Assembly: GCF_900109915.1 (NCBI RefSeq)
Contig: NZ_FOBU01000001.1
Coordinates: forward strand, 1,821,004 to 1,885,003
Length of the DNA: 64,000 bases
Direction: 5' to 3'
DNA from: Luteibacter sp. UNCMF331Sha3.1
GTDB lineage: Bacteria; Pseudomonadota; Gammaproteobacteria; Xanthomonadales; Rhodanobacteraceae
Of the stretch, positions 1-64,000 are shown piece after piece. The translations under genes and the position numbers were made by a program. The notes beneath the pieces are model-generated. The model worked only from the letters and a program-made list of their open reading frames with translations. It searched no databases and was not told the origin of the DNA. The stretch's first letter is position 1; every line of letters starts with the position of its first letter.

Positions 1-33
1 CCTCCGCGGACATCTTTTTCCACGGGGACCGTT

Positions 34-828
34 ATGCGCCGAACCCTTCTCGCTCTCGCCGCCTGCACCGCCATGCCTGCCATCGCGGCGATGAATCCGC
101 TCTGGACGCAACCCGTCGAGCCGCACGCGATCTACGGCAACACGTACTTCGTCGGCACGAAGGGGCTCTCGGCGATCCTCGTCACGTCGCCGCAGGGCCA
201 CGTGCTGATCGACGCGCCGATGGCGCAGAACGTGGCGATCGTCGAGGCCAACATCCGCAAGCTCGGCTTTCGCGTTGAGGACATCAAGGTGATCCTCAAT
301 TCGCACGCGCACTTCGATCACGCAGGCGGCATGGCGGCACTGGCGAAGGACAGCGGCGCGACGGTGCGCGCCACCGCCGCGGGCGCGAAGGAACTCCGGC
401 TCGGCGGCGACGATCCCGACGACCCGCAGCACGGTGAGGCGCCACTCTACGCGACGGTGGACGCGAAAGGCGATATCGCGGACGGGACCGTCGTGCGCGT
501 GGGAGCGCTGGCGCTCACCGCGCACGTCACGCCCGGGCACACCGTTGGCGGCACGGCGTGGACGTGGCAATCGTGCGACGCCAACAACTGCAGACAGATC
601 GCCTACGTCGACAGCCTCTTCGCGTTCTCCGCGGATGGCTATCGCTACAGCGACCATCCCGCGTTCGTCGCCGATTACCGCAAGACGTTCGACCGGGTGG
701 CGGCGTTACCTTGCGACATCCTGGTCACGCCGCACCCGGAGCAGGGCGACGGAAAGACGTGCAAGGAATACGCCGCCGCCGGCCGCGAGCGCCTGGAAGA
801 AAAACTGAAGCAGGAAGCGGGGAAATAG
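34..828 (+). CDS. Subclass B3 metallo-beta-lactamase, periplasmic
   Basis: Zinc-dependent beta-lactam hydrolase of the L1-like B3 group, acting in the periplasm. The 264-aa product starts with a signal peptide (MRRTLLALAA..., probable cleavage after AIAA near residue 19). All expected zinc ligands are visible: H91-x-H93-x-D95-H96, H169 in TPGHTVGGT and H234 in TPHPE. S194 takes the place of the B1/B2 cysteine, as in other B3 enzymes. Cysteines 181, 186, 227 and 243 could form the disulfides seen in this subclass. A GGGG stretch 7-8 nt before the ATG serves as ribosome binding site. It stands alone and converges on the acyltransferase with a 9-nt gap. The family is secure; the substrate range cannot be read from sequence. 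Confidence 0.9.
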   Translation: MRRTLLALAACTAMPAIAAMNPLWTQPVEPHAIYGNTYFVGTKGLSAILVTSPQGHVLIDAPMAQNVAIVEANIRKLGFRVEDIKVILNSHAHFDHAGGMAALAKDSGATVRATAAGAKELRLGGDDPDDPQHGEAPLYATVDAKGDIADGTVVRVGALALTAHVTPGHTVGGTAWTWQSCDANNCRQIAYVDSLFAFSADGYRYSDHPAFVADYRKTFDRVAALPCDILVTPHPEQGDGKTCKEYAAAGRERLEEKLKQEAGK

Positions 829-837
829 AGAAAAGCG

Positions 838-1734
838 TCAGCGCGGCGATGCCAGCATCGCCGCGATCCGCGCGTCCTTCTCCGCCCACAGCTCGTTCAC
901 CCACTGCTGGAAGCCTTCGCGGAAGGTGGCATCGTTCTCGTAGTCGCCTCGCATCGACGGCAGGATGGGCAGCTGCCGCATGTGGATGCGGATCTCGCGG
1001 ATGCGACCCGCCAGCATGTCCATCATGGTCGCGGGCCCATCGGGATACACGATGGTGATGTCGAGTATCTGCCGGATCGCATCGCCCATCGCGTCGATGA
1101 CGAACGCGACACCGCCGGCCTTCGGCTTCAGCAGGTGCACGTAGGGCGATTTCTGCGCGTCGTGCTTCGCAGGCGTGAACCGCGTGCCCTCGGTGAAGTT
1201 CATCACCGACACGGGCAGGTGGCGGAACTTCTCGCAGGCGCGGCGCGTGGCTTCGCGATCCTTGCCTCGCAATTCGGGGCGCGCCTCGAGCTGCTGCCGC
1301 GAATGCCGCTTCATGAACGGAAAATCGAGTGCCCACCACGCGGGGCCGAGGAGCGGGACCCAGATCAGCTGGCTCTTGAGGAAGAAACGCATGAACGGAA
1401 CGCGCCGGTTGAACACCTTCTGCAGGGCAGGGATGTCGACCCAGCTCTGGTGGTTGCACACCATCAGATAATTCTCACGCGGCGCCAGTCCGCCGTCGCC
1501 TTCCACCACCCAGCGCGTCCGTGTGAATGCGCCGAACAGCCAGCCATTGAAGCCGAGCCAGCTTTCCGCGATCCACACCAGCACCGCGCCGATCGATCGC
1601 CGCATGCCCGCGGCGGGCGCGATCACGCGCACCAGCGAGAGGGTGAGCAGCGGAATGACGTGGAGGAGGGTGCTCGCCAGCAACAGGAGGCAGGCGATGG
1701 GAACGCGCAGGAAAGTGGGGAGCGAAGCGAACAT
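838..1734 (-). CDS. PlsC-type 1-acylglycerol-3-phosphate acyltransferase (YihG-like)
   Basis: Membrane-associated acyltransferase of 298 aa, expected to transfer a fatty acyl chain to a lysophosphatidate-type acceptor in phospholipid synthesis. An N-terminal hydrophobic stretch (residues about 8-40) anchors it. The catalytic HX4D motif is in NHQSWVDI (residues about 93-100), and the acceptor-binding motif FTEGTRFT is near residue 180. The arrangement with a long insert after HX4D and the KRHSRQQL stretch resembles E. coli YihG rather than the shorter housekeeping PlsC. The C-terminal region (WVNELWAEKDARIAAML) is typical of that subgroup. Monocistronic, facing the beta-lactamase gene tail to tail. 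Confidence 0.85.
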   Translation of the reverse strand: MFASLPTFLRVPIACLLLLASTLLHVIPLLTLSLVRVIAPAAGMRRSIGAVLVWIAESWLGFNGWLFGAFTRTRWVVEGDGGLAPRENYLMVCNHQSWVDIPALQKVFNRRVPFMRFFLKSQLIWVPLLGPAWWALDFPFMKRHSRQQLEARPELRGKDREATRRACEKFRHLPVSVMNFTEGTRFTPAKHDAQKSPYVHLLKPKAGGVAFVIDAMGDAIRQILDITIVYPDGPATMMDMLAGRIREIRIHMRQLPILPSMRGDYENDATFREGFQQWVNELWAEKDARIAAMLASPR

Positions 1735-1791
1735 GCGGTAAGGACTGACCGAAGGAACCCAGAGTCTACAGGCACGCCCCGGGCGTTGGCC

Positions 1792-4344
1792 CTAGGCGCC
1801 CAGGGATGCTCCGACCGTCTCCAGATCCTGTTTCACCACGTCGATGCCCTCCCACGGATCCTTTTTCAGTCGCGCGAGACGCTTCGGCACGCTGTGGATG
1901 TCGAAGGCGTTTCCGGACTTCACCTTGCCCAGTTCCTCCCAGCGGAGGGGCACCGCCACCGGTGCGCCGGGCCGGCCACGCAGCGAATACGACGCCACGG
2001 CGGTGGCGCCGCGACCGTTCCGCAGATAGTCGACGTAGATCTTTCCATGCCGGAAACGCTTGGTCGCGGTGGCGACGAATTCCAGGGGGTGCAGGGCGGC
2101 GAGCGCTTCGGCGAAGCCGCGCGCGAACGTCTTCACGGTGTCCCAGTCCGCGCCGGGGTTCAGCGGCACCACCACGTGCAGCCCCTTCCCACCCGTGGTG
2201 CGCACGAACGACACGAGGCCGAGCTGTTCGAGCAGCTCGCGCACCTGCCGCGCCGCGGCGACGACGCGGCTCCAGGCGACGTCGTCGCCCGGGTCGAGAT
2301 CGAACACCACGCGATCCGCGATGTCGGGCGAGCCGACGTGCGACCCCCAGGGATGGAATTCCACGGCGCCGAACTGCACCAGCTCGATCAGGCCGGCTTC
2401 GTCGCGTGGATAGAGATACACGCCCTGTGCACCCGTTTCCTCCTTCAGCTTCGCGGTGCCGACGTGATCGAGCCCGGCCATCACGTGTTTCTGGAAAAAG
2501 CACGGCTTGCCGATGCCGCCGGGACAACGGATCGTCGACGTGGGGCGGTCCGCGATACCGGGCAGCATCCACGGCATCACCGCGCGGTAGTAGTCCACCA
2601 CCTGTTGCTTGGTGATGCCATCGTCGGGAAACACGACACGGTCGGGATGGGTGATCACGACATCGCGGGGGTTGCCGGCCGGTGCGCTGATCGCAGGCTT
2701 CGCGGCGCGCGAGGTCTTCTTCGGCGCGGCCGGTGCGCGATCGGCGTCGCGCAGGTCGGCAGGTGCCTTGTCGACGCGCAACGTCTTGAGGCTCGGCTGG
2801 CGCAGCAGGTTCTTGTTGCCGATGCCGCGGTAATACACCTCGGCGACCGCGGTGGGCGCCACCCAGAGGGCACCGCGCAGGGTCGGATCCACGGCGTCGA
2901 TGCGCACGGATGGCTTCGTCGCGCCCCCTTTCGCCAGCGTCTTGCCGAGCTGGCGAAGCATGTCGTCGGTGAATCCGGTGCCGACGCGTCCCACGTACGT
3001 CCATCCGCCATCCGCATCGGGCTTCGCGAGCAGCAACGACCCGAAGACCAGTCGCGACCCCTTCGCCGGCGTGTAGCCGACGATCGCGAACTCATCGCTC
3101 TCGAGGCGCTTGATCTTCAGCCAGTCGTCGCCGCGTCCGCCGTGGTAAGGGCCTTTCGCCCGCTTCGAAACGATGCCTTCGAGCTTCTGCTCCATCGCCA
3201 TCGCGAACACCTCGTCGCCATGGCCGACGTTGTGCCCGCTGAAGGACAGATGGGCCGGCGCGTGCGCGAGCAGGCGTTCGAGCAGGGCCTTACGCTGCAC
3301 CAGCGGCACGCGCGTGAGGTCGTAGCCTTCGCAGAACGGGATGTCGAAGAGCATGTACACCAGCGGGGCGCTGGCCTCGCCGGACAGCGTCTTCTGCAGC
3401 GCGTTGAAGTCGCTGCGCCCCTGCGCGTCCAGCGCGATCAGCTCGCCGTCCAGCCGCAAGCCCTCCAGTCCAAGCGCCTCGATCGCCTCCGCGATTTCGG
3501 GGAGGCGATCGTTCCAGGGCAGGGCATTGCGCGACCACAGCGACACCTTGCCCTTCGCCATGCCCGCGAGGATGCGGTAGCCATCCCACTTCACCTCGTG
3601 CAGCCAGTCGTCGCCCTGCGGCGGCGTCTCGCGGAGCTTCGCCAGCTGCGGCGCAAAGAAGTCGGTGCTGGCCTTACCCTTGCGCGCACCGTCGAGTGTC
3701 GCCGCCTGCTTCGTCAGCGCGGCGGCGGCGACCTTGCGCGTCTTCGGCGCCGCTTTCCGGCGCGATGTCGATTTCTTCGCGGCGTCGCGAAGGGCGGGGG
3801 TCTTCGCCGCCTGGCGTGTGCTCTTTCGCATGGTCGCATCCAGGAGATCGTCGGCCTCGACATCGCCGGCATAGGCGTCGTCGACCTTGATGAGGAACCA
3901 CGCCGGCTGACGCTCCTTGCGACCGCTGCGCACGAGGTGCCAGCTTCCCTTCAGGCGCTTGCCGAACAATTCGAAGGCGAGGTGGCCCTTGCGTAGCTGC
4001 GCCTCCACGTCGCCGCGCGTGGACCACACGCCCTTGTCGAAGAGATCCACGTGGCCCTTGCCGTAGCCCTCGTCGATGTCGCCTTCGAAATCGGCGTACG
4101 ACACCGGGTGGTCCTCGACCTCCACGGCCAGTCGCTTGACCTTCGGGTCGTAGCTCGGCCCCTTCGGCACGGCCCAGCTGCGCAGCACGTCGCCGACCTG
4201 CAGGCGGAAGTCGAAATGCCGCCGCGACGCGTGGTGCAGCTGCACGACGAAAAGGGCGCGTCCGCCCTTGCCGGCCGACGCGTCGGGCGTGGGCTCGCGC
4301 GTCTTCGCGAAGTCGCGCTTGCGACGGTAATCCTGCAGGGTCAT
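1792..4344 (-). CDS. ligD: ATP-dependent DNA ligase LigD (phosphoesterase-ligase-polymerase)
   Basis: Multifunctional end-joining enzyme with all three LigD domains in the Pseudomonas order. The 3'-phosphoesterase spans residues about 30-160 (LHHASRRHFDFRL, VEVEDHPVSY, GYGKG). A basic, Lys/Ala-rich linker covers about 172-225. The adenylating ligase core begins with the KxDG nucleophile K252 (EVKWDGYRI). The C-terminal primase-like polymerase covers about 550-840 (VFDLDPGDDVAW, FVRTTGGKGLHVVVPL, VDYLRNGRGATAVASYS). The 850-aa start at MTLQDYRRKRDF was chosen because family similarity begins there; a longer in-frame extension to 4509 has no support. The partner ku gene is not in the window, so this copy is either an orphan or served by a distant ku. 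Confidence 0.93.
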   Translation of the reverse strand: MTLQDYRRKRDFAKTREPTPDASAGKGGRALFVVQLHHASRRHFDFRLQVGDVLRSWAVPKGPSYDPKVKRLAVEVEDHPVSYADFEGDIDEGYGKGHVDLFDKGVWSTRGDVEAQLRKGHLAFELFGKRLKGSWHLVRSGRKERQPAWFLIKVDDAYAGDVEADDLLDATMRKSTRQAAKTPALRDAAKKSTSRRKAAPKTRKVAAAALTKQAATLDGARKGKASTDFFAPQLAKLRETPPQGDDWLHEVKWDGYRILAGMAKGKVSLWSRNALPWNDRLPEIAEAIEALGLEGLRLDGELIALDAQGRSDFNALQKTLSGEASAPLVYMLFDIPFCEGYDLTRVPLVQRKALLERLLAHAPAHLSFSGHNVGHGDEVFAMAMEQKLEGIVSKRAKGPYHGGRGDDWLKIKRLESDEFAIVGYTPAKGSRLVFGSLLLAKPDADGGWTYVGRVGTGFTDDMLRQLGKTLAKGGATKPSVRIDAVDPTLRGALWVAPTAVAEVYYRGIGNKNLLRQPSLKTLRVDKAPADLRDADRAPAAPKKTSRAAKPAISAPAGNPRDVVITHPDRVVFPDDGITKQQVVDYYRAVMPWMLPGIADRPTSTIRCPGGIGKPCFFQKHVMAGLDHVGTAKLKEETGAQGVYLYPRDEAGLIELVQFGAVEFHPWGSHVGSPDIADRVVFDLDPGDDVAWSRVVAAARQVRELLEQLGLVSFVRTTGGKGLHVVVPLNPGADWDTVKTFARGFAEALAALHPLEFVATATKRFRHGKIYVDYLRNGRGATAVASYSLRGRPGAPVAVPLRWEELGKVKSGNAFDIHSVPKRLARLKKDPWEGIDVVKQDLETVGASLGA

Positions 4345-4496
4345 GCCTGATCGTTGGCCGGGGGGCGTGAACGTCCCGTCGAAGATGGCCGATGTCGTCC
4401 CGCTTTCAGAATTGTCGTGTGGGATGTGCTGGCCAGGAGGAACAGAATCGAGGGCCACCGCCGTCGCGGAACCGAACCCCTCGCAAGGAACGCCCC

Positions 4497-5459
4497 ATGA
4501 ATCGCCCATTCCGAGGCATCGCTTCGCTTCTTTTCGTTTTGGGCCTGCTAGGCCCCTCGCTCTCCGCGCACGCCGGCTGCCTGTCCTACCCGTCGCAGGC
4601 CGCGCCGCAGGCGGTCACCTTCGGTACCGTCCGGGTTCCGGCGGATGCCGCGCCCGGCACCGTGCTCGCGGTGCGCGATTCGCAGCCAAACTTCAGCCCC
4701 GCCAAGCATAAGTGCGACAAGGCGTCCCGCGCCGCGCGGCTCGGGGTGTTCAGGACGCCGAGCACGCTCGGCGGCGGGATGTACGACACGAACATCCCTG
4801 GGATCGGCATACGCATCCGTCACTTCGGATTCCAGCTGGGCTTCGACAACGCGCTCGTACCCTCCGAAAGTCCCTTGCCGTCGTGGGCCTTCTACCCGAT
4901 CGTCGGCGCGCATTTCCGCGTGGAGCTCGTGAAGACCGGCCCCGTGACGAAGGCCGGCGACCTGAGCGCCGGTACCATCGCGGAAGCCGGATACGATGGC
5001 CACCGGCAGTGGTGGGCCGACCTCGGGGCCACCCGCATCGAGCCCGAGCACGGCACCTGCGCGTTCCATGCGCGGCACCTCGTGTTCGACCTCGGCGACG
5101 TCGATGGGGGCACGCTCGTCGCGCAGGGACACAGCCGATGGGCGAACCAGTCGCTCGCCGTTACGCAATGCACCAACGTGACGCAGATCGACATGACATT
5201 CGAGGGCGCCGCGCACGACACCGACGCGTCGCTCTTCCGTCTCGACGCCACGCCCGGCACCGCTCGCGGCATCGGCGTGGAGCTGCGATCCGTCTACCCG
5301 GACGCGCAGGCCATGCCGAACGCGTCGGTGCCCCTGGTGTTCGACGTCATCACCGGCGACGACACCTATGCGTTTCGCGCGCGTTACCGTGCCACCGGCG
5401 AGGCGGTGTCTCCCGGAACGGCGAACGCGAGCATCACGGTGCGCGTCGCCTATCGGTGA
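4497..5459 (+). CDS. Orphan type 1 fimbrial (pilin/adhesin-like) protein
   Basis: Secreted protein of 320 aa with a signal peptide ending at SAHA|GC (residue about 26). It looks like a two-domain chaperone-usher fimbrial subunit. The N-terminal half has adhesin-type features (MYDTNIPGIGIRI, VGAHFRVELVKTGPV, TIAEAGYD). The C-terminal half reads like a pilin domain: FDLGDVDGG, a cysteine in TQCTNV, the strand IDMTFEGAA, then TPGTARGIGVELR and a closing FRARYRATG...VSPGTANASITVRVAY. The penultimate Tyr and beta-zipper-like end match pilins. AAGGAA precedes the ATG. No chaperone or usher gene lies nearby, which is unusual; it sits between ligD and copA. Recognised from motif pattern only, so the domain split is inferred. 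Confidence 0.68.
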   Translation: MNRPFRGIASLLFVLGLLGPSLSAHAGCLSYPSQAAPQAVTFGTVRVPADAAPGTVLAVRDSQPNFSPAKHKCDKASRAARLGVFRTPSTLGGGMYDTNIPGIGIRIRHFGFQLGFDNALVPSESPLPSWAFYPIVGAHFRVELVKTGPVTKAGDLSAGTIAEAGYDGHRQWWADLGATRIEPEHGTCAFHARHLVFDLGDVDGGTLVAQGHSRWANQSLAVTQCTNVTQIDMTFEGAAHDTDASLFRLDATPGTARGIGVELRSVYPDAQAMPNASVPLVFDVITGDDTYAFRARYRATGEAVSPGTANASITVRVAYR

Positions 5460-5550
5460 CGCCGGAATCACGGTCGGGCCCGCGTGGAGGCTGGTCCAGA
5501 GTTGCCGGCCACGCGATGCGCTGGCTACGCTCGGGCTTCTTCCCGTGCAG

Positions 5551-7254
5551 ATGGCGCGACGCTCCGTGACCGATATCGACAACAGCGCTACCCATGCTCC
5601 CCGGCGCCGTTTCGTCCAGGGGCTCGTCATCGCCGGCATCGCGGCGGGTGTCGGCGTGCTGCGCCCGGGCTATGCGACGGCGGCGATGAAGGTGCCGGCG
5701 CAACGCGTCGGGCCGGAGGTTCAGCTCGACCTCGTCGCCGCCACGGTGGATTTCACCGGACGTGCCCGGCGCGCCGTCACGGTCGATGGAAGCGTGCCGG
5801 GGCCGGTGTTGCGGTTCCGGGAAGGCGATGTCGCGTCCATCCAGGTGCGCAACACCCTCGACACGACGTCATCGATTCACTGGCACGGACTGATCGTGCC
5901 CGCGAATCAGGATGGCGTGCCAGGCCTGAGCTTCGACGGCATCGCACCCGGCAGCACGTACCGCTATCGGTTCCCGTTGCGACAGTCCGGCACGTACTGG
6001 TACCACGCGCACAGCCGTTTTCAGGAACAGAGCGGTCTTTACGGTGCGATCGTGGTCGAGCCCCGCGACGGCGAGCGCCACGCCTGCGATCGCGAGCACG
6101 TGCTGCTCATCAGCGACTGGAGCGACGAAGATCCGGAGAGCATCTACGCCCGGCTCCGGACGCGCAGCGACATCTACAACTACGGGCAGCCGACGCTCGT
6201 GGACTTCATGCGCGACGCCCGCGCGAAAGGCTTCGGCGACGCGGTCGCGATGCGACGCATGTGGAACCGCATGCGCATGAACCCGACCGATCTCGCCGAC
6301 GTCTCGGCCGCGACGTATACGTATCTCGTCAACGGCGCGACGCCCGCCGCCAACTGGACGGGTGACTTCCGTCCCGGCGAGCGCGTGCGCCTGAGGGTGA
6401 TCAATGGGTCGTCGAACTCGATCTTCGACCTGCGCATCCCCGGCCTCGGGCTTCGTGTGATCGCCGCGGACGGGCAGGACGTCGAACCGGTGGTCGTCGA
6501 CGAGATCCGTCTGTCGGCCGGCGAAACATACGATGTCATCGTCGAGCCCGGCGAAGACCGTGCGTACACGATCTTCGCGCAATCCATCGATCGCTCGGGT
6601 TACGCCCGCGCGACGCTCGCGCCGCGTGCCGGCATGGTCGCGGCGGTGCCCCCACTAGATCCCCGTCCGCGGCTCGCCATGCGCGACATGATGGGTGCGA
6701 TGGGAGGCGACGGCGGCGAGCACGGCGCCATGGCGATGGCGAACCACGCACGCACCGAATACGGACCCGGCACCGACATGCGCGTGGACATGCCGCGAAC
6801 CAACCTCGACGATCCGGGGGTCGGCCTGCGCGAGCGCGATCATCGCGTTCTGACGTACGCGGACCTTCGCAGCATCGATGGTCCCCGGGACCGGCGTACG
6901 CCGGGCCGCACGATCGAGCTGCATCTCACGGGCAACATGGAGCGCTTCGCCTGGTCGTTCGACGGCGTGAAGTACTCCGCGGCCAAACCGGTGCACTTCC
7001 GCGAGGGCGAGCGCCTGCGCATTCGTCTCGTCAACGACACGATGATGAACCACCCCATCCACCTGCATGGCATGTGGAGCGAGCTGGAATCGCCCGACGG
7101 TGCTTTCCAGGTGCGCAAGCACACGGTCAACGTGCAGCCCGCCCAACAGGTGACCTACGCCGTCACGGCCGACAATCCGGGCCGCTGGGCATTCCATTGC
7201 CACATGCTCTTCCACATGGAAGCGGGCATGTTCCGCGAAGTGGTGGTGTCGTGA
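5551..7254 (+). CDS. copA: Multicopper oxidase CopA, copper resistance
   Basis: Periplasmic copper oxidase that detoxifies or sequesters copper. A Tat signal is visible (RRRFVQGLVIAGIAAGVGVL, residues 18-37), so the folded, metallated enzyme would be exported. Copper ligands are all present: HWHG and YWYHAHS in the first cupredoxin domain, HPIHLHG and HCHMLFHMEAGM in the last. A Met/His-rich insert (MRDMMGAMGGDGGEHGAMAMANH, residues about 375-400) is typical of CopA. The start MARRSVTD was preferred because it places the Tat motif near the N-terminus; upstream in-frame codons overlap the fimbrial gene. The stop overlaps the copB start by 4 nt (GTGA), indicating a translationally coupled operon. 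Confidence 0.9.
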   Translation: MARRSVTDIDNSATHAPRRRFVQGLVIAGIAAGVGVLRPGYATAAMKVPAQRVGPEVQLDLVAATVDFTGRARRAVTVDGSVPGPVLRFREGDVASIQVRNTLDTTSSIHWHGLIVPANQDGVPGLSFDGIAPGSTYRYRFPLRQSGTYWYHAHSRFQEQSGLYGAIVVEPRDGERHACDREHVLLISDWSDEDPESIYARLRTRSDIYNYGQPTLVDFMRDARAKGFGDAVAMRRMWNRMRMNPTDLADVSAATYTYLVNGATPAANWTGDFRPGERVRLRVINGSSNSIFDLRIPGLGLRVIAADGQDVEPVVVDEIRLSAGETYDVIVEPGEDRAYTIFAQSIDRSGYARATLAPRAGMVAAVPPLDPRPRLAMRDMMGAMGGDGGEHGAMAMANHARTEYGPGTDMRVDMPRTNLDDPGVGLRERDHRVLTYADLRSIDGPRDRRTPGRTIELHLTGNMERFAWSFDGVKYSAAKPVHFREGERLRIRLVNDTMMNHPIHLHGMWSELESPDGAFQVRKHTVNVQPAQQVTYAVTADNPGRWAFHCHMLFHMEAGMFREVVVS

Positions 7255-8126
7255 GGCGTTTGCTGGTCGGCGTGCTGCTTTCCCTTCCCGCCGCCGCCTT
7301 CGCGCAGGCGATGCCGGACATGGATCATGCGGCGATGGGTCACCACGACATACCCGACATGACCATGGGCCCGATGCAGGGCGGGCGCGCGCCGGCGAAT
7401 GCGCGAAGCGGCGACTGGTCCGAGGGTGTCGAAGGCTCGTCGATGCCCGGCATGGCGATGCACGACATGGACGACACGGCGGGCGCCGGCACCTTGCTGG
7501 TCGATCGCCTGGAATCGTTCGCGGGGCAGGGAGGTCACGGCCAGTCGTGGGAAATCGACGGCTGGTATGGCAACGATACGGACAAGGCCTGGTTGCGCAG
7601 CGAAGGCGAGCGCGTGGCCCGTCGTGCGCACGACGCCGACGTGGAGTTGTTCTGGAGTCACGCGGTGGCGACGTTCTGGGACACGCAGCTCGGCGTGCGT
7701 GTCGATCCGGGCGAGGGCGCGGACGCCGGCGGGCGCGCACCGGCACGACGATGGGCCGCCTTCGGGCTGCAAGGCCTCGCGCCGTACTGGTTCGAACTGG
7801 AAGCCACCGCTTATGTCGGTACCGGCGGCCGAACGGCGGCACGCGTCCGCGCCGAGTACGAACTGAGGATCACGCAGCGCCTGATCCTGCAGCCCGAGCT
7901 CGAACTCAACGCCTACGGGAGGGACGACGCACGCCGCGGAATCGGCTCGGGCCTTTCCAGCGTCGAAGGCGGCCTGCGGCTGCGCTACGAGATCCGGCGC
8001 AGCATCGCGCCCTACGTCGGCATCGCGTGGGAGCACGTCACGGGCAACACGGCCGATCAGGCACGCGACGCCGGACGGCGCATCACCGATCGTCGCTGGG
8101 TGGCCGGTGTGCGTCTCTGGTTCTGA
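7251..8126 (+). CDS. copB: Copper resistance protein CopB, outer membrane
   Basis: Outer-membrane copper-binding protein of 291 aa, second gene of the copAB operon. The GTG start at 7251 overlaps the copA stop, and a signal peptide follows (RRLLVGVLLSLPAAAFAQA). A copper-binding Met/His-rich segment (PDMDHAAMGHHDIPDMTMGPM and SSMPGMAMHDMDD, residues about 20-85) precedes the beta-barrel domain. The barrel carries family signatures WEIDGWYGNDTDKAWLRSEG and ELRITQRLILQPELELNAYG and ends in an aromatic residue (VRLWF), as outer-membrane barrels do. Its last 44 nt overlap the 3' end of the oppositely oriented exporter gene. Confidence 0.9.
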   Translation: MRRLLVGVLLSLPAAAFAQAMPDMDHAAMGHHDIPDMTMGPMQGGRAPANARSGDWSEGVEGSSMPGMAMHDMDDTAGAGTLLVDRLESFAGQGGHGQSWEIDGWYGNDTDKAWLRSEGERVARRAHDADVELFWSHAVATFWDTQLGVRVDPGEGADAGGRAPARRWAAFGLQGLAPYWFELEATAYVGTGGRTAARVRAEYELRITQRLILQPELELNAYGRDDARRGIGSGLSSVEGGLRLRYEIRRSIAPYVGIAWEHVTGNTADQARDAGRRITDRRWVAGVRLWF

Positions 8127-9684
8127 CATCGCCGAGCGTCACGGCCGTGACCAGCGCGGACAGCACGGCCAGTCCGGCGGAGCAGAGCATCACGGCCCGG
8201 AATCCCGTGACGAACGCTTCTTTCACGGCGTGCCGGGCGGCGGGATCCGCGATGACGATGCCTGCAAGCTTCGCTTTCTGCATGGCGATGGTCCGCATGT
8301 CGTCGGGAGACAGGCGAAGCGGCGCGAGCCGGGCGTCGAGTGCGCCGTCGAACACGTGCGTCATCACCACGCCGAACACCGCGATCGCCAGCAGTCCGGC
8401 CGTACGGGACACCGCGTTGTTCACGCCCGACGCGGTGCCGGCCAGCGAGGGCGGCAACGCGTTCATCACCGTGGTCGTCAGGGGCGCGACGACGATGCTC
8501 ATGCCGAGACCGAGCACGCAGCTCGCCGGGAAGAAGGTCGTCCAGTAACTCCCGCCGACGCCCGGCAGCGCGTACAGCGCGAAACCCGCGGCGGCGATCA
8601 GCGGTCCGACGACCAGCGGCAGGCGTGCCCCGACCCGGTCGACGAGCTGTCCGGTCAGCCGCGACAGTGCGAACATGATGGCGATGAACGGCAGCAACGA
8701 GGCGCCGGCGCCCGTGGCGCCGTAACCCTGCACCTGAATGAGATTCAGCGGCACGAAGAACAGGCTGCCGCCGAGCGCGGCGTAGAGCAGCAGCGTCAAC
8801 GCGTTGGCCGCGGCGAAGTCGCGGTGACGGAACAGGGAGAGAGGCAGCATCGGCGCCGAAACACGCGCCTCGACGACGACGAACGCCACCAGCGACCCCA
8901 CGCCGACGATGGTGGCCACCACGACGCTCGTGGCGGCCCAGCCGAGCAGCGGCGCTTCGATCAGCGCATACACGATGCCCGTGAGGCCCGCGGTAGCGAG
9001 CGCCGCGCCCGCGACGTCGAGATGGCCCGTGCCGGCATCGCCGCGGCTTTCCGGCACGCGCCAGTAGCAGATGACCAGCAGCGCGATGCCGAGCGGCAGG
9101 TTGAGCAGGAAGGCCCAGTGCCACGACACGTACTCGACGAGGTACCCGCCGATCACGGGGCCCGCCGCCGCCGTGATGCCACTGAACGCGGACCACGTGC
9201 CGATCGCCGCGCCGCGCTTTTCCTTGGGGAAGGCACTGCTGATGAGGGCGAGGCTACCCGGCACGAGCAGCGCGGCGCCCAGGCCCTGCAAGGCGCGCGC
9301 GCCGATGAGCGTGTGAATGTCCGGTGCGACGGCGCAACACAGCGACGCGAACGTGAAGATCGCCGTGCCGATGGCGAAGACGCGGCGCCGCCCGAAACGA
9401 TCGCCGAGGACGCCGCCGACCAGCAGCAAGGCGGACAGCAGAAGCGCATAGGCCTCCATCACCCACTGTGCGTCGGCCGTCGTCGCATCGAGGGCTTGCT
9501 GGATGGCCGGCAGCGCGACGTTCACGATGGTGCCGTCCACGAAGGCCATGCCGGATCCCACGATCGCGGCGATCAGCGTCCAGCGCTGCGCCGATGGCGA
9601 GCAGGGCACGGCGCCGGTCGCGTCGTCGGTCGGCATGGGATCGGGATCGGTAAGGCGCATGGATGGAGAGCCTACGCCCTCCAT
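8083..9684 (-). CDS. MFS drug exporter, DHA2 (EmrB/QacA) family
   Basis: Inner-membrane proton-driven multidrug exporter of about 533 aa, the length expected for a 14-helix DHA2 transporter. The family signatures are visible: motif FVDGTIVNVALPAIQ in the first helix, LLVGGVLGDRFGRRRVFAIG (motif A) between helices 2 and 3, and PVIGGYLVEYVSWHWAFLLNLPLG (motif C region) in helices 5-6. Start choice is open: ATG at 9684 or MRLTDPDP at 9660; neither has a convincing ribosome binding site. No EmrA membrane-fusion or TolC gene is adjacent. The last 44 nt overlap copB tail to tail. Confidence 0.88.
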   Translation of the reverse strand: MEGVGSPSMRLTDPDPMPTDDATGAVPCSPSAQRWTLIAAIVGSGMAFVDGTIVNVALPAIQQALDATTADAQWVMEAYALLLSALLLVGGVLGDRFGRRRVFAIGTAIFTFASLCCAVAPDIHTLIGARALQGLGAALLVPGSLALISSAFPKEKRGAAIGTWSAFSGITAAAGPVIGGYLVEYVSWHWAFLLNLPLGIALLVICYWRVPESRGDAGTGHLDVAGAALATAGLTGIVYALIEAPLLGWAATSVVVATIVGVGSLVAFVVVEARVSAPMLPLSLFRHRDFAAANALTLLLYAALGGSLFFVPLNLIQVQGYGATGAGASLLPFIAIMFALSRLTGQLVDRVGARLPLVVGPLIAAAGFALYALPGVGGSYWTTFFPASCVLGLGMSIVVAPLTTTVMNALPPSLAGTASGVNNAVSRTAGLLAIAVFGVVMTHVFDGALDARLAPLRLSPDDMRTIAMQKAKLAGIVIADPAARHAVKEAFVTGFRAVMLCSAGLAVLSALVTAVTLGDVRTRDAHRPPSDDR

Positions 9685-9769
9685 GGCACCGTCGTCTGGG
9701 CGATTCGCGCAACATGACGTTGCCTGAACGCGTCGGGGTATACATCGGGGACATGACCGGAGACGACCG

Positions 9770-9907
9770 ATGAAGCCACGCGATGCCTACGACGATCCCA
9801 CGACGAACTCGGGCGACCCCACGCACGGGGACCGCCCCCAGCCCGACGAACCGGTCACGACCGGCTCGGGCGACCCCCAGCACCGGATGCCGGACGAAGA
9901 GGAATAG
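9770..9907 (+). CDS. Small acidic, disordered protein with SGDPxH repeat
   Basis: A 45-aa product starting MKPRDAYDD and ending PDEEE. GGAG sits 7-10 nt before the ATG. Two imperfect repeats are visible (TTNSGDPTHGDRPQPDEP and TTGSGDPQHRMPDEEE). It has no hydrophobic core, so it is expected to be unfolded and soluble. It overlaps no other credible reading frame and lies in the divergent gap upstream of the exporter. Codon use matches its neighbours. Function unknown; conservation in relatives would decide whether it is expressed. Confidence 0.55.
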   Translation: MKPRDAYDDPTTNSGDPTHGDRPQPDEPVTTGSGDPQHRMPDEEE

Positions 9908-9972
9908 CGGCCGGCGGGCCGGATCGGTGCTCGTGCCGTCGTGTCGAAATCGCGGCGGGCCACTCGTCGTGA

Positions 9973-10167
9973 ATGACGAGACCCCCCATGGAGACCACCC
10001 ATGTCGCTCCCGTTCCAGCGCATCACGCCCTTCTCTCTCTCTCCTGGCAGATCGTGCCCGCGAGCGTCGATGAACTCGTCACGGACAAGGCCGCGATGAA
10101 CGCGCTGCTGCAGATGACGAAGATCGACATCGCCACCATCGAGGCCGCCCGCCGCGCCGGAGTGTGA
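9973..10167 (+). pseudogene. C-terminal remnant of a PhnB-like VOC protein
   Basis: The readable 64-aa frame has a non-conserved N-terminus. Then comes LSWQIVPASVDELVTDKAAMNALLQMTKIDIATIEAA, which matches the characteristic C-terminus of PhnB/3-demethylubiquinone-methyltransferase-like VOC proteins (pattern SWQIVP...L...D...A..AMLQMKKIDIA.LEAA). The roughly 100 residues of the VOC fold that should precede it, including metal ligands, are missing, and the typical DPDPxKAxRV segment is shortened. I read it as a 3' fragment of a decayed gene. It could still be translated from ATG 9988, but it would lack the active fold. Confidence 0.65.
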
Positions 10168-10236
10168 CGCCGGTGCGTTGACAGTCCGCTCCCTTGCGTC
10201 GAAAGTCGAAGGTCGCGCAATGGTGGGAGCGGAGCA

Positions 10237-11694
10237 TTGAATCGACGTGAGTTCGCGAAGGCGCTGGCCGTCGTCGGCGCCTTCGGCAGTGGCATGGGAA
10301 CGGCGTGGCAGGCCGTGGCGGGTACGACACCTCCGGCGATGCGTCACGTGGCGGTCGATCCGGATCGCCTTCTCACCCTGCAGCAGGCGTTTCTCGACCT
10401 GCGGTTCGGCATGTTCATCCATCTCAACATGGCGACGTTCCAGGATCGCGAGTGGGGCGACCCGACGCGTTCGCCGACGCTCTTCAACCCGAAGCATCTG
10501 GACACCGACCAGTGGGCGCGCGCGGCGAAGAGCGCCAACATGGGTTACGCGTGCCTGACGACCAAGCATCACGACGGCTTCTGCCTCTGGCCGACGAAGA
10601 CGTCCAGCGCCAACGTCATGCAGTCGTCCTACCCGCACGACGTGGTGCGGCGCTACGTGGATTCGTTCCGCAAGGCCGGACTCAAGGTCTGCCTGTATTT
10701 CTCGATCCTCGACCTGCGCCAGGACATCCGCGCGCGCACCGTCACGCCGGAGAAGATCGCGCTCATCAAGGCGCAGATCACCGAGTTGCTGACGAACTAC
10801 GGGCCGCTGACGGCGTTGATCCTCGACGGATGGAACGCTTCGTGGTCGCGCATCTCGTACGCGGAGCTCGCCTATCGCGAGATCTACGATCTCGTGAAGT
10901 CGCTGCAGCCGGATTGCCTGCTCACCGACCACAACGCGGGAAGCTACCCCGGCACCGCGCTCTATTACACGGACATCAAGCAATACGAGCAGCACGCCGG
11001 GCAGAAGATTCCCGCGAACAGCCCCGTGCCGTCGCAGTCGGGTACCACGCTGCAGAGCGACTGGTTCTGGAAAACCACGTACCCCACGTCGGAACTCGCT
11101 GCCGCGCGCACCATCGTCGACGACTGGCTGAAGCCCTTCAACGACAACCATTGCAACCTCATCCTCAACGTGGCGCCCAACCGCGACGGACGCTTCGACG
11201 ACAACGCCGTGGCGCGCCTCGCGGAGATCGGTGCGCTGTGGAAGAACCCCGGCCCCGCGGCGAAGATCGCGCGCCCGGTCACCATCACCACGCCGGATCT
11301 CGCGGCGGGGCGCCCCGCGTGGGCCAGCGCGAGCGACGAGGCCGTCGGCCCGGACCAGGCCTTCGACGACGACTTCCGCACGTACTGGCTTGCCGATCGC
11401 GGCACGACGGAGGCGTGGATCGAGGTGCGCTTCGATGCCCCCACGACGTTCAACACGCTGTCGATCGTGGAAGCGCGGGGGCGTGAGGGTTACGGCGACG
11501 CGAGCCGCATCGTGTCGTACAAGGTCGAGATCGAGCGCGACGGTAAGTGGATCGGCATCGCCGCGGGCGCGACGCCCGAGCCCTACCAGTTCCACGAGAT
11601 CGCTCCGGCCACGGCAAAGCGCGTGCGCCTGTCCGTCACGGGCAGACAGCCCGGGATCGTCGAGTTCGGTCTCTACGACGAACCGCGCGGATAA
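10237..11694 (+). CDS. GH29 alpha-L-fucosidase with C-terminal F5/8-type domain, exported
   Basis: Exported glycoside hydrolase of 485 aa predicted to release L-fucose from glycans. It starts with TTG at 10237, preceded by GGGAG at 8-nt spacing. The N-terminus has a Tat-like motif NRREFAKALAVVGAFG. The GH29 catalytic region shows FGMFIHL, the conserved KHHDGFCLWPT (residues 110-120) and ALILDGWN, in which D197 is the expected nucleophile. The general acid/base is not conserved in sequence across the family and cannot be assigned. Residues about 345-485 (AFDDDFRTYWLA, TEAWIEVRFDAPTTFNTLSIVEA) resemble a coagulation-factor 5/8 carbohydrate-binding module. No sugar transporter is adjacent, so the target glycan is unknown. 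Confidence 0.85.
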   Translation: MNRREFAKALAVVGAFGSGMGTAWQAVAGTTPPAMRHVAVDPDRLLTLQQAFLDLRFGMFIHLNMATFQDREWGDPTRSPTLFNPKHLDTDQWARAAKSANMGYACLTTKHHDGFCLWPTKTSSANVMQSSYPHDVVRRYVDSFRKAGLKVCLYFSILDLRQDIRARTVTPEKIALIKAQITELLTNYGPLTALILDGWNASWSRISYAELAYREIYDLVKSLQPDCLLTDHNAGSYPGTALYYTDIKQYEQHAGQKIPANSPVPSQSGTTLQSDWFWKTTYPTSELAAARTIVDDWLKPFNDNHCNLILNVAPNRDGRFDDNAVARLAEIGALWKNPGPAAKIARPVTITTPDLAAGRPAWASASDEAVGPDQAFDDDFRTYWLADRGTTEAWIEVRFDAPTTFNTLSIVEARGREGYGDASRIVSYKVEIERDGKWIGIAAGATPEPYQFHEIAPATAKRVRLSVTGRQPGIVEFGLYDEPRG

Positions 11695-11779
11695 TTCCCC
11701 GCGACGATACCGTCACGCCTTTAAAACCAATGGCTTGCCACCATCTTCAGACGATGGGGCGAGTCCCTGGAGGTGTGTC

Positions 11780-12046
11780 ATGGCAACCGGTTGGGCGGGC
11801 GACACCGCCGTGCAGGACCAGATCGACGCGACCGTGAACGACGCGGTCGAGCGCGCCCGTAGTCGTCTCTCGAAAGGGCCGAGCCTCGAGCGCTGCGAGG
11901 CATGCGACAACCCGATCCCGGAAGCGCGGCGGCAGGCCGTGCCGGGCGCGCGTCTGTGCGTCGCCTGCCAGGAGGCCGCCGATCACGACGAAGCCGCGTT
12001 CGCGGGCTACAACCGCCGGGGCAGCAAGGACAGCCAGCTACGCTGA
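11780..12046 (+). CDS. DksA/TraR C4-type zinc-finger protein (YbiI-like)
   Basis: Small cytosolic protein of 88 aa. The C-terminal four-cysteine zinc finger is CEACDNPIPEARRQAVPGARLCVACQ (cysteines near residues 40, 43, 61, 64), the hallmark of DksA/TraR proteins. The N-terminal part is a short helix (AVQDQIDATVNDAVERARSRL) rather than the long coiled coil with DxxDxA tip of true DksA, so it resembles E. coli YbiI. A GGAGG ribosome binding site precedes the ATG. Role unproven; the family is linked to RNA polymerase secondary-channel binding, but YbiI itself is poorly characterised. A short hairpin with a T run follows its stop. Confidence 0.85.
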   Translation: MATGWAGDTAVQDQIDATVNDAVERARSRLSKGPSLERCEACDNPIPEARRQAVPGARLCVACQEAADHDEAAFAGYNRRGSKDSQLR

Positions 12047-12063
12047 CGCGTGTCACGCGTTTT
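12046..12063 (+). terminator. Possible intrinsic terminator of the DksA-like gene
   Basis: Immediately after the stop codon the sequence ACGCGT-GTC-ACGCGT forms a 6-bp stem with a 3-nt loop, followed by TTTT (12060-12063). The stem is short and the T run brief, so efficiency may be low. Confidence 0.45.
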
Positions 12064-12071
12064 GCAAGTGA

Positions 12072-12099
12072 TTGACATAAAACAGAAATATGCCGAAAA
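12072..12099 (+). promoter_or_regulatory. Candidate FliA-type promoter for the chemoreceptor
   Basis: The AT-rich patch before the chemoreceptor holds GCCGAAAA (12092-12099), a 7/8 match to the FliA -10 box GCCGATAA. TGAC lies 15 nt upstream, a partial match to the TAAA -35 element. Chemoreceptor genes are often FliA-dependent. A TTGACA at 12072-12077 could instead be a sigma-70 -35 box, but no good -10 lies at the right distance. Confidence 0.35.
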
Positions 12100-12160
12100 A
12101 CGCTAAAGGTTCGGGGCGGGGCGGCCGACATCGGGGCATCCCCGCTCGCCCGAGTTCCCC

Positions 12161-13732
12161 ATGCGTTTTCCCCGTGCCTCCCTCCCTACGCTGACCCTGC
12201 GCGCCCGCCTCGTCCTCCGGATGGCCGGCACGATCCTGCTGCTGCTCGCCCTGTGGATCGTCGGAGGCCTTCAGCTCCGTGCCGCCGACGAGCGGCTGCG
12301 CTCCGTCGTCGCCGGCACGCTGGCGCCCGTGGCGGACGTCGGGCGTATCCAGAACGATTACAACGACCTGCTCGACGCGCTCGTCCATGCCACGCTGACA
12401 CGGTTGCCGTCCTCGCTCGACGACGCGGTCACCGCCATCGGCAGCGACCGCAAGGACATCGGCAAGCAGTGGCGAGCGCTGGAGGCGAGCGGCCTCGGGA
12501 AGGAGCAGGCGAAGCTCGTGGCGCTTGCCGCGGCGCATCGCAAGGCCGCCGACGAGGCGGTGGATGCCGTGCTCGCATTGCTCAAGGCCGAACAGTACGA
12601 CCTCGCGCAGCTCCAGCTGTCCAACGACGTGCAATCGGCCGTGGTGCCGCTGAAGAGCGATTTCTCCAACCTCTTCGCGCTGGCGCTGGATGGCGGCAAG
12701 GCCGCCGTCGAAGCGCAGCATCGCGACATCCAGCGCGGCGCGGTCTGGTCGTCGGTGTTGCTCGGTGTCGCGCTGTTGCTGGCGAGCGTCGTCGATATCG
12801 CCATCATCCTGTCGCTCGGCAGGCGCTTGCGGCAGGCCGCCAACGTCGCCGCGTCGATCGCGGATGGCCGGCTCGGCGAGCGCATCGATGCGGGCCGCGA
12901 CGACGAGGTGGGCCGCCTGCTCGCCTCGCTCGCGCACATGGATTCGCAACTGGTGCGCGTGGTCTCGCACGTGCGCCACCGCGCCGTGCTCGTCGCGACC
13001 GCCGCCTCCGGCATCGAGCGTGGCAACGACGCGCTGCACGAGCGCACCCGTCAGCAGGCGACGCACGTGGATCGCACGACCCGGTCGATGCGGGACATGG
13101 CGAGCGCGGTCGCCTCGGGGCTGGGGCAGGCGGCACAGGCGAATGGCGCCGTCGGCGAGACCCGCGCGCTGACGGAAGAAGGGCGGGACATCGCCACCGC
13201 CGCCATCGACAACATGCACGCCATCCGGCGCACGAGCCAGCGCATGACCGACGTGCTCGACCTCGTGGACCAGGTGGCCTTCCAGACGAACCTGCTCGCG
13301 CTGAACGCGGCCGTGGAAGCGGCCCGGGCCGGCGAACACGGCCGCGGATTCGCGGTGGTGGCTTACGAGGTCCGCGAGCTGGCCCAGCGCTGCGCCGCCG
13401 CCGCGCGCGACATCCGTGGTCTGATTTCGGAAAGCGACGACGCCGTGCAGGCGGGCGCGGCCTCGGTGGACCGCGCGGCGGACGTCCTTTCGCAGATCGG
13501 TCAGCGGGTGGCGGGCCTCGAGACCATGGTGGCTTCGGTGATGGACGCCACGCGCGGTCAGCGTGACGGCATCGCCCGCGTCGGTGAAGCCATCGCCGGC
13601 ATCGACGCCGCGGCGCGCGAGAACGCCGGGCTCGTCGACCAGGCGGCGGGTGCCAGCCGCGCGATGCGCGAGAGCGCCGAGACCCTGCGCTCGGAGATGG
13701 CGTACTTCTCGATGGCGGGCGACGCCGCCTGA
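12161..13732 (+). CDS. Methyl-accepting chemotaxis protein
   Basis: Chemoreceptor of 523 aa that would signal to CheA/CheW. It has an N-terminal TM helix (residues about 17-38), a mainly helical periplasmic sensor (about 40-190, four-helix-bundle type with no recognisable ligand motif) and a second TM helix (about 196-218). A HAMP domain follows (about 219-272, RRLRQAANVAASIADGRL, DEVGRLLASL). The cytoplasmic hairpin carries the highly conserved tip DQVAFQTNLLALNAAVEAAR and GEHGRGFAVVAYEVRELAQR. No C-terminal CheR/CheB-binding pentapeptide (xWxxF) is visible. No che or fli genes lie nearby, so it is an orphan receptor. It abuts the GST gene tail to tail with no gap. Confidence 0.93.
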   Translation: MRFPRASLPTLTLRARLVLRMAGTILLLLALWIVGGLQLRAADERLRSVVAGTLAPVADVGRIQNDYNDLLDALVHATLTRLPSSLDDAVTAIGSDRKDIGKQWRALEASGLGKEQAKLVALAAAHRKAADEAVDAVLALLKAEQYDLAQLQLSNDVQSAVVPLKSDFSNLFALALDGGKAAVEAQHRDIQRGAVWSSVLLGVALLLASVVDIAIILSLGRRLRQAANVAASIADGRLGERIDAGRDDEVGRLLASLAHMDSQLVRVVSHVRHRAVLVATAASGIERGNDALHERTRQQATHVDRTTRSMRDMASAVASGLGQAAQANGAVGETRALTEEGRDIATAAIDNMHAIRRTSQRMTDVLDLVDQVAFQTNLLALNAAVEAARAGEHGRGFAVVAYEVRELAQRCAAAARDIRGLISESDDAVQAGAASVDRAADVLSQIGQRVAGLETMVASVMDATRGQRDGIARVGEAIAGIDAAARENAGLVDQAAGASRAMRESAETLRSEMAYFSMAGDAA

Positions 13733-14392
13733 TCAGTCGCGATCGGGCGCGCCCAGCGGAAAGAACGAGCGGTAGGGCCTGGCTTCGTCCACGGCTCGTG
13801 CGAACGAAGGGCGCGCGAGCAGGCGCCGCCGATACGCGTGGACGTTGGCGAAACCCGCATCGATGCGGTGCGTCCAATCGGCGTAGAACAGGAACGGCGC
13901 GGCACCGCAGTCCGCGAGCGTGAACCGGTCCAGCGCGGCCCATTCGCGCCCTTCCATGTGCCGGTCGAGCCAGGCGTAGGCCGCGTCGAGCATCTCGCGG
14001 GCTTCGGCGGTGCCTCGCGCGTCGCGCTGGCCTTCGGGCCGTATCGCGTCGAACACGATGCGCTGCTGCGGCGTCGAGATGTAGTTGTCGAAGAAGCGAT
14101 CCATCGCGCGCACCTCGAGCGCCGTCTTCGGGTCCTCGGGCACCATGCGCACCGGGCCCGGGTGGAACAGGTCGAGGTACTCGATGATGCAGCTCGCTTC
14201 CGGCACGGTGCGCTTCCCGTCGACCAGCACGGGAAACCGCTTCAGCGGCCAGAGGTCCGCGAATTCGGCATAGACGTCGGGGTGTTCCGGCGAGAGCATC
14301 TTCCACTCGAACGGCGTGGCGTTCTCGTAGAGCGCGATCAGCGCCTTCTGGCAATACGACGAAAACGGATGGGCGTAGAGTTTCAGGGTCAT
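13733..14392 (-). CDS. Glutathione S-transferase
   Basis: Cytosolic GST of 219 aa. The thioredoxin-like N-domain starts MTLKLYAHPFSSYCQKALIAL; the SSYC segment holds the likely catalytic Ser/Cys. The glutathione-binding turn KRFPVLVDGKRTVPEASCIIEYLD (cis-Pro and Glu-Ala-Ser) is clear near residues 60-83. The helical C-domain covers about 95-210, with the FTLADCGAAPFLFYAD N-capping box. The ATG at 14392 was preferred because AGAAGGAA precedes it and the domain begins there; a longer start at 14419 only adds a non-conserved tail. Substrate unknown. Confidence 0.9.
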   Translation of the reverse strand: MTLKLYAHPFSSYCQKALIALYENATPFEWKMLSPEHPDVYAEFADLWPLKRFPVLVDGKRTVPEASCIIEYLDLFHPGPVRMVPEDPKTALEVRAMDRFFDNYISTPQQRIVFDAIRPEGQRDARGTAEAREMLDAAYAWLDRHMEGREWAALDRFTLADCGAAPFLFYADWTHRIDAGFANVHAYRRRLLARPSFARAVDEARPYRSFFPLGAPDRD

Positions 14393-14565
14393 CGGAATTC
14401 CTTCTGGGCTTCCTGACACGTCGAACGGGGGGTGCCGGTTTCGACAGGGCGATGATCACACGCCTGGGTGCGGGACGCGCTGCGATCCAAATCGCGGCCG
14501 ATCCATACTCGCGCGTGCGGACCCGCTGCCGTTACCCTCCGGCCCATCGGGGATAAGGAGTCGCC

Positions 14566-15588
14566 ATGAAACGTCTGCTCATAAGCATCGCGCTGTCCGT
14601 CGCGCTGGCGTCGACCGCGCAGGCCGCCGTGCCCATCTGGGGCTCGCTGCAGTCGAGCCCGGCCGATACGCCGCCCTCGGCGCTGAAGCCGGGTCAGTGG
14701 ATCTGGGGCGCTCGCGACAAGTCGCCGGGTCCGATGGCCGTCATCGTCAGCCTCACCGAGCAGCGCGCGTACGTGTATCGCAACGGCATCCTGATCGGTG
14801 TCACCACGGTCAGCACCGGCAAGAAAGGCCATGAAACGCCGACGGGCGTGTTCACGATCCTGCAGAAGGACAAGGACCACCACTCGAAGAAGTACGACAA
14901 CGCGCCCATGCCGTATCAGGAGCGCCTGACGTGGGACGGCGTGGCGCTGCACGCGGGCGGCCTGCCCGGCTACCCCGAATCGCACGGCTGCGTGCACATG
15001 CCCACGGAGTTCGCGCGCGTGCTGTTCGACGCCACGAACATGGGCATGACCGTCGTCGTCGCGGAGGAGGGCACGGCCCCGGTATCTGTCGTGCACCCCA
15101 GCGCCGTGATCCCCATCGATCCGCGCAATGGCGCCGATCTCGCGCTCGAACCGCTCGCCGACGGTCAGCCCTATCGCTGGACGCCCGACGCGTCGCCGGT
15201 CGGACCGATCTCGATGGTGCTCAGCGTGGCCGACGGTCGCGTGATCGTGATGCGCAACGGCATCGAGATCGGCCGCAGCAGGGTGCAGGTCACCGACCCG
15301 CTCGTCGGCACGCATGCCTTCATCGTCGCGGCGGGTTACATGCCCGAGCACGATGGGCTGGCGATGCCCAACTGGATCACGATCGGCATCCCGGGCCACG
15401 GCGACGAGGCCGGCAAGGTCGTGACGCAGGCGCTGGTCGACCGCGTCGCCGTGCCGCGCGAGTTCATGGAAAAGGTCGTTCCGCTGCTCCGGCCCGGCTC
15501 CGTGCTCCTCGCCACCGACGAAAGCGTGGATTCGGGAACGACCGGCCCGAAGGTGCAGGTGATCGATTCGAACCCGCCGGGGGTCTGA
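14566..15588 (+). CDS. L,D-transpeptidase (YkuD) with degenerate second repeat
   Basis: Periplasmic peptidoglycan cross-linking or anchoring enzyme of 340 aa. A Sec signal peptide is visible (MKRLLISIALSVALASTAQA). The YkuD domain covers residues about 57-167, with H129 and the catalytic motif SHGCVHMP (H140, C142). The second half repeats the start of that domain: residues 213-236 (GPISMVLSVADGRVIVMRNGIEIG) align with 55-78 (GPMAVIVSLTEQRAYVYRNGILIG), but no His/Cys motif follows, so this copy is catalytically dead. AAGGAG precedes the ATG at good spacing. Monocistronic and convergent with a LysR gene. Confidence 0.88.
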   Translation: MKRLLISIALSVALASTAQAAVPIWGSLQSSPADTPPSALKPGQWIWGARDKSPGPMAVIVSLTEQRAYVYRNGILIGVTTVSTGKKGHETPTGVFTILQKDKDHHSKKYDNAPMPYQERLTWDGVALHAGGLPGYPESHGCVHMPTEFARVLFDATNMGMTVVVAEEGTAPVSVVHPSAVIPIDPRNGADLALEPLADGQPYRWTPDASPVGPISMVLSVADGRVIVMRNGIEIGRSRVQVTDPLVGTHAFIVAAGYMPEHDGLAMPNWITIGIPGHGDEAGKVVTQALVDRVAVPREFMEKVVPLLRPGSVLLATDESVDSGTTGPKVQVIDSNPPGV

Positions 15589-15597
15589 GCGACGCGA

Positions 15598-16494
15598 TCA
15601 GAAGCCGCTGTCCCCGACGGCTTCGGCGAGATACGAAACGAACGAGGAAATGCGCGCGGAAATCGCCGTGTTGCGGTAGTACACGGCGTTGATCGGCTGA
15701 AGCTGGTTCGCCCAGTGCTTCTCCAGCACGGGCACGAGTGCGCCACTTTCGCGATCGGTGCGCGTCATGAAATCGGACAGGCAGACGATGCCGTTGCCCG
15801 CGAGGGCGAGCCGGCGCAGCGTCTCGCCGCTGGACGAGCCGATGGTCGGCTTGATGTGGACGCTCTGCCCCTTGTCGTCGAGCACGGGCCAGTGATTCAG
15901 CGAATCCGGTTCCGTGAAGCCAAGGAGCGAGTGCTTCGCGAGGTCGGCGACCTTGCGCGGCGTGCCCGCCTTCGCGAGATAGCCGGGACTGGCCAGGCAA
16001 CGCACGCGGCTCGTACCGATCGGTCGCGCATGCAGGGTGGAGTCCTTGAGCTTTCCGATGCGCAGCGCGACGTCCGTGCGCCGTTCCAGCAGATCGATGT
16101 AGCCCTCGGTCGAATGCAGTTCCAGCTCGACATCGGGGTACCGCTCCCGGTATCCCGCGATCAATGGGGCCACGACGTGAAGCATGAAGGGTGACGCGGC
16201 ATCGATGCGGAGGCGCCCGGCGGGGCGGCTCCTTCGCGATGCCATCTGTTCCTCCGCGCCTTCGACCGCCGCGACGATCTCTCGTGCACGTTCGAGGAAC
16301 GCCTCGCCTTCGTCGGTCAGCTCGAGCCGGCGCGTGGTGCGGCGGAGCAAGGTGGTGGACAGCTTCTGTTCGAGACGGCCCAGTGTGCGGCTCGCGGCGG
16401 ACACCGTCTGATCGAGCTGCTGCGCTGCGCTGGTGATCGAGCCAGTGTCGACGACGGCGATGAAATTCTGGATCTCGTCGAGCGTGATGTTCAT
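15598..16494 (-). CDS. LysR-family transcriptional regulator
   Basis: DNA-binding regulator of 298 aa. The winged helix-turn-helix is at residues about 1-62 (MNITLDEIQNFIAVVDTGSITSAAQQLDQTVSAASRTLGRLE). The substrate-binding domain is about 90-295 with family features RLRIDAASPF, DVALRIGKLKDS and LAGNGIVCLSDFMT, placing it in the broad CrgA/AaeR-type clade. The start at 16494 gives the standard LysR N-terminus; the reading frame stays open much further upstream only because it runs antisense to the TIR gene. It diverges from that gene, but LysR proteins often control a neighbour whose identity cannot be told here. Confidence 0.9.
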   Translation of the reverse strand: MNITLDEIQNFIAVVDTGSITSAAQQLDQTVSAASRTLGRLEQKLSTTLLRRTTRRLELTDEGEAFLERAREIVAAVEGAEEQMASRRSRPAGRLRIDAASPFMLHVVAPLIAGYRERYPDVELELHSTEGYIDLLERRTDVALRIGKLKDSTLHARPIGTSRVRCLASPGYLAKAGTPRKVADLAKHSLLGFTEPDSLNHWPVLDDKGQSVHIKPTIGSSSGETLRRLALAGNGIVCLSDFMTRTDRESGALVPVLEKHWANQLQPINAVYYRNTAISARISSFVSYLAEAVGDSGF

Positions 16495-16596
16495 CGTTGC
16501 GCATGGCGGGGGTATTACCTGCTTATACGCGGCTTTTTCGGCAAGGGTAAGTCGTGCACGCGCCCGCTGGCCGCAAACGTGCAGAAGGGGTGAAAG

Positions 16597-16612
16597 CGTG
16601 ACGCACGTCACA
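16597..16612. promoter_or_regulatory. CRP/Clp-type binding site between lysR and TIR gene
   Basis: The sequence CGTGA-CGCACG-TCACA matches the CRP/Clp consensus TGTGA-N6-TCACA at 9 of 10 positions, with a GTGA/TCAC inverted repeat. It lies 104 nt before the TIR gene start and 103 nt from the divergent LysR start, inside a 222-nt intergenic region, so it could control either gene. In Xanthomonadales the protein binding such sites is Clp. Confidence 0.6.
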
Positions 16613-16716
16613 TAAATTGGTGCTAGCGTAAATGGGCAACCGTCAGGGTCCGGCTGCCAACGCCCGACCTCCACGCCGCGTGGAGGCCGACACTCGTGCG
16701 AAGGAGCGCCAGGCCC

Positions 16717-18927
16717 ATGGGAACGACGCGTGTGACGACTCAGGCTTCCGTGGTTCCGGCATGCCGGTACCGCGCCTTCGTCAGCTACAGCCACCGGGAC
16801 GAGTCCTGGGCGCGCTGGCTGCACCGGGCGCTGGAAACCTACGCGATACCGCGCCGCCTGGTCGGGCGCGCGACGAGGTTCGGCCCCATACCGCGACGCC
16901 TCGCGCCGATCTTCCGCGACAGCGACGAGCTGGCGAGCACGAGCGACCTCAGCGCGGCGGTGAGCGAGGCGCTGACGCAATCGTCCAGCCTGATCGTGAT
17001 CTGTTCGCCGGACGCCGCGGCGTCGCGTTGGGTGGACGAGGAAGTCCGCACGTTCCGCCGCCTGGGCCGCGGCGACCGCGTCTTTTGCCTGATCGTCGCG
17101 GGCGAACCGAACGCCAGCCTGATCGCGGGGCGGGAGAGTGAGGAATGTTTCGCGCCGGCCCTGCGCGAGCGCTGGGACGCGGACGGCGACGGCGCACCGG
17201 ATAGCGTCGAGCCGATGGCCGCCGACGTGCGGCCTGGCAAGGACAGCAGGGCCGACGCGAAGTACCGCCTGGTCGCGGGCATGCTCGGCATCGAACTCGA
17301 TGCGCTGAAACGACGCGACTACCAGCGCCGCGCCCGGCGCGCGGTGGTGCTGGCGTCGGCGGCGGCGGTGGTCATGGCCATCACCACGGCGCTGGCGGTA
17401 CAGGCCTGGGTGGCGCGCAGCGCCGCGGAACGACGGCAGAAGGAGGCCGAGGATCTGGTCGCGTTCATGCTCGGCGACCTCAACGACAAGCTCGCCCAGG
17501 TCGCTCGCCTCGACGTGATGGCGGCGGTCGACGATCGCGCCATCCGTTACTTCCAGGCCCAGCCGCCCGACGAGGTCGGCGAGCGCGCGCTCGCGCAGCG
17601 CGTCACCGCACTGGAGAAGATTGGCAGCGTCCGCCTGGACCAGGGCCAGCTCGGCGATGCGCTCGCGTCTTACCGGATGGCGTTGCCGCTCGCGGCGCGA
17701 CTGGCCGGCGGCAAGCCGACGGACCCGGAGAGCCAGCGCCTGTTCGCCGAGGTGCATGCGTTCATCGGCGTCGTGTACTGGCGGCAGGGTCGGCTGGACG
17801 AAGCGCAGCAAAGCTACGCGGCATCGCAGGCGGTGCTCCAGCGCGCACTCGAGCATGCCGCCGACGATCCGGCGTTGACGTTCCAGCTGGCGCTGGTGGA
17901 CAACAACATCGGGCACGTCATGGAGATGCGCGGTCAGCTCGACGACGCCGACGTGCAATACCGTCGCATGCTGGTGCTGATGCGACGTCTCGTGGACACG
18001 CAGCCGGGCAATGGCGAATGGGCCGAATCGCTCGGCTCCGCCTACAACAACCTCGGCAAGCTCGCGCTCATGCGCGGCGACCTCGGCGACGCCATCGCCA
18101 AGTATTCGCTCGACGAGCGCCTGCAGGCGCGGCTGTCGAAGGCGGATCCGCGGAACATCGACCGCCGCGGCAACCTCATCACGGTGCAGGCGATCCTCGG
18201 GCGCACGCAGGCGCTGGCGGGCGACGTCGCCTCCGGCATGGAACGCCTGCAGCGCTCGGTCGACGAAGCCACGGAACTGGCGGCACTGGACCCGAGCAAC
18301 ACCGACCTGCAGGAACAGATCGCGCTGTACGGCACGCAGCTCGCGCGCCTGCGTCGTCTCTCCGGCGACCTTCTCGCCGCGGTGCGGCTGTCGACGAAGT
18401 CCGAGGCGATCTTCACGCAGCTCACGCGAAAGGACCCGACGAATACCGCGTGGCAACGGGAATACGCCGAAACCCTGACCGAGCGCGCCGCGCAGTCGCG
18501 CGCACTGGGCGACGTGGCGATCGCGCGTCAGCAGGCGCAGTCGGCCCTCCGCCTGCTGATGCCATTACGCGAGAAGCAGCCCGACGATCGTGCGACGGTG
18601 CTCGCGGTGGCGACCGCCCGCCTCGCGCAGGCGGCCGCGACGAACGACGCTGGCGCCGCGCACGCGTTGCGGGTGGACGCGTTCCGCGATACGGCGGCGG
18701 CGAAAAGCGGGAAGGACGATCCGCGCCTGCTCGCCCTGCGCGCCGAGGCGCTGCTCGGACTGGAGCGCAAGCAGGATGCCGCGCCGCTGATCGACCGTCT
18801 GCGCGCCGGGGGTTATCGCGACGTCGCACTGGTCGCCCTGCTTCGGGAGCACGGTGTCGACTACCCGCCGAACGAGGCCTTTCCACGCCAGCTCGCCACG
18901 GCGGACGCCGGAGGACTTGCGCGCTGA
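16717..18927 (+). CDS. TIR-transmembrane-TPR protein
   Basis: A 736-aa membrane-anchored protein. Residues about 18-135 form a TIR domain: YRAFVSYSHRDESWARWL, PIFRDSDELASTSDLSAAVSEAL, and SPDAAASRWVDEEV, where E109 (W+4) sits at the position of the NADase catalytic glutamate. A single TM helix follows at about 209-231, so the TIR domain and the TPR region would lie on opposite sides of the inner membrane. Residues about 280-700 hold repeated TPR-like helices (VDNNIGHVMEMRGQLDDADVQYRRML, LGSAYNNLGKLALMRGDLGDAIAKY). AAGGAG at 16701-16706 supports ATG 16717 over the upstream GTG. Bacterial TIR domains commonly cleave NAD+ to make signals; whether this one does is inferred. A CRP-type site lies upstream. 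Confidence 0.85.
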   Translation: MGTTRVTTQASVVPACRYRAFVSYSHRDESWARWLHRALETYAIPRRLVGRATRFGPIPRRLAPIFRDSDELASTSDLSAAVSEALTQSSSLIVICSPDAAASRWVDEEVRTFRRLGRGDRVFCLIVAGEPNASLIAGRESEECFAPALRERWDADGDGAPDSVEPMAADVRPGKDSRADAKYRLVAGMLGIELDALKRRDYQRRARRAVVLASAAAVVMAITTALAVQAWVARSAAERRQKEAEDLVAFMLGDLNDKLAQVARLDVMAAVDDRAIRYFQAQPPDEVGERALAQRVTALEKIGSVRLDQGQLGDALASYRMALPLAARLAGGKPTDPESQRLFAEVHAFIGVVYWRQGRLDEAQQSYAASQAVLQRALEHAADDPALTFQLALVDNNIGHVMEMRGQLDDADVQYRRMLVLMRRLVDTQPGNGEWAESLGSAYNNLGKLALMRGDLGDAIAKYSLDERLQARLSKADPRNIDRRGNLITVQAILGRTQALAGDVASGMERLQRSVDEATELAALDPSNTDLQEQIALYGTQLARLRRLSGDLLAAVRLSTKSEAIFTQLTRKDPTNTAWQREYAETLTERAAQSRALGDVAIARQQAQSALRLLMPLREKQPDDRATVLAVATARLAQAAATNDAGAAHALRVDAFRDTAAAKSGKDDPRLLALRAEALLGLERKQDAAPLIDRLRAGGYRDVALVALLREHGVDYPPNEAFPRQLATADAGGLAR

Positions 18928-19049
18928 CATGTTTCGATGACGGGCCGCATGCAGCGCGAGGTACTGGCCCGGGGAGCGCGACCGATGGGGCATGAGCATG
19001 CATGCCGCACCACGTATCGGATACCTGCCCACGCATACGGGAGACCATC

Positions 19050-19202
19050 ATGGCCAAACTGCCCAGCGACAACCCGCACGACCGGCGCGCCGCGCCCGAT
19101 GACGACGACGAGCCGAAGGGCGCGCACGAGCGCGCACCGGAAGACCCGGACGATCCGTTGCAGGCCGGCGTGACGAAGAACACCGGCGTGAAGAACAACT
19201 GA
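19050..19202 (+). CDS. Small acidic, disordered protein
   Basis: A 50-aa product (MAKLPSDNPHDRRAAPDDDDEPKG... ending GVTKNTGVKNN) rich in Asp, Pro and Lys with no hydrophobic core. GGGAG precedes the ATG at 8-nt spacing. It lies between the TIR-TPR gene (122 nt upstream) and the SLOG-like gene (87 nt downstream), on the same strand, and is followed by a 26-bp perfect palindrome. A similar Asp/Pro-rich mini-protein occurs at 9770. Function unknown. Confidence 0.55.
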   Translation: MAKLPSDNPHDRRAAPDDDDEPKGAHERAPEDPDDPLQAGVTKNTGVKNN

Positions 19203-19212
19203 CCGTGTCGCC

Positions 19213-19238
19213 TGCGGCGACCGGATCCGGTCGCCGCA
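19213..19238. repeat. 26-bp perfect palindrome downstream of the small acidic gene
   Basis: TGCGGCGACCG, then GATC, then its exact reverse complement CGGTCGCCGCA form an 11-bp stem with a 4-nt (self-complementary) loop. It starts 11 nt after the stop at 19202. No T run follows on either strand, so it is an atypical terminator. It may be an RNA hairpin or a dimeric protein site upstream of the SLOG-like gene. Confidence 0.6.
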
Positions 19239-19289
19239 CGGGTCCCGCGCGCCAGCGCTACCGATGTCCCGTCTTCCCCGGATGCAACC

Positions 19290-20975
19290 ATGATTCCACT
19301 GGTCGTCGGCGTCACCAGCCACCGCGATATCGCCGCGGGGGAGGTCGACGCCATCCGCACCCGCGTTCGCGAATTCTTCGCCCTCCTGCAGGCGGCGTTC
19401 CCGCAGCTGCCCATCGTCCTGCTGTCCTCGCTCGCCGAAGGGGGCGATCAGCTCGTCGCGCGCGAAGCGCTGGCCTGCGGCGCGCGCCTGATGGCGCCGC
19501 TGCCCCTGCCGCCCGATCTCTACCTCGACGACTTCGACGACGCGGCGGTGCGCGAAACGTTCCACGCGCTCTGCGGCGAGGCCGAGGTGGTACTGCTGCC
19601 GCGACTGATGGACAAGCCGCGGCACGCGATCGACGCGCCGGGCGAGGCGCGCGACCGCCAGTACGCGACCGCGGGCGTCTACATCGCAAGCCACTGCCAT
19701 ATCCTGCTCGCGCTGTGGGACGGCAACGACGCAGCGGGCCTCGGCGGCACGGCGCAGATCGTGGATTACCACCTCACCGGCACGCCGCCGGGTCTCATCG
19801 CGCGTCACGCGCATGCGCGGCACGTGCTGGGCGGAGGCAACGAAAGCCTGCTGTACCACGTCGTCTGTTCGCGTACCGATGGCGGCACCGCACCCGGCCT
19901 CCGGCCTTTGGATACCGGATGGCGCACGGGCGACGTACCGGCCCTGCAGGGCCGGATGCCCGACGACTTCCGCGACATGTTCGCGCGCATGGGCGAATTC
20001 AACGCGGAATGCGCGAGCCACGCGGCGCGCATCGGCGCGGCACCGCGCGAACGCCACGGCTCGCCCTGCGAGGCCACGGCGCGGATCGAGGACGTCTTCC
20101 ACGCGGCCGACTGGCTCGCGCTGCACTTCCGCCAGCGTGTGCTGCTGGCGTTGCGGCTCACGTTCACCGTGGCCGCGCTCATGGGCATCGCATTCACGTT
20201 CTACGCGCACCTGCCGTCGAACAACGCGCTGATCTACCTTTTCCTCGTGCTCTTCGCCACGGGCGGCGCCACGGCGCTGATCGCGCATCGCCGTGGCTGG
20301 CACCGCAAATACCTGGACTATCGCGCGCTCGCCGAAGGTTTGCGCATCCAGTCGTACTGGCGACGCGCAGGCATCGTGACGGGGGCGGATCATGAATTCG
20401 CGCACGAGAATTTCCTGCAGAAGCAGAATCTCGAGCTGGGATGGATCCGTAACGTGATGCGGGCCGCGAGCCTGTACCCATCGACGCACCCGGTCGAGCC
20501 CGACGAGACATCGCTGCGCGAAGTCATCGCCGAATGGGTCGGCGAATCGGGAAAATCGGGCCAGTTGCATTACTATGAGCAGAAAACGGTCGAGCGCACG
20601 CGCCTGCACCGCATCACCACCGCCGTCGGCCGCGTCAGCCTCTGGGGCGGCATCGCGATCAGCGTCTTTCTCGCCCTTTTCGCCACCCGGTTGCACGAAG
20701 GCGCCAAGGTCACGCTCGTGACCGTGATGGCCGTGCTGTCGATCGTCGCCGCCGTGCGCGAGGCTTATGCGTATCGCAAGGCGGATCGCGAGCTGATCCG
20801 CCAGTACCACTTCATGCAGCGTATCTTCGCCACGGCGCGCGCGGCGCTGGACCGCACCACCGATCCGGCCCGGCAGCGCGCGATCCTGCACGCGCTGGGC
20901 GAAGCGGCGCTGACGGAACATGCGGAGTGGACGCTCATGCAGCGAGAGCGCCACGTCGAGCACAGCAAGCTGTGA
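19290..20975 (+). CDS. SLOG-like domain fused to SLATT-like 4-TM region
   Basis: A 561-aa protein. Residues about 1-190 look like a Rossmann-type SLOG nucleotide-sensor domain: VVGVTSHRDI at the first strand, LLSSLAEGGDQLVAREAL, and ILLALWDGNDAAGLGGTAQIVDY. Two TM hairpins follow (about 283-306 with 312-332, and 448-466 with 472-492). Each is followed by a charged helical segment (YLDYRALAEGLRIQSYW and YRKADRELIRQYHFMQRIF), the layout of SLATT effector domains. By family knowledge, SLOG domains bind NAD- or nucleotide-derived ligands and SLATT domains are predicted pore-forming effectors. Next to a TIR protein this suggests a sense-and-permeabilise pair, which is inference. No strong ribosome binding site was found for ATG 19290. 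Confidence 0.72.
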   Translation: MIPLVVGVTSHRDIAAGEVDAIRTRVREFFALLQAAFPQLPIVLLSSLAEGGDQLVAREALACGARLMAPLPLPPDLYLDDFDDAAVRETFHALCGEAEVVLLPRLMDKPRHAIDAPGEARDRQYATAGVYIASHCHILLALWDGNDAAGLGGTAQIVDYHLTGTPPGLIARHAHARHVLGGGNESLLYHVVCSRTDGGTAPGLRPLDTGWRTGDVPALQGRMPDDFRDMFARMGEFNAECASHAARIGAAPRERHGSPCEATARIEDVFHAADWLALHFRQRVLLALRLTFTVAALMGIAFTFYAHLPSNNALIYLFLVLFATGGATALIAHRRGWHRKYLDYRALAEGLRIQSYWRRAGIVTGADHEFAHENFLQKQNLELGWIRNVMRAASLYPSTHPVEPDETSLREVIAEWVGESGKSGQLHYYEQKTVERTRLHRITTAVGRVSLWGGIAISVFLALFATRLHEGAKVTLVTVMAVLSIVAAVREAYAYRKADRELIRQYHFMQRIFATARAALDRTTDPARQRAILHALGEAALTEHAEWTLMQRERHVEHSKL

Positions 20976-20982
20976 TGAAACG

Positions 20983-21747
20983 CTACCAGCTGCTTCTGGC
21001 GTATTCCGACTGCGCCAGCCACGCCTCGAATCCTGTCCGGGCGCGGCGCGCATCGTCGCCCGGCAGCAGGGTCCGGTCGTCCACGCGCGCGCCGAAGTAG
21101 GGGGCGTGCGGATCGGTGATCACTTCGCAGGGCGCTTCCATGCTGGTGACGAAGCGGCGGATCAGCTCCGACATGCGCTCGCGCTCGGGGCCGGAGATCT
21201 CCACCGTACCGTTCAGCGGACCCTCGACGGCCAGCTGCGCGATCAGGGCGGCGACGTCGTCCGCCGCGACCGGCTCGATGTACGCGGGCGCGAGCTGCAC
21301 GATCTGGTCGCGCTCGGCCGAGACGATGATGGCGACGAGGAATTCGTAGAACTGCGTCGCGTGCACGATGCTGTATGGGATACCGGATTTCCGGATCTGC
21401 GCGTCCTGGTACCGCTTGCCGCGGAAATAGATGCTGTCGTCGATCCGCTCCGTGCCCACCACCGAAATGGCGATGTGGTGCGTGACGCCCACGAGGCGCT
21501 CGGCCTCGATCAGGTTGTCCGTCCCCTGACGGAAGAAATCGTAGGTTTCCTGTGTGGTGAACGACGTGGCGTTCGTCGCGTCGACGACCACGTCCGCACC
21601 GGCCATCACGTCGACGAGGCCTTCGCCGGTGACGATATCCACGCCCGTCGACCGCGAGGCCACGAGCACCTCGTGACCTTCGCTGCGCAACCGGTCCACC
21701 ACGTGGCGTCCGACGACGCCCTTTCCACCCAGCACGACGATATTCAT
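20983..21747 (-). CDS. NmrA-like NAD(P)-binding SDR protein
   Basis: Atypical short-chain dehydrogenase fold of 254 aa. The dinucleotide-binding motif is at the N-terminus (VVLGGKGVVGRHV, residues 4-16), followed by a basic-residue turn ASRSTG that favours NADP. The central region (HIAISVVGTERIDDSIYFRGKRYQDAQIRKSGIPYSIVHATQF) is characteristic of NmrA/YtfG-type quinone-oxidoreductase or redox-sensor relatives, which lack the usual YxxxK catalytic pair. It lies 8 nt downstream of the 288-aa gene on the same strand, so the two are probably co-transcribed. Substrate unknown. Confidence 0.85.
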   Translation of the reverse strand: MNIVVLGGKGVVGRHVVDRLRSEGHEVLVASRSTGVDIVTGEGLVDVMAGADVVVDATNATSFTTQETYDFFRQGTDNLIEAERLVGVTHHIAISVVGTERIDDSIYFRGKRYQDAQIRKSGIPYSIVHATQFYEFLVAIIVSAERDQIVQLAPAYIEPVAADDVAALIAQLAVEGPLNGTVEISGPERERMSELIRRFVTSMEAPCEVITDPHAPYFGARVDDRTLLPGDDARRARTGFEAWLAQSEYARSSW

Positions 21748-21755
21748 GACTTACC

Positions 21756-22622
21756 TCACGACCCGCCGAGCCACGACGCGACGTTACGGACATAGCGATG
21801 CGTGGCACGCAGCGCATCCGGATGCCGCGCCATGCGATCGCCCGGCGCTTCCGAGACGAACGACGGGCAACCCGCGCCGATATCCCAGTTGTAGTCGGCG
21901 AAATGGTGGAACGTGGACTGCGCGATCGCGCGGCCGCCGTCCGGCGAGCGTTCGAACGCCACCGCGAGGTTGAAGTCGCGACCCGTCGTGAGGCTTCGTC
22001 CACGCAGGATCACGCGGCTGGATGCGTCGCCCGGCGGGGCGCTGATCGCGCCCTCGTGAGGGTGCGACGGCAGGAACCGGATATGGCCGGTGGGCGATTC
22101 CGGGTCGTGCAGCACGGGGTGCGGCGTACCGACCACCTCGACGTCCTGGTAGTCGCCGTTCGCGCCGGAATGGTAATTCGGCCACGAGATCGCCGAGGTC
22201 TCGCGATCGTCGATGCAGTGACGCGACGTATCGGGGTCGAGGTTGTGCGTGTGGAAGTGATGCGCCGCCCCGACGCCGCCGAGCGTGCAGATGGAGCAAC
22301 CGAGGTCCATGTGATCGCGCGTCACCAGCATCGCGCCGCCGTTGCGGCGGAACTGCGAGATGCCGTCGCAGTCGGCGGCCGTCAGGCCGTTGCCGACATC
22401 CACCGCGAATAACCACAGCTGGTCGAAGTCGGTCTCGTGCAGGTGCGACAGGATCTCGTCGTCCGCCGTCACCGCCCCGCGGTTGCGCGCGGTGACGCGA
22501 TAGGCGGGATCGCCGTTCTCGTCGCGGATGCCTTCCAGCAGCGCCTTGAGATGACCGAAGCGACCGATGTGCCAGTCGTCTTCGTCGTGTTCGATGGTGG
22601 TCTGAAGCAGTAGGTTCTTCAT
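21756..22622 (-). CDS. Conserved protein of unknown function, ThuA-like features
   Basis: A 288-aa cytosolic protein without signal peptide or TM segment. The alternating strands and segments such as LWLFAVDVGNGLTAADCDGISQF, GGAMLVTRDHMDLGCSICTLGG and FHHFADYNWD recall the class-I amidotransferase-like ThuA fold. A Cys-rich HMDLGCSIC stretch (residues about 104-112) and several His residues could form a metal or active site. I could not assign a function. The downstream SDR gene follows after 8 nt, and a LysR gene lies 86 nt upstream on the same strand, suggesting a regulator-plus-redox unit. Confidence 0.7.
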   Translation of the reverse strand: MKNLLLQTTIEHDEDDWHIGRFGHLKALLEGIRDENGDPAYRVTARNRGAVTADDEILSHLHETDFDQLWLFAVDVGNGLTAADCDGISQFRRNGGAMLVTRDHMDLGCSICTLGGVGAAHHFHTHNLDPDTSRHCIDDRETSAISWPNYHSGANGDYQDVEVVGTPHPVLHDPESPTGHIRFLPSHPHEGAISAPPGDASSRVILRGRSLTTGRDFNLAVAFERSPDGGRAIAQSTFHHFADYNWDIGAGCPSFVSEAPGDRMARHPDALRATHRYVRNVASWLGGS

Positions 22623-22708
22623 GTCGTCCGTCTCGCCTGTGTCATGATGCTAACGCCGGAACCGTGGCTGTATTGGTGCATCCTGCGAAACACGGTGGCG
22701 TGCGTGGG

Positions 22709-23587
22709 TCACGCGGCGGTGGTTCCCGCGCGCCGGCTGAGATCGATGAATGCCTTCAGCGCACTCGACATCCACGCGTCTTCGCGATGGACGATCAGGG
22801 TCTCGACCGGTGTGATATCCGCGGGCAGCGCGTGCGTCCGTACATCCCACCGTCCCGACGCGTCCGCGACGACGGCCGCGGGCAGCATGGTCACGCCGAC
22901 GCCCGCGGCGACGCAGCTGAGGATGGCGTCGAGGGATCCGAATTCGAGTGGCCGGGCGACCACGATACCGAGCCGAGCGAGGTACGCGTCCAGTCGCTGG
23001 CGATAGGAGCAGCCCGCCCGGAAGACGATGGTGCGCAGTTCCGGAATCTGCGCGAGGTCATCCGGCGAGGCGACGTCGCGGGAGGTCACCAGCACCATCT
23101 GCTCCGTGAAAACGTGATGCTGCGCAAGCTCAGGATGATCGAGCGGGCCGGCCACGAATGCCGCGTCGACACGCCCGTCGAGCACCTCGTCGACCAGTGC
23201 GGCCGTGGTGCCGGCCGTCAGCGTGAGCCGCACGGCGGGCCACGTGCGGGCGTATTCCGTGAGCAACGGCGACAGGCGTACCGCCGTCGTGGTTTCCAGT
23301 CCCCCCACCGCCAGATGACCCGACGGAGCCCCTTCATCGCGGGCGGCGACGGTGGCATCGGCGATCAGGCGGAGCATGCGTCCGGCGTACGGCAGGAACC
23401 GCTCGCCCGCGGGTGTCAGGGCGACGCCGCGCGCGTGGCGTCGCAACAGGGGCACACCCAGTTCCTCTTCCAGCAGGCGCATGCGCGCGGTCACGTTGGA
23501 TTGCACGGTATGCAGCTCGACGGCGGCGCGGCTCATGCTGCCGAGGCGTGCGACGGCGTCGAAGACGCGTAACTCGTTGATGTTCAT
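22709..23587 (-). CDS. LysR-family transcriptional regulator
   Basis: A 292-aa LysR regulator. The N-terminal helix-turn-helix is MNINELRVFDAVARLGSMSRAAVELHTVQSNVTARMRLLEEELGVPLL. The effector domain carries GHLAVGGLETTTAVRLSPLL, DGRVDAAFVAGPL and GVGVTMLPAAVV, typical of the CbbR/GltC-like arrangement. ATG 23587 gives the usual start, though GAGG lies too close to it; ATG 23623 is an alternative. It is divergent from the exported alpha/beta hydrolase and upstream of the SDR pair, so either may be its target. Palindromes near 23599-23624 may be its operator. Confidence 0.88.
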   Translation of the reverse strand: MNINELRVFDAVARLGSMSRAAVELHTVQSNVTARMRLLEEELGVPLLRRHARGVALTPAGERFLPYAGRMLRLIADATVAARDEGAPSGHLAVGGLETTTAVRLSPLLTEYARTWPAVRLTLTAGTTAALVDEVLDGRVDAAFVAGPLDHPELAQHHVFTEQMVLVTSRDVASPDDLAQIPELRTIVFRAGCSYRQRLDAYLARLGIVVARPLEFGSLDAILSCVAAGVGVTMLPAAVVADASGRWDVRTHALPADITPVETLIVHREDAWMSSALKAFIDLSRRAGTTAA

Positions 23588-23598
23588 GCCTCGCAAGG

Positions 23599-23624
23599 TA
23601 TCATGATAAATGATGCGATGCATC
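23599..23624. promoter_or_regulatory. AT-rich palindromes between lysR and hydrolase
   Basis: Two small perfect palindromes, TATCATGATA (23599-23608) and GATGCATC (23617-23624), lie just before the LysR start within the 217-nt divergent gap. This is the only AT-rich stretch there. It is where an autoregulating LysR protein would bind, but no strict T-N11-A consensus can be proved. Confidence 0.35.
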
Positions 23625-23804
23625 CATAACGATCAGTATCGAGGATGACTACAGCAGGGTAGCCTCCGGCTATCGCGCGTTCTCAGTCTTCCAAGCCATG
23701 GCGGTCCCGCGCCGTGTCAAATGGATTCCCGGCCTCGGGTGGACATCATCGAGGCGTAGTTGCCATCGGCGCCGCGGCGCCATTCGTCCGAGAGGTCGAG
23801 TGTC

Positions 23805-24752
23805 ATGTCATGGTCTTCCCTGCTCGCATTGGCGATGGTGGCCAGCCCGGTCGCGCCGACGTCCGCCGGCTCCGCCGCGCTTCCGTCGACCACCACCACC
23901 ACCACGTATCACCGCGTGGACGTCGACGGCACGGGCGTGTTCTATCGCGAAGCCGGACCGGCCGATGCGCCGACGATCGTGCTCCTGCACGGTTACCCGT
24001 CGTCGTCGCGCATGTACGACACGCTGATCCCGTTGCTCGCGACGCGCTATCACGTGGTGGCGCCCGATTACGTGGGCTTCGGCAACAGCGATGCGCCTGC
24101 GCCGACCACGTACACCTACACCTTCGATCACCTGGCCGGGACGACCAATGCCCTGCTGGAAAAGATCAAGGTGGATCGCTACGTGCTCTACATGCAGGAT
24201 TACGGTGGCCCCGTGGGCTTTCGCATCATGGTGAAGCACCCCGAGCGCATCCGCGGCATCGTCGTGCAGAACGCCAATGCGTACAAGGAAGGGCTCGGCG
24301 CGAAATGGACGAACATCGCGAAGTACTGGGCCGACCGCGACGCGCATCCGGAACAGCTCGATGCGTTCGTGGGTTTCGAGGGCACGCGCCTCCGGCACAT
24401 CGCCAACAGCCCGCATCCCGAACGTTACAACCCCGACACATGGGTCGACGAGTTCGCATTCCTCTCACGCCCCGGTCAGCGTGAGATCCAGGCGGAACTG
24501 CTCTACGACTACCGTACCAACGTCGCGTCGTATGCGGCCTGGCAGCAGTGGATGCGCGAGCACAAGCCGAAGGCGCTGATCCTCTGGGGACGTTACGACC
24601 CATCGTTCATCGCGCCGGGCGGCGAAGCCTATCGGCGCGACCTGCCCGAGGCCGAGATCCACATGCTGGACGCGGGCCACTTCGCGCTCGACGAGGCGAA
24701 CGACGAGATCGCGAAGCGGGTCCTCGATTTCATGCAGCGGCTGACGCCGTGA
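23805..24752 (+). CDS. Exported alpha/beta hydrolase (haloalkane dehalogenase/epoxide hydrolase-like)
   Basis: Alpha/beta-hydrolase of 315 aa with an N-terminal signal-like segment (MSWSSLLALAMVASPVAPTSAGSAA). The oxyanion motif is HGYPSSSRMY. The nucleophile elbow is YMQDYGGPVG, where Asp replaces Ser, as in haloalkane dehalogenases and epoxide hydrolases. The catalytic His is in DAGHFALDE near the C-terminus. GAGAGG before the ATG supports this start. It is closely similar to the cytosolic hydrolase at 29607-30509. No halide- or epoxide-specific residues can be confirmed by eye, so the substrate is open. Confidence 0.85.
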   Translation: MSWSSLLALAMVASPVAPTSAGSAALPSTTTTTTYHRVDVDGTGVFYREAGPADAPTIVLLHGYPSSSRMYDTLIPLLATRYHVVAPDYVGFGNSDAPAPTTYTYTFDHLAGTTNALLEKIKVDRYVLYMQDYGGPVGFRIMVKHPERIRGIVVQNANAYKEGLGAKWTNIAKYWADRDAHPEQLDAFVGFEGTRLRHIANSPHPERYNPDTWVDEFAFLSRPGQREIQAELLYDYRTNVASYAAWQQWMREHKPKALILWGRYDPSFIAPGGEAYRRDLPEAEIHMLDAGHFALDEANDEIAKRVLDFMQRLTP

Positions 24753-24758
24753 GCGACG

Positions 24759-25940
24759 TCAGTCCAGCGACGCCGCCGGGCCGAAGAACTCGTACTTCGC
24801 GCGCGCGTCCGGCACGCCGAGTTCGCGCAGCACGTTGCGCACCGTCTTCATGAACGGCTTCGGCCCGAGGAAGTACGCATCCATGTCGTGTGCCGCGGGG
24901 AGCCACGACGCCAGCGTATCCCGGTCGAGGAAGCCGGTCGCGTCCGGTGCGACATCGCCGTCGCGCGGGTGCTCGTAGCAATAGCGGCGCGTGAGCTGCG
25001 GGTGTTTTTCGGCCAGTGCGTCGATGGTGTCGCGGAAGGCGTGCACGCCACCGTGGCGCGCGGCGTGGATGAAGACGATCGGCCGGCCGCTCGGCAGCGC
25101 GCGTTCGAGCATCGCCAGGGTGGGCGTGATGCCGACACCGCCGCTGATCAGCACGAGCGGCCGCTCGCTCTCTTCGAGCACGAACTGACCCGATGGCGGG
25201 AACAGCTCCACCACGTCGCCCACATGCACCGCATCATGCAGATGGTTCGACACCGCGCCGCCGGGCAGGCGCTTCACGCTGATGCGATAGCCCTTGCCGT
25301 CCGCGGCCGCGGAAAGTGAATAGTTGCGCCGCGCATCCACGCCGTCGACGATCAGGCGGATGCCGATGTACTGGCCCGCCGCATGGGCGTATACGGGACC
25401 GCCATCGACCGGTTCGAAGTGGAACGACGTGATCTCGTCGCTCTCGCGCACCTTGTCCACCACGCGGAACGCCCGCCCGTCGCGCCAGCCGCCTTCGGCC
25501 CCGGCGACGGTGTCGTAGGCGGTTTTTTCCGCACCGGCGAGGATGCCGGCAAGCTGGCCATACGCCGCGCCCCAGGCGTCGATGACCTCGTCGGTGGCGA
25601 TCTCGGGCCCGAGCACCTCGCGGATGGCACGCAGCAGGCAGGCGCCGACGATCGGGTAATGCTCCGCGCGGATACGCAGGGAGACGTGCTTGTTCACGAT
25701 CATCTCGACCATGTTGCCCAGGGCTTCGAGGCGGTCGATGTGCTTCGCGTACATCAACACGCCATTGGCCAGCGCCCGGGGCTGGTCGCCGGTGACCTGG
25801 TTGGCCTGGTTGAAGTAGGGGCGGACTTCGGGGTGCTCGCTCAGCAGGATGCCGTAGAAGTGGGTGGTCAGGGCCTCGCCGCCGGCTTCGAGCAGCGGGA
25901 CGGTGGCGCGGACGATGGCACGATGTTCGGTAGAGAGCAT
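24759..25940 (-). CDS. hmp: Flavohemoprotein, nitric oxide dioxygenase
   Basis: Cytosolic enzyme of 393 aa that oxidises NO to nitrate with O2 and NAD(P)H. The globin domain is about residues 1-135 (MLSTEHRAIVRATVPLLE, proximal His in VNKHVSLRIRAEHYPIVG). The FAD domain is about 150-255, with ARRNYSLS. The NAD domain is about 260-393, with LISGGVGITPTLAML and YFLGPKPFM. The start at 25940 gives the usual Hmp N-terminus and has AAGG upstream. It is divergent from norR, and the shared region carries a sigma-54 -24/-12 element 40 nt before the start plus NorR-like palindromes, so NO-induced, NorR-activated transcription is expected. Confidence 0.95.
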   Translation of the reverse strand: MLSTEHRAIVRATVPLLEAGGEALTTHFYGILLSEHPEVRPYFNQANQVTGDQPRALANGVLMYAKHIDRLEALGNMVEMIVNKHVSLRIRAEHYPIVGACLLRAIREVLGPEIATDEVIDAWGAAYGQLAGILAGAEKTAYDTVAGAEGGWRDGRAFRVVDKVRESDEITSFHFEPVDGGPVYAHAAGQYIGIRLIVDGVDARRNYSLSAAADGKGYRISVKRLPGGAVSNHLHDAVHVGDVVELFPPSGQFVLEESERPLVLISGGVGITPTLAMLERALPSGRPIVFIHAARHGGVHAFRDTIDALAEKHPQLTRRYCYEHPRDGDVAPDATGFLDRDTLASWLPAAHDMDAYFLGPKPFMKTVRNVLRELGVPDARAKYEFFGPAASLD

Positions 25941-25980
25941 GGCTGGCCTTCTTTTGACGTGTGAGGAATGGCTTTCCTGA

Positions 25981-25996
25981 TCCAAGGACCGTGCCA
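25981..25996 (-). promoter_or_regulatory. Sigma-54 promoter (-24/-12) of hmp
   Basis: On the minus strand TGGCACG-GTCC-TTGGA matches the consensus TGGCACG-N4-TTGCA with a single mismatch (G for C at -12). The spacing is exact and it lies 40 nt upstream of the hmp start codon. The divergent gene encodes NorR, a sigma-54-dependent activator. Confidence 0.8.
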
Positions 25997-26012
25997 GCCG
26001 ATGAAGTCCATG

Positions 26013-26078
26013 CCGATCAATCGGTTGCACCGATGCCGTGTCGATTCGACCCGCCTTGCGTCCGTGTCGTTCCGACCC
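26013..26078. promoter_or_regulatory. NorR-type binding sites upstream of hmp
   Basis: Two near-identical 17-nt palindromic units, CCGTGTCG-n3-CGACCC, lie at 26036-26052 and 26062-26078, 15 of 17 bases identical and exactly 26 bp apart. Each has the GT-N7-AC core known for NorR (GTCGATTCGAC at 26040, GTCGTTCCGAC at 26066). A third, divergent palindrome CCGATCAATCGG (26013-26024) continues the spacing. The array ends 15 nt before the norR start, so NorR could also repress itself. Confidence 0.7.
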
Positions 26079-26092
26079 GATATCGAGTCGCG

Positions 26093-27658
26093 ATGACTAC
26101 CGCGACCACGCCGCTCGATTCCCTGCTTCCCCTCGTGGACGATCTCGCGCGCGAGCTGCCCGAGAGCGAGCGCTACCGGCGCCTGCTCGGCGCCCTGCGT
26201 TCGCTGGTGCCGTGCGACGCCAGCGCATTGCTTCGCCTCGACGGGGACGAGCTCGTGCCACTGGCCGTCGACGGCCTGAGCGACGACACGCTCGGCCGGC
26301 GTTTCCGCGTGGCCGACCACCCGCGCTTCGCGGCGTTGCTGGCGCATCCGGAGCCCACGCTGTTCCCCGCCGACAGTCCGCTGCCCGATCCGTACGACGG
26401 ACTGGTCGCGGCCGCGCCCCGGCTCGACGTCCACGACTGCATGGGCTGCCCGCTTCACGTGGATGGGAAGCCCTGGGGGCTGCTGACGCTGGATGCGTTG
26501 CACGCCGGCAGTTTCGAGGCTGGCGATCTCGCGACGTTGCGCGCGTTCGCCAGCCTCGCCGCGGCGACGGTCACCGCGGCGGAGCGCATGCATGGACTCG
26601 AACGCGCCGCGGAACGCGAACGCTCGCGTGCCGAGAGCTTCCGTCTGGCCGCCGGGCAGACCGCATCGCGATCGCTCGTCGGACGCAGCCCGGCGATGCG
26701 GCGGTTGCACGACGACATCGCCACGGTCGCGCACAGCGACCTCACCGTGCTGATCCGCGGCGAGACCGGCTCGGGCAAGGAGCTCGTGGCACAGGCGATC
26801 CACGCGGCGTCGGCACGAGGCGACCGTCCGTTGATCGCAGTGAACTGCGCGGCGCTTCCCGACATGCTGCTGGAGAGCGAACTCTTCGGGCACGTGCGCG
26901 GCGCGTTCTCGGGCGCCACGAGCGATCGCCGCGGCAAGTTCGAACTCGCCGACCACGGGACGCTCTTTCTCGACGAAGTCGCCGACCTTTCGCTCGCCGC
27001 GCAGGCGGCGCTGTTGCGAGTGATGCAGAGCGGCCACCTGCAACGCGTCGGCTCCGATCGCGACCATCGCGTCGACGTGCGCATCATCGCCGCGAGCAAC
27101 CGCGACCTCGCCGACGAAGTGCGCGCCGGCCGCTGCCGCGCCGACTTCTACCACCGTATCAGCGTGTACCCCATCGAAGTGCCCGCCCTGCGCGATCGCG
27201 GCAATGACGTGCTGATCGTCGCCGGCACGTTCCTCGAAGAGAATCGCGCGCGCCTCGGGCTGTCCGGGCTGCGTCTGGCACCGGAAAGCCAGGCCGCGCT
27301 GCTCGCGTGGCGGTGGCCCGGCAACGTGCGCGAACTCGAGCACACGATCGGTCGCGCGGCACTGAAAGCCCTCGCGCGCAGCGGCCGGGGATCGCGTGCG
27401 CTCACCATCGAGGCGGCCGACCTCGACCTCGCCGAGGTCGCGCAGCCACAGCCCGCGACCGTCGCGCCGATGCCCGATGCGCCGGGACTGCCCCTGCGTG
27501 CCTCGGTCGATGCATACGAGCGCCGACTGATCGACGACGCGCTTCGTCGCCACCGGCAGAGTTGGGCCGCGGCGGCACGCGAGCTCGGCGTCGACCGCGC
27601 CAACCTGCGTCGCTCGGCGCTGCGACTCGGACTCATCGACGGGCCTTCGCGCGGCTGA
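26093..27658 (+). CDS. norR: NorR, NO-responsive sigma-54-dependent activator
   Basis: Regulator of 521 aa. An N-terminal GAF sensor (about 20-175) binds NO through non-haem iron in characterised NorR. The AAA+ domain covers about 195-430: Walker A GETGSGKE, Walker B TLFLDEVADL. A C-terminal Fis-type helix-turn-helix follows (RQSWAAAARELGVDRANLRRSALRLGL). The sigma-54 contact loop reads GAFSGA rather than GAFTGA, a conservative Thr-to-Ser change. Start at MTTATTPLDSLL chosen because the domain begins there. Divergent from hmp, its likely target. Confidence 0.92.
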   Translation: MTTATTPLDSLLPLVDDLARELPESERYRRLLGALRSLVPCDASALLRLDGDELVPLAVDGLSDDTLGRRFRVADHPRFAALLAHPEPTLFPADSPLPDPYDGLVAAAPRLDVHDCMGCPLHVDGKPWGLLTLDALHAGSFEAGDLATLRAFASLAAATVTAAERMHGLERAAERERSRAESFRLAAGQTASRSLVGRSPAMRRLHDDIATVAHSDLTVLIRGETGSGKELVAQAIHAASARGDRPLIAVNCAALPDMLLESELFGHVRGAFSGATSDRRGKFELADHGTLFLDEVADLSLAAQAALLRVMQSGHLQRVGSDRDHRVDVRIIAASNRDLADEVRAGRCRADFYHRISVYPIEVPALRDRGNDVLIVAGTFLEENRARLGLSGLRLAPESQAALLAWRWPGNVRELEHTIGRAALKALARSGRGSRALTIEAADLDLAEVAQPQPATVAPMPDAPGLPLRASVDAYERRLIDDALRRHRQSWAAAARELGVDRANLRRSALRLGLIDGPSRG

Positions 27659-27821
27659 CGTCCCGCATTGGTGCGCGGGCAGCATCAATAGGGGGGTGTA
27701 AAGCCCTCGATTGGAGCGTGCCGGGCACGACCGTGCGGCATGCGGGAATCGGACTAGCAGCGCGCCCTCGCCATCGTTTAGATTGCCGTGCGGGCAGCAC
27801 ACACAACGCTTTGGGGGAAAC

Positions 27822-28178
27822 ATGCGAAAGGTCCTATCCACGAACGCGATGCGTCGCGTGGCACTCGTCGCCGCCGTCGCGACCGGCGCCGCGGTCTGCG
27901 CGCCGATCCACGCTCAGGCCACGGCCGGCACCATCGGCGGCCATGGTCCGGCCGGCGCGAAGGTCACGGCCGAGAGTTCCACCGGCGCGCATCGCGACGC
28001 AACGATCGACAAGAAGGGTCGTTATCGCCTCTCGGGCCTGACGATGGGCACGTACTCCGTCACGCTCGAGAAAGACGGCAAGGTCGTCGACACGCGGAAG
28101 AACATCCCGCTGCAGGTCGGCGGCAACCGCCAGGTCGACTTCGCCTGCGAAAACGACCAGTGCGAGGCGGGCGGCTGA
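27822..28178 (+). CDS. Secreted carboxypeptidase-regulatory-like (CarboxypepD_reg) small protein
   Basis: A 118-aa exported protein. After a signal peptide (RRVALVAAVATGAAVCAPIHAQA), residues about 35-105 form a single beta-sandwich repeat of the carboxypeptidase regulatory type: GTIGGHGPAGAKVTAESSTG, then GRYRLSGLTMGTYSVTLEKDGKVV. This resembles the N-terminal extension of some TonB-dependent receptors, but no receptor barrel follows. The end carries two cysteines (FACENDQCEAGG). GGGGGAAAC precedes the ATG. Function unknown; possibly an extracytoplasmic binding module. Confidence 0.72.
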   Translation: MRKVLSTNAMRRVALVAAVATGAAVCAPIHAQATAGTIGGHGPAGAKVTAESSTGAHRDATIDKKGRYRLSGLTMGTYSVTLEKDGKVVDTRKNIPLQVGGNRQVDFACENDQCEAGG

Positions 28179-28244
28179 TCGCTCACGCCGCATCGATGCC
28201 CTCGGCGGCAGGATGAAATCCATCGTGTGGATGAAGGCCAGCCC

Positions 28245-29504
28245 ATGGGCGGTAAGACGTTCGATGTCGATGTAGTCATCGTCGGTGGCGGTGCCGCTGG
28301 CGTGGGCGCCGCACGGAGCCTCTCGGGGGAGGGGCTTTCCGTGTGGTTGCTGGAAGCATCGCAACGCATCGGCGGCCGCGGATGGACGCAGTCCGTCGAC
28401 GGTTTGCCGCTCGACATGGGTTGCGGTTGGTTGCACACGGCAGACCGCAACGCATGGCGCCAGATCGCCGAAGACCTGGGCTGGGACATCGATCGCCGGC
28501 CCGCGGCCTGGGACAAGCATCAGCCGCACCCATCGTTCTCCGAAGCCGAGCAGGCCGAGGCGCATGCCGCGTTCGCCGCGTGGCACGACGCGCTCATGGG
28601 TGCGCCGCCTGCATCGGATCGCGCCTCGGACGCCTTGCCGGAGGGTGGACGCTGGAACGGTTACCTGCAGGCGATGAGCGGTTACATCAGCGGCGCGCCC
28701 CTCGAACGCATCTCTGCCGCCGACTACATCGCTTACGAGCGGGCGGCGAGTCAGAACAACTGGCGGCTGCGGCGTGGCTACGGGACGCTGATCGCCGCGA
28801 ACCTGCCCGTCGATACCGTCTGCCGGCTGGCGACACCCGTCGAGCGCATCGACACGGACGGGACCTCCGTAACGATCGCCACACCGTCCGGCGACCTTCG
28901 TTGTCGCGCGGCGATCGTCACCGTCTCGACCAACGTGCTCGCGAGCGACGCCATTCGCATTCCCGCCGCGCTCGACGACCACCGGCATGCGGCATCCCAG
29001 CTGCCACTCGGGTGCGACGAGAAACTCTTTTTCCGCATCGACGGCGACGTGGACCTGCCCGCGGAGCGCGCGCTGATCGCGGATCCGCACGATGCCGACA
29101 GCCCGGTGTTCTATCTGCGGCCGCTGGATCGCCCCGTCATCGAAACCTTTCTCGGTGGACGCAGTGCGTGGCGCGTCTCCGCCGAGGGCGTGGCCGTCGC
29201 GTTCGACGGATTGCTCGACGAACTGCAACGGCTCCTCGGCAGCGACGTCCGCCGACACCTGCGCCCGCTCGCCGCGTCGTCATGGAGTGCGAACACGTAT
29301 GTACGTGGCTCGTACAGCCACGCGTTGCCGACGTTCGCGGCGCAACGTGGTGTGCTGGCCGCGCCGTTCGAAGAAAAGCTCTTCTTCGCCGGCGAGGCGA
29401 CGCACGTCGATGCCTTCTCGACCGCGCACGGTGCGCTCGAAAGCGGGACGCGTGCCGCCGCCGAACTGCTGGCGACGTTCTCAGGGCAGCGCGGACGTCG
29501 ATAA
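28245..29504 (+). CDS. FAD-dependent amine oxidase-like oxidoreductase
   Basis: Flavoprotein of 419 aa with the monoamine-oxidase-type fold. The N-terminal FAD Rossmann motif is VVIVGGGAAGVGAARSL, followed by LLEASQRIGGRGWT. The substrate and second FAD region is at the C-terminus (LFFAGEATHVDAFSTAHGALESGTRAA), the signature that closes around the flavin. No signal peptide is visible. ATG 28245 has GAAGG at 7-nt spacing and is preferred to the in-frame GTG at 28227. The amine substrate is not predictable; spermidine/putrescine oxidase-like and plant PAO-like enzymes share this layout. Confidence 0.85.
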   Translation: MGGKTFDVDVVIVGGGAAGVGAARSLSGEGLSVWLLEASQRIGGRGWTQSVDGLPLDMGCGWLHTADRNAWRQIAEDLGWDIDRRPAAWDKHQPHPSFSEAEQAEAHAAFAAWHDALMGAPPASDRASDALPEGGRWNGYLQAMSGYISGAPLERISAADYIAYERAASQNNWRLRRGYGTLIAANLPVDTVCRLATPVERIDTDGTSVTIATPSGDLRCRAAIVTVSTNVLASDAIRIPAALDDHRHAASQLPLGCDEKLFFRIDGDVDLPAERALIADPHDADSPVFYLRPLDRPVIETFLGGRSAWRVSAEGVAVAFDGLLDELQRLLGSDVRRHLRPLAASSWSANTYVRGSYSHALPTFAAQRGVLAAPFEEKLFFAGEATHVDAFSTAHGALESGTRAAAELLATFSGQRGRR

Positions 29505-29566
29505 GGACGCGCTCATGGCCGAGTGCCCCGCCTGACGAGTGCCGCCGCGTTACGATAGCCGTCCGG

Positions 29567-29587
29567 GCCCGGCGTCATCGGCCGGGC
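29567..29587. repeat. GC-rich hairpin after the amine oxidase gene
   Basis: GCCCGGC and GCCGGGC flank a 7-nt loop between two convergent genes (stops at 29504 and 29607). There is no T run, so it is a weak terminator candidate at best. Confidence 0.3.
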
Positions 29588-29606
29588 GTGGACCTGCTTC
29601 AGACCG

Positions 29607-30509
29607 TCACTTCCCGATCTTGCGGTCGAGGAAGTCGCGGATCATCGGAATGACCTCGTCGCCGCGGTCCTCGAGCACGAAGTGCCCGGTCGGGATGAGG
29701 TGGAACTCCAGATCCTTCAGGTCGCGCTTGTACGGATGCGCACCATCGGCCGGGAAGATGAAGTCGCGCTCGCCCCACACGATAAGGGTCGGCGGCTGGT
29801 GTTCGCGGAAGAGGCGCTGCACTTCCGGATAGAGCGGTACGTTCTGCCGGTAGTCGTACATCACGTCCATCTGCACGTCCTCGTTGCCGGGACGATCGAG
29901 CAGCGCCTGGTCGTGGACCCAGTTGTCCGGCGAGATACGCTCCTTGTCGTCCACGCCGTCGGTGTACTGGAAGATGGTGGTCTCGAGCTTCACCAGGCCG
30001 CGGATCGCGTCGCGCTTCTCGGCGGAACCGTCGGCCCAGTAAGCCTTGATCGGATCCCAGAACGCTTTCAGCCCTTCTTCGTAGGCGTTGCCGTTCTGGA
30101 TGACCAGTGCGGTCAGCTTGCCCGGGTCCTTGAGGAACAGCTGCCAGCCGACCGGCGCGCCGTAATCCATCACATACATCGCGTATGTCCGCACGTTGAG
30201 GCGTTCGAGCAGCGTGCGCACGACATTGCCGAAATTCTCGAACGTGTACGCGTATTTCGTGTGATCCGGCATATCGCTCTCGCCGTAGCCCGGATAGTCC
30301 GGTGCGATCACGTGGTAGCGATCGGCGAGCGCAGGGATCAGATGACGGAACATGTGCGACGAGGTCGGGAAACCGTGGAGCAGGAGCATGACCGGTGCAT
30401 CGGCGGGGCCAGCCTCGCGGTACGCGATGCGCAGGCCGTCGATCTCCATGCTGCGGTGAAACACCGCCGGAAGGCGGGGAAGCGTGTTCTGCGAAGTCTG
30501 AGCATTCAT
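29607..30509 (-). CDS. Alpha/beta hydrolase (haloalkane dehalogenase/epoxide hydrolase-like)
   Basis: Cytosolic hydrolase of 300 aa. Oxyanion motif LLHGFPTSSHMF, nucleophile Asp in YVMDYGAPVG, catalytic His in PTGHFVLED. It is a clear paralogue of the exported hydrolase at 23805-24752: both share REAGPADAP, YHVxAPDYxGxGxSD and QNxNAYxEGL. It lies 13 nt downstream of the flavin-nucleotide-binding gene on the same strand, and a divergent LysR gene sits beyond that, so the three probably form one regulated unit. Substrate unknown. Confidence 0.87.
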   Translation of the reverse strand: MNAQTSQNTLPRLPAVFHRSMEIDGLRIAYREAGPADAPVMLLLHGFPTSSHMFRHLIPALADRYHVIAPDYPGYGESDMPDHTKYAYTFENFGNVVRTLLERLNVRTYAMYVMDYGAPVGWQLFLKDPGKLTALVIQNGNAYEEGLKAFWDPIKAYWADGSAEKRDAIRGLVKLETTIFQYTDGVDDKERISPDNWVHDQALLDRPGNEDVQMDVMYDYRQNVPLYPEVQRLFREHQPPTLIVWGERDFIFPADGAHPYKRDLKDLEFHLIPTGHFVLEDRGDEVIPMIRDFLDRKIGK

Positions 30510-30522
30510 GGCGATATCTCTC

Positions 30523-31452
30523 TCATACGGAAGAAGGAGGGTTGAACGGAGACGCGTCGATGTATTCCCACTCGGCTCGCCGCATCGCGTCGCGGAGGAT
30601 CCATGCCTCGATGTGGAACTCCCAGTAGCGGCCCGTGCCGCCGGTTTCGATCGACGGATCGGTGCTGTCCCAGTGCACCGACACGTCGCCCGTCAGTTGC
30701 AACAACCGGCCCTGGTCGAAATCGGGGATGCACAGGCCCGCACGGGGGTCGACGATGAAATTGCCGACCGTGTTGAAAAGACTGTTGCCGTTGAAGTCGG
30801 GGATGCGCAGCGTCGATTCGTCCACCACCTGGACGAAGCCGATGTCACCGCCGCGATGAGACACGTCGGCGCCCGTGTCGGCGTTGTGGCTGGCGACGAA
30901 GATCGTGTCCGCGAGCCGGACGATGTCGCGGACGGAACCGCGCAGTGCCTTGCCGTACGCGGCTTGCGGCTGCTCGACCGGTGCATCCAGCACGTTCAGC
31001 TGGCGGCGCTGGATGTAGCGCGGGCAGTTGGGGAAGGCTTCGCGTACGGCGATCTCGAATCCACCGTCGTCGATGCGCGATACGTCGCCGTTGACGCGGT
31101 AGCGGCGACGCGCACCGAGATCGGCGAAGAGCAGGCCGACGTGCTTTCCCACCGCCAGGTTTGCCCAGAGCGGGTCGACGCGGTCGCGGGACGTGGCCGG
31201 CATGTCGATCCAGACCGTGCTGCCGTCCCCGGTGCCTGCGAACCCCGGCCTGCCGAAGAGCATCGAGGCCCAGACCCTGCCGGTGGCGTCGACACTGCCG
31301 ACGACCACCATCGACTGCTTCGCGATGAAGGCCCGCATGCCACCGAACACCGAATCCGTCACGATCGCGCCATTGCGGGCGGCGATGTCGGTCTCGCCGG
31401 CGCGAACCTGCGCCATGCGTTCACCGGTATGGAATGTGCCGTGCGTGGTCAT
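30523..31452 (-). CDS. Pyridoxamine 5'-phosphate oxidase-family (flavin-binding) protein
   Basis: A 309-aa cytosolic protein with a split-barrel flavin-binding domain. Features are FIAKQSMVVVGSVDATGRVWASMLFGRPGF (first barrel strands) and RIPDFNGNSLFNTVGNFIVDPRAGLCIPDF, with CPRYIQRR between them; this CP-x-YIQ element is typical of the larger PNPOx-like family members. Pyridoxal metabolism itself is unlikely for this subgroup. ATG 31452 (MTTHGTFHTGERMAQVR) is taken as start; 31503 is possible. First gene of an operon with the hydrolase, divergent from a LysR regulator. Confidence 0.82.
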   Translation of the reverse strand: MTTHGTFHTGERMAQVRAGETDIAARNGAIVTDSVFGGMRAFIAKQSMVVVGSVDATGRVWASMLFGRPGFAGTGDGSTVWIDMPATSRDRVDPLWANLAVGKHVGLLFADLGARRRYRVNGDVSRIDDGGFEIAVREAFPNCPRYIQRRQLNVLDAPVEQPQAAYGKALRGSVRDIVRLADTIFVASHNADTGADVSHRGGDIGFVQVVDESTLRIPDFNGNSLFNTVGNFIVDPRAGLCIPDFDQGRLLQLTGDVSVHWDSTDPSIETGGTGRYWEFHIEAWILRDAMRRAEWEYIDASPFNPPSSV

Positions 31453-31618
31453 GACCGTCGTTTCGTCTGAAGTGGCGTTCAGTCTGCGGAACGGCCCCGG
31501 CATCGGGAACGGGGCGCCGGGCAATTCACCATTTCGCTGGAGAGCAATAGTCACAAGACCGGCTACCCCGGCAATCGCGGATAATCCGGACGCAACGGGC
31601 ATGGCGGGGAACGGACGA

Positions 31619-32518
31619 GTGGACCAGCTCCATCTGATGAAGGTGTTCGTGGGGGTCGGCGAAGACGAGAGCTTCGCCGCGGCGGCGCGGCGCCTCGACC
31701 TGTCGCCGGCCGCGGTCACACGGGCGATTGCCGCCCTGGAAGAGCAGCTGGGCGTGAAGCTCCTCGCCCGCACCACGCGGAGCGTGCGCCTCACCGAGGC
31801 CGGGCGGCGTTACCTGGACGACAGCCGCCACATCCTCGCCAGCATCGTCGAAGCCAACGAGGCCGTGGCCGGCGCGAACGCCACACCCAAGGGCAATCTG
31901 GCGGTCACCGCCCCCGTGCTCTTCGGCAAGGCGTTCGTCATGCCCTGCGTGGTGCGATACCTCAAGGACTATCCGGACGTCGACGTCTCGGCGTACTTCC
32001 TCGATCGCGTGGTCAACGTGGTGGAGGAGGGCATGGACGTGGCCGTGCGCATCGGGCACCTCCCCGACTCGGGCATGCGCGCGATCCGCGTGGGCCAGTC
32101 GCGCCGGGTGCTATGCGCGTCGCCCGACTACCTCGCGCGGCGGGGCGTGCCGGAACATCCGGCCGATCTGCTGCAGCACACGATCATCGCCGCGAGCGGC
32201 ATCTCGCCCCGCGTCGACTGGAAGTTCGGGGCGTCGGACGATCCGACGATGGTGCACATGAAGCCGCGGCTCATGGTGACCAGTAACGATGCCGCCATCG
32301 CCGCCGCCGTATCGGGCCTGGGTATCGCCCGCCTGCTTTCCTACCAGGTCGCCGACGAGATCGCCGAGGGGCGCCTGATGATCGTGCTCCCCGACTACGA
32401 AGAAGCACCGTGGCCGATCCACGTCCTGCATCGCGAAAGCAAGTTCGGCTCGGCGAAGGTACGCAACTTCATCGACGTGCTGACGCACTACCTGCGCAGC
32501 CATCCGCATCTGCAGTAA
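31619..32518 (+). CDS. LysR-family transcriptional regulator
   Basis: A 299-aa regulator of the CrgA/DmlR-type clade. DNA-binding domain MDQLHLMKVFVGVGEDESFAAAARRLDLSPAAVTRAIAALEEQLGVKLL. Effector domain with GNLAVTAPVLFGKAFVMPCV, EGMDVAVRIGHLPDSGMRAI and GLGIARLLSYQVADEI. The GTG start at 31619 has GGGGAA at 7-nt spacing and gives the usual N-terminus; ATG 31601 in the same frame is the alternative. Divergent from the PNPOx-like/hydrolase operon, its likely target. Confidence 0.88.
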   Translation: MDQLHLMKVFVGVGEDESFAAAARRLDLSPAAVTRAIAALEEQLGVKLLARTTRSVRLTEAGRRYLDDSRHILASIVEANEAVAGANATPKGNLAVTAPVLFGKAFVMPCVVRYLKDYPDVDVSAYFLDRVVNVVEEGMDVAVRIGHLPDSGMRAIRVGQSRRVLCASPDYLARRGVPEHPADLLQHTIIAASGISPRVDWKFGASDDPTMVHMKPRLMVTSNDAAIAAAVSGLGIARLLSYQVADEIAEGRLMIVLPDYEEAPWPIHVLHRESKFGSAKVRNFIDVLTHYLRSHPHLQ

Positions 32519-32548
32519 AGCATGGCGCAGCGCGACCGTGCGCGTCGC

Positions 32549-34039
32549 TCAGGTGAGCGCGACGTCGCTCACCAGCGCGTAGTTGTGCATGGGTCGCGTC
32601 GTCCCGTCGCTGGCGATGTAGGCGTCGAGATCGCCCGCCGTGTCGCGGATATTGGTGCGCGGTCCGCCATGGCGCCCGGCTACCGCGTGGGTTTCGCCGG
32701 GGTCTCCCCAGCCAAGGCTGAGTTTCTCGGCGTTGACGGGCAGGTCGGCCTTCAGGCGCAGCCGGAGGGTGTCGCTCCGGACGACGCGCACGCCCGCGAT
32801 GAGGTTGTCGTCGGTCGCGTCGACCGGCACCAACGCACCTTTCGCATCGCGGATGTCGAACCCGGCGTTGCGCGTCGCGGCGACCCAGCGCGTGTCGATC
32901 GTCAGCACGCCCGCCGGTACGTTGAAGACCACGTCGATATCGCGAGGGCCGACGCGTCGCGCCGCGATCATGTCGAGCGCGGGATGCCGGAGCGGCACGC
33001 CGGCCATGCGGTCGTGGATCAGCTGAAGGATCGCGCGGGCGAAGTACCGGCCCTGCCACCGATGGCTTTCGTTGGTCAGGTGCAGCATCGGTTGACCGAG
33101 CGCCGCTTCGTCGGCGTAGTCGAAGATGTACTGCGGGTTGGCCATCCGCAGGTAGGGGCTGCCAAGGCACGCGTCGCGCTGCGCGAGTGCGATGAAGGGA
33201 TTGCAGAACGCCAGGCTCGACGTGCCGTAGCTGTTGTGACTGCAGACCTGTCCCACGATCCAGAGCGGGCGCCACGACTGTTCGGGCAGCTCGACCTGGC
33301 AGATCTTCATCCAGTGGGCGCGTTCCAGCGCGACCAGCTTCGACCGGTAGCTCGACCGTGTTTCCGAGAGCCCCGTCGAATCGGTCTCCCCCTGCTGCCA
33401 TGTCGTGGCGAGCCAGCCGATGCTGCCGCCGTCTCGCTGCGCTTCCTCGCGCATGAGCGCGAACATCGCGCGAAGCCGCAACTGGTTGTTCAGCCAGCCC
33501 TGGTAGCCGCCAGGATTGGCGTCGTCGAGAAAGGTGGCGAAGTACCCGATCGGTCGCCCGCCCTCCGCACCGGTGAATGCGCTGTAGCGACTGTATTGGG
33601 CGGTCCAGGGCACGCGGTCGATCGTTTCGGTATATGCCACCAGGCCGTCGGCGCAGGCATTGGTGCCCACCTCGCCGCCGGTCCCGTGACCGCCATCGGA
33701 TTCCACCAGCGGCACGAGGCGCGTCATCGCCGCGGCATCGGTGCCGGGGCGGACGCCGCCGTTGAAGGTCACGTTCGCGTAGATCTGTTGCAGCGTGAGT
33801 GCAGGCCTTCCGCCGGTACCGACGGCGTTGGACTGCCCATGGAAGAGGATGAGTTCGCGCCGCGCCCGGACGATCGTCTCCGGTGGTGGCATCCCGGCCG
33901 CCCGCGCGGCAGGGCCGAAGAGCCACGGCAGTCCGAATGTTCCCGCGAGTGCCGCGCCGGCGGCGATCCGTGCGCCGTGTCGAACGAAGTCGCGGCGCGG
34001 CTCGTCGACGTCGTGTGAAGCATCGGGATGTTTTTTCAT
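32549..34039 (-). CDS. Tat-exported SGNH-type sialate/carbohydrate O-acetylesterase-like protein
   Basis: A 496-aa exported protein with a Tat-type leader (PRRDFVRHGARIAAGAALAG, residues 14-33). The nucleophile block ILFHGQSNAVG matches the GQSN motif of the SASA/CE6-type O-acetylesterase family, followed by TTWQQGETD and a C-terminal catalytic-type His in NESHRWQGRYFARAI (residues about 315-330). Residues about 350-490 add a beta-rich domain with no clear family. The enzyme would deacetylate glycans or sialic acids outside the cytoplasm. It stands alone, with no sialic-acid genes nearby. Confidence 0.78.
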   Translation of the reverse strand: MKKHPDASHDVDEPRRDFVRHGARIAAGAALAGTFGLPWLFGPAARAAGMPPPETIVRARRELILFHGQSNAVGTGGRPALTLQQIYANVTFNGGVRPGTDAAAMTRLVPLVESDGGHGTGGEVGTNACADGLVAYTETIDRVPWTAQYSRYSAFTGAEGGRPIGYFATFLDDANPGGYQGWLNNQLRLRAMFALMREEAQRDGGSIGWLATTWQQGETDSTGLSETRSSYRSKLVALERAHWMKICQVELPEQSWRPLWIVGQVCSHNSYGTSSLAFCNPFIALAQRDACLGSPYLRMANPQYIFDYADEAALGQPMLHLTNESHRWQGRYFARAILQLIHDRMAGVPLRHPALDMIAARRVGPRDIDVVFNVPAGVLTIDTRWVAATRNAGFDIRDAKGALVPVDATDDNLIAGVRVVRSDTLRLRLKADLPVNAEKLSLGWGDPGETHAVAGRHGGPRTNIRDTAGDLDAYIASDGTTRPMHNYALVSDVALT

Positions 34040-34063
34040 GCGCCATCAGGCCATGCCCCCGAC

Positions 34064-34393
34064 ATGACGAACGCGTGCGTTTCGACGCAACGAAAAAGAT
34101 GGCCGAATTTGATTAGCGATCGTGCGGCGACCGCGTGGGAGCGGCCTTGGCTCGTGCTCGTGGCAAGCCTGCGCGAAATTGCGCTGGACCGCGCCGCAGA
34201 GCCCGCCAGCGACGACGGCACGCTGTCCGCCGCCATTCGCATGGCCAGCGCCCAGCGGTACCTCGACAGTCGCGACGCCGTGCATGCGCGCATGCGGCGC
34301 GAGGGTGTCGCCACGATGGACGTCACCTGCACCGAACTGTCGGGCGTGCTGGTCGAGCGCTACCTCGCGGTAAAGCGCGCGGGACGGCTGTAG
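34064..34393 (+). pseudogene. C-terminal remnant of a DUF58 protein
   Basis: A 109-aa frame whose first 27 residues look random. From PWLVLVASLREIALDRA onward it matches the end of DUF58 proteins: a strand plus LRE, then AAIRMASAQRYLDSRDAVHARMRREGVATMDVTCTELSGVLVERYLAVKRAGRL, corresponding to the usual A.R.L..R....L...GV...D.....L...L.NRYL..K..G.L. Intact DUF58 proteins are about 300-440 aa and belong to MoxR-BatA loci, none of which is here. I read it as a 3' fragment left by deletion. It ends 3 nt before the polB stop on the other strand. Confidence 0.6.
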
Positions 34394-34396
34394 CCG

Positions 34397-36766
34397 TCAG
34401 AACAGCTCGGGCTGCCGATTGAGCAGCACCGCGAGACGGGTACCGAGCGGTACGAGGATCGCATCCGCGATGGGTTCGAGCTGGCTCGACAGATAGTGCT
34501 CGTAATCGATGGCGGCGGTGAGCGCTTCGACCGGTTGCGGGCCTGCCGTCGTGATCACGTAGCGGATCCATCCACCGTTCTGATACTGCGGGGGACGACC
34601 GAGTCGCGCGTTGATCTCGTCGGCGAGGCGCGCGGCGCGCACCTGCGGCGGGCTGCTGCGCTCGTAGGAATCCAGTTTGCCGCGAAGGCGTTTGCGATAG
34701 ACGAGCTGGTCGTCCAGTTCGCCCGCCTGCAACCGCCTCGCCTGCTCCACGACATAGTCGGCATATGGTTCGCGCCGGAAGACGCGTCCGTAGAGTTCGC
34801 GCTGAAAGGCCTGCGCCATGGGCGTCCAGTCGCTGCGCACGGTTTCCAGGCCGCGGAACACCAGTTCGTCGTCGCCGTCGTCGTTCACGACCAGGCCCGC
34901 GTAGCGCTTCTTGCTGCCGAGCTCGCTGCCACGGATGGTGGGCATGAAGAATCGCTTGTAATGCGTGTCGACTTCGATCTCGAGAAAGTTCTCCACGCCG
35001 GGCGACGCCGCGAGCGACGTCGTCCACCAGCCATTGATCCGCTGGAGCAACCGCTCCGCCACCGCCATGGCTTCCGCTTCGTCGTGCGGTCGGCCCAGCC
35101 AGATGAAGATGGAATCCGTATCGCCGTAGATCGCCTCGTAGCCCTCGTCTTCGACGAGCTCGCGCGTCGTGCGCATGATGTCGTGCCCGCGCAGCGTTAC
35201 TGCGCCGGCGAGGCGCGGATCGAAGAAACGGCCGCCCGGTGCGCCGAGCACGCCGACGAAGGCGTTCATCAACAGCTTGAACGCCTGCGACAGCGCCTTG
35301 TTGCCGTGCTTCTTCGCCTCGTCGCGGCGCTCCCAGAGGTTCGCGATGATGCCGGGAAGACAATGCCGGGTACGGGAGAATCGCGTGCCGTTGGGACCCG
35401 GGATCGCATCGTCGCCGGCGAGCTCGCCCTCGGCCAGCCCGATCGGGTCGACGAGGAACGTGCGGATGATCGACGGATACAGGCTCTTGTAGTCGAGCAC
35501 GAGCACCGAGTCGTAGATGCCCGGGCGCGACGACATCACGTACCCGCCCGGATAGGACTCGCCGCCGACCGTGCCGCCGTTTGGTGCCACGTAACCCGCG
35601 CGATGCATGCGCGGAAGGTAGTGGTGGCTGAACGCGGCGATGGAACCACCAGACTGATCCGCGGGCAGACCCGTGGCGTTCGCGCGTTCGAGCACGAAGT
35701 CCAGCAGGTCGGTCTTCGCAAAAATGCGTGTGACGAGTTCGCAGTCCACGAGGTTGTACCGTGCCAGCGCGGGTTTGTCCTCGCGGAAGCGCCGCTCGAT
35801 CTCGTCCATGCGATGGTAGGGATCGTCCACGGCCTTGCCCTCGCCCAGCAGGGTCTGCGCGACCGCTTCGAGGCTGTAGGACGGGAACGACCACATCGCC
35901 GAGCGCAGGGCCTCGATGCCGTCGATCGCGAGACGACCGGGAATCGATGCGAAGACATACCCCTCGCGCCGACCGTGCATCCGCCATTCGATGGGTTTGC
36001 CGCCGCGCCCCAGCGTCAGCACCAGTCCCTGCTGGTCGGCGCACTGCTGCAGCAACCGGAGATCGAACTGCACGAGGTTCCAGCCGATGATCGCGTCAGG
36101 GTCGTGCTCGCGAAACCACGCGTTGATGGCGAGGATCATCGCCTTCCGGTCGGCGCACCAGGTCAGCACGAAATCCCGCGTCCCGGTATCGGGCGTCGCC
36201 GGTTGGCCCAGCATGAACACCTGTCGCTGGCCGCACCCCTCGAGCGCCACCGAATACAGCTCCCCCATCGCGCTCGTCTCGATGTCGAGCGACACCACGC
36301 GGAGCGTGGGCCGGTAGGCGTCGATGGGCCGGATCCTGGGATTGACCAGCACGGCATGCGCGTCGTCGCCATCGGCCTCGATCGCGACCGACGCCGTGAT
36401 GAAACGCTCCATGAGGAACCGATCGGTGGGCCGCACGTCGGCTTCGAGCAGCATCACGCTCTGTTCGGCAAGGCGCTTCTCCAGCCTGAGCATGGCGCGG
36501 TAGCTTCGCGCGTATAGGCCCATCGCGGGTTCCTGCGCGAGCGTCTTCAGAGCGCGGGGCCGCAGCACGAAGGCATCGTCGTCGCGGATGACCGCCTCCA
36601 CCGCGGCACGCTGCGACTCGCGAACGAAGGCGACGGCGGACTGACCGGTGACGAGCACGCTGCGCGGACCGGCGTCGGTCACGAGCCAGAACTCGAGTTC
36701 CACGCCCTCGCGTGCGTCCCGCCAGTGGCGTGTGAGGATGTAGCCACGGTGGGAGGGGGACGACAT
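34397..36766 (-). CDS. polB: DNA polymerase II, family B
   Basis: Replicative-repair polymerase of 789 aa, matching the roughly 785 aa of E. coli Pol II. The 3'-5' exonuclease motifs are visible: VVSLDIETS (Exo I), GWNLVQFDLRLL (Exo II) and YNLVDCELV (Exo III). The polymerase motifs are DYKSLYPSII (A), KLLMNAFVGVLG (B) and YGDTDSIFI (C). All catalytic Asp residues are intact. In E. coli this gene belongs to the SOS regulon, but I see no LexA-type palindrome in the 195 nt upstream. Monocistronic. Confidence 0.95.
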   Translation of the reverse strand: MSSPSHRGYILTRHWRDAREGVELEFWLVTDAGPRSVLVTGQSAVAFVRESQRAAVEAVIRDDDAFVLRPRALKTLAQEPAMGLYARSYRAMLRLEKRLAEQSVMLLEADVRPTDRFLMERFITASVAIEADGDDAHAVLVNPRIRPIDAYRPTLRVVSLDIETSAMGELYSVALEGCGQRQVFMLGQPATPDTGTRDFVLTWCADRKAMILAINAWFREHDPDAIIGWNLVQFDLRLLQQCADQQGLVLTLGRGGKPIEWRMHGRREGYVFASIPGRLAIDGIEALRSAMWSFPSYSLEAVAQTLLGEGKAVDDPYHRMDEIERRFREDKPALARYNLVDCELVTRIFAKTDLLDFVLERANATGLPADQSGGSIAAFSHHYLPRMHRAGYVAPNGGTVGGESYPGGYVMSSRPGIYDSVLVLDYKSLYPSIIRTFLVDPIGLAEGELAGDDAIPGPNGTRFSRTRHCLPGIIANLWERRDEAKKHGNKALSQAFKLLMNAFVGVLGAPGGRFFDPRLAGAVTLRGHDIMRTTRELVEDEGYEAIYGDTDSIFIWLGRPHDEAEAMAVAERLLQRINGWWTTSLAASPGVENFLEIEVDTHYKRFFMPTIRGSELGSKKRYAGLVVNDDGDDELVFRGLETVRSDWTPMAQAFQRELYGRVFRREPYADYVVEQARRLQAGELDDQLVYRKRLRGKLDSYERSSPPQVRAARLADEINARLGRPPQYQNGGWIRYVITTAGPQPVEALTAAIDYEHYLSSQLEPIADAILVPLGTRLAVLLNRQPELF

Positions 36767-36961
36767 CCTCCGATTTTACCGTGCCGTGGTGAGCCTTTTC
36801 GTATGGCGATATCCGGCAAGCCACGACCGACGCACCGGGCGACTGGCCGCATCGGCAGGAGCGGCGATTGCCAGGCCCGGTTTGGCAGCCTAGACTCGCG
36901 CCGCCGACACGCCAGCCGCTGCGGACGCGTGTATGAATGACGCCCGGCATAAGGACATCAC

Positions 36962-37030
36962 ATGAACCACGCCATCCTTCTCAGCGACGCACTCTGCCCG
37001 CCGACCAGCCTCCGGGCTGGCTGGGCATGA
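36962..37030 (+). CDS. 22-codon upstream ORF coupled to the acyltransferase gene
   Basis: ATG at 36962 follows a good ribosome binding site (AAGGA at 36951-36955, 6-nt spacing) and encodes MNHAILLSDALCPPTSLRAGWA. Its TGA (37028-37030) overlaps the ATG of the acyltransferase (37027-37029) as ATGA, a translational-coupling arrangement. The downstream start has no good ribosome binding site of its own. Seen in sequence; expression and role are inferred. Confidence 0.45.
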   Translation: MNHAILLSDALCPPTSLRAGWA

Positions 37031-39099
37031 ACCTCCCGCGAAGCACCCACCCGTACTACCCAGGCATCGATGGACTCAGGGCGATCGCCGTCATGGCGGT
37101 GGTGCTCTATCACCTCGACGGCGCATGGTTGCCCGGCGGTTTCTCCGGCGTCGACGTCTTCTTCGTCATCTCCGGGTTCGTGGTGAGCGGGTCCGTCGGG
37201 TCGCGCGCGCCCGAAGGCTTGCTGACCTTTACCACCCGCTTCCTCGCGCGTCGCCTGCGCCGCATCGCGCCCGCCCTGATCGCATGCCTCGTCGTCACCG
37301 CGCTGGTCGTGGCAGTGCTCGTGCCCGACGCGTGGTTGAGCCGACGGAACCAGGTGACCGGCCGCTTTGCCTTCTTCGGCTTCAGCAACGTGGCGATGGT
37401 GCGTTTCAGCAACGACTACTTTTCACCGGTCGCCGAATTCAATCCGTACACGCATACGTGGTCGCTGGGGGTGGAAGAGCAGTTCTACCTTCTGTTCCCC
37501 CTGATCTTCTGCCTGTGGGCATGGGGTGGGCGTCGCCGGACGGTTTCGGTCGCCGCCACGGCCCTGCTGACGTTGCTGTCGTTCGGCTTCGCCTGCTGGT
37601 CCGGCGAGCACGATCCGACGCGTGCGTTCTATCTGCTTCCCACGCGCTTCTGGGAGATCGGTGCGGGCGTGTTGCTGTATCAGGTGACCCAGCTCCTGGA
37701 CCAACGCGGTCGGGGTACCACCCGCATGCCGGAGCACTGGTCGTCGCGATGGGCATTCGCATCGGCGGGGCTCGTCGCATTCGGCATGCTCGCGTCGACG
37801 CCCCAGAGCTTTCCCGCGCCCGGCGCCTTGCCGTCGGTTCTCGGCACATGCGGCCTGCTTGCCTTCATGCGCCGGGCGCCTCACCAGGACGGGCTGATGG
37901 CGGCGCTTTCGAGTCGACCCCTGGTCGCGATCGGTCGTCTTTCCTACTCGCTCTACCTGTGGCACTGGCCCGTTTTCGTCGTGTTCCGCTGGACCGTCGG
38001 CCTCGAAGCCCTGCCGTTGCAACTGCTGGCGCTCGCGATGGCGATCGTCCTTGCGGTGATCTCGTACCGCTGCATCGAAACACCGATTCGCAAGTCGGCG
38101 ATGCTGGGCACGTTACGTTCGGGTGTCACCGTGGCCCTGGGCGCGGCGGCGCTCGCCGCCGGGTTGTGGACGATGAAAGGGATCACCCATTCGCAAGCCG
38201 AGCTTTCGGTCTCCACGGTGACGCGAGAGGCGCGGGACTGGTATCCCGACGATGGGCGAGTCACACGCGAGACCACCCGTTGTGCGGTCATGGTGGATGA
38301 GGAGCGCCTTGCGCGAGGACTGGTGAGAACGTTCTCGTCTCGCGGCTGCGTGCCGCGTCGCGATAGCCCGGATGTTTATGTCGTCGGCGACTCCCATGCC
38401 GTCGCTCTCGGAGAAACGTTCGCGGCTTACGCGCGAGACACCGGCGCGACCGTCCGGCTTTACGACAACGACGGGTGCCCTTTCCTCAGCCTCGATCCGA
38501 GGCGCGACGATACGCCGAACTGCGCCCGGAGCAGTGCGCTCGTCATCGATCGGCTCACCGCTCGTCTTCGCGAAGGCGACGTCGTCTTCCTGCCTTCACT
38601 GCGCATGCCGCGGTACCTCGACCAATGGGCCACCGTGCCGGGCAAACCCATCGACGATGCGATATTCAGCGACGAAGGCACCCGACGCCTCGCCATGTCC
38701 GCCGCGCGCGCCGGGCCGGTACTGGATCGCATCGCGGCCACCGGGGCACGTGTCGTGATCATGGCTCCGAATCTCCTGCTGAAGCTGCCGCTTTTCCGGT
38801 GCGCCGATCCGTATGACGCGGTCAATCCGGTGTGCGCGGCTGGACCCGACGTCGACCGAGCACACTTCGAAACGCTGCGTCGTCCGATGTTCGACGCGCT
38901 GGAACGCCTTGCCGACGCGAGGCCGGGTCTGACGATCTGGGACGCATTTCCCGTCCTGTGCCCTCCCTCGGCGACGTGTCATGCGTATCGCGACGGGCAT
39001 CCGCTCTTCTTCGACGGTGACCACCTCAGTGGCTATGCCAACCGGCTCCTGCTCCCATCCTTCAAGGCAGCCATGCGCAGCGCGGTGCCCGGGCGCTAG
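37027..39099 (+). CDS. OafA/YrhL-type membrane acyltransferase with C-terminal SGNH-like domain
   Basis: A 690-aa O-acyltransferase likely modifying surface polysaccharide. The N-terminal acyltransferase-3 part (residues about 12-390) has about ten TM helices and the motifs GIDGLRAIAVMAVVLYH, PGGFSGVDVFFVISGF, RRLRRIAPAL, and THTWSLGVEEQFYLLFPL. The C-terminal periplasmic part (about 420-685) is SGNH-like: VVGDSHAVALG holds the Ser block and FFDGDHLSGYAN the Asp-x-x-His block. This fusion is typical of OafA/OatA-like enzymes. The start overlaps the stop of the 22-codon upstream ORF. Confidence 0.9.
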   Translation: MNLPRSTHPYYPGIDGLRAIAVMAVVLYHLDGAWLPGGFSGVDVFFVISGFVVSGSVGSRAPEGLLTFTTRFLARRLRRIAPALIACLVVTALVVAVLVPDAWLSRRNQVTGRFAFFGFSNVAMVRFSNDYFSPVAEFNPYTHTWSLGVEEQFYLLFPLIFCLWAWGGRRRTVSVAATALLTLLSFGFACWSGEHDPTRAFYLLPTRFWEIGAGVLLYQVTQLLDQRGRGTTRMPEHWSSRWAFASAGLVAFGMLASTPQSFPAPGALPSVLGTCGLLAFMRRAPHQDGLMAALSSRPLVAIGRLSYSLYLWHWPVFVVFRWTVGLEALPLQLLALAMAIVLAVISYRCIETPIRKSAMLGTLRSGVTVALGAAALAAGLWTMKGITHSQAELSVSTVTREARDWYPDDGRVTRETTRCAVMVDEERLARGLVRTFSSRGCVPRRDSPDVYVVGDSHAVALGETFAAYARDTGATVRLYDNDGCPFLSLDPRRDDTPNCARSSALVIDRLTARLREGDVVFLPSLRMPRYLDQWATVPGKPIDDAIFSDEGTRRLAMSAARAGPVLDRIAATGARVVIMAPNLLLKLPLFRCADPYDAVNPVCAAGPDVDRAHFETLRRPMFDALERLADARPGLTIWDAFPVLCPPSATCHAYRDGHPLFFDGDHLSGYANRLLLPSFKAAMRSAVPGR

Positions 39100-39116
39100 G
39101 CGATTACCGGTAACGC

Positions 39117-39148
39117 AAAAAGAAGGCCGCGCCATCGGCGCGGCCTTC
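39117..39148 (-). terminator. Intrinsic terminator of the small secreted protein gene
   Basis: GAAGGCCGCGCC (39122-39133) and GGCGCGGCCTTC (39137-39148) pair perfectly over 12 bp around a 3-nt loop. On the minus strand the hairpin is followed by TTTTT (A run 39117-39121). It lies 11 nt beyond the stop of the 98-aa gene and between two convergent genes. Confidence 0.85.
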
Positions 39149-39159
39149 GATCGCGTCGT

Positions 39160-39456
39160 TTATTTCGCGTCGGGTACCAGATTGGTGAAGCCACCCTTCT
39201 TGTCGAACTGGCACGTGAATGCCTTGTTGCCGTCGATGCCGGCATTGGCCACGCCAGCGATGGAATAACCACTCTCGTCTTCGTTCGCCTTGAGCGGCTG
39301 GAGCTGGATGTAGTCGTTCTTCACATCGAACTTCTTGGCGGCCTTGTCGAGACACTTGGTCGTGAGCTTGCCCGGATCGGGGCGGTCGGACGCGAAAGCG
39401 TTGGAGGCCAGGACGAGGCCGAGCGAAGCGGCCAGGAGGAGGGTGGAATGACGCAT
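39160..39456 (-). CDS. Small secreted protein of unknown function
   Basis: A 98-aa protein with a clear signal peptide (MRHSTLLLAASLGLVLASNAFA, residues 1-22), leaving a mature protein of about 76 residues. The mature part is Lys/Asp-rich with two cysteines (TTKCLDKAAKKF and AFTCQFDKKGGF) that could form one disulfide around a small beta-sheet. CGGAGA precedes the ATG. It is monocistronic with a strong terminator, indicating a real expressed gene. I do not recognise the family. Confidence 0.8.
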   Translation of the reverse strand: MRHSTLLLAASLGLVLASNAFASDRPDPGKLTTKCLDKAAKKFDVKNDYIQLQPLKANEDESGYSIAGVANAGIDGNKAFTCQFDKKGGFTNLVPDAK

Positions 39457-39598
39457 GGGACGATCTCCGTACGGGGCACGAGGCCGGGACACTGTTTCCG
39501 GAGTCTGCCTTTCGGTTCCTTGCGGCAGGATGAATCGCGCCGACGCCGATGCATCCCGGAATCTCAGGCTTTACGAGACATTGTTCGGGGCGGGACCG

Positions 39599-40432
39599 TC
39601 ACGCGACCGGAAAATCCGTCGACACGATCAGGTCCCGGTACCGCTCGATCTCGTCGAGCCGCGCGTGATCCGCGTTCTTCAGGGCTGCAAGGGCGTCGCT
39701 TCCCAGCGGTAACCGTAGCGGTGGATGCTCCATCGCCGCGACCTCGATAACCGCCTGCGCGGCGCGGGCGGGGTCGCCGGGCTGGCGTCCGTTGTACTCG
39801 CGTTGCATGCGCGCGACGGCACCGACCGCGGCGTCGTATTCGGGTCGTCCTTCCGCGAGCACGGTGGAGCTTCCGGCGAAGTCCGTACGGAAGCCGCCGG
39901 GCTCCACGATCGTGACGTTCACGCCCACCAGTGCCATTTCGCGCGCAAGCACCTCGCTGAAGCCTTCGACACCCCATTTCGCGGCGGAATAGGGTGCGCG
40001 CCCCGGCGCACCGACGCGTCCACCGACCGACGAGAACTGGATGATGTGCCCATAGCCCTGTTCGCGCATCGTCGGTATGACGGCTTTCGTCATGATGATC
40101 GTGCCGAACAGGTTGGTCTCGATCTGCTGGCGGAAGTCGTCGAGCGATGTGTCCTCCACGGAATTGACGTTGCCGTAGCCCGCGTTGTTCACCAGGACGT
40201 CCAGCCCGCCAAACGCTTTCTGCGCGAAACGGATCGCCTCCGCCGCGGCGACGGGGTCGGTGACGTCGAGTGCGACGGCCGCCACGGCGTCGCCGTAGCG
40301 GCGCGCGAGATCGTCGAGCTGCGAGGGATCGCGTGCCGTGGCGACCAGGCGGTGACCCCTCGCAAGCACGGCCTCGGCCATGGCACGACCCATGCCGCGC
40401 GAGCAACCCGTAATCAACCATCGTTGAGACAT
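39599..40432 (-). CDS. Classical short-chain dehydrogenase/reductase
   Basis: A 277-aa SDR. Cofactor motif TGCSRGMGRAMAEAV (residues about 8-22), NNAGYGN near 87, catalytic Ser in QFSSVGGR and YxxxK in YSAAKWG (residues about 150-154), then VEPGGFRTDF. The chain resembles the subgroup often annotated as oxidoreductase/SDR with broad aldehyde or ketone substrates. It lies 16 nt downstream of the alpha/beta hydrolase on the same strand, and GGGAG precedes its ATG, so the two are probably co-transcribed. Confidence 0.9.
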   Translation of the reverse strand: MSQRWLITGCSRGMGRAMAEAVLARGHRLVATARDPSQLDDLARRYGDAVAAVALDVTDPVAAAEAIRFAQKAFGGLDVLVNNAGYGNVNSVEDTSLDDFRQQIETNLFGTIIMTKAVIPTMREQGYGHIIQFSSVGGRVGAPGRAPYSAAKWGVEGFSEVLAREMALVGVNVTIVEPGGFRTDFAGSSTVLAEGRPEYDAAVGAVARMQREYNGRQPGDPARAAQAVIEVAAMEHPPLRLPLGSDALAALKNADHARLDEIERYRDLIVSTDFPVA

Positions 40433-40448
40433 GTCGTGCTCCCGTGGG

Positions 40449-41507
40449 TCAGAGGTGATCCGCATCCACGACGGCCTGAGCGAACGCCTGCGGTGCTTCC
40501 TGCGGCAGGTTGTGCCCGATGCCGCCGCTGATGAGGCGGTATTCGTACTTGCCCGTGAACTTGCCTCGATACGCCTCCGCCGGCGGATGCGGTGCACCGT
40601 TGGCGTCGCCCTCCATCGTGATGGTGGGCACGGCGATCGTCGGTGCTTTCGCCAGTCGCGCTTCGAGGGCGGCGTACTTCGCTTCGCCCTGCGCGAGGTC
40701 GAGCCTCCAGCGGTAATTGTGAATCGCCAGTGCGACCTGGTCCGGATTGTCCAGCGCACTCGCGCTACGCTCGAACGTCGCGTCGTCGAACTTCCACTGC
40801 GGCGAGGCGAGCTGCCAGATCAGCCTAGCGAACGCGTGCGTGTTTGCCTTGTAGCCGGCCAGGCCCCGATCCGTCGCAAAGTAGAACTGGTACCACCATT
40901 GCAACTCGGCCGCCGGCGGCAGCGGCTGCCTGCCGGCCTCCTGGCTGCCGATGAGATAGCCGCTCACCGATACCAGCGCCTTCACGCGTTCCGGCCACAG
41001 CGCCGCGACGATGTCGGCGGAACGCGCGCCCCAGTCGAACCCCGCCAGCTCCGCGCGCTTGATCTTCAGCACGTCCATGAAGTCGATCACGTCCTGCGCG
41101 AGCGCGGCGGGCTCGGCGTTGCGCTTCGTCGAGTCGGACAGGAAACGCGTACCGCCGTAGCCACGCGCATACGGCACGAGCACGCGGTAGCCCCTGGCGG
41201 CGAGTGCCGGCGCCACGTCGTTGAAGCTGTTGATGTCGTACGGCCAGCCGTGGAGCAGGATCACCACGGGTCCGTTCGAGGGACCGAGCTCGGCGTATTC
41301 CACGTCCAGCACGCCAGCCTTCACGTGCTTCAGCGGTCCCAGCGACGTGTGGCTACCGACCTCGATCGGATCGATGGTTACGCTGCCGGCCTGCGCGTGC
41401 GCCGATGTGACGGCGCCCAGCGCGGCGATCGTGCCCGCCAATAGCGAGCCAGCGACCGACCCGCGGCGGGCGAGGGACGGCAGTGCGTTGTAATTCTTTG
41501 CTTTCAT
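40449..41507 (-). CDS. Exported alpha/beta hydrolase (epoxide hydrolase-like)
   Basis: A 352-aa hydrolase with an N-terminal leader (RRGSVAGSLLAGTIAALGAVTSAHAQA, Tat-like RRGS at residues 14-17). The oxyanion motif is LLHGWPYDINSF. The nucleophile elbow AGFDWGARSADIVAAL carries Asp, as in epoxide hydrolases and dehalogenases, and GGIGHNLPQE holds the catalytic His near the end. GAGGCG precedes the ATG at 41507. First gene of a two-gene unit with the SDR. It is more distant from the other two Asp-nucleophile hydrolases in the window. Confidence 0.85.
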   Translation of the reverse strand: MKAKNYNALPSLARRGSVAGSLLAGTIAALGAVTSAHAQAGSVTIDPIEVGSHTSLGPLKHVKAGVLDVEYAELGPSNGPVVILLHGWPYDINSFNDVAPALAARGYRVLVPYARGYGGTRFLSDSTKRNAEPAALAQDVIDFMDVLKIKRAELAGFDWGARSADIVAALWPERVKALVSVSGYLIGSQEAGRQPLPPAAELQWWYQFYFATDRGLAGYKANTHAFARLIWQLASPQWKFDDATFERSASALDNPDQVALAIHNYRWRLDLAQGEAKYAALEARLAKAPTIAVPTITMEGDANGAPHPPAEAYRGKFTGKYEYRLISGGIGHNLPQEAPQAFAQAVVDADHL

Positions 41508-41727
41508 GACGCGCCTCGGTGGCAGGCGAATCGCCTGCGGTCTGGTGGGTTTGTCCGGTGCGCGGTTTGCAGAAACCTGCACCGTCATGCGTATTCCGGC
41601 GAAGCGTGCACGACGTCTCGCCGCGCCTCTTCGTCGCGATCAGTATCGCGACGGTCGCGAGTGGAGCACCAGTTATCGAGTGTTAGGCGGCGTTATGCGG
41701 GTGACGCCGTCCACGGCGCCGGCAGGG

Positions 41728-42582
41728 TCAATCGTCCTCGGCCGCTTCGCGACCCTGCTGCCGGATCAGTGCTTCCTCGCGTGCGTCGTTGATCGACTGG
41801 CGGATGCTGTCGAGGTCGACTTCGGATTCATCGGGTTCGAACTCGCCGGTCAGTTCCGAATCCGGTCGGAGTTCGCCCGCTTCGAACATCGCCCACATCT
41901 CCTCGCCGTACCACGTGTCGAAGAGTTCGGGTGCCCAGCGCCCGAGGTGCGCGGTGAGGTTGTTGACATCGCGCAGGAGCATGGCACGCGCGGCGTTGTT
42001 GCCGCTGGCACTGACGACCTGGGGGAAGTCGATCACGATGGGGCCGTCGGGGGCGACGAGTACGTTGTAGGCGGACAGGTCGCCGTGGATCAGTCCGCTG
42101 CACAGCATGCGCACCACCTGGCGGACCAGTACGCCGTGGTATTCGCGCGCCGTGTCCGCGCTGAGTTCGACCTCGCCGAGGCGAGGTGCCGAAAGGCCCT
42201 CGGCATCGGTGACCAGTTCCATCACCAGCACGCCGTGGAAGTAGCCGTAGGGCTGCGGCACCCGGACGCCGGCTTCCAGCAACTGATAGAGCGCGTCGAC
42301 CTCGGTGTTCTTCCAGGCCTGCTCCTGCTGCTTGCGCCCGTACTTCGTGGCCTTGCCCATCGCACGCGCCTCGCGGCTGCCGCGGACCTTGCGACCTTCC
42401 TGATACTGCACGCGTTGCTGGAAGCTGCGGTGCGCCGAATCCTTGTAGACCTTCGCGCAACGGATGTCGTCGCCGCTGCGGACGACGTACACCGCCGCTT
42501 CCTTGCCGCTCTTGAGCGGACGCAACACTTCGTCGATCACGCCGTCTTCGATCAGCGGCAGCAGGGCTTGAGGGGTCTTCAC
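41728..42582 (-). CDS. RIO1-like serine/threonine protein kinase
   Basis: Atypical kinase of 284 aa (PA4780-type bacterial RIO1). Nucleotide-binding region VDEVLRPLKSGKEAAVYVVRSG with Lys in CAKVYKD, catalytic loop LIHGDLSAYNVLV (HGDLSxxN) and metal-binding IDFPQ. An acidic C-terminal tail follows. The GTG at 42582 gives the N-terminus seen in this family (MKTPQALLPLIEDG); an ATG at 42660 would add 26 non-conserved residues. Substrates of bacterial RIO kinases are largely unknown. Monocistronic. Confidence 0.87.
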   Translation of the reverse strand: MKTPQALLPLIEDGVIDEVLRPLKSGKEAAVYVVRSGDDIRCAKVYKDSAHRSFQQRVQYQEGRKVRGSREARAMGKATKYGRKQQEQAWKNTEVDALYQLLEAGVRVPQPYGYFHGVLVMELVTDAEGLSAPRLGEVELSADTAREYHGVLVRQVVRMLCSGLIHGDLSAYNVLVAPDGPIVIDFPQVVSASGNNAARAMLLRDVNNLTAHLGRWAPELFDTWYGEEMWAMFEAGELRPDSELTGEFEPDESEVDLDSIRQSINDAREEALIRQQGREAAEDD

Positions 42583-42721
42583 GGTGTCTCGGGTGGCCGT
42601 CGGCGCAGCGGTGGCTGGCAGTAACCGCCGATTCTGACACCTGCGGCCGCCGTGGGCCATCCGGACCGGGCGCTAGAAAAGCGCCGTGCAACCCGTCACA
42701 TGTGTGGCGGGTGGACAGTCG

Positions 42722-43030
42722 CTAGTCGTGGGTACCCGTCGTGACGAGCTGACTGACGTGCCGTGCTTCCGTCAGCGTCAGGGATAACGCGAACGCCGCT
42801 TCCGGGTAATCGGGCGATGGCGGATCCTGCGGCAGCCCTAGCGAGCACACGAGCCAGCATGCCGCGTCGTGGACCTCCATGAGGCCAAGCGCGAGCGCAT
42901 CGGCGGCGATGAGCCGGATGAGGAACCGTGCTTCCATCAGATCGTCCGAAATCAGTGCCTCGTTGAGTGCGATACCGTCGCACACGAGCCCCAGCGTGCC
43001 GGGATGTATGTCGTGTCCCCGTGCGCTCAT
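42722..43030 (-). CDS. Hypothetical protein, 102 aa
   Basis: A small mostly helical protein (MSARGHDIHPGTLGLVCDGIALNEALISDD...) with moderate hydrophobicity, no signal peptide and no motif I recognise. The segment SDDLMEARFLIRLIAADALALGLMEVHDAACWLVC has an amphipathic-helix pattern. Codon use fits the neighbourhood and no better reading frame overlaps. The ribosome binding site is not clear. It lies upstream of the RIO kinase on the same strand. Confidence 0.5.
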   Translation of the reverse strand: MSARGHDIHPGTLGLVCDGIALNEALISDDLMEARFLIRLIAADALALGLMEVHDAACWLVCSLGLPQDPPSPDYPEAAFALSLTLTEARHVSQLVTTGTHD

Positions 43031-43434
43031 GTCGGCAGGGAAGCCGGCCGTGCGCCATGGCGCATGGACGGAAGGTCGAGGGTGACGTCATGCGGCATAC
43101 GATTGGCTTCCCCCTGGGGCGCGAGTGCGTGGACCTGCCGCACCTGGTGTGCCGCCCGGCACCGCATGCGAGCGGCACGCGTCCGGCCGCACGCATACCA
43201 TCCGTCGCGCGACGCAGACGTTTTGCATACGTCTGCGCCATTCGTCTTCACGTAGATGAACGACGGGGATCGGATCGCGCTGCCGGTGCGCGCGATCACG
43301 CAGCGGGCAGGCATGTCTTTCCGCCGATAGAGGAAAACTTTTCCGGGCAGGCTCGCGTAGGCCTTCCATGACGCGCCCCGGGCGGCCCATTTCAACGTTT
43401 GCGCGGATGGCACGGCTTTTGATTGCACCAAGGC
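43031..43434. other. 404-nt region without a convincing gene; contains a hairpin
   Basis: Open frames here lack start signals and have Arg/Ala-rich shadow composition. The one clear structure is CGCAGACGT (43213-43221), a 7-nt loop and ACGTCTGCG (43229-43237), a perfect 9-bp stem with no T run. It may be a regulator site or structured RNA for the divergent small genes. Nothing else is visible. Confidence 0.5.
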
Positions 43435-43728
43435 ATGACCATCCTGCTGAACGCGTGCGAGACGCTGTATCTGCCGTTAGCGCAGCCCAACCGCATGTTT
43501 CCGTGGGAGGTGTTCCATGGCAAGAACCGGATGGGCGCCTTCGCGACCCAGGAAGAGTGTTTCCGCCATGCACTCAGGCTGGCGAACAGCCTGGGAAGCC
43601 GCGGCGGCAGCGCCGTGCGCCTGAAGATCGAGGATGAACAGGGCGGATGGACGACGGTAGACGGCTATGTCCCCGAGCCTGCCGTTCGCGAGGCCGCGCC
43701 AGTGCGGAGGGCGCTGCAGCGCGAGTGA
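43435..43728 (+). CDS. Hypothetical protein, 97 aa
   Basis: A small soluble protein starting MTILLNACETLYLPL. The segment WEVFHGKNRMGAFATQEECFRHALRLANSLG followed by VRLKIEDEQGGW looks like a short beta-alpha-beta domain of the DUF2188 kind (strand W..., turn GA..., helix, strand), but similarity is too weak to claim. AAGGC precedes the ATG. It lies between a non-coding stretch and the kinase-like gene. Function unknown. Confidence 0.6.
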   Translation: MTILLNACETLYLPLAQPNRMFPWEVFHGKNRMGAFATQEECFRHALRLANSLGSRGGSAVRLKIEDEQGGWTTVDGYVPEPAVREAAPVRRALQRE

Positions 43729-43812
43729 TCCCGGCGGCCACGGGTATCCCGGGCATCCTTGGTAAAGGCGTCCCGGCGCACTAAGCTCGGGTCACCCTCA
43801 AGGATCGCCTCC

Positions 43813-44487
43813 ATGAACTCCGGTGCCGGCTCGATCGCCCTGGGCGATGCCCAGTTTCGCCGCGAGGCGGCGCACGCGCTGACCACGCCATTGGGCAGTC
43901 TGTTGCTGCAGGCGGAGCTCATCGAGCACCTCCTGCGTCACGGGGAGGTGGCGAAGGCTCAGGCCGCCGCGGGCGCACTGGTGAACGACTGCGAGGCCTT
44001 CGGCCACATGCTGCGCGACGTGTTCGCGGCGATGTCCGACATGGCTGAAGATGGCGCCGTCGATGCCGACCCACGCGCTTGTCTCGACGCCGCACTGGAT
44101 GACCTCGGCGAGACGGGCGTGACGATCGGCTACCAGGGCGATGCCCCGCGGGTGGCCCTGCCTTCGCGTGCGCTGGAAGCCTTGATGCGTCGCGTGGTCG
44201 TCGAGGCGACGGCGCTGGGCGCTTCGATGCCTCGCATGATCGGTGTCGTCGCGGGAGCGACGCTTCGCCTGTCGGTGCACGAGGAGAATGCCCCGACGGC
44301 GGTCCTGCGCGATACCCCGTTCGAGGGGCCCGACGGGCTGAACCTGTGGACGGCGCGCGCGATCGCAGCGCGTCACGGCGGCACGCTCTTCGTTCCCGAG
44401 GACGGCACGGCGGTTCTGGAGATCGTCCTGCCGATCTCCGCCCGCCACCTCAGTCAGCCGGATCCGGTCGCCCCGCGGCGTCGATGA
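43813..44487 (+). CDS. Degenerate histidine-kinase-like protein
   Basis: A 224-aa cytosolic protein. Residues about 12-75 resemble a dimerisation/phosphoacceptor helix pair, with FRREAAHALTTPLGSLLLQAELIEHLL in place of the H-box FxxxxxHELRTPL; the His is kept, but Glu and Arg are lost. The remainder resembles a reduced ATPase fold. It keeps only a G2-like end (GLNLWTARAIAARHGGTL) and lacks recognisable N and G1 boxes, so kinase activity is doubtful. AAGGA precedes the ATG. Its 3' end overlaps the stop of the CheB/CheR hybrid on the other strand by 38 nt. It may be a phosphotransfer or docking partner of that system. Confidence 0.62.
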   Translation: MNSGAGSIALGDAQFRREAAHALTTPLGSLLLQAELIEHLLRHGEVAKAQAAAGALVNDCEAFGHMLRDVFAAMSDMAEDGAVDADPRACLDAALDDLGETGVTIGYQGDAPRVALPSRALEALMRRVVVEATALGASMPRMIGVVAGATLRLSVHEENAPTAVLRDTPFEGPDGLNLWTARAIAARHGGTLFVPEDGTAVLEIVLPISARHLSQPDPVAPRRR

Positions 44488-47400
44488 GCTTCGAAAGCGC
44501 GGACGTCAGCGAACGCATCGACACCGGCTTGCTCAGGTGGGCGTCGAAACCCGCGTCGAGGGCCTTGCGCTGATCGGCCAGACGGCCAAAACCCGTGAGC
44601 GCGATGGCCAGGATGTGAGCCGTCGCGGGATTGGCCCGGACGTTCCGTATGAGGTCGTGCCCGTCCATGCCAGGCATGCCGATGTCGGAAAGCAGCGTAT
44701 CGAACGAGCCTTCGCCGATAAGCGCCAGGGCTTCCTCGCCGCTGCTTACCGCCGTCGCCGTCGCGCCTTCCGCCGTGAGCAGCTGGGAAAACGGTTGCAG
44801 CAATTCGAGTGAGTCGTCGACGATCAGAATGTGCCGACCGCGGAGCACGGTCGACGCGGCAGGGATCGTTTCGGTCTTCTCATCCTCCACGGGCGTCACG
44901 GCACGTCGCGGAATGGTCACCGTGAACAGCGAACCCTTGCCCAGTCCGTCCGAGGCGGCCTCGACGGTGCCACCGTGCATTTCCACGAGCTCCCGGACAA
45001 GGGCGAGACCGATCCCGAGGCCGCCGCTTTGTGCCCCCCGCTCACCTTGTTCGAACATGGTGAAGACGCGTCCCGCCAGCTCCGGCGACATACCGACGCC
45101 GTTGTCTCGAACCTGGAGTGTCGCGTGGTCGGGTTCGACGGAGAGCGACACCGCGATGGACCCGCCATCGCGTCCGAATTTGACGGCGTTGCTGAGCAGG
45201 TTCCAGATGACCTGCTCGACGCGGGTCGCGTCGGCGGAGATGACGAGATCGGTGCCCGGCAATCGAAGGTGCAGCTCCATGCGACGCTTCGCGAGCATGT
45301 CGCCCATGCTCGCGGCGATGCGGCGGATGCACTCGGTGACGTTTACCGGACCGATGTTCAGCGTGAGCTTTCCGGTGTTCACGCGCGACAGGTCGAGGAG
45401 GTCGTCGATGATCTGCGCCTGGCCCTCGACCGTTCGGCTGATGGCTTCGGCGGCCGTGCGCATCGTATCGTCCGCGGCCGCACCGGCGGATCGTGCGATG
45501 AGCTCCGCATTCATGAGAATCAGGTTCAATGGATGCTTCAGCTCGTGCGACATCACGGCGAGGAACTCGTCCTTGAGGTCGTTCGCGCTCTGCGCCTGCT
45601 GTCGGGACGCGGTTTCCGCACTGAGGAGATCCTCGCGCGCGTTGTCGCGATGCTTGCTCAGCGTCACGTCCCGCAGCACCTTGACGAACCCGGAGGCGTT
45701 TCCCTGCGACAGCGGCACCGTGATCCCGCTGCAGAAGATGCGCTCGCCGTTCGCGCGGAGATACCAGCAGTCTTCGGACGCGCGTCCTTCCGACAATGCG
45801 CGCTCCATCTCCCGATGGAACGCGCCCGAGGCACGATCCTCCGGTGGGAAGATGACGTCGGCGCCCCGTCCGATCGCGTCGATCGACGAGTAGCCGAAGA
45901 TGCGTTCCGCGCCGCGGCTCCAGGACGTGATCATCCCTTCGGCGGTGGTCGTGATGAAGGCGTAGTCGGTCGCGCTGTCCGCCACCAGGCGCATGCGTTC
46001 TTCACTGCTACGCGCCGCTTCCTCCGCCGCCCGGCGCCGGGTGATGTCGATGAAGGTAAGCACCGCGCCTTCGATGCGATCCTCGGACGTTCGATACGGC
46101 AGGATGCGGGCGATGTACCAGCGGCCGTCGCGACCACCGATCTCACGCTCGATGGTGCGCAGGAACTGAAAGGCCTGGGTGGCGTCGCCGGCGAGATCCG
46201 GATAATCGAGGCTGTGGTTCAGGTCGAGCAGCGATCGGCCGACGTCTGCCGCGATCAGGCGGAAAATGTCGGCCGCGCGAGGCGTGAATCGCTTGATGCA
46301 CATGTCCTGATCCACGAACACGGTAGCGATGTCGGTGGACGTCACCAGATTCTGCAGATCGTCGTTGACCTTCGCGGTCTCATCGACCTTTTGCTTCAGC
46401 TCGTGGTTGACCGTGATCAGCTCTTCGTTGACCGACTGCAGTTCTTCCTTGCTGGTTTCCAGCTCCTCCGTCGCGGATCTCAACTCCTCGTTGATCGACT
46501 GCAGCTCCTCGTTGGAGGCTTTCAGCTCCTCGCTCGACGTTTCCGATTCTTCGATCGTCGCCTGGAGCTGCTCCTTGGTGCGCCGGAGTTCTTCTTCCAG
46601 CTGCAGGAGCAGCGGGGTCTGTTCGTGATCGGCCGACTCGCCCGCCGGGCGTTCCGTGGGATCCCCCTCGCGGAACACGACGAGCTGATAGCCGTCGCCG
46701 GGAGGCGCCACCACGGGAATGACCTCGATGCTTACGGTGCCCGGCTGGCCGTTACGATGCCACGCCACCGCGCCCGACCGGACCGGCTCGGCGCCGTGCG
46801 ACGCCCGGAACATCGCGGTGCGTAGCTCGAGGCGCAGTTCCGGGGCGATCAGGCCGGTGATCTGGTAGGACGGTGCGCCACCCGCCAGGCGGAGAAAATC
46901 GCCAGCGCGGCCGGACATGTGGGCGATGTGCCCTTCGCGATCCACGAGGATGCTCGCGGGGAACTGCTCCTCCACGGCCTTCCTGTGGATCTCGGCGAGA
47001 TCCCGGTTGCTTCGGTCGGCCGCCGATTCCTGCTGCACGACGCCGGTCGGGATCGTCGAAGGCACATGCCTCGTCGGGCCCTGCAGGTAGTGACCGGAAC
47101 GCGCGCCGGGCGTCGCGCGGTAGATCCGGTTCTTCTTGTCGACCGGCGAAAAGTACTTCGACGAAACTTCCGCGGATTCCGAACTACCCAGGAAGAGATA
47201 GCCGCCGGGCTTCAGTGCGAAGTGGAACATCTCGAGGACATGCGCCTGCACATCGCGGTTGAGATAGATGAGCAGGTTGCGGCAGGTAATGAGATCCAGC
47301 TTCGAAAATGGCGGATCCTGGATGACGTTGTGCCTGGCGAACATCACGCGTTCCCGCAAGGCCTTCGTGAGTCGGTAGACCTTCTCCTCGCGAACGAAGA

Positions 47401-48601
47401 ACGCGTTGACGCGGGCCGGGATGATGTCGGTGACGACGGCCGGGGGATAGCAGGCGCGTCGGGCATAGGCGATCGCTTCTTCATCGATGTCCGTACCGAA
47501 TACCTGGACACCGACGTTCTTCGGCGCGGCCGCTTCGGAAAGGAGCATCGCGATCGAATAGGCTTCCTCGCCGGTGGCGCAGCCCGCGCACCAGGCACGA
47601 ACACGATCGCTTTCGTCGAGCGTCTCGAACAGCTGCGGAATGACCGTGCGCTCGAGCGCATCGAAGGCATCCCTGTCCCGGAAGAAGTTCGTCACGCTGA
47701 TCAGCATGTCCTTGAGCAACGCCGGCCGTTCGTGCGAATGCTCCTTGAGATAGTCGCGATACGCACCCAGCGCGGAAAGCCCGTTGACCTGCATGCGCCG
47801 CTCGATCCGGCGCAGCACGGTGGCCCGCTTGTAAGACCGGAAGTCGTGGCCCGTCTTCGTGCGAAGGATCAGCATGATCTCGTGCAGGGCGGCCTCGTCG
47901 ATCTGCGACGCCGTCGCGGCGACTGGCATTCCGTCCGCATCGGCGTCGGCGAGCGCGTCCTCCGGGATGGCAATCCTTGCCGCTTCGCTCGTCAGCGCGA
48001 GGATCCGCTCCGGAAGATCCGACAGAGGCAGCACGATGTCGACGGCGCCGGTCGCGATGGCCGACAGGGGCATCTGCGAGTACTCGGCATCGTCGGGGTG
48101 CTGTGCCAGCGTGATGCCGCCACGCTCCTTGATGCGCGCGATGCCGATGGACCCATCGGATCCCGTGCCGGTCAGGATCACCGCGATCGCGCGCTCGCGA
48201 TGCACCTCGGCGAGGGTCCGGAAGAAATAGTCGATCGCGACATGCTTGCCGGCCCGCGGCGGAAGATCGGTCAGGCGCAGGTGCCCGTCGCTCATCGACA
48301 AGGCCTTGCGCGGCGAGATGACGTAGATCTCGTTCTTTCGCAGCGCCACCGCTTCGTTTACCTGCACCACGCGCATGCTGGTGGATCGCTGGAGGATGCG
48401 GTCGGCGATGCTGTCGTGCTCGGGCGACAGGTGCATCACGATGACGAACGCCATGCCGGGATTCGGCGGCATGGATTCGAAAAACTGCCCGAGCGCGGCG
48501 AGGCCGCCGGCCGACGTCCCCAATCCCACCACCGGAAAGTCCAGGGTGCTGACCTGTATGTTCGGGTCGGCTTCCGGATCGGTTGGGGGGAGGTCGGACA
48601 T
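44450..48601 (-). CDS. CheB-CheR-PAS hybrid histidine kinase with receiver
   Basis: A 1383-aa multidomain signalling protein. Order: CheB methylesterase (about 20-205; GTSAGG Ser30, H57 in VMHLSPEH, GTGSDGS), CheR methyltransferase (about 230-500; GTDIDEEAIAYARR, FSKLDLITCRNLLIYL), then a PAS-like segment. A long coiled coil follows (about 650-735, repeats of SNEELQSINEELRSATEELETSKEELQ), then two PAS domains, HisKA (FLAVMSHELKHPLN), HATPase_c (NLLSNAVKFGRDGG, GLGIGLALV) and a C-terminal receiver (VDDSLELLQ, LLSDIGMPGMDG). All catalytic motifs look intact. It sits 66 nt downstream of the sigma-54 response-regulator gene on the same strand, a natural kinase/regulator pair. Confidence 0.93.
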   Translation of the reverse strand: MSDLPPTDPEADPNIQVSTLDFPVVGLGTSAGGLAALGQFFESMPPNPGMAFVIVMHLSPEHDSIADRILQRSTSMRVVQVNEAVALRKNEIYVISPRKALSMSDGHLRLTDLPPRAGKHVAIDYFFRTLAEVHRERAIAVILTGTGSDGSIGIARIKERGGITLAQHPDDAEYSQMPLSAIATGAVDIVLPLSDLPERILALTSEAARIAIPEDALADADADGMPVAATASQIDEAALHEIMLILRTKTGHDFRSYKRATVLRRIERRMQVNGLSALGAYRDYLKEHSHERPALLKDMLISVTNFFRDRDAFDALERTVIPQLFETLDESDRVRAWCAGCATGEEAYSIAMLLSEAAAPKNVGVQVFGTDIDEEAIAYARRACYPPAVVTDIIPARVNAFFVREEKVYRLTKALRERVMFARHNVIQDPPFSKLDLITCRNLLIYLNRDVQAHVLEMFHFALKPGGYLFLGSSESAEVSSKYFSPVDKKNRIYRATPGARSGHYLQGPTRHVPSTIPTGVVQQESAADRSNRDLAEIHRKAVEEQFPASILVDREGHIAHMSGRAGDFLRLAGGAPSYQITGLIAPELRLELRTAMFRASHGAEPVRSGAVAWHRNGQPGTVSIEVIPVVAPPGDGYQLVVFREGDPTERPAGESADHEQTPLLLQLEEELRRTKEQLQATIEESETSSEELKASNEELQSINEELRSATEELETSKEELQSVNEELITVNHELKQKVDETAKVNDDLQNLVTSTDIATVFVDQDMCIKRFTPRAADIFRLIAADVGRSLLDLNHSLDYPDLAGDATQAFQFLRTIEREIGGRDGRWYIARILPYRTSEDRIEGAVLTFIDITRRRAAEEAARSSEERMRLVADSATDYAFITTTAEGMITSWSRGAERIFGYSSIDAIGRGADVIFPPEDRASGAFHREMERALSEGRASEDCWYLRANGERIFCSGITVPLSQGNASGFVKVLRDVTLSKHRDNAREDLLSAETASRQQAQSANDLKDEFLAVMSHELKHPLNLILMNAELIARSAGAAADDTMRTAAEAISRTVEGQAQIIDDLLDLSRVNTGKLTLNIGPVNVTECIRRIAASMGDMLAKRRMELHLRLPGTDLVISADATRVEQVIWNLLSNAVKFGRDGGSIAVSLSVEPDHATLQVRDNGVGMSPELAGRVFTMFEQGERGAQSGGLGIGLALVRELVEMHGGTVEAASDGLGKGSLFTVTIPRRAVTPVEDEKTETIPAASTVLRGRHILIVDDSLELLQPFSQLLTAEGATATAVSSGEEALALIGEGSFDTLLSDIGMPGMDGHDLIRNVRANPATAHILAIALTGFGRLADQRKALDAGFDAHLSKPVSMRSLTSALSKLIDAAGRPDPAD

Positions 48602-48667
48602 CGGATCGGCCTTGAGGCAGCAGGTGGCTGATTGTCGCCGATGCGCGGTCAAAAGGGGTCGAAGCGG

Positions 48668-49951
48668 CTAGGCGTCGGTACGACGGTAGCGTGCGAGCTT
48701 GTTGTAGATCGTTTTCGCGCTGACGCCGAGGGAACGGGCCGCGGCCGTTCGGTCGCCGCCGAATGCCGACATCGCCTTCAGAATCGCGTCCCGTTCGATG
48801 TCGTCGAGGGTTCGGAGTGCCGGCGCGGGGTGACCGGCCGTCGATGCGTACCCGCTGGGCGTCGTCAGCGTGAGCACATCGCCGCCGTGAAGCCATGCGC
48901 GCTGCACCAGCTGGCGAAGCTCGCGTACGTTGCCCTCCCAGGGCCAGTCGCCGAGGGCGTCGAACGCATGATCCGAAAAGCGCCGCCGCGTACCGTATTC
49001 CGCGTTGAGCGAGGACAGCATGGCATTGGCGATGACGTCGATATCCTCCGGTCGTTCGCGCAAGGGAGGCATCCGGATCTCGTAGCCCGCGATCCGAAAA
49101 TACAGGTCGGCGCGGAGCCGTCCGCTCGCCACCGCGGCGCGCGGCTCGAGGTTCGTCGCCGCGACGACACGCACATCGGAGAGGCGGGACTCCCTCGCAC
49201 CGACGGGACTGATTTCCCCGGACTCCAGAAATCGCAGCAGCGCCGCCTGCAGACCCGCCGGGGCTTCCGTGATCTCGTCGAGGAAAAGCGTCCCGCCCTC
49301 CGCCTGCTCGACGAGACCCGTCTGGTGATCGACCGCACCTGTGAAGCTCCCGCGCCGGTGGCCAAACAACTGGCTGGCCAGAAGTTCCGGTGCGAGCGCC
49401 GCACAATTGACCGTGACCAGACGGCCCGTCCGGCCACTGGTTTCGTGCAGCAAGCGGACCGCCAGTTCCTTTCCGGTGCCGCTCGCTCCGTGGATCATGA
49501 CGGGGAACCGGCTCCGGGACACCGCCTGGATGTCGCGTATAACGCGCTTCATGGCATCCGAACCGCCCAGCAGGGCCGGCGTGTCCGAACCGACCGGTGC
49601 CGCGCTCTTCTCGTCGAGCAATGCGCGGAACGCCGAGAAACGAAAGGGTTTGCACAGCGACGCGTAGGCGCCGGGCAGCGCTTTGCCTGCCCAGGCCGCC
49701 AGGGCGGAATCGCCGCTCATGACGATCTTCGACGTCGTCGCCAGGCGCGCGTCGGACAGCAACTCGAGCCCGCAACCATCCGGCAGCCCGATATCGATCA
49801 GCGCATAGTCGAAACGATGCCGGCCGACGGCCGAATGCGCGTCCACCATGCTGACTGCCGCGCTGACGTCGAAACCGACCTCCCGGGCGAACGCGGCGGC
49901 TCGCTCAGAAAAGGATCGGTCATCGTCCAGAATGAGCAGCGTTCCCTTCAT
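48668..49951 (-). CDS. Sigma-54-dependent response regulator (NtrC family, GSFTGA variant)
   Basis: A 427-aa regulator. The receiver is about 1-115 (LLILDDDRSFSERAA; phosphoacceptor Asp in YALIDIGLPDG; Lys in SLCKPF). The AAA+ domain is about 140-375 (Walker A GASGTGKE, Walker B TLFLDEITEAP). A Fis-like helix-turn-helix follows (DRTAAARSLGVSAKTIYNKLARY). The sigma-54 contact loop reads GSFTGA instead of GAFTGA. The start at 49951 has GGGGGG upstream. It precedes the large CheB/CheR kinase gene, its likely partner. A sigma-54-like element at 50040 lies in the upstream gap. Confidence 0.9.
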   Translation of the reverse strand: MKGTLLILDDDRSFSERAAAFAREVGFDVSAAVSMVDAHSAVGRHRFDYALIDIGLPDGCGLELLSDARLATTSKIVMSGDSALAAWAGKALPGAYASLCKPFRFSAFRALLDEKSAAPVGSDTPALLGGSDAMKRVIRDIQAVSRSRFPVMIHGASGTGKELAVRLLHETSGRTGRLVTVNCAALAPELLASQLFGHRRGSFTGAVDHQTGLVEQAEGGTLFLDEITEAPAGLQAALLRFLESGEISPVGARESRLSDVRVVAATNLEPRAAVASGRLRADLYFRIAGYEIRMPPLRERPEDIDVIANAMLSSLNAEYGTRRRFSDHAFDALGDWPWEGNVRELRQLVQRAWLHGGDVLTLTTPSGYASTAGHPAPALRTLDDIERDAILKAMSAFGGDRTAAARSLGVSAKTIYNKLARYRRTDA

Positions 49952-50311
49952 TGGCCCCCCAGTGAAGCACCTCGCACGGCCCGTGTCTCCCCACCGTCCT
50001 CCCGACGGTGTGAATGACCTGTGCAGGATTCGCAGAGTAGGGCCGAAGGGTTGCAGGAGTCTATACGGGTGGCTTCTACCGCGTTTGCGCGAGGCCGGCA
50101 GCTTCCATGGCACGCTGGCGACCCTGACCAGGCTGGCGGCTGCATCGGGAGGAGGCACCCGGCATCACATGGCTACCCGCACGATGCGGCGGGTGGCGTC
50201 CGAGCGATACGACTTTCAACCGAATAGCCTCCCACGTCACGGGCCCGCCATCGAAAAGCCCTTTCCAAGGGCCAGCATCGACATTCCAATTTCCGTGCCC
50301 GGTGGTGTGCG
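49952..50311. other. 360-nt divergent intergenic region
   Basis: The gap separates the response regulator and the exported esterase. No protein-coding frame is convincing. It holds the ribosome binding site of the regulator, a short inverted repeat (ACCGTC/GACGGT near 49993-50009) and the sigma-54-like element described separately. It probably carries promoters for both genes. Confidence 0.5.
50040..50055 (+). promoter_or_regulatory. Candidate sigma-54 promoter toward the esterase gene
   Basis: GGGCCGAAGGGTTGCA keeps the essential GG-N10-GC spacing and the GGC and TTGCA blocks of the consensus TGGCACG-N4-TTGCA, with mismatches in the ACG part. It faces the esterase (start 50312), and the neighbouring regulator is sigma-54-dependent, but a 257-nt leader would be long. 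Confidence 0.35.
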
Positions 50312-51286
50312 ATGACGAGAAAACGATGGATTGCCGCGGTGGCTTCACTGTTGATCCCGGGATTTTCCCTGGCGGCGACAACGGGTTCGGAGCCTTTGCT
50401 CAATCAGCAGAATCGACCGTGGCGTCCCACAGCGGGTATCGAGGAAGTCCCGCTCTGGCCTGCTGGCCTACGGATCGCCGCGCCTGCCTATGCGGGCCCC
50501 GAAGCCTTCGGTGACTCGACAGGGAAGGTCGCGGGCAGATCGCTGGTCGTTGTCGAGCATGTCTGGCGTCCCACGATGAGCATCTACCCGGCAAAAGGTC
50601 ACCATACGGGCGCAGCCATGCTTGTGTTCCCTGGCGGAGGGTACCGGGTGCTGGCGATCGACCTGGAGGGCACCGAGGTATGCGACTGGCTCACCGCAAG
50701 GGGCGTTACCTGTGTCGTTCTGAAATACCGTGTTCCGGGGTCCGGCCCGTACTGGAACGACGAGTGCAACTGCAGAAAGGAGCCCAAGGAGCCGATGGCT
50801 CTGCAAGATGCACAGCGCGCGATGGTTCTCGTGCGTCAACGCGCATCGTCGCTCGGCATCGATCCGCACAAGATTGGCGTTATCGGCTTCTCCGCCGGCG
50901 GACGTATGGTTGCCGATATCAGCAACCATACGAGACTCAGCTACACGCCTGTCGACGCGGCCGATACGCTCAGCACCCGACCCGACTTCGCCATTGCAGG
51001 GTACCCGGGGCACCTGTGGACCCGGCCCGGTCTCACCTTGACGCCCGACATCCGGATCGATCACAAGGGGCCACCCGCATTTATCATCCAGGCCGAGGAC
51101 GACGCGACGGACGATATCCGCGAGTCGCTCACGTATTACCTTGCGCTTCAGCAGGCCGGGGTTCCGGTGGAGATGCATCTCTATGCCACGGGCGGTCATG
51201 CCTTTGGCGTCAGAAAAACGAGTCATCCCATTACCGAGTGGACGGGTCTCGCGGAACAGTGGATGCATACGATCGGTGTGCTTTGA
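50312..51286 (+). CDS. Exported alpha/beta hydrolase, acetylesterase-like
   Basis: A 324-aa hydrolase with a signal peptide (MTRKRWIAAVASLLIPGFSLAA). Motifs are the oxyanion block LVFPGGGYRVLA, the nucleophile elbow IGFSAGGRM (Ser), and the C-terminal DATDD (Asp) and GGHAFGVR (His). This pattern fits the BD-FAE/xylan-esterase-like group that removes acetyl groups from plant polysaccharides. A Cys-rich loop NDECNCRKEP near residue 150 is unusual. No good ribosome binding site is visible. It lies between two sigma-54 regulator loci, but a role with either is unproven. Confidence 0.82.
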   Translation: MTRKRWIAAVASLLIPGFSLAATTGSEPLLNQQNRPWRPTAGIEEVPLWPAGLRIAAPAYAGPEAFGDSTGKVAGRSLVVVEHVWRPTMSIYPAKGHHTGAAMLVFPGGGYRVLAIDLEGTEVCDWLTARGVTCVVLKYRVPGSGPYWNDECNCRKEPKEPMALQDAQRAMVLVRQRASSLGIDPHKIGVIGFSAGGRMVADISNHTRLSYTPVDAADTLSTRPDFAIAGYPGHLWTRPGLTLTPDIRIDHKGPPAFIIQAEDDATDDIRESLTYYLALQQAGVPVEMHLYATGGHAFGVRKTSHPITEWTGLAEQWMHTIGVL

Positions 51287-51592
51287 CGGGTAAACCGCGC
51301 AACGCCGTGCGACGCTGAATACGGCGGCATTGCTCCCGCCGTACGCGATCATTCCAGGTGCGTCATTGGCGCTGGTAATCGAATCGGAGAAGATGATCGC
51401 GTCGCACGCGCCCACGGGTGTTTTCTCGTGAGCAGTGGCGCCGCGAACGCACACCCGCGCATTACCCACCACTCCGGCTGGCATCGTTGTGACCGTAGCG
51501 GCTAGTGAGAGAGGCATAGGCGCTGTCATGAGCAATTGAGGCACAAGCTACCCACCTTGCATAACCAAGCCACAACTCCCTAAATTGGTGCA
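51287..51592. other. 306-nt gap between esterase and ntrB
   Basis: No convincing gene. A stem-loop, TACGGCGG (51320-51327) with CCGCCGTA (51336-51343) around an 8-nt loop, lies shortly after the esterase stop, with no T run. The last 60 nt before ntrB are less GC-rich and should hold its promoter, but no clear -10/-35 or sigma-54 element could be assigned. Confidence 0.45.
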
Positions 51593-52595
51593 ATGCATGC
51601 ACCCGACCCGACCGAACTCCTGACCCTCCTGAGCACGGGTGTCGCCATCGTCGGCGCCGACGGTCGCGTCGTGTGGCTCAATCCGGCGCTGGGCGAGGTG
51701 CTGGATGTGGGGCCGCGGACCGCGGTCGGGCAGGCGTTGGGTACCCTGATGCGGGCGCCGGCGTTGGCGGCTCAACTCAACCGGGTGGTGGCGGAGCGCC
51801 GTGGATTCCATCTGCGGGGGCAGGCGCTCGGCGTGCGGGGGCGGGAAGTGGCCGCCGACGTCTCGTTGCAGCCGCTCGACGACGGGCGGGTGCTTGTCGA
51901 GGTCCATCCGCTGGCGCACGAGCTCGCGTCGGGTGCGACACCGTTGTCGGCGACGCTGCGTGGCTTCGCGCACGAGGTCAAGAATCCGCTGGCCGGTTTG
52001 CGGGGCGCGGCGCAGCTGCTCGAGCGCCGTGTCGGCGACGACGACTTGCGGCAACTCGCTGCGATGGTGATCGCCGAGGCCGACCGGCTGGCCGCGCTCG
52101 CGGATGGGCTGTTGCGTCATCGAGGGGCGGCGAGCGTGGGGCCCGTGAACATTCACGAGGTGCTCGACCGGCTGGACACGCTCCTCGCCGCGGAGCCCGG
52201 TGCGCCACGCATCCGGCACGATTTCGATCCCAGCCTGCCCGACACCGTCGGCGACAGCGATCGCCTGTTGCAGATCCTGCTCAATCTCGCGCGTAACGCG
52301 TCGCAGGCGGGCGCGTCCACGGTGACCCTGCGCACGCGCGTGGAGCACGGCGCGCGCATGGGCGAGCGCACCGTGCGTGCCGCTCTGCGTATCGACGTGA
52401 TGGATGACGGTCGCGGCGTGCTGGACGACCTGCGCGACACCTTGTTCCAGCCCCTCGTCTCCGGGCGGCCCGACGGCACCGGGCTTGGCCTGGCGTTGTC
52501 GCGCGAGATCGCCGTGGATCACGGGGGCGACCTGCGTTACGTCAGTCACCCCGGCGAGACGATCTTTTCGCTGTACCTTCCGATGGAGCGCGCGC

Positions 52596-52603
<8 letters not shown>
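51593..52603 (+). CDS. ntrB: NtrB-type nitrogen regulation histidine kinase
   Basis: Cytosolic sensor kinase of 336 aa that would control NtrC phosphorylation in response to PII signals. An N-terminal PAS domain (about 8-110, LSTGVAIVGADGRVVWLNPAL) is followed by HisKA with the H-box GFAHEVKNPLAGLRGAAQLL. The HATPase follows, with ILLNLARNASQAGA (N box), DDGRGV (G1) and PDGTGLGLALS (G2). The HEVKNPL form is typical of NtrB. Its TGA lies inside the ntrC start region (8-nt overlap), so the two are coupled. glnA and glnK are not in the window. Confidence 0.9.
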
Positions 52604-53981
<1,378 letters not shown>

Positions 53982-53985
53982 GACC

Positions 53986-54438
53986 ATGTCCTTCGAGATA
54001 CGCCGCGCCGCGCCCGACGACGCCGATGCCATCGCCCGCTGGAACATCGCGATGGCGTGGGAGACGGAGCAGAAGCGTCTCGATTCCGCCACCATCCGCC
54101 GCGGTGTCGACGCAGTATTCGACGAGCCGCGCCGCGGCTTCTATCTCGTCGCCGAACGCGATGGCGTCGCGGTGGGTTGCCTGCTCGTCACCTACGAATG
54201 GAGCGACTGGCGCTGCGGCGACTTCTGGTGGGTGCAGAGCGTGTACGTGGTGCCGGAGGCGCGGCGATCGGGCGCGTTTCGCGCGATGTATTCGCACGTG
54301 AAGGCCATGGCCGAGGGTGCGGGCGCGGTAGGTCTGCGGCTTTATGTGGAGCTGGAGAACGAACGGGCGCAGGCGACGTATGCGGGGCTGGGAATGGAGC
54401 GGTGTCATTACTTCATGTATGAGGCGCCGCTGGTTTAG
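53986..54438 (+). CDS. GNAT-family N-acetyltransferase
   Basis: A 150-aa acetyl-CoA-dependent acetyltransferase. The fold is readable: MSFEIRRAAPDDADAIARWNI (beta1-alpha1), FYLVAERDGVAVGCLLVTYEW (beta2-3), VQSVYVVPEARRSGAFRAMY (beta4 with the acetyl-CoA loop, RRSGAF in place of RxxGxG/A) and VELENERAQATYAGLGME (beta5-alpha4). GGA at 6-nt spacing supports ATG 53986; ATG 53974, overlapping the ntrC stop, is an in-frame alternative. Probably co-transcribed with ntrBC. Substrate unknown. Confidence 0.85.
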   Translation: MSFEIRRAAPDDADAIARWNIAMAWETEQKRLDSATIRRGVDAVFDEPRRGFYLVAERDGVAVGCLLVTYEWSDWRCGDFWWVQSVYVVPEARRSGAFRAMYSHVKAMAEGAGAVGLRLYVELENERAQATYAGLGMERCHYFMYEAPLV

Positions 54439-54440
54439 GT

Positions 54441-54482
54441 CCGCCGCGAGCACCCATCCGCGCGCGAGCGCGTTCCCACCGG
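54441..54482 (-). repeat. REP-like palindromic element
   Basis: On the minus strand: CCGGTGGGAACGCGCTCGCG followed by a GGATGGGTGCTCGCGG tail, with a GCGC-rich hairpin between. It shares the CCGGTGGGA head and GGGTGCTCGCG tail with the element at 59953-59989. It fills the gap between two convergent genes, the usual place for REP sequences. No RAYT transposase is in the window. Confidence 0.65.
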
Positions 54483-54501
54483 GGAGCCTGCAGCGATGTG
54501 T

Positions 54502-56637
54502 CTATGGCGCGACGCGCGGGTCGCCCAGGTCGATGGCCGCGATGCGTTCTTCGAACTCGCGCGACGACATGGCCTTGCCGAACAGGAAGCCCTGCATCTG
54601 GGAGCAGCCCGTCGAGGTGAGGAAGTCCGCCTGGTCCATGGTTTCGACGCCTTCGGCGAGCACGTGTTTGTTCATGCCCTTGCCCATGGCGACGATGGCG
54701 CCGACGATCGCGGCGCTGTCGGTGTCCCAGGCCACGTCGCGGATGAAGGCGCGGTCGATCTTGAGCGTGTCGATGGGGAAGTGCTTCAGGTAGGACAGGC
54801 TGCAGTAGCCGGTGCCGAAGTCGTCGAGGCTGAGCGACACGCCCAGCGACTTGATCCGGCGGAGCAGGTCCACGATGTGCTCGCCACCCTCCATCACCGT
54901 GCGCTCCGTGAGTTCGAGCTCCAGGAGCGTGGGATGCAGGCCCGTTTCCTCGAGGACCGCCTGCAGCGATTCGAAGAAGCGCGTGTGCTGGAATTGCAGT
55001 GCGGAGACGTTGACCGACACCGATAGCGGTCGATACAGGCGCGACCACCGCTCCGCCTGTCGGCATGCCTCGCGCAGCACCCATTCGCCGATGGGCACGA
55101 TGAGGCCGCAGTCTTCCGCGACCGGGATGAAGTGCTCGGGCGTGTAGACGTCCTCGCCGTCGACCTGCCAGCGCAGCAGCGCTTCGGCGCCGACGATGCT
55201 GCCGATCTCGGTGTCGACCTTCGGCTGGAACTGCAGCGTGAGCTCGTTGCGCGCGAGGGCCTTGCGAAGATCCACCTCGACGCGTACGCGGGCGGTGTTG
55301 CGCTCGTTCATGGCCGGGTTGAAGAAGCGGTACCCGTTACGACCCTGCATCTTGGCTTCGTACATCGCGGTGTCGGCGTTGCGAAGCAGCGACTCGGCGT
55401 CCTGCGCATCGTCGGGAAACACGCTGATGCCGATGCTGAAACTGATGCTCAGTGCCGTGGCGTCGACACCGATCGCGGCACTGCACGCGGCCAGCACCTT
55501 GCCCGCGACGACGCTGGCGTCGGCCGCGGTGTCGATGTGCGGCAGAAGCACCACGAACTCGTCGCCACCGAGGCGGCTGACGGTGTCGTCGGCCCGCACG
55601 GCGGCGCGGATGCGTCGCGCGACTTCCTGAAGCAGGGCGTCGCCGGCGGCGTGACCCAGGCTGTCGTTGATCTGCTTGAAGTGGTCGACGTCGACGAAGA
55701 GCAGCGCGGCGCGCTGGTTGCGGCGCGCGGCGACGGAGACGGCGAACTCCATGCGGGAGGTGAGCAGGGCGCGGTTGGGCAGGCCGGTGAGCGTGTCGTG
55801 GTGCGCGAGGTGCGCCATCTTCAGCGCCAGCGCGCGCGTTTCGCTCACGTCGTGGAAGACGACCACGCCGCCCACCACGTTGCCGGCGTAATCGTGGATC
55901 GGCGCGGCGGAATCTTCGATGGGGCTGTCGAACCCGTTGCGATGCACGAGGATGGCGTCGGTCGCGAGGCCGACGATGCTGTTCTTGCCGATCGCGGCGA
56001 TCAGTGGATTGGGCACCGGGCGCCGCGTGAGCGGATCGCGCAGCTGGAAGATGTCGTCCATCGGACGGCCCACGGCTTCATGGCTAGGCCAGCCCGTCAT
56101 GGCTTCGGCGATGGGGTTGAGCGACGTGACGATGAGGTTCGGATCGGTGGTGATCACCGCGTCGCCGATGGATTTCAGCGTGACTTCGGCGAGCTCGCGC
56201 TCGCGGAAGAGGGCGTCCTCGAATGCCTTGCGCTCGCTGATGTCCTGCACCTGCGAGATGAAGTACAGCGGCTCGCCGCTCTCGTCGCGCACCAGCGAGG
56301 CGCTGAGCTGCGCATGCACGATGTGCCCGTCGCGATGGATGTAGCGTTTTTCCATGTGGAACGAGGGCCGCTCGCCCGAGAGGAGCTGGCCGACCAGCGC
56401 GAGATCGTCGGCCAGATCGTCGGGGTGCGTGATGTCCTGGAAGTCCAGGGACATCAGTTCGCTTTCGGTATAGCCGAGCATCGCGCAGAGCGAGTCGTTC
56501 ACCTGCAGCCAGCGACCCTCGGGCAGCACCAGCGCCATGCCGATGGCCGCATAGCGGAACGCCTGCGCGAAGCGGCGCTCGCTTTCCTTCAGCTGCGTTT
56601 CGAGGGATTCGTTCGGGGATGGGGGAGAGGGGCGCAA
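54502..56637 (-). CDS. PAS-PAS-GGDEF-EAL cyclic-di-GMP signalling protein
   Basis: A 711-aa cytosolic protein with no TM segment. PAS1 is about 18-140 (RRFAQAFRYAAIGMALV, YFISQVQDISERK). PAS2 is about 145-275. The GGDEF diguanylate cyclase is about 280-445 with RLGGDEFVVLLP intact (no RxxD inhibitory site is obvious). The EAL phosphodiesterase is about 455-705, with GAEALLRW, ELELTERTVME, LDDFGTGYCSLSYLK and VLAEGVET. Both output motifs look catalytically competent, so it could make or break c-di-GMP. The start is TTG at 56637, as no ATG lies before PAS1. A CLP/CRP-type site is present elsewhere in the window, but no link is shown. Confidence 0.9.
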   Translation of the reverse strand: MRPSPPSPNESLETQLKESERRFAQAFRYAAIGMALVLPEGRWLQVNDSLCAMLGYTESELMSLDFQDITHPDDLADDLALVGQLLSGERPSFHMEKRYIHRDGHIVHAQLSASLVRDESGEPLYFISQVQDISERKAFEDALFRERELAEVTLKSIGDAVITTDPNLIVTSLNPIAEAMTGWPSHEAVGRPMDDIFQLRDPLTRRPVPNPLIAAIGKNSIVGLATDAILVHRNGFDSPIEDSAAPIHDYAGNVVGGVVVFHDVSETRALALKMAHLAHHDTLTGLPNRALLTSRMEFAVSVAARRNQRAALLFVDVDHFKQINDSLGHAAGDALLQEVARRIRAAVRADDTVSRLGGDEFVVLLPHIDTAADASVVAGKVLAACSAAIGVDATALSISFSIGISVFPDDAQDAESLLRNADTAMYEAKMQGRNGYRFFNPAMNERNTARVRVEVDLRKALARNELTLQFQPKVDTEIGSIVGAEALLRWQVDGEDVYTPEHFIPVAEDCGLIVPIGEWVLREACRQAERWSRLYRPLSVSVNVSALQFQHTRFFESLQAVLEETGLHPTLLELELTERTVMEGGEHIVDLLRRIKSLGVSLSLDDFGTGYCSLSYLKHFPIDTLKIDRAFIRDVAWDTDSAAIVGAIVAMGKGMNKHVLAEGVETMDQADFLTSTGCSQMQGFLFGKAMSSREFEERIAAIDLGDPRVAP

Positions 56638-56720
56638 GGGGGTCGCCGTTGAATGAAACGTCGACCCACTCTAAAGGCCCGAACGCCCCCCGTATATCGG
56701 ACTATTCGTGTTTTTGCGGC

Positions 56721-57848
56721 TCAATGCAGCGCGGGAGCCGGCGCCGAAAGCGCGCCATCGGCATCGAGCAGGATGCGGCCAAGCGCATGCACTTCGCTGG
56801 CGGTGCCGTAGCTTCCGGCCAGCGCATCGAGCAGCGGGGCCAGCGCATCGGGGGCCAGCGGGTAGCCGTGGGCCAGCACCCGCGCCTTGCCGGGGATGGG
56901 CTGCGCCACCGTGATGGCGGCCATGCCGAGGCCGGCGGCTTCGTGGGCGTAGAGCACCGGTGCGGGCTGCGCCGGATCGGGGTCGGCGACCGGTTCCACG
57001 AGGAAGCCCACCGTGCCTGCGATGTCGCCTTCCAGGTGCAGCGGCACGTGGTGTGCCGCCAGCAAGGCCGCGTACTGGCGCAGTTCGAAGAGGGTGCCGG
57101 CAAGCTCGTGCGCCGGGTTGGTGCCCTTGTTGCCGGCACGCGCGAACCACTGTGCGATGGGCGGCACGCCGACGCGCCCTTCGAGGTAGCGCAACGGCAG
57201 GCCACGCGATCCCAGCGCGGTTTCTTCCTTGTATGGCGTGAGCAGCGCGGCCTCGAGCATCGTCCATAGCGGCGCGAGGTTCACGTGCTCGTACTGCACG
57301 CAGGTGAGGGCCATCAGGTCGTCGCGACTCAGGAAACGGGCGTGCTCCAGGCGCATGCCGAGGGTGCGCATCAGGAAATCCGCCGTCGCGGCGCCGGCTT
57401 CGCCGCGGCCCACCAGTTCCACCTCCATGCGTTCGGCCAGTTCGTCCGCCAGGTCGGCGGGGGCCAGCAGCATCCACGGGATCAGGCGCATCGGGCCGCC
57501 GGCATAGGCGGGGTCGGGCACGAGCGGCTGCGCGGGCATGCGACCCTCGTGCGTGCCGAAGGCGACGACACCGCCCGCCGTGGTGACGCGCGGAACCCGG
57601 CGGGCGAGCTCCTCGAGGGTGGCGAACACCGGGAAGCCCGGGCGCAGCAGTTCCACGCCGTCGAACAAGGCCCCCGCCACGGCGAGACGCGACGCCTCGA
57701 CGCCGGGCAGCAGGGCCCGCAGATCGTCGGCGATCAGGCCCGCCAGGGTCTGCGCCTCGTCGCGGGTGAGCTCCAGCCGGTCGGGCGTCTCGCCCGCGGC
57801 CAGTTCCAGCGCCAGCACGGCGGGACGGGCGATCAGCGACTCGTTCAC
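56721..57848 (-). CDS. Conserved protein of unknown function, 375 aa
   Basis: A soluble alpha/beta protein (MNESLIARPAVLALELAAGE...) rich in Ala/Leu, without signal peptide, TM helix or known motif. Segments such as GGPMRLIPWMLLAP, CVQYEHVNLAPLWTMLEAALLTPY and FARAGNKGTNPAHELAG look like conserved blocks, so it is a genuine gene. Length and composition suggest a Xanthomonadales-restricted family. It is divergent from the thiolase gene, with a 189-nt gap. Function unassigned. Confidence 0.72.
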   Translation of the reverse strand: MNESLIARPAVLALELAAGETPDRLELTRDEAQTLAGLIADDLRALLPGVEASRLAVAGALFDGVELLRPGFPVFATLEELARRVPRVTTAGGVVAFGTHEGRMPAQPLVPDPAYAGGPMRLIPWMLLAPADLADELAERMEVELVGRGEAGAATADFLMRTLGMRLEHARFLSRDDLMALTCVQYEHVNLAPLWTMLEAALLTPYKEETALGSRGLPLRYLEGRVGVPPIAQWFARAGNKGTNPAHELAGTLFELRQYAALLAAHHVPLHLEGDIAGTVGFLVEPVADPDPAQPAPVLYAHEAAGLGMAAITVAQPIPGKARVLAHGYPLAPDALAPLLDALAGSYGTASEVHALGRILLDADGALSAPAPALH

Positions 57849-58037
57849 GGCAGGTATTTCCGAACGGCAAAGGAACGCGATTCTATCACCCGGGCACGGC
57901 GGGCTTTCGCCGGGAGGGGATGCGGGTTAGCCTTGCCGATACGCGTTCGTCGGCGATCGTCGGCGTCCGCGATGGCTTCGTCTTCGCATTTGGGCCCGCA
58001 TGCGGGCAATCCTCCCGGTCTGGATCGTTCTTCAAGC

Positions 58038-59324
58038 ATGGATAAGACGCAAAAGCGTGTGGGTGTGGTCGGCGGTGTCCGCATTCCCTTCTGCCGTAAC
58101 AACAGTGCCTATGCCGACGTCGGCAATTTCGGCATGTCGGTGAAGGTACTCGGGGCCCTGGTCGAGAAATACGGTCTGCATGGCGTGGAACTGGGCGAGG
58201 TCGCCATGGGCGCCGTCATCCGCCATTCGTCCGACTGGAATCTCGCCCGCGAGGCGTTGCTGTCGTCGGGCCTCGCCCCGACCACGCCGGGCCTGACCAC
58301 GGCGCGCGCCTGCGGCACCTCGCTCGACAACGCGATCCTCATCGCGAACAAGATCGCCGCGGGCCAGATCGACGCCGGCATCGCGGGCGGTTCCGATACC
58401 ACCAGCGACGTGCCCATCGTCTATGGCCAGAAGCTGCGCAAGCGCCTGCTGGCGCTGAACCGCGCGAAGACGCTGAAGGAAAAATTCCAGGTCGCCACGC
58501 GCGGCTTCGCGCTCAAGGAGCTGAAGCCGTCGTTTCCCGGCGTGGCCGAGCCGCGTACGGGCAAGTCGATGGGCGATCACTGCGAGCTCATGGCGAAGGA
58601 GTGGAAGATCGGCCGCCTCGAGCAGGACGAACTCGCCCTCGCCAGCCACCGTAAGCTCGGCGCCGCGTACGAGGCCGGCTTCTTCGACGATCTCGTGGTG
58701 CCGTTCCGTGGCCTCAAGCGCGACGGCTTCCTCCGCGCCGATTCCACGATCGAAAAGCTGTCGTCGCTGAAGCCAGCGTTCGACAAGACCTCGGGGCAGG
58801 GCACGCTGACGGCCGGCAATTCCACCGGCCTTTCCGATGGCGCGGCGGCGGTGTTGCTGGCCAGCGACGAGTGGGCGGCCTCGCGCGGCCTATCCATCCA
58901 GGCGTACCTGACGCACGCGCAGGTCTCGGCGGTGGACTTCGTCCACGGCGAAGGCCTGCTGATGGCGCCCACGGTGGCGGTGCCGCGCATGCTGAAGCAG
59001 GCGGGCCTCACCCTTCAGGATTTCGACTTCTACGAGATCCACGAGGCCTTCGCCGCGCAGGTGCTCTGCACGCTGCGTGCATGGGAGAGCGACGATTATT
59101 GCCGCAACCGGCTGGGCCTCGACGGCCCGCTGGGATCGATCGATCCGGCGAAACTCAACGTCAACGGCTCCAGTCTCGCGTCGGGTCACCCGTTCGCGGC
59201 GACCGGCGCGCGCATCGTCGCCACGCTGGCGAAGATGCTCGAACAGAAGGGATCGGGCCGCGGCCTGATCTCGATCTGCACCGCAGGCGGCATGGGCGTC
59301 ACGGCGATCCTCGAACGTCCCTGA
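58038..59324 (+). CDS. Acetyl-CoA C-acyltransferase (thiolase, FadI family)
   Basis: Fatty-acid beta-oxidation type thiolase of 428 aa. The nucleophilic Cys92 is in TARACGTSLDN. The catalytic His motif is YEIHEAFAAQV, and the second Cys is in ISICTAGGMGV. NVNGSSLASGHPFAATGARIVATL is the conserved GHPxGxTGxR-type block. It matches FadI rather than the shorter FadA or PhaA. The usual partner fadJ (hydratase/dehydrogenase) is not adjacent. No strong ribosome binding site precedes the ATG. It could also serve in acetoacetyl-CoA metabolism. Confidence 0.9.
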   Translation: MDKTQKRVGVVGGVRIPFCRNNSAYADVGNFGMSVKVLGALVEKYGLHGVELGEVAMGAVIRHSSDWNLAREALLSSGLAPTTPGLTTARACGTSLDNAILIANKIAAGQIDAGIAGGSDTTSDVPIVYGQKLRKRLLALNRAKTLKEKFQVATRGFALKELKPSFPGVAEPRTGKSMGDHCELMAKEWKIGRLEQDELALASHRKLGAAYEAGFFDDLVVPFRGLKRDGFLRADSTIEKLSSLKPAFDKTSGQGTLTAGNSTGLSDGAAAVLLASDEWAASRGLSIQAYLTHAQVSAVDFVHGEGLLMAPTVAVPRMLKQAGLTLQDFDFYEIHEAFAAQVLCTLRAWESDDYCRNRLGLDGPLGSIDPAKLNVNGSSLASGHPFAATGARIVATLAKMLEQKGSGRGLISICTAGGMGVTAILERP

Positions 59325-59364
59325 TTCTGATAGAGGGCGGCCTCGCCGCCGCCCGCGCAAGGCT

Positions 59365-59910
59365 ATGCTCGCACTACGTACCAGTACCTCGCTCAGCGCC
59401 CTCGCCCTCGTGATCGGCGTCGCCGGCACCAGCTGGCTGACCGCGCTCACGTACGAGCGCGCGCCGATGACGCGGCGCCTCGCCGAGGTCACGCTGCCCA
59501 CGGCCGCACCCGCCCTGGTGTCGAAAACCGTATCGCGCCTCGCGCCGTCGCCGGCCGTCGACGCGAAGGCCCCCGCGCGCGCACCGATGCGCGCCGTGCC
59601 GCGCGCCCCACGCCCCGTCGTCGCGGCCACGCCCGCGCCGGAACCGCTCGTGCCGGTGTACATGCCGTCGCCGCGCTATCCGATGTCCGCGCTGCGCGCG
59701 CGCCGCGAGGGCAAGGTGGTGCTGAGCGTCACGGTGACGCCCGGCGGCGATGTCACCAGCGTCACCGTTGGCCGCTCCAGCGGCGACGACGATCTCGATC
59801 GTGCCGCGCGCGAAGCCGTTCGGGAATGGCGTTTCGCGGCAGCCGACGATCGCCCGCAGCGATATACGGCGGATCTCCCGGTGAATTTCGAGCTGACTCA
59901 GCGTTATTGA
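59365..59910 (+). CDS. TonB-like energy-transducer protein
   Basis: A 181-aa protein with one N-terminal TM anchor (about 8-27), a Pro/Ala/Lys-rich spacer spanning the periplasm (about 45-95, APARAPMRAVPRAPRPVV) and a TonB C-terminal domain (about 98-178: SPRYPMSALRARREGKVVLSVTVTPGGDV, VGRSSGDDDLDRAAREAVREWRF). It would couple the proton gradient to outer-membrane receptors, but no exbBD or receptor gene lies beside it, and such orphan TonB-domain proteins often have other roles. It lies 40 nt after the thiolase gene. Confidence 0.85.
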   Translation: MLALRTSTSLSALALVIGVAGTSWLTALTYERAPMTRRLAEVTLPTAAPALVSKTVSRLAPSPAVDAKAPARAPMRAVPRAPRPVVAATPAPEPLVPVYMPSPRYPMSALRARREGKVVLSVTVTPGGDVTSVTVGRSSGDDDLDRAAREAVREWRFAAADDRPQRYTADLPVNFELTQRY

Positions 59911-59952
59911 GATCGTCGCGTTGGGAGGCGGCCTGATGGCGATGGTGCTTGT

Positions 59953-60030
59953 CGCGAGCACCCTTCGCCAGCAGGCTGGCTCCCACCGGAACGGCTTTAC
60001 AGCAGGCTGGCTCCCATCGGAACGGCTTTA
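59953..60030 (-). repeat. REP-like element with 31-nt tandem duplication
   Basis: On the minus strand CCGGTGGGAGCCAGCCTGCT, then GGCGAAGGGTGCTCGCG, forms a REP-like hairpin (GCCAGC/GCTGGC) at 59953-59989. A 31-nt unit (CAGCAGGCTGGCTCCCA, C or T, CGGAACGGCTTTA) occurs twice in tandem at 59969-59999 and 60000-60030 with one mismatch. The second copy ends on the stop codon of the phospholipase-D gene (60028-60030). Confidence 0.75.
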
Positions 60031-61962
60031 CAGAATGCCTGCCGCCGACGAGCCGAAGGCCGTGATCATCCGCGTGTAGATCAGCTTCAGCGAGACATCC
60101 ACCTCCGGGAAGTCGCCCACCGGCTCGTAGCATTCGAAGAAGCGCGGGTCGGTCCAGCGCATGGGGATGCAGCCGGGTTTGAGGTCGTAGCTGGTGGCGT
60201 AGCGGAACGGCCACAGGTCGAAGAACGGCAGTCGCTCGGACACGTCGCCGATGAAGTCGTTGACCGACGAGAGCACGGGAATCGTCTTCTGCCGCGGGCC
60301 GATCACCCAGGCGTTGCCCGGCTGCGTGTCCTGCATGATCGAGTCGCGCAGGCGGTCGGAGAAGCGCTTGTCGTAGACGATCACGCCCGATTCCGTGTTG
60401 TAGTGATCCGAGCGCGGATCGAAATTGTGCGTGCCGACCATCGCGAACGTGTCGTCCACGACGATGGACTTGGCGTGCAGCCCGAAGCGGACGCCGGCGG
60501 TGAGCAGAGGCGCGGGGCGACTGCGCGCGCCCCGGCCCGAACGGCTGCCGAAGCCGAGGAATCCGGTGGACTCCGACGGCGTGGCGGCCGCGGACGCGCG
60601 ATTCGACCGACGCGAGCGCCCGCTGCCGCTGCCCTGGCGGATGCCATCGAGCGGCGGTGTCGCGACGGCGGCGGTCTGGCCCTCGAGCGCATCGGCATCG
60701 CCGTTGCTCGGGTGCGGCTTCATCTCGTAGATCTCGAAGCCGTAATCCATCAGGTAGCGTTTGCGATGCTTATACGACATCGCATACACCGCGAACGCGT
60801 CGGTCGAGGCGAGCGAGTTCGTCGAGACGACGACCCTCGGCGGATCCTGACGCTGGCGCAAGGTGCGGAATACCTTCTGCGCCGGTTTGCTCATCACGAG
60901 GTAAGGCGTCTGCAGCACGACCTCGGATTTCGCGTTGCGCACCAGGCCCATGATGTGGCGCGTCAGTGCGCGCACTTCGCGGCGCTTGGGCTCGTCGGTC
61001 TTGCCGGGCAGGTCCGACAGGTACTCCACGCGGTTGAGGCGCAGCGTGGCCTGCTGGAGATGCCCGGCGAGCCACGCGGGGTCGAGCGCGTCGGCGACCA
61101 TGCGCTGGACGCGGTCGGGGTGCTCGTAGCGCGGCGGGTCCCAGTGCCGCGGGTCGTCGGTGTCGGCGAGCAGTTCGCGGTTGACGTCGCGCAGCTGCGT
61201 CAGCGGCACGGACCGCTTGTGGCCCCAGAACTGATTGAAACTGGCACCCATCTCCCGCGCGGCGGGGCCGCCGATCATCACGTCGCGGTCGACGTAATCG
61301 AAGGTGCCGTCCCAGTCGAAGTAGCGGTCCTCGTAGTTGCGCCCACCCGTGATGCCGATCAGGTCGTCCACCACCAGCAGCTTGTTGTGCATGCGCTGGT
61401 TGAACTTGTAGAAGCAGCAGAGGATGCCGGCCGCGAATTCCAGCGGCGGCGTCCGCGCGCTGTGGAACGTCGGGTTATAGAGGCGGATCTCCATGTGGTC
61501 GCTGGCGCGCGCGAGCCGCGCCAGCAGCCCCGGGTCGCGGAACGAAAAGAGCTGGTCGGCGAGGATGCGCACGCGCACACCGCGGCGCGCGGCGTGCACG
61601 AGTTCGTCGAGCACGAGTTTGCCGGCGTCGTCCTGCTCCCAGATGTAGGTCTGCACGTCGATCGTGCGTTGCGCCGCACGGATGAGGTTGATGCGGGCGC
61701 CCATCGCGCTCTCGCCATCTTCCAGCAGCGTGGCGACGTGGACCGGACGGGCGTCCGTAGAGGCGGCGTCGGCTTCCCGCGCGGCATCGGTGAGCACCGA
61801 GGGCGTGGCGCACCGGGTGCTATCGGACGGCGGGCAGCTGTCCTGGCGGTCGACCGTGAGCGTGACGACGGCGTCGGCCTTGCGGACCCGCTCCCGGGAC
61901 AGCGAACAGCCGCCGCTGGCAAGCGTGGCGGCAAGGATGAGGAGCATGAGAAGGCGGCGCAT
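60028..61962 (-). CDS. Phospholipase D-family lipoprotein (cardiolipin synthase-like)
   Basis: A 644-aa lipoprotein: signal peptide MRRLLMLLILAATLASGG with acylatable C19. Two HKD active-site motifs are present, HNKLLVVDD (residues about 212-220) and HAKSIVVDD (about 500-508), each with the required His, Lys and Asp, as in PLD-type phosphatidyltransferases. A Ser/Arg-rich insert (GSGSGRSRRSNRASAAATP, about 450-470) precedes the second motif. It would act at the periplasmic face on phospholipid head groups. It is the last gene of a leftward cluster after ParA-like, SixA and YceI genes; its stop is in a tandem REP-like repeat. Confidence 0.88.
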   Translation of the reverse strand: MRRLLMLLILAATLASGGCSLSRERVRKADAVVTLTVDRQDSCPPSDSTRCATPSVLTDAAREADAASTDARPVHVATLLEDGESAMGARINLIRAAQRTIDVQTYIWEQDDAGKLVLDELVHAARRGVRVRILADQLFSFRDPGLLARLARASDHMEIRLYNPTFHSARTPPLEFAAGILCCFYKFNQRMHNKLLVVDDLIGITGGRNYEDRYFDWDGTFDYVDRDVMIGGPAAREMGASFNQFWGHKRSVPLTQLRDVNRELLADTDDPRHWDPPRYEHPDRVQRMVADALDPAWLAGHLQQATLRLNRVEYLSDLPGKTDEPKRREVRALTRHIMGLVRNAKSEVVLQTPYLVMSKPAQKVFRTLRQRQDPPRVVVSTNSLASTDAFAVYAMSYKHRKRYLMDYGFEIYEMKPHPSNGDADALEGQTAAVATPPLDGIRQGSGSGRSRRSNRASAAATPSESTGFLGFGSRSGRGARSRPAPLLTAGVRFGLHAKSIVVDDTFAMVGTHNFDPRSDHYNTESGVIVYDKRFSDRLRDSIMQDTQPGNAWVIGPRQKTIPVLSSVNDFIGDVSERLPFFDLWPFRYATSYDLKPGCIPMRWTDPRFFECYEPVGDFPEVDVSLKLIYTRMITAFGSSAAGIL

Positions 61963-62012
61963 GCCGGCGATGATAGGCGACGCACGCCAACGGCACGTGA
62001 GTCTGGGCCCCG

Positions 62013-62567
62013 TCAGGGATCCGTGAGCACGATCGCCATGCCAAGGCTGACGCGGTCGGCCAGCGCGCCGCGGCGGCCGCGCATCTCGAAGTCGGTGCGA
62101 TCGATCATGCCGTGCAGCTGCAGGACGCACCCCGAAAGGCCATGGGTCGGGCAACGCGTCGGCTGCAGGCGGAAGCTCACGGGCTGGGTCACCCCGCGGA
62201 TGGTCAGCTTGCCCGCGACGTTCCCGCCCTGGCCGAGCACTTCCAGCGCGGTGGGGTCCGACTCGAAATGGATGCGCGGATGATGCGTGACGTCGAAGAA
62301 CTCGGGGGCGAGCACCCAGCGGCGCAGGCGGGCGGATTCCATGCGGATGCTGTCGGTGTCGATGTCCGCGCTGACCACCGCCGTCTGGGTCGACGGATCG
62401 ATGGTCAGTTCACCGCGGATGCTCTCGAAGCTGCCGGTCACCGTGCTCACCCACAGCATGCGCACGCTGAATTCGGCGCGGGATCGCACCGGGTCGATGC
62501 GCAGGTCGGCGGCGGAGACGGGCGCCGCCGCCAGGAGCACGACGAACGCCGACAGCAGGTGGCGCAT
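62013..62567 (-). CDS. YceI-family periplasmic lipocalin-like protein
   Basis: A 184-aa protein with a signal peptide (MRHLLSAFVVLLAAAPVSAA) and a YceI beta-barrel: LRIDPVRSRAEFSVRMLWVSTVTGSFESIRGELTID, RRWVLAPEFFDVTHHPRIHFES and GKLTIRGVTQPVSFRL. YceI proteins bind isoprenoid-type lipids and are linked to base or stress response. Two cysteines (CPTHGLSGC) form an uncommon loop near residue 140. It lies 8 nt downstream of sixA, so the two are probably translated from one mRNA. Confidence 0.88.
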   Translation of the reverse strand: MRHLLSAFVVLLAAAPVSAADLRIDPVRSRAEFSVRMLWVSTVTGSFESIRGELTIDPSTQTAVVSADIDTDSIRMESARLRRWVLAPEFFDVTHHPRIHFESDPTALEVLGQGGNVAGKLTIRGVTQPVSFRLQPTRCPTHGLSGCVLQLHGMIDRTDFEMRGRRGALADRVSLGMAIVLTDP

Positions 62568-62575
62568 GGGGAAAC

Positions 62576-63046
62576 TCAGTTCGGTGGCGACCAGAAGGTC
62601 TCGAGTTTGGCCGTGCCGGGTTCGAGTTTTCCCGGGAAGCTGAGTCGGGCCATGGCGCCCGGCGGCATGCCGCGGTAGTCCTCGGAGCGACCTTCGACGA
62701 GGAAGGCTACCAGTTGTTCGATGCCGGGATTGTGACCGACGAGGACGACGTTCTCGGCGTCTTCCTGCTTGTCGAGCAGGTCGAAGAGATCGCCGACCGT
62801 GGCGTCGTAGATGCTGTCGTCGTAGTTGGGTTCGACCTGCCCCAGGGCCAGGGCGGCCGTCTCGCGGGTGCGCGTGGCGGGCGAACAGAGCACGCGGTCG
62901 TAGCGGATGTGGTGCTCGGCCAGCCATTCGCCCGCGGCGCGGGCCTCGTTGCGGCCGTGTTCGGTGAGCTGTCGCTCGCGATCGTCCTTGCCTTCGTGGC
63001 CTTGCGGCGTCGCTTCCGCATGGCGCAACAGGATGAGCTCTCGCAT
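62576..63046 (-). CDS. sixA: SixA-type phosphohistidine phosphatase
   Basis: A 156-aa histidine phosphatase. The RHG-type motif is at the N-terminus (MRELILLRHAEA, R8-H9). The second His is in VVLVGHNPGIEQL (near residue 108), and the ATRTRETA block fits the SixA family, which dephosphorylates the His of ArcB-type HPt domains or PTS proteins in E. coli. GGAGG at 9-10 nt spacing supports the ATG at 63046. First of an 8-nt-spaced pair with yceI. The HPt partner is not in the window. Confidence 0.88.
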   Translation of the reverse strand: MRELILLRHAEATPQGHEGKDDRERQLTEHGRNEARAAGEWLAEHHIRYDRVLCSPATRTRETAALALGQVEPNYDDSIYDATVGDLFDLLDKQEDAENVVLVGHNPGIEQLVAFLVEGRSEDYRGMPPGAMARLSFPGKLEPGTAKLETFWSPPN

Positions 63047-63105
63047 GGGTGTCGCCCTCCTCAATGCCACCGACGTGGCGTGACTGCCGACGCGTCACCT
63101 TAGGC

Positions 63106-63738
63106 TCAGGTGTTGCGCTTGATCCAGCGCAGCAGTTTCGCCCAGTCGTCCTGGTGCCCGCGTACATGTTCCGAGTTGTAGTCGAAGATGCCCTTACCGA
63201 GCGCCGTGAGCAAGACGTACGCTTGCGAGTCGCGAAGTTCCGCGACCACCGGAAACGGCGCGCGCTCGCCCAGCTCCGCGATGGCGGCCTGGCTGGCGTT
63301 GGTCCAGGGCTTGAGCCGGTTGCCCACGAGGGCGACGGGGAGCTTGCCGCGTTTCACGCGACCGATGCCTTTGAGCACCGTCAGGAAGTCGAGCGTCGCG
63401 TCGAGATCGAAGTGCGACGGCAGCACGGGGACGATGACCACGTCCGCCTTTTCGAGGTAAGGCTCGAGGTCTTTTTCGTCGACCCCCGCCGGCGTGTCCA
63501 CGATGACCCGCTGCACATCGCCCGGAAGGCGGTCGAAGGCGCGGCGGCTTCCCTCGACGGCGGTGATGGCGGGCGCGTTCTCCGGGCGTCGCTGCACCCA
63601 GCGGAGGCTGGAGTGCTGCCGGTCGGCATCGATGATGGCCGTGTGCTTGCCGGCATGCGCCCAATGCGTCGCCAGCTGCGTGACGACCGTCGTCTTGCCA
63701 CAACCACCCTTGCTGCTTGCTACGAGCGTCGTGAGCAT
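63106..63738 (-). CDS. Orphan ParA-like ATPase
   Basis: A 210-aa P-loop ATPase of the ParA/MinD superfamily. The deviant Walker A is ASSKGGCGKTTVVTQLA (residues about 7-23), with the signature Lys at the third position. The A' motif is IIDADRQHSSLRW and Walker B is VIVDTPAGVDEKD. It is shorter than plasmid ParA, with no N-terminal helix-turn-helix and no parB gene beside it, so it likely positions another cargo or belongs to the CobQ/ParA orphan group. Leads the leftward cluster, 59 nt before sixA. Confidence 0.88.
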   Translation of the reverse strand: MLTTLVASSKGGCGKTTVVTQLATHWAHAGKHTAIIDADRQHSSLRWVQRRPENAPAITAVEGSRRAFDRLPGDVQRVIVDTPAGVDEKDLEPYLEKADVVIVPVLPSHFDLDATLDFLTVLKGIGRVKRGKLPVALVGNRLKPWTNASQAAIAELGERAPFPVVAELRDSQAYVLLTALGKGIFDYNSEHVRGHQDDWAKLLRWIKRNT

Positions 63739-63803
63739 TCGCGAGCACCTGCCATGGGAGGCCTCCTAGCCTACACATCCCCCGGCGGTGCTCCAAGGCG
63801 TCG

Positions 63804-64000
63804 TCAGAAGATCTTCGTGCGGACCTTCGGCATCACGACGATGATCAGGGTGGCGATCGGCCCGAGGAAGAGCGAAAGGAACCACCAGAGCAGGCCGCTG
63901 CGGTTCTTGCCTTGGGCAAGACCGGCGTTGATCAGCGAGAGGGTGCCCCAGCCGACGAAGAAACCAGCGGAACCGCTGGAGATTTGGGCAAATTGATCCA
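63804..64000 (-). CDS. Small membrane protein, 5' end outside the window
   Basis: The last 197 nt read in frame as the C-terminal 65 residues of a membrane protein. Starting at the window edge, DQFAQISSGSAGFFVGWG precedes a TM helix, then GLAQGKNRSGLLWWFLSL leads into a second TM helix (FLGPIATLIIVVMP) and a basic tail VRTKIF. The pattern LLWWFLSLFLGPIATLII resembles small antiporter- or superinfection-exclusion-type inner-membrane proteins often annotated hypothetical. The gene starts beyond position 64000, so its length and start are unknown. Confidence 0.65.
   Translation of the reverse strand, partial: DQFAQISSGSAGFFVGWGTLSLINAGLAQGKNRSGLLWWFLSLFLGPIATLIIVVMPKVRTKIF

Follow-up and report, generated by a model that had tools for sequence, protein, structure and literature searches.

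How does a membrane-anchored TIR protein encoded on a Luteibacter chromosome relate to the membrane protein encoded downstream of it, and do the two form a signalling module? The question comes from a sequence-only reading of a 64,000-nucleotide stretch of DNA from the soil bacterium Luteibacter sp. UNCMF331Sha3.1 (the window), which placed three genes on one strand behind a near-perfect CRP/Clp site: one for a TIR-TM-TPR protein, one for an acidic protein of 50 residues and one for a protein that joins a SLOG-like head to four TM helices. The arrangement is as described: the three genes, the last of 561 codons, share a strand 3′ of the site within positions 16597-20975, and the site departs from TGTGA-N6-TCACA by a single mismatch. 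The features are:

16597..16612, no strand assigned: CRP/Clp-like site CGTGACGCACGTCACA, about 105 nt 5′ of the TIR start codon
16717..18927, + strand: TIR-TM-TPR receptor, 736 aa; TIR domain with an invariant W-V-x-x-E, one TM segment and a presumably periplasmic TPR region
19050..19202, + strand: 50-aa acidic protein with a divergent copy of a C-terminal tag, VTKNTGVKNN
19290..20975, + strand: SLOG-SLATT-SLATT protein, 561 aa; SLOG-like head at about residues 1-200 and TM-helix units at about 261-360 and 424-522

The closest named loci to this module are from Luteibacter. Just beyond it, positions 20983-22622 are occupied by an NmrA-like gene and by a conserved gene for a 288-aa protein that matches nothing in Pfam; this pair adjoins the module in several Luteibacter loci, and also the L153 locus, which has no effector.

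The reading that we favour, by a modest measure of confidence, is a chromosomal and probably CRP/Clp-regulated nucleotide alarm that runs from TIR to SLOG, ends in a membrane effector and is tuned by tagged proteins. The TIR-TM-TPR protein would be a membrane receptor with its TIR domain in the cytosol and its TPR array most likely in the periplasm. Upon a trigger, the TIR domain would cleave NAD+ via its conserved glutamate and yield a nucleotide of ADP-ribose type. This product would bind to the effector's SLOG head, and the two SLATT-like TM units would oligomerise and permeabilise the inner membrane, so that the cell stops or dies. Tagged small proteins encoded beside the receptor would set its activity, probably through the TPR array gripping the tag. 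We infer the NADase activity, the ligand, pore formation, tag-TPR binding and the trigger from sequence. SLOG-SLATT proteins, which are predictions in the parts of the literature available to us, would gain a conserved, testable TIR partner.

Receptor and effector

The receptor ORF spans 16696-18927 (743-aa frame). The start is most likely the ATG at 16717, which gives 736 aa and agrees with the homologue at L153. Pfam matches include TIR_2 (1.1e-10), ThsB_TIR (2.1e-8; 34.9 bits vs a cut-off of 21.2) and several TPR models. Residues W112, V113 and E116 (743-aa frame) are invariant in 41 of 41 receptor homologues; E116 is the E109 that the sequence-only reading put at the NADase catalytic position of the TIR domain. 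A single strongly hydrophobic segment separates the TIR and TPR parts. Because basic residues precede this segment, the most likely topology has a cytosolic TIR domain and a periplasmic TPR array, and the TPR part is poor in cysteine (0.22% vs 1.88% in the TIR part), which fits. Over 35 loci, mean identity is lowest in the TPR part (33%) and higher in the effector (52%) and the TIR domain (61%). A phmmer search of the TIR domain against PDB sequences gives one weak match (E=0.65), L6tr, which we take to be a plant TIR. To our knowledge, the sensing targets of bacterial TIR proteins with large repeat regions are mostly unknown.

The 561-aa effector has four TM-like segments past residue 260 and a fifth hydrophobic stretch within the head. 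Its AF2 model (mean pLDDT 84.5, pTM 0.84) features a confident alpha/beta N-terminal domain of alternating strands and helices, together with two TM units of long helices. The sequence-only reading had called the protein SLOG-SLATT, and the two halves of that name fare differently. Over 57 effector homologues, SLATT matches are frequent at E<=0.01 (DUF4231 in 50, SLATT_3 in 35, SLATT_1 in 10, SLATT_6 in 7), and the predicted SLATT-type membrane units are supported across the family; for the window protein alone, the SLATT matches fall below every curated cut-off in Pfam and NCBIfam. The SLOG-like head is borderline. The window effector alone has no SLOG match in Pfam, NCBIfam or PADLOC, and known SLOG families are found in few of the 57 homologues (DprA in 2, YAcAr in 1). 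In an hhalign comparison, residues 1-200 align best, of seven targets, with the relatives' DprA (E=9.2e-4 with a probability of only 22.6, residues 6-126); the six controls, namely TIR, NmrA, LysR, YkuD, GST and a neighbour of unknown function, give 0.05-0.59. It is thus the sequence profile and the modelled secondary structure that suggest a SLOG-type head. No SIR2 or macro match is found in the effector or among the 12 families listed for the 57 homologues. Against PDB sequences, the profile of these homologues (alignment A1) yields only three chance matches (E>6) and that of alignment A3 one match at 0.58. PF10686 is absent from 61 order-level genomes.

Burroughs and Aravind reportedly defined SLOG and SLATT in 2015 and predicted them to be effectors of nucleotide signals. 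The roles proposed here are alike, with SLATT as a nucleotide-responsive pore effector and SLOG as a nucleotide sensor, so far as the available parts of that literature describe them; the tag and the CRP/Clp-like site are found here and not in the accessible portions of later descriptions (PMC9503650, PMC7159879). Thoeris effectors, in the sections available, are of two types, a ThsA with a SLOG domain that binds 3'cADPR and a TM-macro ThsA that is likewise a membrane effector (PMC11204291). The window resembles Thoeris in pairing a TIR protein, which matches ThsB_TIR, with a second protein bearing a nucleotide-binding head. It differs in that the effector has no SIR2 or macro match and joins its SLOG-like head to two SLATT-like TM units, whereas the TIR protein is membrane-anchored with a large TPR region; the tagged protein and the CRP/Clp-like site are further differences. 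In Firmicutes phages, TIR genes also lie beside genes for 2TM SLATT proteins, and SLATT is predicted to be an ADP-ribose-regulated membrane effector, according to the excerpt at hand (PMC9503650). There, however, the 2TM SLATT is carried by phages, while the module in the window is chromosomal and combines a SLOG fusion of 561 aa, bearing two TM units, with a TM-TPR receptor and a tagged protein. SLATT occurs in other conflict systems as well, as stated in the available part of a further source (PMC7159879).

Tagged small proteins

By its conserved C-terminal tag, the acidic 50-aa protein is a third component of the module, which the sequence-only reading had missed and which is seemingly a new observation. 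The consensus, [N/D]-P-x-I-K-N-x-COOH, is common to small proteins that are encoded beside the receptor and have no detectable similarity to one another. The window protein ends in VTKNTGVKNN and its relatives in VTTNPGIKNT, TTSPRIKNN and TKKPGIKPS; it lines up with a Luteibacter set chosen by a tag-like ending. A comparable ORF lies 5′ of the effector in 15 of 15 relatives, in a search that required such an ending. Differences by codon position (0.44, 0.42 and 0.57) give a weak coding signal, and the tag is the better evidence that the ORF is a gene. Neither the tag nor the TIR-TM-TPR/tag/SLOG-SLATT module was described in the literature searched; the gene pair might already be mentioned in the 2015 work of Burroughs and Aravind.

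One or more small genes adjoin the receptor in most receptor loci. The tagged proteins fall into 46-54-aa acidic, approximately 86-147-aa beta-type and other (approximately 130-200 aa) groups, and 54 of them form 11 body clusters by BLAST, a set that includes three L149 proteins repeating L050 (same contig) and the near-identical L065/L066. Four tag positions were partly fixed by the search pattern (P in 54, I in 52, K in 42 and N in 53 of the 54). Two features were free of it: N or D precedes the proline in 48, and exactly one residue follows the final N in 40. For ten tagged proteins, nothing in Pfam or NCBIfam scores better than E=0.008. As modelled by AF2, one beta-type protein is all-beta (mean pLDDT 89); a low-confidence linker leads to its tag, which is drawn as a strand (128-131). 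We considered whether the tag is simply a fixed strand belonging to one fold and discarded the idea, since the short acidic proteins end in the same tag.

The tag is tied to the receptor by several counts. A tag ORF follows 50 of 57 receptor genes under a loose definition and 30 under a strict one (58 genes minus L093, which has no downstream sequence), compared with 8 and 0 on the opposite strand and 6 and 0 for 432 other genes of the loci; some of the 50 loose matches are chance (e.g., L069 11-2149 and L109), as the 8 opposite-strand matches predict. At the DNA level, the tag plus stop codon occurs 24 times in 17 of 117 genomes and its reversed control once. Each of the 24 has an effector gene no more than 5 kb away, and for 23 a receptor gene is at most 1 kb away; this strict pattern does not occur in the genome from which the window comes. 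Searching 197 Rhodanobacteraceae genomes with a profile of the beta-type protein yields 47 genes, spread over 39 genomes. Of these genes, 44 are within 1 kb of the receptor (39 directly downstream on the same strand); two of the remaining three lie beside the effector and one beside neither gene. No beta-type gene was found in 369 class-level genomes, a sample poor in the family. Receptors distant from the effector also have a tagged neighbour in 10 of 16 regions examined, which indicates that the tag goes with the receptor. These regions cover 17 of the 20 receptor matches that have no effector within 12 kb, leaving out the short contigs G162:C99, G138:C252 and G077:C186.

We note some variants. 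At L169 (G051:C4:468497-468913) and L155, a tagged protein still lies beside the effector, and the receptor match is 1.2 Mb away with a tagged neighbour of its own. Loci L050 (1650-2411) and L054 (1987-2940) contain extra tagged ORFs upstream of the receptor, one per locus being largely an Ala-Pro repeat. Signal-peptide-like starts are seen on tagged proteins of L101, L102, L105, L108 and L168, one of which has a lipobox.

What might the tag do? Eukaryotic TPR co-chaperones bind the C-terminal EEVD of Hsp70/Hsp90; by analogy only, the receptor's TPR array would work on that principle if it recognised a short peptide at a C-terminus. An ambitious and, in our estimation, rather unlikely proposal is that TPR-bearing TIR receptors share a C-terminal peptide code, whereby unrelated, fast-changing tagged proteins dock on the TPR array and, as interchangeable subunits with a sensor, decoy or guard role, control TIR-to-SLOG-SLATT membrane death. 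If true, the whole would amount to a modular tagged-ligand immune receptor in bacteria. A signal-peptide-like start is missing in 42 of 45 longer tagged proteins, and without one they could not reach the TPR array if it is periplasmic, which counts against tag-TPR binding, in the alarm reading too. It is quite possible that the tag serves localisation, processing or turnover, or is an edge strand, rather than being a receptor-binding signal. The strand modelled in one beta-type protein, albeit after a low-confidence linker, and the signal-peptide-like start or lipobox of some tagged proteins (L101, L102, L105 and L108) point this way. On the other hand, the tag is shared by the 46-54-aa acidic proteins and by mutually dissimilar ones, so that it is not the strand of one fold, and it is found almost only beside TIR-TPR genes. 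In either case the tag provides a sequence handle on probable partners of repeat-bearing TIR receptors, and TPR peptide binding is testable.

Promoter site, genomic setting and role

The site at 16597-16612 is the only one with one mismatch or fewer in the 64 kb. Upstream of receptor genes, a site with at most two mismatches is present in 32 of 56 cases vs 4.0 expected from mononucleotide shuffles, and a perfect one in 21 of 56 by hand count, often 125-150 nt 5′ of the called start. It is kept in divergent settings and accompanies lone receptor genes (8 of 12 at two mismatches or fewer, three of them perfect), and it is absent 5′ of four TIR-TPR genes of another type. The CRP/Clp-like site thus travels with the receptor, and from its sequence we infer Clp control of the module. 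The Xanthomonas gene xagA is repressed by Clp acting at a TGTGA-type site, and this repression is lifted by c-di-GMP binding, as given in the available part of the report (PMC3528676).

The sequence-only reading had offered the module as a candidate for defence or cell death; the genomic context lends no support to a defence role. None of 82 flanking proteins (of 144 picked, mostly from TIR-TM-TPR loci) matches a PADLOC model at E<=1e-10, and the flanking families, among 25 of 93 Pfam families listed, are mostly metabolic. The placement of the module in a defence island was therefore not supported. PADLOC returns just a generic TPR model (E=0.0069) for the three module proteins, and the seven window proteins scanned, among them two flanking proteins at either end of the module, include no CD-NTase of the kind that marks CBASS. 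Phage records give no match at E<=0.01. Plasmid records give four partial matches in Agrobacterium, all to the SLOG part, and no full copy. The Agrobacterium plasmids are conjugative (NZ_CP039902.1 and three more) and encode a hypothetical protein that matches the SLOG part only, at 33% over residues 6-160. The 82 flanking proteins include one nicotinamide mononucleotide transporter (PF04973), which puts an NAD-precursor gene next to an NAD-type module; the gene probably follows the effector in L042, and L043 and L087 have similar-looking ones.

The distribution of the module is patchy. An effector homologue occurs in 80 of 197 Rhodanobacteraceae genomes, a count that includes a probably spurious match in G091 (E=4e-4), and in 7 of 369 class-level genomes (own genome included; two partial) and 14 of 378 phylum-level genomes (own genome included), mostly as distant or partial matches. 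The congeneric genome G178 (L153) has only the receptor gene, between the same flanks as the module: LysR and YkuD genes at one end, the NmrA-like gene and the one next to it at the other. The effector and the small gene are missing, and the receptor has an in-frame loss of about residues 81-205, including the catalytic glutamate; its TPR part is still open and similar. Joint loss of this kind is expected if the parts of the module work together.

These observations bear on what the module is for, and we keep open whether it serves abortive defence or a cell-state checkpoint. Defence would be suggested by the patchy distribution, the fast-evolving TPR part, the variable tagged proteins and the joint loss, which look like those of a conflict system. 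A tentative but real possibility is that the same signalling chemistry is not directed against phages and constitutes an envelope or nutrient checkpoint, tied to carbon or c-di-GMP via Clp, that limits growth or permeability. The absence of phage-record matches, the absence of PADLOC matches among the 82 flanking proteins, the restriction of plasmid matches to four partial ones, the CRP/Clp-like site that accompanies the receptor and, as far as the accessible text goes, the Clp/c-di-GMP control of xagA in Xanthomonas (PMC3528676) are in its favour. It accounts less readily for presence in 80 of 197 genomes at differing genomic sites, for joint loss in a sister species, and for a TPR part that evolves fast (33% vs 61% for TIR) alongside variable small proteins.

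Association of receptor and effector

The alarm reading further assumes that the ligand passes from the TIR domain to the SLOG head, and the effector's other neighbours are informative here. Among 80 named-genome loci, 64 have a tblastn receptor match (in L077, L103 and L107 to the TPR stretch only) and 16 have no match to the window-type receptor. Another TIR protein adjoins the effector in four of the 16 (L070, L075, L081 and L090, the last TIR-DUF4062), and an nSTAND1-TPR-type neighbour in three (L088, L094 and L095). No signalling neighbour was recognised in the other nine (L041, L058, L060, L085, L096, L098, L100, L104 and L110), several of which have flanks shortened by contig ends. TIR-TPR proteins of another type adjoin the effector in L142 and L144. 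Pfam recognises the non-window TIR types in L070, L090, L142 and L146; elsewhere they were assigned by eye from the N-terminus. By Pfam, the neighbour of a distant effector relative is a SIR2-TIR protein in L146 and a patatin in L145; by eye only, such relatives lie beside patatins (L190, L191 and L193), TIR-like N-termini (L192, L194 and L196) and DUF4062-like proteins (L189 and L197). The window-type TIR profile has no match at E<=1e-3 in ten distant loci. Together with the patatin, nSTAND and DUF4062-like partners, this suggests that the ligand need not be TIR-made.

It is accordingly conceivable, if unlikely, that the TIR domain is a scaffold or switch and that SLOG-SLATT answers another nucleotide, so that no NAD-derived ligand passes between the two. 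Consistent with this are SLOG-SLATT relatives next to nSTAND1-TPR proteins (L088 and L094) and distant SLOG proteins whose neighbours are patatin-like (by Pfam in L145, by eye in L190, L191 and L193); we know of no patatin-like or nSTAND1-TPR protein that makes ADP-ribose derivatives. Against it, W-V-x-x-E is invariant in 41 of 41 homologues, and other TIR types adjoin SLOG-SLATT in L070, L075, L081, L090, L142 and L144.

The linkage of the two genes in relatives, on which the sequence-only reading had staked its case beforehand, is conserved. A receptor homologue occurs in 76 of the 197 family genomes (E<=1e-60). Both genes are present in 74, the effector only in 6, the receptor only in 2 and neither in 115, a co-occurrence with a Fisher p of ~3e-44 that ignores relatedness in a sample largely of one family with non-independent counts. 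Within the 74 genomes, the pair is at most 3 kb apart in 66, on different contigs in 6 and far apart in 2. Of 110 loci with partly shared source genomes, 77 have the receptor match upstream of the effector and on its strand, 8 have it upstream on the opposite strand and 6 have it downstream; the other 19 have none. Distances over 35 loci correlate at 0.75 for SLOG vs TIR and 0.83 for SLOG vs TM-TPR, the species tree being ignored. That the genes adjoin by chance or by co-inheritance of the region is highly improbable, even in a sample mostly of one family whose counts are not independent, because the linkage holds through changes in order, strand and flanking genes, which vary among loci, and reaches other gammaproteobacterial loci at ~42-45% identity.

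For the TIR-to-SLOG alarm we count the catalytic residues, the linkage, the joint loss and the pairing of SLOG-SLATT with more than one kind of TIR, along with the family-wide SLATT matches, the DprA profile match, the AF2 model of the effector, the distance correlations and the precedents in Thoeris and in Firmicutes phages. Against it stand the nine of 16 receptor-less loci without a recognised signalling neighbour and the three with an nSTAND-type one, as well as the sub-cut-off SLATT matches of the window protein, its borderline SLOG head, the metabolic flanks, the lack of phage or plasmid copies beyond the four partial matches and the non-TIR partners of distant relatives.

The nSTAND1-TPR protein may represent another type of sensor that feeds this effector. 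Such a long protein lies beside SLOG-SLATT in L088 and L094 (by Pfam) and in L095, L103 and L107 (by eye). In L094, L095, L103 and L107 it is accompanied by a protein of approximately 480 aa (without a Pfam match in the L094 copy) that is probably exported and appears C-type-lectin-like by eye.
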